Made by a program: the position numbers and the translations under genes. Of a stretch of 27,155 bases of DNA, positions 1 through 27,155 are shown piece after piece. The DNA is taken from IMG/VR virus record IMGVR_UViG_3300037189_019103, positions 1-27,155 of that record. One strand, 5' to 3'. Source of the stretch: a virus. The notes beneath the pieces were generated by a model. The model was not told where the DNA came from. It ran no database searches and saw only the letters and a list, made by a program, of their open reading frames with translations. How positions within the stretch are numbered: the first letter of the stretch is position 1; every line of letters starts with the position of its first letter.

Positions 1-119
1 ATTGGATAGACCATAATAGAAAAGTTGTAAACTTACAAGCAAATAGTATTAAAAGTAATTCTGATGAAATTATAGGAACTAATGAAAGTGACTTATCTTT
101 TCATGTTATTGATTTTTAA
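1..119 (+). CDS. C-terminal fragment of an unidentified protein (5' end outside window)
   Basis: An open frame enters from the left edge. Its first complete codon is at 3, and it ends with TAA at 117-119. It encodes 38 residues beginning WIDHNRKVVNL and ending LSFHVIDF. The composition is ordinary (polar, with alternating hydrophobics) and reads like the end of a real protein rather than noise. Its stop overlaps by 4 nt the 3' end of the minus-strand ADP-ribosyltransferase-like gene, a compact convergent junction that also occurs near 2877-2897. I do not recognise the family from this fragment. A virion protein is plausible from the context only. Confidence 0.6.
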   Translation, partial: WIDHNRKVVNLQANSIKSNSDEIIGTNESDLSFHVIDF

Positions 120-745
120 ACATCAAGTGATTTAAAACTATGAATATTGTTTTCATAAAATATTGCAACGTTTTTACTACCACTTTCAATTATAAAAAAA
201 CCATCGTAATTACGTTTTTTTATTTCATTAATTATTGGTTCACATTCAATAATTCTCCAAGCGCCATTTTTTATTCTCCATAAATAAAAATAAACACTTT
301 GTGATTTATCTTTAATGTCAAATTCCGTATCTGAATCGTAATCATATCCCTTAAATCCAGTACCAATAACCTCTTTAATTTTTGTTCCATTAACTGAATC
401 GACATAATTAGTATCTATCATATTTTGTAAAATATCTTTAAGATTAAATTCCTTCATTATTTCAGGTTTTGATGGGTCACATAATTTAATACCATCTTTT
501 AAAATAACCTCAAATACTTTACCTTCAGGAAATTCATCCATATCAGCAAACTGTTTTGCAAAATTAATATTTGACGTTAAAAATATAGCGCCAGCAAATC
601 TTCTTAATTTTGGTGGAAAATCACCTTTTCTATTACCATGGTAAAGAATCTCAACATTTGATGACCCATTAGAATCATTTTCAAGGGTTAATTCTTTTAA
701 CCCCATGAGTTTTTTCATTTTATATGTTTGTTCTTGTAAGTTCAT
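116..745 (-). CDS. ADP-ribosyltransferase-like protein (ART-PolyVal-like fold)
   Basis: A 209-residue protein. What is seen: a YHG motif (residues 35-37) after a short hydrophobic strand, FLTS (55-58) followed by an alternating NFAKQFA helix, a strand KVFEVIL (76-82), and a C-terminal YDGFFI (180-185) then NVAIFYENNI (192-201). This order (YHG, hydrophobic-x-T/S, YDG, final 'vvFdpxqI' strand) matches the ADP-ribosyltransferase families found in phage polyvalent proteins. The residue usually Glu or Asp before the last strand appears to be Asn192, so activity is uncertain. The first 14 residues (MNLQEQTYKMKKLM) form a basic amphipathic segment that could be a packaging tag; T4 Alt is a known capsid-packaged ADP-ribosyltransferase. 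It starts 6 nt after the neck-like gene and is probably cotranscribed with it. Family assignment is by motif reading only. Confidence 0.5.
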   Translation of the reverse strand: MNLQEQTYKMKKLMGLKELTLENDSNGSSNVEILYHGNRKGDFPPKLRRFAGAIFLTSNINFAKQFADMDEFPEGKVFEVILKDGIKLCDPSKPEIMKEFNLKDILQNMIDTNYVDSVNGTKIKEVIGTGFKGYDYDSDTEFDIKDKSQSVYFYLWRIKNGAWRIIECEPIINEIKKRNYDGFFIIESGSKNVAIFYENNIHSFKSLDV

Positions 746-751
746 AATATT

Positions 752-1867
752 TTATATTACATTATACGGTGATTGCATTGGTCTAAACTTTAATGCTTTA
801 TTAAGATTTTCAGCTTCAGCACCTTTTCTCTCAAGAATTTTTTCTGGTCTAAGTCTTTCTAATCTTTGCATTAATTCCTCAACTAGTTTTAATTTTTCAT
901 CTTTAGCTTCAGTTTGTAAAGATTGGTAATCAAGTTTTATTGTACTATCAGGTACTTGTAAATCACCTGAAAATTTACTCCATATTCTAGCTAAACCTTC
1001 TTTTGAATATGCAATAAAATATTTTCTAACCCAATTTTTTGATGGTTTATTTAATAAATCCCAAGTTAACTCTTCTGTTTCAACATCAGATGGTAATTTA
1101 ATAATACCTTTATTTTTATCAATACAAGTATCTGTCACTGTTGTATCATAATACCAATACCAAACCTTTTGTCTATTATTACGAATAGAACCAAAATCAA
1201 ATCTACCTCCAGGAACATTATATAAATGTACAACTTTAGTACCGTTAGGTCCTGCGGTAACTCTATATGTTAGTTCTCCACCAATTAAACGATTTTTAAT
1301 ATTTCTATCTTGCATTCTTAATAATAAATCATATGCGGGTAACATGAAGTATGATCCAGATGAACCTTGTTGTGCAAATCCTCCAACTCCACCAAACGCA
1401 ACACCACCTAATCCACCGAAACCACCTAAAAACGGGTCTACAATCGAGTCAGTTAATTCAGCCCGACTAAACCACAATAATTCATTTATCTCTCTTCCTG
1501 CGGGAATTATGTAGGTTTGTGTGTTAGCACTTAACGAAATATAATCTTTTTTTAATTCTGCGTCACCACCTGATTGTAATCCAACTATTTTTGAATATGA
1601 GTGTGTATATTGTGTCTCATAATCTAAACTTCTGGTTGTGAAGGCTCTACTTAATGATTGGTTATCAACATTTAAACCAGCTAATGCTGACCATTGTGAT
1701 TCAATTAACCAATCACTAACATATTGTTCATATTCAGATATGGATAGTTCAATAAAAGTATCCATTTGTTCTTCGGTAAGTTCGACCCCTCTAACAGGCA
1801 TACCTAAAACATGTAATACTTGTGTAAATAATTTTTCCCTTTCTTGTTCTGAAATAATTGTTGTCAT
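752..1867 (-). CDS. Neck / head-completion protein, T4 gp13-like
   Basis: A 371-residue protein. The N-terminus has the pattern common to phage neck and head-tail connector proteins: VLGMPVRGVELTEEQ (about residues 20-34), then a helix with SEYEQYVSDW (44-53). The middle carries a strongly glycine-rich loop (144-171, GGFGGLGG and similar), and the C-terminus is a charged helix (about 320-355). T4 gp13 is 309 residues, so this one is longer, mostly through the loop and tail. The family role is joining the DNA-filled head to the tail, with gp14. It lies on the strand opposite the gp14-like and gp15-like genes, with two DNA-metabolism genes between them. The ATG at 1865-1867 has a TATTTATA box 15 nt upstream and no Shine-Dalgarno sequence. 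Assignment rests on motif pattern and neighbourhood. Confidence 0.55.
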   Translation of the reverse strand: MTTIISEQEREKLFTQVLHVLGMPVRGVELTEEQMDTFIELSISEYEQYVSDWLIESQWSALAGLNVDNQSLSRAFTTRSLDYETQYTHSYSKIVGLQSGGDAELKKDYISLSANTQTYIIPAGREINELLWFSRAELTDSIVDPFLGGFGGLGGVAFGGVGGFAQQGSSGSYFMLPAYDLLLRMQDRNIKNRLIGGELTYRVTAGPNGTKVVHLYNVPGGRFDFGSIRNNRQKVWYWYYDTTVTDTCIDKNKGIIKLPSDVETEELTWDLLNKPSKNWVRKYFIAYSKEGLARIWSKFSGDLQVPDSTIKLDYQSLQTEAKDEKLKLVEELMQRLERLRPEKILERKGAEAENLNKALKFRPMQSPYNVI

Positions 1868-1882
1868 AATTTTATATATTCT

Positions 1883-1890
1883 TATAAATA
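1883..1890 (-). promoter_or_regulatory. TATTTATA box upstream of the neck-like gene
   Basis: TATTTATA reads on the minus strand 15 nt before the ATG at 1867. Similar boxes sit upstream of seven plus-strand units (near 5769, 6318, 7643, 10856, 11468, 12375 and 25106). T4 late promoters carry TATAAATA, the exact reverse complement, so the motif is AT-rich and late-promoter-like but not identical in orientation. A late promoter or a translation-enhancing leader are both possible. Confidence 0.4.
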
Positions 1891-1893
1891 TCG

Positions 1894-1901
1894 TATATTT
1901 G
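1894..1901 (+). promoter_or_regulatory. TATATTTG (TAnnTTTG) -7 box, near-leaderless
   Basis: TATATTTG matches the Bacteroidota -7 consensus TAnnTTTG. Only three bases separate it from the ATG at 1905, so a start site at the usual distance would give a leaderless or nearly leaderless mRNA. No TTG element is visible at the expected spacing upstream. The same box precedes the SNF2 helicase gene. Confidence 0.45.
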
Positions 1902-1904
1902 AGT

Positions 1905-2897
1905 ATGAATTATCACGACGCTAAAAGATTTATGAATAATTACACTTTTAAGGTGAATAATAAAAACACCTGTAATGATGTAATGAAAAGAAAGGGATTG
2001 GAATATGACCAATGGATAAAACATTCTATAAATGAAAAATTTGGTCTTAAAGATAAAGACGGTCGTTGGTGTTGGAGAAATACAATAAACACCCATCCGT
2101 ATTGTTTTCTTGAATTATATAAAATTTCACAAGAATTAGGATATGATGAAATTGATTTTTTTGATGAATCTAACCAACTTGAGAATATTAAAAAGTTATG
2201 GAGTTGGTTAGAAAGTAATTGGGAGTTAATTTTTACAGATAATATCGAATCTAAATATTTCTACAGATTAATGTTTTTAACTAATAAATCTTGGTCAGTA
2301 GGTCAAATTACCACTATTGCATTTTTATACACTTTTAGAGAAATATTTGAAGATAAGGAATTTAAAAAAATTAATTTTTCATTAGAAAGAGGAGATTTAT
2401 TAGATTTTGTTGGTATTGATATTAAAATAATAACAAAGGAAAACGAAGAAATAACCATTCAAGTTAAGAACGGTAAATTTACTGAAAGAAATTCTAATTA
2501 CGAAATAAGTAGTTCAGTTAATGATTTAAAATCTATTGCAACTCATTATTGTTTCGTTAACATACAAGAAGATGAAACAAAAATCATAGTATTTAAAAAT
2601 GAAAAAAAACAAATATTAGAATATTTTAATTCCTATACTTTTGAAAAAGAATTATTAATAAATAAACCAATAACAAAAAATATGATTATACCACAAAAAC
2701 TACACGAAATGTTAATATTTTGTGCTGAAAATAAAATAGTATTTGATTTAAAAAATAAAGAAGGTGAAGAAAATAATATTTCTTGGTCACTAAGTCCTGA
2801 AAAAATAGTAACCGTAACAATTGGAGACTTTAAGGAAGAAAATTTGGGTAATTACATATCAACAAAATTAGATGAATTAAAAGAGGCTCTTAAGTAA
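1905..2897 (+). CDS. Putative PD-(D/E)XK-type nuclease (tentative)
   Basis: A 330-residue protein starting MNYHDAKRF. I chose the ATG at 1905 because the open frame continues upstream only by running antisense through the neck gene, and because a TATATTTG promoter box lies directly before it. The N-terminal half is helical and rich in Trp and aromatic residues. Residues 161-190 hold the key pattern: RGDLLDFVGIDI (162-173), a short turn, then ITIQVKNGKF (183-192). This strand-turn-strand with D164/D167 and Q186-x-K188 resembles a PD-(D/E)XK nuclease core in which Gln replaces the usual Glu. The remainder is alpha/beta with no motif I recognise. The gene converges on the SNF2 helicase with a 21-nt overlap of 3' ends, consistent with a recombination or repair module. 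It could instead be a non-nuclease protein of unknown function. Confidence 0.4.
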   Translation: MNYHDAKRFMNNYTFKVNNKNTCNDVMKRKGLEYDQWIKHSINEKFGLKDKDGRWCWRNTINTHPYCFLELYKISQELGYDEIDFFDESNQLENIKKLWSWLESNWELIFTDNIESKYFYRLMFLTNKSWSVGQITTIAFLYTFREIFEDKEFKKINFSLERGDLLDFVGIDIKIITKENEEITIQVKNGKFTERNSNYEISSSVNDLKSIATHYCFVNIQEDETKIIVFKNEKKQILEYFNSYTFEKELLINKPITKNMIIPQKLHEMLIFCAENKIVFDLKNKEGEENNISWSLSPEKIVTVTIGDFKEENLGNYISTKLDELKEALK

Positions 2898-5729
2898 TGT
2901 ATTAGCAAAACTTTCACCATATTCACCATCACCCATAACTTGATCAATAATGTTTTTCTTTTTTTGTAAAATATTATAAACAATCATTTCAATAGTATTT
3001 TCAAAAACAGGATAATAAACTAATACACTATTTTTTTGACCGTATCTGTAAGCCCTATCTTCTGCTTGTGAATGGTCTGAAGGTACAAATGATAAGTCGT
3101 TCATTATAACCACCTCAGCTGCTGTTAATGTAATTCCAACACCACCAGCTTTAATATTTGATATGAATATTTTTGTTTTGTCATCATTTTGAAATTTATC
3201 CACACTTTGTTGTCTTTTTTCTTTTGACATTCTACCATCAAGAATTACCGAATTTTTTTTATACTTTTCATGTAACATATCTAAACTTGATGTGAAATTC
3301 GTAAATACAATAACTTTTTTTCCTTGTTCAATAACTTTATCAATTAACTCGCAAGTATATGGTACTTTTTCAAATGCAATGACTTGTCTTAATTTCATTA
3401 AACGATTTATTGTAACCGTTAAAGATTCTTTATTCCTATTATCTTTTGAAATTCGTATAAAATCTTCTAATTCATCACTATAAAACGTACTAGTTAAATC
3501 TAAAAATATTGGACTAACCATCTTTTCAGGTAAATCAAGAATATCTGTTTTCATTCTTCTTAGAACAATATTTTTAGTTCTTTCTCTAAGTTCATCTAAA
3601 TTAGATGAACCATTCGTATTCCATATTTTTTTACCCCCAACTTTAAATTGATATCCCGCACAATATCTTTTCACATAACCTTGCCAATTTAACGCAATTG
3701 GTGAATCAACTATTTTTAATAAATTATAATAGTTGATAGGTCTTGATGTCATTGGTGTTCCTGTTAATAACCAAACTTTGGGGATATTCTTAACCAAATC
3801 ATTAATCAATTTAGTTCTTTGTGCCGTCGGATTTGAAATATAATGTGCCTCGTCAATAATAACTAAATCAAATTTTTCATTTTCAATTAACTTATATGAT
3901 TCAATATTTTCCGTCTTTTCCATACTATGATAATTTTTTAAAATATCATAATTAATAATATAAAAATCAAAAGTTGGTTCCCAATTTTTACCTTCTACAA
4001 TTAATATATTTTTATCGGAATAATTTTTTATTTCTCTATACCAATTTATTTTTAATGATGATGGACAAATAATTAAAACTTTCTTTGATTCACTCTCTAA
4101 TGAGGCTATAATAGCAGATGTGGTATTATGTGTAACAATACAATGTTCTGCAACATATAACTTATCAGGTGCGTCAACGGATATACATACCGTATTTTCC
4201 TTACCAATTTTTTCTATATTTTTAATATATCTACCTGTTGGATATTTTTGAGGTTCATTATATCTTTCTGACTTTCGTTTTAAACGAAACGGATTCATTC
4301 CTGATGGTAATTTTATATTTACACGATAAGATATTGAACATTCCACACGTTTACCATCTTTTTTATAATAACTTCTTCTTGATTTTTTTCTTGCGATTCC
4401 ACCTAGTGTTTGAACGATTTCACACACATCATCGCATAATTTTTCAGAAATTGTTGAATATTCAGTTGAATGGAAAGTACCATTTTTAGAAAATGAACAA
4501 TGACCGTCTGTGTCCATCAAACCTTGTAATATTGCAAGTCGGTTCTCAATGGAGGAATATTTATATATCTCAGGTATAAATTTATTATAAGAACGAGATT
4601 CTAATAATCCAATTTTATCAATATTTTCACCTAAAAAAATTTTACCACCCTTTAAATTTGGTTTGGTTTTTAAAGGTATTAAATTATAATTACCAAATAA
4701 TTCATCATAATCATCTTGATGTACCACAAATACACATTTTTCTTTCTTAAAATGTCCATCACCAAGACACAGACCAAGTAAATATGGTTCTATCGGTAAT
4801 TCGTTATCATTATTAAATTCTATTGGTTTTACAATCGGAATCTGCCATTTGTTATTACCATTTGGAGATTTATAATAAGTTTCAATATTATAATTTTTTT
4901 CTGAATTATATCCGTCACCTTTTATCGTTATTGTTCCACCTTCAAACATTTGTTTTGTAGATAAAATTAACGATTTTTTTAATCTTTCATTTTTCCTATT
5001 TTTACCATAGTTAGGTGATGAAACCGACCATAAATGTGACCCATCAGTTACTATCTTATAACCGTCATTAAATGTGACTTCGTAAATATCTTGTTTTTTT
5101 TGAGGAAAAACACCAATTACTGTACATTGATTTCCATCAGAACCTATTATCTTATCACCAACAATTATATCCCCAATTTTTTTAGTTCCGTTTGGAGTAT
5201 ACACTAAAGTACTGATAATCAGACCTTTTCCCACGCCCATATCGTCAGCTAAAATAAATTTATTATTTGATAATAATTTTTCTATTGCTTCTTTTTGATG
5301 ATTCATGGGTGCTCTATGAGAGTAAGGTGAATAATCAATAACTCTATTTAATTTTTTCTCTTCTTGAATTATAGCAAATTTTGGTAACCATATTGCGTAA
5401 TTATTTTGATTTTCATTTAATTTACCCCATATATGATAAGCATTATCACTTTCACATAATAATTTTTCACACCAAATTTTTTCAGGTAATGAAGATAAGT
5501 TTTTATCTTTCATTAAAGTCTCAGCAAAATTCTTGGTAATTGTAATATGTTTTTTAGCTATTTTTGGTACAACATTATAATATTTTATAACATATTCAGA
5601 TTGTGTTCTTGTTAAATTATATTTTACATTAGTAACCATTTTTAGTTTCCAATCTAATATTTGATTGTTAAATCCTTCATATTTTAACAATAATTCTCTT
5701 GCTTCTTTTTCAGGTATTATATTCTCCAT
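2877..5729 (-). CDS. SNF2-family DNA helicase/translocase interrupted by an intein
   Basis: Precursor of 950 residues from the ATG at 5729 (a TTG at 5738 would add three residues, but it lies inside the promoter box). The spliced protein would be 583 residues. Visible helicase motifs: Walker A DDMGVGK followed after the intein by TTSAI, ICPSSLKINW (motif Ia region), IIDEAH (motif II), LLTGTPM (motif III), then the second RecA lobe with VFTNFTSSLDML, LDGRMSKEKRQ, NIKAGGVGITLT and QAEDRAYRYGQ (motif VI). This set is diagnostic of SNF2 enzymes, closest in feel to short SMARCAL1/HepA-like annealing helicases. In T4-type phages such enzymes remodel forks or recombination intermediates. The gene points away from the tail block, has its own host-like promoter, and overlaps the putative nuclease gene at the 3' end. 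Helicase identity is firm; the exact role is inferred. Confidence 0.9.
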   Translation of the reverse strand: MENIIPEKEARELLLKYEGFNNQILDWKLKMVTNVKYNLTRTQSEYVIKYYNVVPKIAKKHITITKNFAETLMKDKNLSSLPEKIWCEKLLCESDNAYHIWGKLNENQNNYAIWLPKFAIIQEEKKLNRVIDYSPYSHRAPMNHQKEAIEKLLSNNKFILADDMGVGKGLIISTLVYTPNGTKKIGDIIVGDKIIGSDGNQCTVIGVFPQKKQDIYEVTFNDGYKIVTDGSHLWSVSSPNYGKNRKNERLKKSLILSTKQMFEGGTITIKGDGYNSEKNYNIETYYKSPNGNNKWQIPIVKPIEFNNDNELPIEPYLLGLCLGDGHFKKEKCVFVVHQDDYDELFGNYNLIPLKTKPNLKGGKIFLGENIDKIGLLESRSYNKFIPEIYKYSSIENRLAILQGLMDTDGHCSFSKNGTFHSTEYSTISEKLCDDVCEIVQTLGGIARKKSRRSYYKKDGKRVECSISYRVNIKLPSGMNPFRLKRKSERYNEPQKYPTGRYIKNIEKIGKENTVCISVDAPDKLYVAEHCIVTHNTTSAIIASLESESKKVLIICPSSLKINWYREIKNYSDKNILIVEGKNWEPTFDFYIINYDILKNYHSMEKTENIESYKLIENEKFDLVIIDEAHYISNPTAQRTKLINDLVKNIPKVWLLTGTPMTSRPINYYNLLKIVDSPIALNWQGYVKRYCAGYQFKVGGKKIWNTNGSSNLDELRERTKNIVLRRMKTDILDLPEKMVSPIFLDLTSTFYSDELEDFIRISKDNRNKESLTVTINRLMKLRQVIAFEKVPYTCELIDKVIEQGKKVIVFTNFTSSLDMLHEKYKKNSVILDGRMSKEKRQQSVDKFQNDDKTKIFISNIKAGGVGITLTAAEVVIMNDLSFVPSDHSQAEDRAYRYGQKNSVLVYYPVFENTIEMIVYNILQKKKNIIDQVMGDGEYGESFANTLLKSLF
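4125..5225 (-). mobile_element. Class 3-type intein with LAGLIDADG homing endonuclease
   Basis: A 367-residue insertion between GVGK and TTSAI of the Walker A motif. Intein residue 1 is Gly, not Cys/Ser/Ala, followed by STLVYTPNG (block A). Block B has HLW with H64 and W66. Block F has C347 in VCISVDAPDKLYVAEH. The C-terminus is THN with His366 and Asn367, and the +1 extein residue is Thr. Trp in block B, Cys in block F and +1 Thr are the WCT signature of class 3 inteins, which lack an N-terminal nucleophile. The Deinococcus radiodurans Snf2 intein is a known class 3 example in a related host protein. Between the splicing blocks lie LLGLCLGDG (149-157) and LQGLMDTDG (233-241), the two LAGLIDADG motifs with acidic D156 and D240, so the homing endonuclease looks intact. 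Confidence 0.9.
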
Positions 5730-5735
5730 ACAACA

Positions 5736-5767
5736 CAAATATACTTAAAAATTTTTTAATAACAAAA
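5736..5767 (-). promoter_or_regulatory. Bacteroidota-type promoter for the SNF2 helicase
   Basis: On the minus strand TTTTG (5767-5763) is followed by 19 nt and then TATATTTG (5743-5736). This fits the -33 TTTG / -7 TAnnTTTG arrangement of Bacteroidota housekeeping promoters. The ATG at 5729 is six bases past the box, so the transcript would be leaderless or nearly so. Confidence 0.6.
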
Positions 5768-5768
5768 C

Positions 5769-5777
5769 TATTTATTA
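5769..5777 (+). promoter_or_regulatory. TATTTATTA box before the gp14-like gene
   Basis: TATTTATTA ends three bases before the ATG at 5781. It belongs to the recurring TATTTAT(A/T) set upstream of structural genes. The very short distance is awkward for a promoter, because the start site would fall at or after the ATG, so here the motif may act as an A/T-rich translation leader or the gene may be read from another promoter. Confidence 0.3.
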
Positions 5778-5780
5778 AAT

Positions 5781-6293
5781 ATGAAACAAAAAATACCCAT
5801 AACAAGAATAAGTAAATTCTTTTCTGAAGATGATTTTAATTTAAACCAACAAATAGGTCAAGAGTATCTTCATGGAGATATTAATATGAAATTAGTTCTT
5901 TTTAGAATTAACACACAAAAGACTGATATTGATAATGTTTATGGTGAAGTTGGTAAAGACCAAATAAAGTTTTTTCCACCTGTTGAATTTAATGGTTTAG
6001 TTAAAATTGAAGAACCTAAAAATACTGCATATAAAACAGGATTAAATAGATATTTGGAACCAGGGAACATGACTGTATCGGTATATATTTCACATTTGGA
6101 AGAATTGAAAGTAGATATAAAATATGGTGATTTTATTGGTTATCCTGAATCAGAAGATAGGGTAAGATATTATACTGTTGTAAATGATGGAAAAGTCACA
6201 TCGGATAATAAACATAATATGTTTGGTTTTAAACCATATTATAGAACAATAGTTTGTGCTCCTGCACAAGAATCAGAATTTAGAGGTATATAA
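5781..6293 (+). CDS. Neck / head-tail completion protein, possibly T4 gp14-like
   Basis: A 170-residue soluble beta-rich protein. A short N-terminal segment (MKQKIPITRISKFF) is followed by helix and strands. VYGEVGKDQIKFFPPVEF (about 60-77) and the stretch MTVSVYISHLEELKVDIKYGDFIGYP (about 97-122) recall the gp14 layout, in which a 'GD-hydrophobic-x-Y/F-P' turn is followed by a strand describing the bound interface. T4 gp14 is 256 residues, so this would be a minimal version. It opens the plus-strand tail block directly before the gp15-like and sheath genes, the position expected for neck or tail-terminator proteins. It ends with tandem TAA codons. Assignment is weak by sequence and relies mostly on synteny; another small connector or tail-terminator protein is equally possible. 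Confidence 0.45.
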   Translation: MKQKIPITRISKFFSEDDFNLNQQIGQEYLHGDINMKLVLFRINTQKTDIDNVYGEVGKDQIKFFPPVEFNGLVKIEEPKNTAYKTGLNRYLEPGNMTVSVYISHLEELKVDIKYGDFIGYPESEDRVRYYTVVNDGKVTSDNKHNMFGFKPYYRTIVCAPAQESEFRGI

Positions 6294-6317
6294 TAAAATT
6301 AACCACATAAGTTAGAT

Positions 6318-6326
6318 TATTTATAA
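6318..6326 (+). promoter_or_regulatory. TATTTATAA box before the gp15-like gene
   Basis: TATTTATAA lies 11 nt before the ATG at 6338, in a 44-nt A/T-rich gap. It is one of eight similar boxes upstream of structural transcription units. Confidence 0.35.
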
Positions 6327-6337
6327 TAAATTAAAAA

Positions 6338-7591
6338 ATGGGAATACCTAAAAGAAAAAATGATATACAAGTTTATAATAGTAATAGTGGTATAAACGAA
6401 ACTAATGTAAAAGGAAGAAGAAAAGAATTATTAGAAAGAATAACAAAATCAGATACTTTCTTACCCGATTCAATTTTACATGAAGATCTTGATTTAGGTA
6501 TGTTAAATTTTATTACTGAAAATTTTAAAATTGTTTCTGATGGTGAGGAAATACCAATAATACCTAAAATTTTAACAGTTCAAAGATGGGGAGAAATTTC
6601 GAATAATTGGTCATTCTCTGATGAAAGTGGTAATATAAAATTACCATTTATTGCGGTAATTAGAAAACCTGATGTTCAATTTGGTACTAACCCATCTATT
6701 CATAGAACTATACCAGATAGAAGACAATTTTTTTATGCATCAGTTCCAACATGGAATGGAACACAAATGGGTGCTGATGTGTATAAAATACCACAACCAA
6801 TCGCTGTTGACATATCATTTGAAGTAAGTGTTATTTGTAATAAACTAAGAGATATAAATCTTTTTAATAAAAAAATATTACAAAAATTTTCATCTAGACA
6901 ATCATATACAACAGTAAAAGGTCATTATATACCCATAGTATTAGAAAGAATAGAAGATTCTAGTCCAATGGATTCTTTAGATAATAGAAGATTCTATATT
7001 CAAAATTATTCTTTTTTAATGTTAGGTTTCTTAATTGATGATGAAGAATTTGAAGTTAAACCAGCAATTAGTAGATTGTTCTTATTAAATGAATTTATTC
7101 AAAGTAATAATTTTATAAAAAAATATATTACAAAAACTATTGAAGTAACTATCGTGTCTTTTCCAGCTGATGGAGTACAAAAAATTTTTAGTGTTGGTGA
7201 AACTATAAATGTTTTATTTACTGTGACAATTAATGGTCTTGTTCAAATTAGAGATGACGATTATTTTCATGTTTCTAAAACATCAAAAATAAGTTTTATT
7301 GAATCACCTGTAGAAGGTTCAGTAATAACAATAACATATTATAAGGGAAGAAATGAAACATTTAATGATAATTTCGGTAAACCTTTAAATGTATTATACC
7401 AAACTTTTATATATGATGGATCCACATTAGAATTCACAACTATAGATTTGATAGATAGTGTGATTAGTTTAGATATAAATGGTCTTGTTGAAGATGAAGG
7501 TGTAGGTTTTGAAGTTTCAGGTAATAATAAAATTAAAATTTTAGGTACACCTATTTTAGGTTCAAAAATAAGTGTTGTTTTTTTAAATTAA
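6338..7591 (+). CDS. Tail completion / sheath terminator protein, T4 gp15-like, with C-terminal repeat modules
   Basis: A 417-residue protein. Residues about 70-250 resemble the gp15 tail-completion family: a strand block with ILTVQRWGEISNNW and FIAVIRKPDVQFGTNPS, then PQPIAVDISFEVSVICNKLRD (the 'P-x-P-hydrophobic, strand, helix' pattern), FSSRQSYTTVKGHYIPIVLE, and RRFYIQNYSFLMLGFLID. T4 gp15 is 272 residues and caps the tail tube and sheath before head joining. The extra length is C-terminal: two tandem beta modules, about 262-346 and 347-417, each containing INGLV, a short acidic turn, a 'VSxxxKI' strand and a 'P-x-x-GS-x-I' strand. They look like small beta-sandwich decorations. It lies immediately upstream of the sheath gene, as expected. 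The gp15 call is good but not certain; the repeats are read directly. Confidence 0.55.
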   Translation: MGIPKRKNDIQVYNSNSGINETNVKGRRKELLERITKSDTFLPDSILHEDLDLGMLNFITENFKIVSDGEEIPIIPKILTVQRWGEISNNWSFSDESGNIKLPFIAVIRKPDVQFGTNPSIHRTIPDRRQFFYASVPTWNGTQMGADVYKIPQPIAVDISFEVSVICNKLRDINLFNKKILQKFSSRQSYTTVKGHYIPIVLERIEDSSPMDSLDNRRFYIQNYSFLMLGFLIDDEEFEVKPAISRLFLLNEFIQSNNFIKKYITKTIEVTIVSFPADGVQKIFSVGETINVLFTVTINGLVQIRDDDYFHVSKTSKISFIESPVEGSVITITYYKGRNETFNDNFGKPLNVLYQTFIYDGSTLEFTTIDLIDSVISLDINGLVEDEGVGFEVSGNNKIKILGTPILGSKISVVFLN

Positions 7592-7642
7592 ATTTTAAAT
7601 GACAATTTAAAATTATATAAAAATCTTTGATAAAAATAAAGA

Positions 7643-7650
7643 TATTTATA
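7643..7650 (+). promoter_or_regulatory. TATTTATA box before the tail sheath gene
   Basis: TATTTATA lies 37 nt before the sheath ATG, within the 96-nt non-coding gap 7592-7687. The distance would allow a transcript leader of about 30 nt, the most comfortable promoter-to-start spacing of the set. Confidence 0.4.
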
Positions 7651-7687
7651 TTATAAGAAATAAAATAAATAAACCAAAATTTTAAAT

Positions 7688-10531
7688 ATGTCAAATTCAA
7701 ATAGAGTTTTCGTATCTCCAGGTGTTTATACATCAGAAAAAGATTTAACATTTGTTGCTCAAAGTGTTGGTGTCACAACTCTCGGATTAGTTGGTGAAAC
7801 ATTAAAAGGTCCAGCTTTTGAACCCATACTTATTAGTGATTATAACGAATTTAAACAATACTTCGGTGGTTCAACACCTGTGAAAGATGGTAATGGTAAT
7901 CCAAAATATGAATTACCTTATGTAGCAAAATCGTATCTTGAGGAATCAAATCAACTTTTTGTAACAAAAATATTAGGATTAACAGGATATAAACCTGTTA
8001 AAACTTACTCAATTAAAACAATTGGTGGCGTAGAATTGGGTTCATTAAGTGGTTCAACTACCGGAACATGTGATCCATCAACAAGTGCTGAAATAACTGG
8101 AAGTACGTTTTATCAAAACTTATCTGGAATAACAACATATGATGGTGAAACTTTTTTGAATTATATGGATAGTACGTTTAGTAATAATACTAATAGTAAT
8201 AATGGTCAATGGTTTGTTATTGGTTTAGTGCCTGAGGATGAAATAACGGGGTTGGTTAGTAGTGACGAAGAAATATCGCCATTAACTGGTCTTATAAATT
8301 CAACAAATCCAAATAATAAAGAATGGTATAATCAATTATGTAATAGTAATGGTACTGAAGTTTATTCTTATTTATTTGTTTACAATTCAGGAACTACTGC
8401 ATTTGATGTTACTCAATTTACATACAATTCAACAGTATTGACTGATTATAATAATCAAGTAGTACTTTCTTTTAGATCAAGAGGTTCCTATTCAGGACAA
8501 ACATTATTACTTGAAACAACAGGTAATACTCAATTTAATATTAGTGGAAATGATATTTTGAAAAATCCTTTATCTGAATTTACTATCAACGTAACTGGTT
8601 CAACAAGTGGTTCTAAAGTATTTACATGTTCTATGGATACAACATCACCAAAATATGTAACAAAAGTTTTAGGTACTGATGTTTTTGATAAACCAAAAGA
8701 TGAGATTCCGATTTATGTACATGAAGCATATCCTAATTATTTATCATCAGCATATAAACAAGGTTTTATTAGAGGTCTAAGTTTAGATGAAGTATATGTT
8801 TCAGAAGGAAATAATTACGCAACTCAATGGGACACCCCATTATCACCAATGGTAGTATCAGAAGTTAGAGGTGGTAAAGTTTCAGATTTATTTCAAGTAA
8901 TAACTATTTCTGATGGAAATAGTGCAAATGCAGAAATTAAAATTTCAATTATAAATATTAATATTGAAACAGGTGAATTTGATCTATTAGTTAGAGATTT
9001 TAATGATACTGATGAAAATCAAGTTGTAATTGAAAAATTCACACGTTGTTCAATGAATCCTGATTTACCTGGATATATTGCAAGAAAAGTTGGTACATCT
9101 GATACTGAATATGAATTACGTTCAAAATATATCATGTTAAACATGGCGTCAAATCATCCAGTAGATGCATTTCCAGCAGGATTTAAAGGTTTTGTAAATA
9201 ATTCTTCATTTTCAGGATCGACATTAGGTTCTATCATGTATAAGACCGAATTTTATGATGCTGGAGATATTGTTGGGTATAATGCAGATGGATCTGATAT
9301 TCAATCATCAGGTGATAAAATTAAAAAAATAAGTTTTGGTCTTTCTTCACAAATAGGATTTGATAAAGATTTATTTAAGTTCAAAGGTACGTCAGCAATT
9401 ACAACAACAAATGGTTTCCACTTATCAGTAAACGCGGCACCTATTACGGGAACAACTTTTATTACAACACCATATAATTTAGAAAGTCAAACAGGTGTTG
9501 ATAATGTTTTAACAAATATTAATTACCGTAAATTTACTTTTGCGGTATGTGGTGGTTATGATGGTTGGGATATATACAGACAAGTTAGAACATATAGTGA
9601 TCAATATATCTTTGGAAAACAAACATATGTTAGTGGTAACACATCAAATGGTGGTTTATTCAGTACATCTGTTGGTAATTCTGATTACTATTCTTATTTA
9701 CAAGGTATAAATACATTTTCAAATCCTGAATCAGTTAATATTAATATTTTTGCAACTCCTGGTATTAATTTTTATGACCATAGTTCATTAACATCACAAG
9801 CAATTGATATTATTGAAAATGATAGAGCGGATTCACTTTATATTATTGCACCACCAAATTATTCAACAGTTGAAGAAGTTGTAGATGCGTTAGATAGTGT
9901 TTCATTAGATACTAATTATTCTGCGACATATTGGCCATGGATACAAGTAAGAGATGTTGATAACGCAACTCAATTATTTATACCACCAACTGGTGAAGTT
10001 GTAAGAAATATAGCATTAACTGATAATGTATCTTTTCCATGGTTTGCAGTTGCTGGATATTCAAGAGGATTAGTAAAATCTATAAAAGCTATAAAAAAAT
10101 TAACTCTTGATGAAAGAGATGAATTATATAAAAATAGAATAAACCCAATTGCTACTTTTTCTGATACTGGAACAATAATTTGGGGAAATAAAACTCTTCA
10201 AGTAAGAGAATCTGCTTTAGATAGAATAAATGTTAGAAGATTATTATTAAGAGCAAGAAAACTTATTTCTGCAGTTGCAGTTAGATTACTTTTTGAACAA
10301 AATGATGAACAAGTAAGAAATGAATTTTTAAGATTGGTAAATCCAATATTAGAAGCAATAAAAAGAGAAAGAGGTTTATATGAATTCCGTGTAACGGTAT
10401 CAAATGAACCAGAAGATATTGATGCAAATACTCTTAGAGGTAAAATTTATATAAAACCTACAAGATCATTAGAATTTATTGATGTTGAATTTATTATAAC
10501 ACCAACAGGAGCATCATTTGACAATATATAA
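7688..10531 (+). CDS. Tail sheath protein (T4 gp18-like)
   Basis: A 947-residue protein. The N-terminus has the sheath hallmark VSPGVYTSEKD (9-19), followed by GVTTLGLVGETLKGPAFEP (28-46) and a 'YFGG' strand (about 58-61). The C-terminal third is the conserved sheath core: LYIIAPPNY, WPWIQVRDV, PFAVAGYSRG-like PWFAVAGYSRG, LQVRESALDRINVRRLL, and GLYEFRVTVSNEPEDID near the end. T4 gp18 is 659 residues; the extra length is a Ser/Thr/Gly/Asn-rich region at about 100-330, probably surface domains on the outside of the sheath. Sheath subunits polymerise around the tube and contract to drive infection. The gene is followed by a strong hairpin terminator and a non-coding array before the tube gene, so the unit may be transcribed separately. 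Confidence 0.95.
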   Translation: MSNSNRVFVSPGVYTSEKDLTFVAQSVGVTTLGLVGETLKGPAFEPILISDYNEFKQYFGGSTPVKDGNGNPKYELPYVAKSYLEESNQLFVTKILGLTGYKPVKTYSIKTIGGVELGSLSGSTTGTCDPSTSAEITGSTFYQNLSGITTYDGETFLNYMDSTFSNNTNSNNGQWFVIGLVPEDEITGLVSSDEEISPLTGLINSTNPNNKEWYNQLCNSNGTEVYSYLFVYNSGTTAFDVTQFTYNSTVLTDYNNQVVLSFRSRGSYSGQTLLLETTGNTQFNISGNDILKNPLSEFTINVTGSTSGSKVFTCSMDTTSPKYVTKVLGTDVFDKPKDEIPIYVHEAYPNYLSSAYKQGFIRGLSLDEVYVSEGNNYATQWDTPLSPMVVSEVRGGKVSDLFQVITISDGNSANAEIKISIININIETGEFDLLVRDFNDTDENQVVIEKFTRCSMNPDLPGYIARKVGTSDTEYELRSKYIMLNMASNHPVDAFPAGFKGFVNNSSFSGSTLGSIMYKTEFYDAGDIVGYNADGSDIQSSGDKIKKISFGLSSQIGFDKDLFKFKGTSAITTTNGFHLSVNAAPITGTTFITTPYNLESQTGVDNVLTNINYRKFTFAVCGGYDGWDIYRQVRTYSDQYIFGKQTYVSGNTSNGGLFSTSVGNSDYYSYLQGINTFSNPESVNINIFATPGINFYDHSSLTSQAIDIIENDRADSLYIIAPPNYSTVEEVVDALDSVSLDTNYSATYWPWIQVRDVDNATQLFIPPTGEVVRNIALTDNVSFPWFAVAGYSRGLVKSIKAIKKLTLDERDELYKNRINPIATFSDTGTIIWGNKTLQVRESALDRINVRRLLLRARKLISAVAVRLLFEQNDEQVRNEFLRLVNPILEAIKRERGLYEFRVTVSNEPEDIDANTLRGKIYIKPTRSLEFIDVEFIITPTGASFDNI

Positions 10532-10553
10532 GACTAAATGTTTTTTTTATCAT

Positions 10554-10591
10554 AAATCCCCATTTATTTAACAATATTTGGGGATTTTTTT
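10554..10591 (+). terminator. Rho-independent terminator after the sheath gene
   Basis: A 9-bp stem AAATCCCCA / TGGGGATTT (10554-10562 with 10579-10587) encloses a 16-nt loop and runs into a T-tract (10585-10591). It lies 22 nt after the sheath stop codon. Confidence 0.85.
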
Positions 10592-10593
10592 AT

Positions 10594-10603
10594 ATACTAG
10601 TAT
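10594..10603. repeat. ATACTAGTAT palindrome, first copy
   Basis: A perfect 10-bp palindrome just after the sheath terminator. An identical palindrome is at 10647-10656, where it forms the left edge of the CTAG array. The interval between them is almost entirely A and T. Confidence 0.6.
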
Positions 10604-10649
10604 CTATCATAAAAAATAAATTAATATTAAAAAGTATTTTTTTTTTATA

Positions 10650-10794
10650 CTAGTATCTAGTATCTAGTATCTAGTATCTAGTATCTAGTATCTCTAGTAT
10701 CTAGGATCTCTAGTATATAGGATCTCTAGTATCTAGGATCTCTAGTATCTAGGATCTCTAGTATCTAGGATCTCTAGTATCTAGGATCTCTAGT
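10650..10794. repeat. CTAG-rich tandem array: six 7-bp units then six 16-bp units
   Basis: The 351-base stretch 10532-10882 between the sheath and tube genes has no ORF. It holds the terminator at its left end, this array in the middle, and a TATTTATTA box at its right end. The array is built as CTAGTAT x6 (10650-10691), a CT spacer, then CTAGTATCTAGGATCT x6 (10694-10789; copy 2 has TATATAGG in place of TATCTAGG), ending with a partial CTAGT (10790-10794). The 16-mer is a 7-mer plus a CTAGGAT variant plus CT, so one unit evolved from the other. A perfect palindrome ATACTAGTAT (10647-10656) begins it. Short units with no unique spacers exclude CRISPR. Function unknown: candidates are an origin-like iteron set, a protein-binding array, or a slippage-made minisatellite. 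Confidence 0.95.
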
Positions 10795-10855
10795 GCAAAA
10801 ATATAAAATATTAATTTAAATTTCAAGTTTTTTTTTATTTTTTTATAAAATCATA

Positions 10856-10864
10856 TATTTATTA
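10856..10864 (+). promoter_or_regulatory. TATTTATTA box before the tail tube gene
   Basis: TATTTATTA lies 18 nt before the tube ATG, followed by AAG and an A-rich leader. Because a terminator and the CTAG array separate the tube from the sheath, the tube needs its own promoter, and this box is the best candidate. Confidence 0.45.
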
Positions 10865-10882
10865 TTAAGTAATAAAAAAAAA

Positions 10883-11371
10883 ATGGCAGACTTACTAATG
10901 AAAATGCCGGTTCCATATGAGCCGAAAAGACAAAATAGATTTATTCTTCGTTTCCCATCTAGTTTGGGTATAAATGAATGGTATGTATCATCTGCGGCTA
11001 GACCTAGTGCAAAAATTAATTCAGTTGAAATTCCTTTTTTAAATACTTCAACTTATGTTGCCGGAAGATTTACTTGGAATGAAATTAGAGTTACTTTTAG
11101 AGATCCAATTGGTCCATCAGCATCACAAGCATTAATGGAATGGTTTCGTTTACATGCTGAATCAGTAACAGGTCGTATGGGATATGCGGCTGGATATAAA
11201 CAACAAGTTGAATTAGAAATGTTAGATCCAACTGGTGTTGTTGTTGAAAAGTGGATTTTAGAAGGTTGTTTTATAACTGATTTAAATTTCAACGACCTTG
11301 ATTATTCTAGAGATGAAATAGCAACTATTACGTGTTCATTAAGAATGGATAGATGTATTCAAGTGTTTTAA
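10883..11371 (+). CDS. Tail tube protein (T4 gp19-like)
   Basis: A 162-residue protein, almost exactly the length of T4 gp19 (163). Family features are clear: an N-terminal PVPYEPKRQNRFILRFP segment (9-25), VSSAARPSAKINSVEIPFLN (35-54), the hairpin FTWNEIRVTFRDPIGPSASQ (63-82) with the invariant 'W-x-x-I-x-V-x-F-x-D' strand, LMEWFRLHAE, and a C-terminal strand DEIATITCSLRMDRC. Six copies per ring stack to form the inner tube through which DNA passes, templated by the tape measure. It lies alone between a non-coding array and a hairpin terminator, which may give high, independent expression. Confidence 0.95.
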   Translation: MADLLMKMPVPYEPKRQNRFILRFPSSLGINEWYVSSAARPSAKINSVEIPFLNTSTYVAGRFTWNEIRVTFRDPIGPSASQALMEWFRLHAESVTGRMGYAAGYKQQVELEMLDPTGVVVEKWILEGCFITDLNFNDLDYSRDEIATITCSLRMDRCIQVF

Positions 11372-11404
11372 AAATATTAAATTTCGTTGTTCTCTTTATT
11401 CTCC

Positions 11405-11435
11405 AATTCCCATATTAAAATATGGGAATTTTTTT
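11405..11435 (+). terminator. Rho-independent terminator after the tube gene
   Basis: An inverted repeat AATTCCCATATT / AATATGGGAATT (11405-11416 with 11419-11430) with a very short loop runs into a T-tract (11429-11435). It is 33 nt after the tube stop codon. Confidence 0.85.
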
Positions 11436-11467
11436 ATAAAATTTACAATGTTAAAATAATGTTATAT

Positions 11468-11475
11468 TATTTAAT
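11468..11475 (+). promoter_or_regulatory. TATTTAAT box before the gp26-like gene
   Basis: A weaker member of the TATTTATA set, 16 nt before the ATG at 11492 and downstream of the tube terminator, so it may start transcription of the chaperone, tape measure and baseplate genes. Confidence 0.3.
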
Positions 11476-11491
11476 AAATAAAAATATATAA

Positions 11492-12241
11492 ATGGAAGAA
11501 TATAAAATAGACCCTACGATTTCTTATGATATTGTTGAATTACCATCAAGAGGTATTCATTACGGGAATAAGAAAAAATCATTAAGAGTTTCGTATTTAA
11601 CTGCATCAGATGAAAACATACTGTCTGCACAAAATTTGATTGCATCAAATATGGTTGTTGATGAATTGTTAAAAAGAAAAATCTTAGATAAAGATATATC
11701 AATAGATGATATTGTTGATGAAGACAGACAAGCAATTTTATTATTTTTAAGAAATACTGCATTTGGTTCTGAGTATAACTTTTTTTTAACCGACCCAAAA
11801 ACAAATGAGGAATTTAAAGCTACAGTAGATATTAGTGAAATAAAATTAAAAGATTTCACTCTATTACCTGATGAAAATGAAGAATTTAAATATCATATGC
11901 AAAAATGTAATATTGATATTACTTTTAAATTTTTAACAAAAAAACAACAACAACAAATTAATGATATTGAAAAAAGTTGGAATGGTGTTGGTGTTGCTCC
12001 AGTTGTTACTAAACAGTTAGAAATGATGATTAAATCAGTTGCTGGAAATAGAGAAATGATGAATATTCATAATTTTATTGAAAGATTACCTATTAAAGAT
12101 TCACAGGAATTTAAGAAATATGTTAAAGATAATACTCCAGGTTTAGACCTGAAAAAAAATGTAAAATCCCCATCAGGAGAGTCCGTACAAGTTGATATTG
12201 GATTTGGGGTTGAGTTTTTTCGCCCTTTCTACGGATTATAA
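11492..12241 (+). CDS. T4 gp26/gp51-type baseplate / tail-chaperone protein, zero-frame product
   Basis: A 249-residue protein. YDIVELPSRGIHY (13-25), then LRVSYLTASDENILSAQNL (32-50), the helix VVDELLKRKILDKDISIDD (56-74), and DRQAILLFLRNTAFGSEYNF (78-97) form the pattern of the T4 baseplate protein family (gp26/gp51 type): 'ELPSKG-x-Y', 'T-A-x-x-E-D-I-L' and 'R-x-x-x-x-G-x-E-Y'. It lies between the tail tube and the tape measure, exactly where many tailed phages encode a frameshifted tail assembly chaperone pair. The last codons are GAG TTT TTT CGC before only six zero-frame residues, and a 50-residue conserved-looking tail continues in the +1 frame. The gene therefore may make a short and a long product. 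Baseplate versus chaperone role is unresolved. Confidence 0.75.
   Translation: MEEYKIDPTISYDIVELPSRGIHYGNKKKSLRVSYLTASDENILSAQNLIASNMVVDELLKRKILDKDISIDDIVDEDRQAILLFLRNTAFGSEYNFFLTDPKTNEEFKATVDISEIKLKDFTLLPDENEEFKYHMQKCNIDITFKFLTKKQQQQINDIEKSWNGVGVAPVVTKQLEMMIKSVAGNREMMNIHNFIERLPIKDSQEFKKYVKDNTPGLDLKKNVKSPSGESVQVDIGFGVEFFRPFYGL
12215..12224 (+). promoter_or_regulatory. Candidate frameshift site TTTTTTCGCC (+1 or -2)
   Basis: In the zero frame the codons read TTT TTT CGC. A +1 slip lets tRNA-Phe move from TTT to TTC and places GCC in the A site; a -2 slip reaches the same frame. CGC is a rare Arg codon in this AGA-rich genome and could stall the ribosome. The alternative is a real one-base insertion in the six-T run. 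Confidence 0.55.
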
Positions 12242-12374
12242 AAAAATACAATTAGATGAAATTTTGTTTTTGGTTAAGAAAGGTTTTGGATATAGTGACA
12301 TAATTTCAATGCCAATTTATTTACGAAGATATTATATAAATCATATTATTGATTTAGAAAATTCTTCGAAGTAA
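12222..12374 (+). CDS. +1-frame C-terminal extension of the gp26-like protein
   Basis: Fifty codons from GCC (12222) to TAA (12372-12374) encode a well-formed segment: a helix IQLDEILFLVKK, the turn GFGYSD, then MPIYLRRYYINHII. 'Gly-Phe ... hydrophobic-x-MP-x-x-x-R-x-Y' is the kind of motif seen at the end of phage tail chaperone and gp26-type proteins. No convincing start codon or leader exists for an independent gene (only TTG codons inside the upstream gene), so it is best read as the extension made by frameshifting, giving a fusion of about 293 residues. It ends 20 nt before the tape measure start. A broken gene caused by an indel is the main alternative. Confidence 0.6.
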   Translation, partial: ALSTDYKKIQLDEILFLVKKGFGYSDIISMPIYLRRYYINHIIDLENSSK

Positions 12375-12383
12375 TATTTATAT
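12375..12383 (+). promoter_or_regulatory. TATTTATAT box before the tape measure gene
   Basis: TATTTATAT starts immediately after the TAA of the frameshift extension and lies 11 nt before the ATG at 12395. It belongs to the recurring set of structural-gene boxes. Confidence 0.35.
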
Positions 12384-12394
12384 AAAAAATAAAA

Positions 12395-14266
12395 ATGGCT
12401 AGATCGATAAATGAATTTATAAAAATCGCAGAAAAAAGTGGTGGAAATGTTGATAAGTATTTTGATTTAGCTAAACCTGTTAAAGAGGATGAAGTAAAGT
12501 ATTTTATTAAAGCATTTGATGATGTTTATGATACTGATACCGATACTACTACAAATAAAAAACCATCTAATTTTAAAGAAAAACTTAAAGAAGGGTCACG
12601 TGATCTTTTAAATCAAGCAGCAAATATACAATCATTTGGTTCAGAGGTTATATCATATAATTCCCCACTTAAAGAAGGTGGAATAATTGCTCAATCATTT
12701 AAAGGTATTTCTGATATATTATTTAGTAAAACACCAGACAAAAGTGTAGGTTCAGTAATTGGAGATATGTTAAGTAGTGCGGTTGGTAACGTTCTTGAAG
12801 GTGGTATAGATATTTTAAAAAAAGAAGTTGAATTAAGAAATAAAATAAATGCAGAAATAGGGATTGGTGGTGAATTATCAAGAGGTTTAAGAAGTGAAAT
12901 ACTTGAATCATTACCTGTGGTAGAAGGTATGGGATTTGGTTTCGAAGATATTGGAAACGCTATTGTAACAACAATGAAAGAGACTGGTCGTTTTTCATTG
13001 ATGAATCAAGAAACAATGGAAAAAATGGCAGTAACATCAAGGGCGTTTACTGGTGATATGGAAAAAACCGCATTATTATTAAGGAATTTTGAATTAATTG
13101 GTGTGGGCGCTGAAAGTGCTCTTGAAGGTGTAAATAAAATCGGTCAATCGTCATTAAATATTGGATTACAATCTAGAAAAGTTGTTGCTGAAACTCAAAC
13201 AAATTTAAATAAAATAAATCAATATGGTTTTGAGAATGGAGTGAATGGTCTTAGTAGAATGGTTCAAAAATCTATTGAATTTAGAATCTCAATGGATTCT
13301 GCATTTCAATTAGCAGATAAAGTATTTAGTCCGGAAGGGGCAATAGAATTATCGGCTAATTTACAGGCAATTGGTGGTGCTATTGGTGATTTAAATGATC
13401 CATTAAAATTGATGTATATGGCAACTAATAATGTCGAAGGATTACAAGACGCAATAATCGGTGTTGCAGGTTCATTAGCAACATATAATGTAGAACAAGG
13501 TAGGTTTGAAATAACAGGAATTAATTTAAGAAGGGCAAAAGATTTAGCAGGTGACTTAGGTATTAGTTATGACCAATTAGCAAATACTGCAATTGCTGCA
13601 GCAGAAAGATCATCCGCAGCCGTTGATTTATTATCAAGTGGTTTACAGTTAGAAGATAAAGAAAAAGAATTTCTAACTAACATATCTAGAATGGAGGGTG
13701 GTAAAATGATTATTGATGTACCAAAATCATTAGCTAAAGAATTAGGTCTTGACCAAACAAGAATTGCGTTAGATAACTTAGATCAAAATACCGCAAACGC
13801 TCTTTTATCTAATCAAAAATATTTTGAAAAATTATCACCAGAAGAAATTGCCAGAGAACAATATAGTGAAACACAGAAATTAGAACTTAGTGTACGTGAA
13901 ATTGCAACAATGTTAAAAGTTAGATTTGCTTCAACCATAAGAAAACCATTATCAAAAATAGATGATTACTTAAAAGAAGTTAATAATTATATTAACCCAT
14001 CAGATAATAAAGTAACTAGTTTTGATTCTGCATTAGATTTAATTAGAAATGATCACGACAAACAAGCTAACGATTATATAAAAAATATGAACCAATCATC
14101 TAGTGATTCTAAATTAACAATAGACCATAAATTTAGTTTTAATAATGTTAATAGTGACGAATTAGTTAGAATACTTATGAATAATCCACAATTTGTTCAA
14201 TTATTTAATGATAGAATAAAGAAAAATATGAACCAAGGTACCGGTGGTGGGTATAGTGGTTTTTAA
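12395..14266 (+). CDS. Tape measure protein (T4 gp29-like role)
   Basis: A 623-residue, largely helical protein, close to T4 gp29 (590). The N-terminus is charged and Asp/Thr-rich (about 40-60). Residues about 85-180 hold Gly/Ala/Ile-rich segments (SAVGNVLEGGIDIL, GMGFGFEDIGNAIV). The middle is a long stretch of amphipathic helices rich in Ala, Gln, Asn and Ser (for example AESALEGVNKIGQSS and ANLQAIGGAIGDL), and the end is Gly-rich (GTGGGYSGF). No enzymatic motif or lysozyme domain is visible. Position directly after the tube and chaperone genes and before the baseplate genes is the standard tape measure position. If length scales as in other phages, the tail should be similar to that of T4. 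The call rests on composition, size and synteny. Confidence 0.65.
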   Translation: MARSINEFIKIAEKSGGNVDKYFDLAKPVKEDEVKYFIKAFDDVYDTDTDTTTNKKPSNFKEKLKEGSRDLLNQAANIQSFGSEVISYNSPLKEGGIIAQSFKGISDILFSKTPDKSVGSVIGDMLSSAVGNVLEGGIDILKKEVELRNKINAEIGIGGELSRGLRSEILESLPVVEGMGFGFEDIGNAIVTTMKETGRFSLMNQETMEKMAVTSRAFTGDMEKTALLLRNFELIGVGAESALEGVNKIGQSSLNIGLQSRKVVAETQTNLNKINQYGFENGVNGLSRMVQKSIEFRISMDSAFQLADKVFSPEGAIELSANLQAIGGAIGDLNDPLKLMYMATNNVEGLQDAIIGVAGSLATYNVEQGRFEITGINLRRAKDLAGDLGISYDQLANTAIAAAERSSAAVDLLSSGLQLEDKEKEFLTNISRMEGGKMIIDVPKSLAKELGLDQTRIALDNLDQNTANALLSNQKYFEKLSPEEIAREQYSETQKLELSVREIATMLKVRFASTIRKPLSKIDDYLKEVNNYINPSDNKVTSFDSALDLIRNDHDKQANDYIKNMNQSSSDSKLTIDHKFSFNNVNSDELVRILMNNPQFVQLFNDRIKKNMNQGTGGGYSGF

Positions 14267-14282
14267 TAAAAAAAAATAATAA

Positions 14283-17200
14283 ATGATAGAAAGTAAATTA
14301 AATTTTAAAAACACTAAAGAATTTAGAGATTTTTTAATTGATAAAACACTTAAAAGACCTAATGGTCCACAGACTTTTACGGAAGCAAACTATCGTGTAC
14401 GTTCTATCAATTTGTTACCCAACATAGACCCTGGAGATGTAAAAACAAATTGGAATAGTTTTTTTAAAGATAGTTTTGGGTTAAATTTATTTCAACAAGA
14501 TGAATTTAATGAATATATAAATTTATCTAGTTTAAATTTACAATTAGGTAATAACGGTAAAGTATATTCTGGGTATATTGATTCATTTACAAGAGTAGAT
14601 ACTGGTTTAGTTGGTATTATGACAGGAAAGAAATTTGATAATGATTCAAAATTAATGAAATTTGCCGTTAAAAATATTAGAGAAAATAAAGATGGACCTG
14701 TTTTAGCAAGAATAAGACAAAATTTAAATACTGCAACTTTAGGGAGAGTAAGAGTTTTAGATGCAATTAATGGTAATTTATCAAGTCTTATTGGTATAGT
14801 TACAGGTAAAGAACCTTTAATTGAAAAAAATTATAGAATAACGGTTTCAAATAACATCGTTGGTAAAGGGGTTGATTTTTTACAAACGGTTGCTGGTGTT
14901 GAAGTACCATTTAGTACAATACCTGGTGATTATTTAAGTAATCCTAAAAACCCTATTGAAAATGGTACTCAATCGAGAAACGGAGGGGGTGGGTTAATAC
15001 AGGATGTAACAAATGTTATTGGTAATATTTTTAATATTGATAAAAAAAGAAAAATAGCAATTAGACCTTCTGACCTAATGATAAAATATATGGGGGATGG
15101 TCAAAAACAAATATTATTTAATAATCTTTCTTTTTCAAAATATTCACCAAATTATACAACAAGAGCGAGGTCTCAACAATCTTCAAAAGTTTTAAATTTT
15201 ATTGATAATGTTTCAAAAGACATAAAAAATATTTTAGGTGTTGAAGCACCTAACGGTATTGCATATATTGGGGATGATAGAAGTGAAGATGTTAAATTTG
15301 CAACTGCTGATTTAAATGGTAATTTAGTTAGAAGTAGTTATTATTTAAGTTTGATGTTTGACCCAATTTCTGCTGATTTATTTGAAAAAACAAAAAATAT
15401 TTTAGAGGGTGGAAATATTGGTGGACCATTAACTTGGATAAGTAAAAACTCAATTAATGAATTAGGTTTATATAATAATGAATGGGACCAAGAATCTACA
15501 AATTTAAACGATTCTTTATCAACTAAATACGGTTTTAGAGAGGATTCTATTTTAGGTAAAACTCAAGAATTATTAAATAGTATGCCTAAAGATGGTTTAT
15601 CATCAAGGACACATGTTGGAAATGTTATTGACCAAACGAGTAGAATTTTTAAAGAGGGTGATAAAATGTTATCTAGAGGGTCTGCAGTACAATATGTTGA
15701 TAAATATACTAAACAAACAACAGGTATTGAATATTGTAGAGTTTGGACAAAGGATAGATCGTATATGAACTATTCTGATACAATGAAAAAAACAGGAAAT
15801 ATTCGTAAGTTCGAAGATAGTGTAGTTTCCACACCATGGAATTTAAATATTACACCGGTATCAAATGGTAATAAAGAATTTGAAGGTACATCCACAAACA
15901 TATTTAAAAAAGGTGATGGATTTTATGCTAAAAAATATATGTTATCTATCGAAAATTTAGCATGGAAAACTTCTAGTACATTAGGTTTCACATACAACGA
16001 TTTACCTTATTGTGAAAGAGGACTTAATGGTGGTAGAGTTATGTGGTTTCCACCGTATGATTTGAAAATTAGTGAAAGTAATTCGGCAAGATGGTCGGAT
16101 AATACTTTTCTTGGAAGACCAGAACCAATATATACATATCAAGATACATCAAGAACAGGACAATTATCTTTTAAAGTTGTTGTTGACCACCCAAGTATAT
16201 TAAATTTATTAGTAAGGGAACGGTTTTCCAATATGAGTGACGAAGAATCTGATAACTATATCAAGTCATTTTTTTCAGGTTGTGAACAATTAAATTTTTA
16301 TGATTTAATTAGAAAATATACTTATTTAGATGGTGATGATATAAAATTAATACAAGCTTATCTCGAAAAATCAAAAGACTCACAAATAATAAAAACATTC
16401 AAAACAGTTATCAACCCAATTGAAGTACCACAACAATCAAGCAATAATAATAATAAAGTAAGTGAATTAAAATTTTCTTTTAATTTAAAATTTGATAATG
16501 ATTACCCTGGTCCTAATTTACAAACTTTATATGTTGATACACCATATGGTTTATTATTTGAATCATTTAATAATAAAAAAAATAATACATTATATAATTT
16601 AAACTATGATTTATCAAGTATAACCGGATTAACACAAACAAACCAATTAAAAAATGAAATTTCATATGTATTTGGTGATCCAAATACTGTTATAACAACA
16701 GAAAAAGTTAATCAACAAATTGTAAAATTAGATTTATTATTTATTGAAGCTGAAAAACAATTTAATGATTATATCGATAGAACTGAAATATTAAAACAAA
16801 AAATATCTGCGAATACTATAAATGATATAACATTAACTGTAGAATCTTCATCATCATCTGTTGCTTCAGAAACATATAACGAAAAATTATCATTAAGAAG
16901 AAGTTCAAGTATTATAAATGATTTTTTCCAAAGAATTAAAAATAATAAAACACCTGATTTAAAAAGTAAATGGATTAATAGTATAAGTCCATCTGAATCA
17001 AAATCAGGTGACGTAAATAATCCTGAATTAACAGTTGTTTCAAAAGGACAACCTATAAAAATTGTTAGAAAATTTAAATTAAGTGATTTTGGATATGAAA
17101 ACAATCAAGGTACAATAACAATTAACACGGTAAATTATGGGGAAAAATTTACGGGTAATTCACCTGAAACTAATTGTATTGGAAAAGAATTTACAATTGT

Positions 17201-19049
17201 AAAAGGATTAAAAATAAATTCACCTATTGCGTTTTTTTGTAGACAATCTAAAGTAAATATTCAGTATAGTGAGGTTGAAGTTGTACCCCCTGAACCTATA
17301 GTTCCACCAGAACCTGTGACAGTAATAACACCTGGTCAAGACATTATAATAGATTCACCAACAAAAAAACCATTAATTGATCCTCTTAAAAAGATAATCA
17401 TGAAAACATTATCTGAATGTTATTATTTTAAAAAATTAGAAGAAGATTCACCATTTGTTTTTAAATCTTTAAAAGAAAAATTAAAATATTTTCATCCAGG
17501 TTTCCATTCAACAACACCAGAAGGTCTAAATTCACGTTTAACTTTTTTATTACAATGTATACGACCTGGTGATACTATACCAATAAAAGGTGTTAGTGAT
17601 GATACTGATTTAAATGCTAGAAACACATCATTCGGACCACCACCTGTTTGTGTTTTAAGAATAGGCGATTTTTATCATTCAAAGATTATAATAAGGGATG
17701 TTAATTTCACATATGATGAAAGTCCATGGGATATGAATCCTGAAGGTATTGGAATGCAACCAATGATAGCAAATGTATCATTACAAATTGCATTTATTGG
17801 TGGACAAGGATTATCAAAACCAATCGAAAGATTACAAAACGCATTGTCATCAAATTTCTTTGCTAATACCGAAATATATGATGAAAGATCAATACCAACA
17901 AATCAGAATATTGATGGTAAACCTGCAGAAAAATTTACAAAAGATTTTTTAGAAGAATTATTACGATTAAATAGTCAACCTAAACAAGAACCCAAACCAC
18001 AAAATGTAAATAAAATAAGTGAAGGAAAATATATTGGACTTTTAGATAATAAGAATAATATATTAGAATATACGTCTTATATTAATGATGTTTTTATTTA
18101 TAGTGAACAATATGTTAAAACATATGAAACAATTTATAATAAATTAATTCCAACATATGGATTAGAAATTGGAAAATTATTATTTCATACTGTTTATAGA
18201 ACAATACATGAATATGATGTTTATACTACAACCAGTAATACCCCAGGTAAAACTATATCATTATTTGGTAATTATAAAAAAAACAAAGATTTATTTGTTT
18301 TAAAAAGAGGTTTATTAGCCGCTTTAGTAGAAAAAATAAAAACGAAAAATTTATCTGAAATGTTTAATTTAGATAAAGATTTAACACCAGCAAAAGTTAC
18401 AAGGTCAAACGAATTTATAACACCGTTTATAATCACTTATGTTGAAAAAATAATAAATTATTTGGTGGATAAAAATCCATTTCAAGAAATGGAAATTACA
18501 AGGAATAATTTAATATCTGCATTGGATAAACTTAATTATATAATTAAGTTTGGTAAAGACAGTAAAATACTTGGGGAAACTGTAACTTCTGCAATGTTAT
18601 CAGGATTCACATATGATGTATTATATAATGAATATTCTTCTTGTATTGATTACATAGAAAAAAATACCTTTAAATTTTATAATGACCTAATAACTTCTAT
18701 AGATTTTTATAATCCTATCATTTTAGATAATGATTTTGAAAAAATGATAAAAGTTTTATTATATAATTCAGTTGATGGGATAATGAAAGAATATGAAAAA
18801 GATACAACAGTTTTTCCTGAAAACGTAAGAATTAAAATTAGAAAAAGAATAGAAGATTTTGTTGAAAAACCTAAACAAAAAGATTTTAAATTTTCTAAAT
18901 TCAATCAGAGAAAAAATTCTAATGTGATAAAGTTTAATATAACAGAATCCATAGATACAAATGAAAATGTGAGAGAAGATATTAAAAAAATAAATTCAGA
19001 TTTTGTTGAAGTAACAACTAAATTAAATTTTTATAAAACAAAAAAATAA
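14283..19049 (+). CDS. Giant baseplate / hub protein with two tube-like regions
   Basis: A 1588-residue protein I do not recognise as a single named family. Residues about 550-650 (GGRVMWFPPYDLKISESN, then RTGQLSFKVVVDHPSILNLL) and about 1115-1175 (VCVLRIGDFYHSKIIIRDV, then YDESPWDMNPEGIGMQP and VSLQIAFIGG) both read like tube-initiator or hub beta-barrel folds, as in T4 gp48/gp54 or gp27. A proline-rich linker (VVPPEPIVPPEPVTVITPG, about 1000-1019) joins them. A long helical C-terminal third (about 1270-1588) follows. It sits between the tape measure and the gp53-like wedge gene, the position for a protein that starts the tube on the baseplate. The start follows a poly-A leader; the stop overlaps the next ATG in TAATG. 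Baseplate location is likely; the exact equivalence is inferred. Confidence 0.55.
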   Translation: MIESKLNFKNTKEFRDFLIDKTLKRPNGPQTFTEANYRVRSINLLPNIDPGDVKTNWNSFFKDSFGLNLFQQDEFNEYINLSSLNLQLGNNGKVYSGYIDSFTRVDTGLVGIMTGKKFDNDSKLMKFAVKNIRENKDGPVLARIRQNLNTATLGRVRVLDAINGNLSSLIGIVTGKEPLIEKNYRITVSNNIVGKGVDFLQTVAGVEVPFSTIPGDYLSNPKNPIENGTQSRNGGGGLIQDVTNVIGNIFNIDKKRKIAIRPSDLMIKYMGDGQKQILFNNLSFSKYSPNYTTRARSQQSSKVLNFIDNVSKDIKNILGVEAPNGIAYIGDDRSEDVKFATADLNGNLVRSSYYLSLMFDPISADLFEKTKNILEGGNIGGPLTWISKNSINELGLYNNEWDQESTNLNDSLSTKYGFREDSILGKTQELLNSMPKDGLSSRTHVGNVIDQTSRIFKEGDKMLSRGSAVQYVDKYTKQTTGIEYCRVWTKDRSYMNYSDTMKKTGNIRKFEDSVVSTPWNLNITPVSNGNKEFEGTSTNIFKKGDGFYAKKYMLSIENLAWKTSSTLGFTYNDLPYCERGLNGGRVMWFPPYDLKISESNSARWSDNTFLGRPEPIYTYQDTSRTGQLSFKVVVDHPSILNLLVRERFSNMSDEESDNYIKSFFSGCEQLNFYDLIRKYTYLDGDDIKLIQAYLEKSKDSQIIKTFKTVINPIEVPQQSSNNNNKVSELKFSFNLKFDNDYPGPNLQTLYVDTPYGLLFESFNNKKNNTLYNLNYDLSSITGLTQTNQLKNEISYVFGDPNTVITTEKVNQQIVKLDLLFIEAEKQFNDYIDRTEILKQKISANTINDITLTVESSSSSVASETYNEKLSLRRSSSIINDFFQRIKNNKTPDLKSKWINSISPSESKSGDVNNPELTVVSKGQPIKIVRKFKLSDFGYENNQGTITINTVNYGEKFTGNSPETNCIGKEFTIVKGLKINSPIAFFCRQSKVNIQYSEVEVVPPEPIVPPEPVTVITPGQDIIIDSPTKKPLIDPLKKIIMKTLSECYYFKKLEEDSPFVFKSLKEKLKYFHPGFHSTTPEGLNSRLTFLLQCIRPGDTIPIKGVSDDTDLNARNTSFGPPPVCVLRIGDFYHSKIIIRDVNFTYDESPWDMNPEGIGMQPMIANVSLQIAFIGGQGLSKPIERLQNALSSNFFANTEIYDERSIPTNQNIDGKPAEKFTKDFLEELLRLNSQPKQEPKPQNVNKISEGKYIGLLDNKNNILEYTSYINDVFIYSEQYVKTYETIYNKLIPTYGLEIGKLLFHTVYRTIHEYDVYTTTSNTPGKTISLFGNYKKNKDLFVLKRGLLAALVEKIKTKNLSEMFNLDKDLTPAKVTRSNEFITPFIITYVEKIINYLVDKNPFQEMEITRNNLISALDKLNYIIKFGKDSKILGETVTSAMLSGFTYDVLYNEYSSCIDYIEKNTFKFYNDLITSIDFYNPIILDNDFEKMIKVLLYNSVDGIMKEYEKDTTVFPENVRIKIRKRIEDFVEKPKQKDFKFSKFNQRKNSNVIKFNITESIDTNENVREDIKKINSDFVEVTTKLNFYKTKK

Positions 19050-19372
19050 TGGGGAGAGAATATTTTAATAGATATCAATTTTTTATCGAGGATAGTCAAT
19101 TTAAAATCGTACCAGGAATTGAAATCCCAATTAAAACAACAGATAAATATTTTATTTATATAAAGGGAAGGGATAGATTAGACAAAATATCTCAAGAATA
19201 TTATAATAGTCCAACATTCGGTTGGTTAATTTTATTAGCTAATCCATTAGTTGGTAGTATCGAATTTACAATACCAAATAATTCTTTACTAAGAGTACCA
19301 TTTCCTTTAATTACAACACTACAAGATTATAATAGAAACATAGAATTATATAATTTATATTATGGCGAATAA
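19049..19372 (+). CDS. Baseplate wedge protein, gp53-like LysM fold
   Basis: A 107-residue protein. The central part is a LysM-like module of the T4 gp53 / P2 gpX kind: RDRLDKISQEYYNSPTFGW (41-59), LILLANPLVG (60-69), and IPNNSLLRVPFPL (75-87). The family pattern is 'R-x-D-x-L-x-x-I-x-x-x-Y-Y-x-x-P-x-x-W-x-I-x-x-x-N' then a hydrophobic 'L-R-I-P'. T4 gp53 is 196 residues, so this is a compact form. Its ATG overlaps the previous stop (TAATG), and its own end overlaps the next start by 11 nt, so it is translationally coupled on both sides. Confidence 0.75.
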   Translation: MGREYFNRYQFFIEDSQFKIVPGIEIPIKTTDKYFIYIKGRDRLDKISQEYYNSPTFGWLILLANPLVGSIEFTIPNNSLLRVPFPLITTLQDYNRNIELYNLYYGE

Positions 19373-22001
19373 CGATTTAAGTAATAGTGAAAACATATTA
19401 GTAAAGGTAGACCAAAACAATTTAATATATGTTGACCCTAATAGTATAGTAGATAACGATGGTAACATACAACCAAGAAATTTTAAACAAGAAAATTTAG
19501 TAATGTATGTTAATTTAGAAGCTGATTTAATTCCAAGAACAATTTTATTATCTAAGGATCAAGGAACGACTTTAACAAATATTGCTAAGGGTAATCTTAA
19601 CTTTTTAAAAAGTCAAACAGGAAACGGTGATTTTGATACATCATATACTGAAAGTTTTGTTGGTGAACCAATATTAAATACTAGTACAAAAGAAAATGAT
19701 GATTATTTTTTATCAGATAAAACAGGTCAAAATTTTGGTATAGATTCAATAAGTATTAATATAAAGGGGGCTAATTTTATACCTACAGTAACAATTAATT
19801 TTGTTGATATTAGAGGTAAAGTTTTATTTGAATCAGCATCTAACTCACCATACAAAGCCTTTTTCCATCTTCCTTGGCCTATTTTTTATTTAACAGTAAA
19901 AGGATTTTATGGAAAGGCAATTAGATATCGTTTACATATGGTTAAATTTAATTCTAGATTTAATGATTCAAGTGGTAATTTTGAAATTACAACAAATTTT
20001 GTTGGGTCAACATATGCGTTTTTAAATGATATTTCATTATCCCAAATAATTAATTCACCTTATATGTATTTAATTGAAAAGATTGAAAATAAAAAATTTA
20101 ATGAATCAACAGGTAGATATGAAAAATATGTTTCAAAAACTTCAAAAGGTTATTCTATTTTAACTTCAATTTTCAATGAATACAAACAAAAAAATTTAGT
20201 ACCTAAAGATATGCCTGTTAAAACTTTAAAAGAGTTAGGTTATATTGCTGAATCATTAGATAAAATATTAGAAAAAGAAATTTTTACTAAGGTTGTAGAC
20301 ATGAAAGTTTTATCTGGAGTAAAAGACATTGAAAAAGATATTGAAGATTTTATAAACACAATAAAAGCTTGGGCAACTAAAAATTTAGCTAAAGATTATA
20401 TACGTAAACCAAAACTTTTACAAAACAATAGTACAATAGATGAATTTTGGTATAATATTGTTGGTTCAGATAAAACAAAATTAGATACTATAATTGATAA
20501 AAATAAAAATGGTACATTAGAACGATTAATATCAAATGGAACAGAAAAAATAAATATATCTTTAGGGTATGTTAATGGTTCATTTAATAATACGACATCT
20601 GATTTTAAAAAAGTGACATTAAAAAGTGTTAAATTAATTAAAGATTATTACGATTATGACACAGGTAAAAAAGTGATTGTTGGTATTGATAATTTGATTA
20701 GGGATATTTATAGCGTTAAAAATTCATTTGATGAACAAAAGAAAAAATTACAAGATGAGATAGAATCAAAAATGAATAGTATAATTAAAGACCCATCTAA
20801 AGGTTTTGGATTTGAACCAACAATTCGTAACATACTTGCAGTTATTTTAGCGAATGCTGATGTTTATATTCGTTTAATGAAAGATGTTCATAATAGGTCT
20901 TTTGATAGTTCTAACACTAGGTCTAAATTATTATCTGGTTTAACAAATGAACAAAGTAAAAATACATCACCAATATATCCGTGGCCTGAAGTTAAAAAAC
21001 CAAACACTGGATGTAAACAAAATATCATTGCTTACCCTGGTGAACCTGAATTAATTAATAAGTTAAAAACAAATGATAAAAGTATATGGCCTGAAGTTGA
21101 TTTTGTCGAGGAATTTTTAAAAATTGTAACAAACAGAATAGACACAAATGTTAAGAATGAACCAACAACAAATGATATTAATTACATATTTGAAACAGAT
21201 TTTGATGAAAATAAAATTGATGATATAAGTGGTATTGATGTTATACATAAGAATATACCATATGTTGATAAAACATTTTCATCATTTATTTATGAATTAT
21301 ATGAAAGAGCAAAATATATTACATTATTTGATTCATTTAATAATTCTTTTTTGAAATATATTGTAGACGAAGAATATGAAAATATTATTGAATCTATTGA
21401 TGGTAATATTGATTTAATTCAGTTAGTTAAAAAACTAACTTCAATAGAGGATTTAATTTCTATTTCTGCAGATGGGCAACAACTAAGAGGATTTCTTGTA
21501 GAATCTTCACCAAATGATAGGTTCATTTATTTTAGAGATAATTTACCTACGGTTTCATATTTAAAAGATATTATTGAATATCCATTTTATTTTGAAAAAT
21601 ATGGTGATGATTTAAAATCATCAAATTCATTTAAAAGTGATGAACTTAATAGTGAATTAATAAGATATAAACCTGAACCATATAGAAAAAACATATATCC
21701 ATTTAGTTCAGATTTATATTTAGATTATTTAAATGTTCCAACATTTACTGATAACAATTTTATTTTTAATGGTATATTATCCATAAATCAAAATCAAGGA
21801 TTTATATGTTCACCAATTAATTCAGAATCATGGGTAAAAAGTAATTACGTAAATAATATGTTTTTACATAATATTAAAGTCGGTAATAATTCTGTAAATA
21901 TTTTAAATACACCTTATTTCCATAAACAACTTTATTCTGATTTCATAAACAAAAAAGTAAATGGTAAATATAGTGGTTCTTCATATCTTTTATTAAATTA
22001 A
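19362..22001 (+). CDS. Hub-like baseplate protein, N-terminal part (ends at in-frame TAA)
   Basis: 879 residues before a TAA at 21999-22001. Residues about 125-225 hold the clearest hub-type pattern: ISINIKGANFIPTVTINFVD, then PIFYLTVKGFYGKAIRYRLH, and FNDSSGNFEITTNFVGSTYA, alternating strands like the tube-type domains of T4 gp27 or phage D proteins. The middle is helical and charged (about 270-480). The end, GKYSGSSYLLLN, stops abruptly, and the same reading frame resumes immediately with LPFLDLDDEITFNGQSIL before the next ATG at 22056. This suggests that this and the next CDS are one gene of 1906 codons with a nonsense codon at position 880. It could also be a genuine two-protein arrangement. 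Confidence 0.6.
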   Translation: MANNDLSNSENILVKVDQNNLIYVDPNSIVDNDGNIQPRNFKQENLVMYVNLEADLIPRTILLSKDQGTTLTNIAKGNLNFLKSQTGNGDFDTSYTESFVGEPILNTSTKENDDYFLSDKTGQNFGIDSISINIKGANFIPTVTINFVDIRGKVLFESASNSPYKAFFHLPWPIFYLTVKGFYGKAIRYRLHMVKFNSRFNDSSGNFEITTNFVGSTYAFLNDISLSQIINSPYMYLIEKIENKKFNESTGRYEKYVSKTSKGYSILTSIFNEYKQKNLVPKDMPVKTLKELGYIAESLDKILEKEIFTKVVDMKVLSGVKDIEKDIEDFINTIKAWATKNLAKDYIRKPKLLQNNSTIDEFWYNIVGSDKTKLDTIIDKNKNGTLERLISNGTEKINISLGYVNGSFNNTTSDFKKVTLKSVKLIKDYYDYDTGKKVIVGIDNLIRDIYSVKNSFDEQKKKLQDEIESKMNSIIKDPSKGFGFEPTIRNILAVILANADVYIRLMKDVHNRSFDSSNTRSKLLSGLTNEQSKNTSPIYPWPEVKKPNTGCKQNIIAYPGEPELINKLKTNDKSIWPEVDFVEEFLKIVTNRIDTNVKNEPTTNDINYIFETDFDENKIDDISGIDVIHKNIPYVDKTFSSFIYELYERAKYITLFDSFNNSFLKYIVDEEYENIIESIDGNIDLIQLVKKLTSIEDLISISADGQQLRGFLVESSPNDRFIYFRDNLPTVSYLKDIIEYPFYFEKYGDDLKSSNSFKSDELNSELIRYKPEPYRKNIYPFSSDLYLDYLNVPTFTDNNFIFNGILSINQNQGFICSPINSESWVKSNYVNNMFLHNIKVGNNSVNILNTPYFHKQLYSDFINKKVNGKYSGSSYLLLN

Positions 22002-22055
22002 TTACCATTTTTAGATTTAGACGATGAGATAACATTTAATGGTCAGTCAATTTTA
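21999..22055 (+). other. In-frame stop and coding-like bridge between the two hub ORFs
   Basis: TAA at 21999-22001 is followed by 18 sense codons (22002-22055) in the same frame as both flanking ORFs, encoding LPFLDLDDEITFNGQSIL. The segment lacks the A/T-rich leader and TATTTATA box seen before separate genes here. A TCA-to-TAA change would be enough to create the stop. Confidence 0.6.
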
Positions 22056-25000
22056 ATGTCATCTTTATTTAGAGAAATCTCATCAACTCATTTTGTACCA
22101 TATTATTTAATGTTGAAATGGGGGTCTTTATATCATCGATATAAAAATAAAATAATTAATAATGAAGATATATTGGATGGATTTTTAAATGGTAGTAATG
22201 TTACTCAACCTATAACAGGTACAACATTTTTTGATGGTAACTATACAGGATTAACATATACATCATTCACGATAGATTCAAATACGGTAACACACGATGA
22301 TAATGTAGGTATAAATCCATTTTATCAAGCAATTTTTCATCAAATAATAAATGGGTATAATCACTATAATGTGACATCAGGTAATACTTCATATAGTGCT
22401 CAAACTTTATCTGATAAAATTGTACACAAAAACGTAACAAAAAATAATAAGTATTGGAGTGTTTTTGTAAACAATTCATTATATTACAACAATGAACAAT
22501 ATTTTACATTACTTCCATCAAATGGATTTAATAATAATGACCTTAAATATAAAAACAATGAACCATATCCATTCGCTGAACAATATAATTTTAGGTCATT
22601 TTGGTATGATGAAAATATAAGTTCAGAATTTTCAGGTAGAACATTTGCATCATATTCTGAATATCCAAGAAATTATGTATCAGGTTCGACTATTGATGGT
22701 ATTTTTTCTTTAGATTCGAACTATAGAAAAGTTATTGATTTAATAGGTACGTTTAGTCCAAAAATATTAGAATCATTTGAAGAAATGTTTTTAGACTTTG
22801 CATCCGAAGATGCTAATTATGAAATACCATATCAAAAATTTTTAAATGTTAGTTATCCAAAATTTCAATCTTTATTAAAAGATTTATGTACATTAAAAAT
22901 TAGTGACATTGGTGTTACTAATATAAATGATACGGATACGTTATTTAATACAATAAAATCAAAACAAATCACTAAATCAGAATATATAACATCAAATATT
23001 CTTAACAATCAAAATTTAATAAAATTTACTTTAGGTAATCCAAAAGAAATTGATCCATATATTTTTTATGGGATGGCTCAACCAGAATATTTTAATTATA
23101 AAAAAACATTATCACTATTTAATGAATCTCCATATAATTCCTCTGATAATAATTTAGATAATCAAGATTTTATAAAATTATATATTGGTGAAGATATTGA
23201 TAACCATTACATTAATTTTTTTATTACAAATAATATTAAATTAAATGAAGAAAATATTATTAGATATAGACCAATGGTACAAATTTATGCGGGATATGTA
23301 AATTCAGGTGGTGTTAATACAACAACAGCATTTAAACAATATTTACAAACATCTGTATTTACAAGTACTGGAAATGGAATATATGCTGCAGGTTCAGAAG
23401 TGAGACTTAAATATTTTTTAGATTTATTACTAAAAAAATTGAGTTCATATAAAAATGAAAAAATGGTGTCCCAAAATTCGTATATTAATTTATTTAAAGG
23501 GTATAATACTGACCAATCAAAATTAGAACTTTATAATACATTTAAATCATTTAATGATAAATGGACATCAGGAAATTCTATTGGACAGAGATTATTATTA
23601 GAAGAATTTTTAATATTAGATAGGTCTAATAGAGATATTGGTGATAAGTTTTATCTTAATCTTGATAAAATAACTAATTTATTAAATCCTAAAAACGGTA
23701 AAATAAATCTATACTCTGCGATTTCAATTTTAATTCAAAATACAGGATTAGATATGAGAGCATTACCTTCATATGTTAATTTTTATGGTACTAATCTAAA
23801 AAATAAAACTAAAATAGTTCCATCTAAAACTGTGGCTAAAAATTTATTTGGAACATTTTTAGAAGTTGATTATCAAGAATCATCACCTAAAATCATAATT
23901 CAATTAGTTGGTAACACATCTAAAAGACTTGACTTAAATGAAAGTAAGGAATATAAGTACGCTGATGATAGTTTTTATATTGGTAGTGTTAATAATAATC
24001 CATTAATAACAACATGTCTCGAAAGTTTTTCTACAAATGATTTAAGTAAATCAAATAAAGTAGTTGCATTTGAAGTTAGTTTTGGGGATCAAAATCAAGG
24101 TATATTTAAGGGAGTAACATTAGACCAAACATCATTAAAAAACACATCAGAATCATATGTTGTTTTAGAAAATTTAGCTAGATCCGAATCTGGTGCAGGT
24201 GCATATAATGTTGATGTTAGTTTATTTGATTACTATAAACAAGCATCATATAGTTGTGATGTTTCTTGTATGGGTAATGTTATGATACAACCAACAATGT
24301 ATTTTTATTTAAAAAATATCCCTATGTTTAAAGGTTCATATTGGATTACGGAGGTTAATCATAATATAAAAAGTAATGTAATTACAACAAATTTTGTTGG
24401 AACTAGAATTCCATATACGTCATTACCTGACCCAAAAGATTCATTTATTGCAAGTTATAGAGTTTTATTTGATAAAATTTCAAATAGGGCTAAATCAATA
24501 TTAAAACAAGTTACAGCATCAGGAACAACTATAACATCCGTGGATTATGAAGGTGTTAAATATTCGACTAATATGGGTAAAGTTAATATTCCTGGTGAAG
24601 AAATAACCAAAACTACACCAAAAGTTGGTGTAACAGAATTTGGTGTACCATATAATGGATATAATAACGTATTAACAATACAAAAAATTGATAATAATGG
24701 TACTTGGTTACGTGCGATTGTTGTTAAAATGGGTGGTCCAAATTATCTTATAGAAGAATCTACTGTTGCAAATATTGCGGAAGGTATTTTATGGTCGGAT
24801 GTTAATAATTCCGATATGAGATTTTATAATCTTAAATTCCAATTAGATATTGCTAACGCAGAACAAATTAGAAGTGCAATTACAGAATTTAAAAATCCAT
24901 CAAATAATAAGACATTAATACTAGAACCAGATTACCAATTAGATCGTTCTGGTAGTATAAAAGTTCAGGGACCAATTTCTGTTGGACCCAGAATGGATGA

Positions 25001-25082
25001 ATATGGTATGGGTATGTCACCAAAGTTAATGTCAGATTTACAGATAAATGATGGTCAAGTTATATATTTTAGAATGACATAA
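22056..25082 (+). CDS. Hub-like baseplate protein, C-terminal part
   Basis: 1008 residues from the first ATG after the bridge. The N-terminus, FREISSTHFVPYYLMLKWG (4-22), is a hydrophobic-aromatic helix that looks internal rather than N-terminal. Residues about 725-790 carry a hub-type signature: CDVSCMGNVMIQPTMYFYL, IPMFKGSYWITEVNHNI and VITTNFVGTRIPY, the 'V-x-C-x-G-x-x-x-I-Q-P-G/T ... G-x-Y-x-I-x-x-V-x-H' pattern of tail hub proteins. The last 100 residues are a separate mixed domain. There is no leader or promoter-like box, so it is either the readthrough portion of a larger protein or made by reinitiation after 54 nt. Confidence 0.6.
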   Translation: MSSLFREISSTHFVPYYLMLKWGSLYHRYKNKIINNEDILDGFLNGSNVTQPITGTTFFDGNYTGLTYTSFTIDSNTVTHDDNVGINPFYQAIFHQIINGYNHYNVTSGNTSYSAQTLSDKIVHKNVTKNNKYWSVFVNNSLYYNNEQYFTLLPSNGFNNNDLKYKNNEPYPFAEQYNFRSFWYDENISSEFSGRTFASYSEYPRNYVSGSTIDGIFSLDSNYRKVIDLIGTFSPKILESFEEMFLDFASEDANYEIPYQKFLNVSYPKFQSLLKDLCTLKISDIGVTNINDTDTLFNTIKSKQITKSEYITSNILNNQNLIKFTLGNPKEIDPYIFYGMAQPEYFNYKKTLSLFNESPYNSSDNNLDNQDFIKLYIGEDIDNHYINFFITNNIKLNEENIIRYRPMVQIYAGYVNSGGVNTTTAFKQYLQTSVFTSTGNGIYAAGSEVRLKYFLDLLLKKLSSYKNEKMVSQNSYINLFKGYNTDQSKLELYNTFKSFNDKWTSGNSIGQRLLLEEFLILDRSNRDIGDKFYLNLDKITNLLNPKNGKINLYSAISILIQNTGLDMRALPSYVNFYGTNLKNKTKIVPSKTVAKNLFGTFLEVDYQESSPKIIIQLVGNTSKRLDLNESKEYKYADDSFYIGSVNNNPLITTCLESFSTNDLSKSNKVVAFEVSFGDQNQGIFKGVTLDQTSLKNTSESYVVLENLARSESGAGAYNVDVSLFDYYKQASYSCDVSCMGNVMIQPTMYFYLKNIPMFKGSYWITEVNHNIKSNVITTNFVGTRIPYTSLPDPKDSFIASYRVLFDKISNRAKSILKQVTASGTTITSVDYEGVKYSTNMGKVNIPGEEITKTTPKVGVTEFGVPYNGYNNVLTIQKIDNNGTWLRAIVVKMGGPNYLIEESTVANIAEGILWSDVNNSDMRFYNLKFQLDIANAEQIRSAITEFKNPSNNKTLILEPDYQLDRSGSIKVQGPISVGPRMDEYGMGMSPKLMSDLQINDGQVIYFRMT

Positions 25083-25105
25083 ATTATTTTTTTATTTTTA
25101 ATTGA

Positions 25106-25114
25106 TATTTATAT
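25106..25114 (+). promoter_or_regulatory. TATTTATAT box before the small-gene cluster
   Basis: TATTTATAT lies 9 nt before the ATG at 25124 in the 41-nt A/T-rich gap after the hub gene. The three small genes downstream are tightly packed and end at one terminator, so this box may serve all of them. Confidence 0.35.
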
Positions 25115-25123
25115 ATAAAAAAT

Positions 25124-25327
25124 ATGATAAAGGAAAAATTAAATAAAACTCTCGATAATTACATGTCAAAAAATATAGTTAAAAATGTATCTAAAGACGG
25201 TATGGAAAGAGAGGAATGTGATATACAAACAGGAGAATGTCACATTATTAGATCGAAAGATGGTATTGTAGAGAGAATTAATAAAAAATTCATAACCGAA
25301 GACGGAAGACAATTATTACAAGATTAA
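25124..25327 (+). CDS. Small protein of unknown function (67 residues)
   Basis: A 67-residue polar protein with a basic N-terminus (MIKEKLNKTLDNYMSK), a central beta-like part with two cysteines (EECDIQTGECHI, about 30-41), a 'SKDGIVERINKKF' strand pair and a short end (DGRQLLQD). The two Cys spaced seven apart could be structural but are too few for a metal site alone. It lies between the hub gene and a proline-rich protein with a 4-nt gap downstream. I do not recognise a family. Good codon structure and tight spacing support it as a real gene. Confidence 0.65.
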   Translation: MIKEKLNKTLDNYMSKNIVKNVSKDGMEREECDIQTGECHIIRSKDGIVERINKKFITEDGRQLLQD

Positions 25328-25331
25328 TATT

Positions 25332-25973
25332 ATGAAACTAGAAAAAAAATTATTAGAAGAAGTTGCAAGGTTCAATCAAATTAATAAGTATGCTAAAAAA
25401 CTTATGAATGAACAAGAATTACCTTTACCTGGTGCTGAAGAAACACCACCGGCTGACGCTCCACCAATGGGAGGAGAAATACCGCCATCTGACGTACCTC
25501 CAATGGGAGGTGAAACACCACCTGCAGATGTTGCACCATTACCCGATTCAAATACAGAAGAAATAGATATTACCGATTTAGTAAATATAACTAAATCCAT
25601 TAAAAAAGATGTTGAAGACAGTAAAACTGAACATTCAGGTGTTTTAGGTAAAATGGACGATGTATTTAGTAAACTTGATGAATTAGAATCTAAATTAGCA
25701 AATATGGATAATATCATATCTAAAATTGATGAATTAGGTTCAAAGATTCAACAAATAAAAGAACCGACACCACAAGAGAAACTTGAAATGCGTTCTTTAG
25801 ATTCATATCCATTTAATCAAAACCCACAACAATTCTTCTCACAAAAACAAGGAGAAATGAGAACATCAGGAAAAAATGAATATGTTTTAACAAAAGATGA
25901 TATTCAAAATTATTCACAAGAAACGATAAGAGATACATTTAACATTCAAGATGAAGATGAATTTAAGTTCTAA
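25332..25973 (+). CDS. Proline-rich repeat and coiled-coil protein, possible prohead or virion protein
   Basis: A 213-residue acidic protein in four parts: a basic amphipathic N-terminus (MKLEKKLLEEVARFN, then YAKKLMNEQE); three imperfect PPAD/PPSD repeats with PPMGGE (about residues 38-70); a coiled-coil region with regular hydrophobic spacing (about 80-140: ITKSIKKDVEDSK, VFSKLDELESKLANMDNII, ISKIDELGSKIQQIK); and a polar tail ending NIQDEDEFKF. Such highly charged, low-complexity, coiled-coil proteins are typical of phage core or scaffold proteins, but no family is recognisable. Its N-terminal 'Y-x-x-K-K-L-M' resembles that of the ADP-ribosyltransferase-like protein. The repeats are also direct DNA repeats. 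Confidence 0.6.
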   Translation: MKLEKKLLEEVARFNQINKYAKKLMNEQELPLPGAEETPPADAPPMGGEIPPSDVPPMGGETPPADVAPLPDSNTEEIDITDLVNITKSIKKDVEDSKTEHSGVLGKMDDVFSKLDELESKLANMDNIISKIDELGSKIQQIKEPTPQEKLEMRSLDSYPFNQNPQQFFSQKQGEMRTSGKNEYVLTKDDIQNYSQETIRDTFNIQDEDEFKF

Positions 25974-26331
25974 AGTAAATTTTTTATTGGGTCTCCATAC
26001 TCAATTAAAAATAAATCATTGGCAGACCAAAGGATTAGGTAGACATTTAGCCTTTGGTGATACATATTCTAAATTAACAGATTTGATAGATAACTTTGTT
26101 GAAGTTTCTATGGGAAAATATGGTAGATTTAGTTTAGATGATGAAACCAATCAGATAAAACTTATTAATTTATCTGAAATGAATCCAAAAAATATGATTT
26201 CTGTTTGTATTGAAGCGTTGATTGAATTTTCAGGTGATTTAGATCCTGAAAAAGATAGTGACTTATTAAATATAAGAGATGAAATAATGTCTTCATTAAA
26301 TCAACTATTATATCTTCTCACATTAGAATAA
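25951..26331 (+). CDS. Dps/ferritin-like small protein (possible ferroxidase)
   Basis: A 126-residue helical protein. The first helix reads VNFLLGLHTQLKINHWQTKG, followed by RHLAFGDTYSKLTDLIDNFVE. The residues H23, H32, D47 and E51 are placed as in Dps proteins: His to Asp spacing 15 and Asp to Glu spacing 4 equal those of E. coli Dps (H63, D78, E82); the first His-His gap is 9 instead of 12. 'HWQTKG-x-x-x-H-x-A-F-G-x-x-Y' is also the signature of a phage domain family of unknown function that looks ferritin-like. It is shorter than Dps (about 167). The ATG overlaps the preceding gene by 23 nt; a second Met at residue 3 is possible. It may bind iron or DNA, or only keep the fold. It ends 32 nt before a terminator. 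Confidence 0.6.
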   Translation: MKMNLSSKVNFLLGLHTQLKINHWQTKGLGRHLAFGDTYSKLTDLIDNFVEVSMGKYGRFSLDDETNQIKLINLSEMNPKNMISVCIEALIEFSGDLDPEKDSDLLNIRDEIMSSLNQLLYLLTLE

Positions 26332-26362
26332 ATTTTTATTTTTATTTTTATAAAAAAAAATT

Positions 26363-26394
26363 AAAACCAAATTTTGTAATTTGGTTTTTTTTTT
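26363..26394 (+). terminator. Rho-independent terminator before the gp32-like gene
   Basis: An 11-bp stem AAAACCAAATT / AATTTGGTTTT (26363-26373 with 26378-26388), a TTGT loop, then a T-tract to 26394. It separates the Dps-like gene cluster from the single-stranded DNA-binding gene. Confidence 0.85.
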
Positions 26395-26403
26395 GTATAA
26401 TTG
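26374..26403 (+). promoter_or_regulatory. Possible host-type promoter for the gp32-like gene
   Basis: TTG (26374-26376), 19 nt, then TATAATTG (26396-26403), seven of eight bases in common with one TAnnTTTG form (TATATTTG gives six). It overlaps the terminator hairpin. It would give a leader of about 30 nt before the ATG at 26437. Weak, but the gene needs a promoter after the terminator. Confidence 0.3.
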
Positions 26404-26436
26404 CTGTATGATATTTTTTCAACTAAATTTTTAAAT

Positions 26437-27155
26437 ATGTCAACATTAGAAGCAGTACTGGCTCAGTACGAAAAAAACAACAAAGCCGCAGGCGGCAACT
26501 CAACTAAAATTCCTCAAGAGGAAAGATTACAGAAGTATTTTGCACCTATTTTACCTAAAGGTGTGACATCAGGAGAAAAAAGAATTAGGATTTTACCTTC
26601 CTCAAATGGTGGGAGTCCTTTTACAGAAGTTTTTTTTCATGAAGTAATGGTAGATGGTTCTTGGTTAAAATTGTATGATCCAAAGCAAGAAGGAAAACGT
26701 TCACCACTAAATGAAGTTTACGACGCACTTATGATGTCTGGATTAGAATCAGACAAAATGTTAGCTAGAGATTATAGGTCTAGAAAATTTTTCATTGTGA
26801 AAGTAATTGACAGAGAAAATGAAAGTCATGGTGTTAAATTTTGGAGATTTAAAAATAATTACAAGAATGAAGGTGTTTTCGATAAATTATTACCTTTATT
26901 TAAAAACAAAGGTGATATTACCGATATAAAACAAGGTAGAGATTTAATTATTACATTAGGTGTTACAAAATCTGGTAATGGTAAAGATTACACAACAATT
27001 ACTTCGATTATTCCAGATGATGCTGGTCCATTACATACTGATACTGAACTTTCAAATTCTTGGGTAATTGATGAATTAACATGGGAAGATGTTTACTCAA
27101 AAAAACCTGAAGAATATCTTGAAATGGTAGCTAAAGGTGAAGTTCCAAAATGGGA
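26437..27155 (+). CDS. Single-stranded DNA-binding protein, T4 gp32-like (3' end outside window)
   Basis: The first 239 codons of a gene that runs off the right edge. MSTLEAVLAQYEKNN starts a short basic N-terminus, then KRIRILPSSNGGSPFTEVFFHEV (about 49-71), WLKLYDPKQEGKRSPLNEVYD (about 76-96), ARDYRSRKFFIVKVIDREN (about 110-128), HGVKFWRFKNN (about 131-141) and WVIDELTWEDVY align in order with the gp32 core: 'F-K-F-L-P ... P-F ... H ... W-Y', the 'Y-x-x-x-x-x-Y-W-x-N-I-L-V-V-x-D' strand, and the 'V-F-x-Y-R-F' strand. The zinc ligands of T4 gp32 (one His, three Cys) are reduced to the His: no Cys occurs in the visible part. gp32 coats single-stranded DNA in replication and recombination. The first 25 codons are unusually GC-rich (GCC GCA GGC GGC). 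Confidence 0.8.
   Translation, partial: MSTLEAVLAQYEKNNKAAGGNSTKIPQEERLQKYFAPILPKGVTSGEKRIRILPSSNGGSPFTEVFFHEVMVDGSWLKLYDPKQEGKRSPLNEVYDALMMSGLESDKMLARDYRSRKFFIVKVIDRENESHGVKFWRFKNNYKNEGVFDKLLPLFKNKGDITDIKQGRDLIITLGVTKSGNGKDYTTITSIIPDDAGPLHTDTELSNSWVIDELTWEDVYSKKPEEYLEMVAKGEVPKW

Follow-up and report, generated by a model that had tools for sequence, protein, structure and literature searches.

To our knowledge, almost nothing has been established about where large uncultured phages begin to replicate or package their genomes. The iterons of plasmids are longer than the repeats considered here, at about 20 bp, and have a Rep gene next door; TrpR operators, and also MetJ boxes, are tandem palindromic sites centred on CTAG that are bound side by side at a spacing of ~8 bp. 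Bacteriophage T4 has several origins, of which oriE, oriF and oriG lie near switches of transcription direction, and oriE contains evenly spaced direct repeats that are conserved in relatives and whose function is unproven (PMC3016281). Direct repeats of the heptamer TAACTGA are scattered over as many as 169 sites per genome in Beggiatoaceae, cyanobacteria and Bacteroidetes (PMC4679880). Our literature search for CTAG arrays in phages found no paper.

The window analysed here, i.e. the whole stretch of 27,155 bases of an IMG/VR virus record that is itself a fragment, carries such an array between the genes for the tail sheath and the tail tube, which are in general the most abundant tail genes. 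This placement, given in the initial annotation of the sequence, is borne out by PHROGs matches on both sides (Table 1), and the array is as that annotation described it: six CTAGTAT units, the dinucleotide CT, six 16-bp CTAGTATCTAGGATCT units, the second of which is the variant CTAGTATATAGGATCT, and a closing CTAGTG, for a total of 18 CTAG tetramers within 144 bp (10650–10793), or 19 when the tetramer at 10597 is counted. TRF gives a period of 16, 9.3 copies, 94% matches and a score of 234, the strongest array in the window. Because the whole window holds 47 CTAG against 38 in dinucleotide shuffles, and its densest 150 bp hold 18, the excess can be assigned to the junction array alone. Also present as annotated are the two identical palindromes that flank an A/T spacer and the terminator on the left, a hairpin followed by a T run that a simple terminator scan of the window did not pick up but the fold z-score (−3.9) did; terminators stand 3' of the sheath gene in most relatives too. 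The tube promoter motif of the window corresponds to TATTTATA, which in three large relatives is a general promoter motif at −20 to −40 bp of start codons. Elsewhere in the window, a 36-bp tandem repeat lies within an ORF at 25439–25522.

Table 1. Features at and around the sheath–tube junction, in window coordinates
Feature	Position	Strand	Basis or remark
Tail sheath gene, 947 aa, left neighbour	7688..10531	+	PHROG 23 (phrog_23), E 4e-60
Intrinsic terminator of sheath, AAUCCCCAUUU...GGGGAUUUUUUU	10554..10592	+	Hairpin 10554-10587, -14.5 kcal/mol, z -3.87, T run
First ATACTAGTAT palindrome, left outlier CTAG site	10594..10603	.	Sequence
A/T spacer between the two ATACTAGTAT palindromes	10604..10646	.	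Sequence
Second ATACTAGTAT palindrome, overlapping array start	10647..10656	.	Sequence; identical to first
Six 7-bp CTAGTAT units	10650..10691	+	Sequence, TRF
Six 16-bp CTAGTATCTAGGATCT units (one variant), then CTAGTG	10694..10789	+	Sequence, TRF; copy number differs among relatives
Diverged counterpart of relatives' downstream block TACGAAAAAAATTGACAAARTCAAG; recognisable: ...TCAAG only	10795..10827	+	Junction comparison
Lineage switch: identity with G018 on the left, ~85% on the right	10808..10809	.	Contig comparison
Tube promoter motif ATATTTAT (relatives: TATTTATA)	10855..10862	+	Motif comparison
Tail tube gene, 162 aa, right neighbour	10883..11371	+	PHROG 4542 (phrog_4542), E 7e-29

A search of IMG/VR with the tube protein returned hundreds of relatives, uncultured T4-like large phages, of which the best 80 of the hundreds of matches were read first and more later. 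These are metagenomic contigs of phages that form one clade, so phage counts do not represent independent events. Most of the 116 unique sheath–tube junctions (79 representatives) contain an element in the same place, for the most part shorter than that of the window. The order in relatives is the sheath stop, a terminator, often a GTTCC-N4-GGAAC palindrome, CCCAGTA, several CTAG, CCAG or CTGG words, often TACTGGG, then TACGAAAAAAATTGACAAARTCAAG, A/T, TATTTATA and the tube gene. What is conserved among them is a symmetric word, C-Y-R-G (CTAG, CCAG/CTGG, CCGG), set in spacers that are mostly A/T and differ from group to group, and the clearest reading is that the tetramer itself is what has been kept. 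CYRG exceeds dinucleotide shuffles 5–10 times in the elements and holds most of the G/C of many of them, and the block TACGAAAAAAATTGACAAARTCAAG is conserved in all junction types. In L048, L275 and L354, a TACGAAA...TTGACAAARTCAAG block plus TATTTATA is seemingly doubled in tandem before the tube gene. The GTTCC(N4)GGAAC palindrome occurs in many relatives' junctions, for example in L033 at −316 from the tube gene, and one group of relatives has a similar palindrome just downstream of the tube gene (the TTAG group, see below). Outside this clade, a DNA search of named phages with the window gave no match, the closest named tube proteins are only ~41% identical, the junctions of the two best tube matches among them (Microcystis phage Mel-JY01 and the huge phage LR756508) are short and have no array, and a search of prokaryote genomes found no relatives.

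Within these genomes, the element has a single location. When the 310-, 288- and 251-kb genomes were scanned for their densest CTAG or YYAGWA cluster, large relatives had 9 CTAG per 150 bp at the junction against 2 in the next cluster, and the corresponding counts for YYAGWA (TTAG type) were 11 and 4; in the 310-kb genome the junction stands out by CTAG only (7 versus 3). A 168-kb contig of the window's subclade has its sole array at the contig end. The element pattern was found at no fewer than 119 loci (at least 119) in IMG/VR, and 119 of the 119 matches listed lie at the sheath–tube junction: 105 are flanked within 3 kb by sheath on the left and tube on the right, and the other 14 by one of these genes; among the matches listed, none lies away from the junction. 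The search for the same units in the rest of the genome, which the initial annotation had proposed, thus points to one locus in relatives of up to 310 kb, and we discarded a dispersed repeat or MITE, as copies occur at one locus only in the genomes scanned. Heptamer repeats of the form (CTAGTAT)n also occur in contigs that have no sheath or tube match (L149–L153).

Is the word merely common in these junctions, or is it selected? Across 37 independent nearest-neighbour junction pairs, in which CYRG tetramers were compared site by site, the outer C/G positions changed in 0.2% of cases versus 15.5% for C/G within 30 bp (Fisher 5e-24), and changes at the inner positions comprised 16 transitions and 0 transversions versus 99 and 176 nearby (2e-7), all of these inner changes preserving CYRG; the p-values are indicative, given some dependence between sites of one pair, and the effect is large. 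The substitutions point to strong purifying selection on the CYRG word, and fixed outer positions combined with transitions only at the inner ones are the trace expected of a protein that reads C-Y-R-G. The idea that the CTAG words form a binding array, one of several offered in the initial annotation, has therefore gained ground; they behave as a selected, predicted protein-binding array. In a sister group (L060, L063, L071, L072, L074, L235, L237, L238 and L267), the junctions have hardly any CYRG and instead 7–12 TTAG words, which with few exceptions point the same way; the TTAG repeat of L072 has an 8-bp period. CYRG-rich and TTAG-rich junctions do not overlap, and three representatives (L246, L253 and L352) have lost both words. 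The simplest reading of the switch from CYRG to TTAG is co-evolution of the array and its putative binder.

Genome-wide word counts were considered as well. CYRG is depleted across the genomes of most CYRG-type phages, strongly so in many (pooled ratios of 0.51 for CTAG, 0.61 for CCAG and 0.66 for CCGG), and TTAG-type phages show no such depletion, with ratios of 0.98, 1.15 and 0.89, respectively. Depletion is weak or absent in the window's subclade and occurs without CTAG in L052/L057. We dropped this avoidance as proof of a CYRG-acting protein, since it is phylogenetically confounded and the window's subclade is hardly depleted. Separately, GATC is wholly missing from G002 (L089–L103, 288 kb; 0 versus ~798 expected) and G009 (L194–L198; 0 versus 280), and CCGG from G005 (L170–L178; 0 versus 178), which probably reflects restriction avoidance.

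The element is also autonomous with respect to its neighbours. In L010, L011, L012, L056 and L086, endonuclease-like genes on the minus strand separate the element from the tube promoter (with a weak restriction-fold match, MTES_1575, in L056, DUF7487 in L011 and a similar gene in L086), and in L039, L053, L055 and L273 genes lie between the sheath terminator and the element (a YkuD L,D-transpeptidase in L053; L039 and L273 carry an unidentified open frame). The element is intact despite these insertions on either side, whereas damage would be expected if it were a short-range operator or a leader RNA, and its position between a terminator and a promoter suggests that it acts mainly as DNA. 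With regard to genome position, transcriptional divergence at the element scores within 3% of the maximum in four genomes of 176–310 kb, which places it in the top 1.4–4.5% of positions. It heads a long rightward block of late genes, and the last leftward gene ends 5.0–6.6 kb upstream; the exact divergence gap is thus ~5 kb upstream of the array and not at the array itself.

Copy number, in contrast to the word, is labile. Two consecutive CTAGTATCTAGGATCT units were found in 14 contigs, which have sheath on the left and tube on the right wherever a flank exists, inserted genes aside; several start or stop within the array, as would be expected if the repeat disrupts short-read assembly. Comparison among related phages, another step suggested at the outset, revealed that near-identical contigs carry 27, 29 and 33 CTAG (L141, L135 and L137/L145), differing by whole 16-bp units, a pattern from which the tandem expansion is read as length variation by slippage. 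The suggestion of a slippage product thus holds for the exact copy number. The window itself requires caution: positions 1–10808 equal G018 (locus L147) base for base, and then there are 82 differences in ~560 bp. Relative to the L135 group, G018 is 94% identical on the left and 93% on the right, and the window is 94% and 84% identical, respectively. By this comparison, the window is a mosaic with its joint ~15 bp past the array, produced by recombination or by repeat-driven misassembly, and because the lineage switch falls just past the array, the window's copy number is unreliable and its right flank calls for care; the element itself does not depend on the window contig. A recombination site, also put forward in the initial annotation, fares unevenly, in that the window does switch lineage at the array edge but no general hotspot is seen: distance correlations across the junction are no lower than within the sheath gene when two loci with an inserted gene, which distorted the result, are left out.

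Taken together, these comparisons make us confident that the clade-wide, single-locus element is an array for a sequence-specific DNA-binding protein, predicted from its sequence. As to its role, we tentatively propose an iteron-like replication origin, which we judge the most likely function. Five points place it ahead of tube-promoter control and packaging: the element is present once per genome, takes the form of an array, has A/T-rich surroundings, lies at the divergence and has a precedent in T4. Repeated short sites occur in a conserved place, and these sites are under selection as predicted protein-binding words. The protein would bind each symmetric C-Y-R-G tetramer, mostly CTAG; many copies would assemble on the array, much like an initiator on iterons, into a nucleoprotein complex beside the A/T-rich stretch; and this complex would start replication of the genome where the long rightward late block begins. 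In the window's subclade, an ancestral set of 3–12 sites would have been enlarged to 16–33 by duplication of the 7-bp unit and then of the 16-bp unit. An iteron-like origin had been among the initial suggestions, and the repeat array, the transcriptional divergence and the oriE precedent favour it; the GC-skew check proposed alongside does not, as GC3 skew around the element is inconsistent in sign (7 genomes) and cumulative skew minima are not at the element. Further points against it are the ~5 kb between the array and the exact divergence gap, the several origins of T4 together with the unproven function of the oriE repeats, and the relatives that have lost both words. More broadly, the element could quite possibly be a previously undescribed one-per-genome control site, be it for replication start, packaging start or segregation, of widespread uncultured phages of 250–310+ kb, distinguished by a degenerate symmetric CYRG word, a concerted switch to TTAG in a sister group and a range of 3 to 33 sites generated by slippage. 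A single recognizable element at a fixed place is a testable candidate origin or packaging site, and the word switch between sister groups would allow the binder to be found by co-variation.

Two other uses of a DNA-binding array deserve consideration. A regulator on the CYRG sites, together with the TTGAC-N3-GTCAA block, might tune the timing or level of tube expression or block read-through from the sheath gene. In most junctions, the element does precede the tube's TATTTATA promoter by ~60–150 bp, TACGAAAAAAATTGACAAARTCAAG is kept in all types and seems duplicated with TATTTATA in L048, L354 and L275, and an enhancer-like nick can activate T4 late transcription over a distance of kilobases (PMC2988020); however, the element is found at just one of many TATTTATA promoters, and in at least three lineages the array has not decayed even though insertions of ~1.6 kb set the element and the block apart from the promoter, and we consider this role rather unlikely. 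Less probable still is a pac-like packaging start recognized by the small terminase subunit. The coordinated switch from CYRG to TTAG would fit co-evolution with a recognition protein, there is one site per genome, in pac phages the terminase small subunit makes contact with special sites (PMC9611059), and the T4 small subunit, gp16, favours the 3' end of the gene that encodes it, gene 16 (PMC3012670). Yet TerL is 39–49 kb from the element, and T4-type phages are described as being without a unique pac site (PMC9611059).

The remaining explanations we hold to be very unlikely. If the self-complementary words formed hairpins in a sheath–tube transcript, one could account for the mean fold z of ~−3 over the elements tested and for the inverted ends CCCAGTA...TACTGGG, which show one double change from A-U to G-C, but any array of CYRG is expected to give a negative z because the word is self-complementary, and the covariation term (+0.18) lends no support, with 3 of 13 pairs showing one double change each. 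In a helix, the outer pairs would be free to drift as well, whereas the outer C/G are fixed and only inner positions vary; moreover, a terminator precedes the element, a promoter follows it, and an Rfam search gave no match near threshold. Slightly less probable again is a neutral slippage satellite without function, with which the whole 16-bp steps and the (CTAGTAT)n repeats of the unrelated contigs L149–L153 would agree; the same place in all relatives, CYRG kept while group spacers differ, and the selection test speak against it, and for the element as a whole this alternative named in the initial annotation is rejected, the element being single-locus, clade-wide and under strong purifying selection on CYRG. 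Least probable is a partition or host-factor site, at which the array and the neighbouring GTTCC(N4)GGAAC palindrome would recruit a host chromosome-organizing protein. The exact parS consensus TGTTCCACGTGGAACA does occur once in G001 (59216) and once in G002 (67744), at the sheath–tube junction, but the centre of the palindrome varies (ACGT, ACAT, ACGC, ACGA, ACAA, ACGG) with its arms kept, unlike parS, across relatives the CACGTG centre that is conserved in TGTTNCACGTGNAACA is not maintained, and the palindrome is absent from the window. A search for the ParB domain, PF02195, found none in G001–G003 (the control was positive in 10 of 14 genomes). Given the variable centre and the lack of a ParB gene in the three genomes, a parS/ParB identity was rejected.

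How, then, does the candidate origin compare with known systems? With the TAACTGA repeats, it shares intergenic, directly repeated heptamers of variable copy number (PMC4679880), but those repeats are dispersed and the phage array is confined to a single locus. As in TrpR and MetJ operator arrays, the sites are palindromic and centred on CTAG; unlike in those operators, there are far more of them, the word is the degenerate CYRG and the spacing is 6–24 bp. The pac sites of P22 and SPP1 resemble the element in that there is one site per genome, with multiple contacts in SPP1 (PMC9611059), and differ in that the array is not in or near the terminase genes, as judged from TerL at 39–49 kb. Iteron plasmid origins of the R6K gamma and RK2 type are likewise arrays of initiator sites beside A/T-rich DNA (PMC4980987), but no neighbouring Rep gene was found at the phage array. 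By analogy, the nearest precedent is T4 oriE: in both cases, a large myovirus carries a single cluster of short repeats whose place is syntenic among relatives and close to a change in the direction of transcription (PMC3016281), and whereas oriE is built from an evenly spaced 12-mer, the array described here is built from a degenerate symmetric tetramer, variable in spacing and number, between the sheath and tube genes.

Follow-up and report, generated by a model that had tools for sequence, protein, structure and literature searches.

The gp26-like gene that lies between the tail tube gene and the presumed tape measure gene of this virus probably makes a short and a long tail-assembly chaperone through a +1 frameshift at a conserved TTTTTTCGC site. 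By the window we mean the whole stretch of DNA that was analyzed, which is the entire virus record of 27,155 bases; its relevant features are listed in Table 1. The original prediction of a programmed frameshift in this gene is supported by what is seen in the sequences: the frames and the site are conserved, the extension is under selection, and the protein is homologous to gp26 and gp51 of T4. We judge the programmed frameshift to be real, most likely to run in the +1 direction, and to yield the long form of a T4-type chaperone.

Table 1. Features of the window at and around the putative frameshift site.
Feature	Position	Strand	Basis
Tail tube protein (gp19-like), upstream neighbour	10883..11371	+	phrog_4542 tail tube, E=6.6e-29; PF06841 just under the cut-off
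Zero-frame ORF, gp26-like, short form (TAC-N / gpG-like), 249 aa	11492..12241	+	PF12322, phrog_150, AlphaFold2 model
Candidate 5' RNA element	12167..12210	+	Synonymous-site conservation, pairing
Shift site TTT TTT CGC	12215..12223	+	T6-C invariance, locus census
+1-frame extension (TAC-C / gpT-like), 50 aa plus TAA	12222..12374	+	Frame conservation, dN/dS, gp51 homology
Presumed tape measure protein, 623 aa, downstream neighbour	12395..14266	+	Position only; immuto annotation

The gp26-like gene and its overlapping frame

Around the site, the window reads ...TTT GGG GTT GAG TTT TTT CGC CCT TTC TAC GGA TTA TAA. The stop of the zero frame (12239-12241) is separated from CGC by five sense codons. 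If TTTC (12218-12221) is read as one step, the product is a protein of 293 aa (243 + 50 residues) that ends at the TAA at 12372-12374 and has residues 1-243 in common with the short form. The +1 frame stays open for 43 codons past the zero-frame stop, which has a chance of about 0.006 at the composition of the window.

The zero-frame ORF matches PF12322 (T4_baseplate, E=6.5e-9, 36.2 bits, above the curated cut-off of 24.5) and phrog_150 (baseplate hub, E=1.8e-10), and once the two frames are joined, the latter match reaches profile position 264 instead of 233. The AlphaFold2 model covers the zero-frame part only (pLDDT 87.4, pTM 0.81) and resembles predicted models of gp26-like or T4-like hub-assembly proteins in fold comparison. 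No solved structure was matched by sequence search, and none significantly by fold search with the zero-frame model; the HK97 tail assembly chaperone 2ob9 came up by fold at a non-significant E=1.8.

The position of the gene is that of the G/GT pairs of tailed phages, between the tube gene, identified by profile, and the tape measure gene, identified by its position and by phage immuto, where the gene at the matching place is annotated as tail tape measure protein. Family searches with the tape measure candidate of the window itself returned no match. As in G/GT genes, the upstream ORF ends after the slip site and is overlapped by a conserved frame lacking a start. This arrangement and the gp26/gp51 homology support the predicted G/GT-type chaperone role, which we infer from sequence. 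Elsewhere in the window, an SNF2-type helicase gene (2877-5738, minus strand) has its Walker A region interrupted by an intein-like insert with homing-endonuclease matches (PF14528, PF05204) and a weak Hint match (PF05203). At the end of the structural cluster, a small DUF5856 protein (25951-26331, plus strand; PF19174, E=3e-15) carries an annotation without function.

To find relatives, we searched with patterns that left out the shift site itself, and 57 were returned. T6-C (TTTTTTC), with GGGGT just upstream, is kept in every one of them whose contig spans the site. The original prediction had suggested comparing homologs for conservation of T6-CGC: T6-C is indeed invariant in window-type loci, but CGA, CGT, and CTC also occur at the position of CGC. 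A complete extension of 49-51 aa, with the consensus FALSTDYKK.QLDEILFLVKRGFSYGDIL.MPVYIRRYYI, is present in all site-spanning relatives but one, whose contig ends early. At around 30% identity, the same layout was found in three sequenced phages that are more divergent, namely Flavobacterium phage immuto, Microcystis phage Mel-JY01, and the uncultured phage LR756508. The claim that the overlapping +1 frame adds 50 residues was borne out by the 293-aa fusion. Among the matches listed, it was the +1 frame that best matched the extension profile in all 213 testable loci. In 38 non-identical window-type sequences, the median dN/dS of the extension is 0.13, versus 1.05 and 1.44 for the other two frames of the same region, and that of the zero-frame body is 0.18. 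The codons of the slip site show strong conservation at synonymous positions in every group.

Annotation of the gene in relatives is uneven. In immuto and Mel-JY01, small annotated CDS (L059 6854-6964; L060 6776-7012) use the +1 frame and correspond to parts of the extension, and in environmental phage genomes of this group the long form is mis-annotated or overlooked.

Site and probable direction of the shift

Among the matches listed, a census of 212 loci gave TTT TTT TGG CCT in 114, TTT TTT CGC CCT in 47, and TTT CTT TGG CCT in 35, plus minor forms that include TTT CTA TGG (4 loci); the overall pattern is TTT YTN TGG/CGN CCT. Both site codons are TTT in all window-type loci, versus 70-78% TTT elsewhere. 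The extension lies in the +1 (= -2) frame, unlike the -1 frame to which a canonical in-phase heptamer (X XXY YYZ) gives access. All census sites permit re-pairing of the first codon at +1 (UUU to UUY, or CUU to UUU). A ribosomal shift of -2, in which tRNA-Phe would move two bases backwards along the T run to give EFFFALS, is the alternative with most in its favour: the T6-C site of the window and the T7 sites of most relatives would re-pair perfectly, codon 1 is nearly always TTT, and a tail gene of phage Mu uses -2 (PMC5009743). We nevertheless consider it unlikely, because around 40 relatives have TTT CTT or TTT CTA, where the P-site Leu tRNA cannot re-pair at -2, whereas these sites do re-pair at +1. 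Moreover, codon 2 has changed at least six times on a FastTree tree of 162 proteins, whose branching is approximate. The two kinds of sites have thus been interchanged repeatedly and one mechanism should serve both, which points to +1. The original prediction had left the choice between +1 and -2 open; its frame was right, and the TTT CTT and TTT CTA relatives largely settle the direction for +1, with -2 still conceivable at the site of the window. Hence, a +1 slip of tRNA-Phe from UUU to UUC is the best-supported direction from the sequences.

In such a +1 shift, CGC would wait in the A site while the peptidyl-tRNA-Phe moves from UUU (12218-12220) to UUC (12219-12221). The majority of ribosomes would terminate at 12239 and give the short form, comparable to gpG, TAC-N, or T4 gp26. 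A minority would enter the +1 frame, at what we expect to be low efficiency, and give the 293-aa long form (gpGT or TAC-NC), whose C-terminal domain would be the counterpart of the homologous domain in T4 gp51. If the two forms work as their lambda analogues do, the part common to both would bind the tape measure protein, while tube subunits would be recruited by the extension. The rarity of CGC, which the original prediction named as a plausible driver of the shift, is confirmed: it is used once in around 6,500 codons (12 ORFs of the window), at the shift site. CGC may slow the A site, but dual coding also constrains the choice of codon. We therefore rejected its rarity as proof of a slow codon, since it is partly forced by the overlapping frames and most relatives have the Trp codon TGG there. 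Single-sequence folds revealed no consistent 3' stimulatory structure.

Slippage of the RNA polymerase on the T run, producing mRNAs shorter by one U from which ordinary translation gives the fusion, would suit the run of 6 or 7 T found in most loci. Yet T6 is a short run for polymerase slippage, and the TTTCTTTGG and TTTCTATGG sites of some relatives have no run longer than three, so that we rejected this explanation as very improbable. It is equally hard to credit that the extension is a separate gene, started independently or by re-initiation. The prediction that it lacks a credible start of its own holds for many relatives, but in the window itself the +1 frame contains upstream TTG codons. 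Mel-JY01 is annotated with two overlapping CDS, and in cyanophages most loci have an ATG a few codons into the extension. Against this, the stretch from the upstream trans-frame stop to the site is free of ATG, GTG, and TTG in 32 of 52 window-type loci, and in 81 of the 212 loci among the matches listed. Many window-type loci have a TAG 9 nt upstream in the +1 frame, and the first ATG comes around 30 codons inside the extension. Separate genes would also leave the conservation of the slip codons unexplained. Given these upstream stops and missing start codons, an independent start was rejected, and we propose that the extension is never made by itself but always joined to residues 1-243. Finally, an error in sequencing or assembly, or decay of the gene, suggested by the homopolymer at the site, has a negligible probability and is refuted by the homologs: the same break recurs in 213 loci among the matches listed, from many contigs and isolates, both frames are under purifying selection, and none of the homologs compared has five T and one continuous frame, which would have spoken against the original prediction.

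A candidate RNA element upstream of the site

Synonymous-site conservation peaks over a region upstream of the site that could fold into a 5' RNA element. Its outer stem pairs 12167-12172 with 12205-12210, with a core of CCCC (12168-12171) and GGGG (12206-12209), and its inner hairpin pairs 12185-12190 with 12198-12203. The bulge TCAGGAGA (12173-12180) contains AGGAG. The same TCAGGAGA is near-invariant in the window-type relatives (L002-L054), around 40 nt before the slip site, and is lost in L047 and L048. The third base of codon -16 (NCC) is C in 38 of 38 sequences, though the residue varies between T, A, and S and C makes up 11% elsewhere; codon -3 is GGG in 38 of 38, versus 10% elsewhere. 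The outer stem is also predicted by RNAalifold. Overall, 91% of the pair cells are paired, one outer pair swaps G-C for A-U, and the covariation score was attained by 3 of 500 shuffles, with four outer pairs that are invariant and thus uninformative by themselves for covariation. The element was found only in window-type relatives and not in the immuto and Mel-JY01 groups. Hence, it is not a general requirement for the shift.

A comparison can be made with bacterial RF2 (prfB), where a Shine-Dalgarno-like element lies 3 nt before the P-site codon. The proposed shift would share with it a forward slip on a YUU codon, and the CTT T of immuto-type sites resembles the CUU U of RF2. They differ in that the A-site codon is CGC in the window (TGG in relatives) and not a stop codon, and in that the GGGG of the window ends 8 nt before 12218, as opposed to 3 nt in RF2. 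One may tentatively imagine that CCCC/GGGG pairing behind the ribosome, with AGGAG in the bulge, pushes it by +1 at a slow CGC in the clade of the window, and that the same chaperone gene has switched between -1, +1, and two-gene expression around one U-rich run; we regard this as possible rather than probable. If true, the 5' structure would represent a novel type of stimulator for +1 shifts in bacteria.

One probable chaperone family with several proposed modes of expression

T4 gp26 (TAC-N) and gp51 (TAC-NC) belong to the same family as the window gene, since both match PF12322 and phrog_150. Residues 6-207 of gp26 align with residues 5-203 of gp51 (E=1e-23, hhalign profile comparison). Hence, gp51 is a paralogue of gp26 that carries around 46 more aa at its C-terminus. 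An extension in the -1 frame was found in S-SSM7, S-RIM8, Vibrio PC-Liy1, Ackermannviridae SD25, Citrobacter Ci1, and Aeromonas Asswx_1. In T4-likes with such an extension, it lies in the -1 frame in 87 of 87 loci, and T TTT TTC is present in 86 of the 87. When the extensions alone were compared as profiles, the -1-frame extension matched the C-terminus of gp51 (E=8e-15), and it was itself matched by the pooled extensions of the +1 frame (E=2.5e-7). The direct match of the window-type extension to gp51 is weak (P about 6e-4), and full-length profiles of the window family and gp51 likewise match too weakly to suffice alone. It is through these intermediates that sequence comparison identifies the +1 extension as homologous to the C-terminal domain of gp51.

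The ways of making the two forms differ. T4 has two genes with the homologous extension in one, whereas the window type would rely on a single gene and a frameshift: one copy was found in each of the complete phages immuto and Mel-JY01, and no second long copy was seen in them. In Kyanoviridae, KVP40-type phages, Ackermannviridae, Asswx_1, and Ci1, the gp26 homolog ends at a T-rich slip site and the homologous extension follows in another frame, as in the window. Their small downstream gp51 ORF, however, follows the canonical T TTT TTC and uses the -1 rather than the +1 frame. The cyanophage gp26 and small gp51 (L238 1474-2384; L245-L324) probably form a single gene that is read through a -1 frameshift at T TTT TTC; two genes are annotated in the records that we looked at. 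The gp51 of cyanophages and marine vibriophages has been described as lacking the first 200 residues (Sullivan 2010, PMC3037559). This "truncated" gp51 is thereby explained: the missing residues, around 200, would be gp26, supplied by the frameshift. T4 gp51 is required yet absent from the particle, and it is listed together with gp26 among the chaperones of hub assembly (PMC3004832). Gene order also varies for the duplicated pair: gp51-like and gp26-like genes are adjacent, overlapping, and on one strand in Pseudotevenvirus EC-F2 and Klebsiella CP-p-KP-21068 (among L235 1501-2794, L236 1501-2792, and L243 679-2082), and divergent in Proteus PM2.

Among more distant systems, the gpG/gpGT pair of lambda and the pair of Mu are alike in their position between tube and tape measure genes and in having short and long forms, but lambda shifts by -1 and Mu by -2, and no sequence relationship to the window gene was shown. 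Tailed phages are known to use -1, -2, and +1, with T4 named as an exception (Atkins et al. 2016). By its description, the haloarchaeal myovirus HSTV-2, an archaeal virus, likewise reaches its tail chaperone extension by a shift that is very likely +1 (PMC5009743). Papers citing Vladimirov 2022 note that the gene is present in some T4-likes as a short and a long copy, and that in T4-like TAC-N genes poly-T sites are already known to signal a -1 shift. The tie between gp26 and the chaperone role in the original prediction was right, but Vladimirov, Gautam and Davidson 2022 (Virology 566:9-15), as cited in later papers, had already proposed this role of the gp26 family for T4-likes. A function as chaperones, the -1 shift of T4-likes, and the two-gene solution of T4 are already known from that study, and we dropped the T4 gene pair as an unreported finding. 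What appears to be new is that a member of the T4 gp26 family would make the chaperone pair by a +1 shift; the candidate 5' RNA element seems so too. The abstract of the 2022 study reportedly names genes 26 and 51 and describes frameshifting as conserved in several T4-like groups.

One homologous tail chaperone would thus have three routes to its short and long forms, i.e., a +1 shift, a -1 shift, and two genes. Hence, the direction of frameshifting could evolve while the products stay. The family also offers a large natural set of +1 sites, one of them in an isolated Flavobacterium phage, for studying forward shifting without a stop codon in bacteria.
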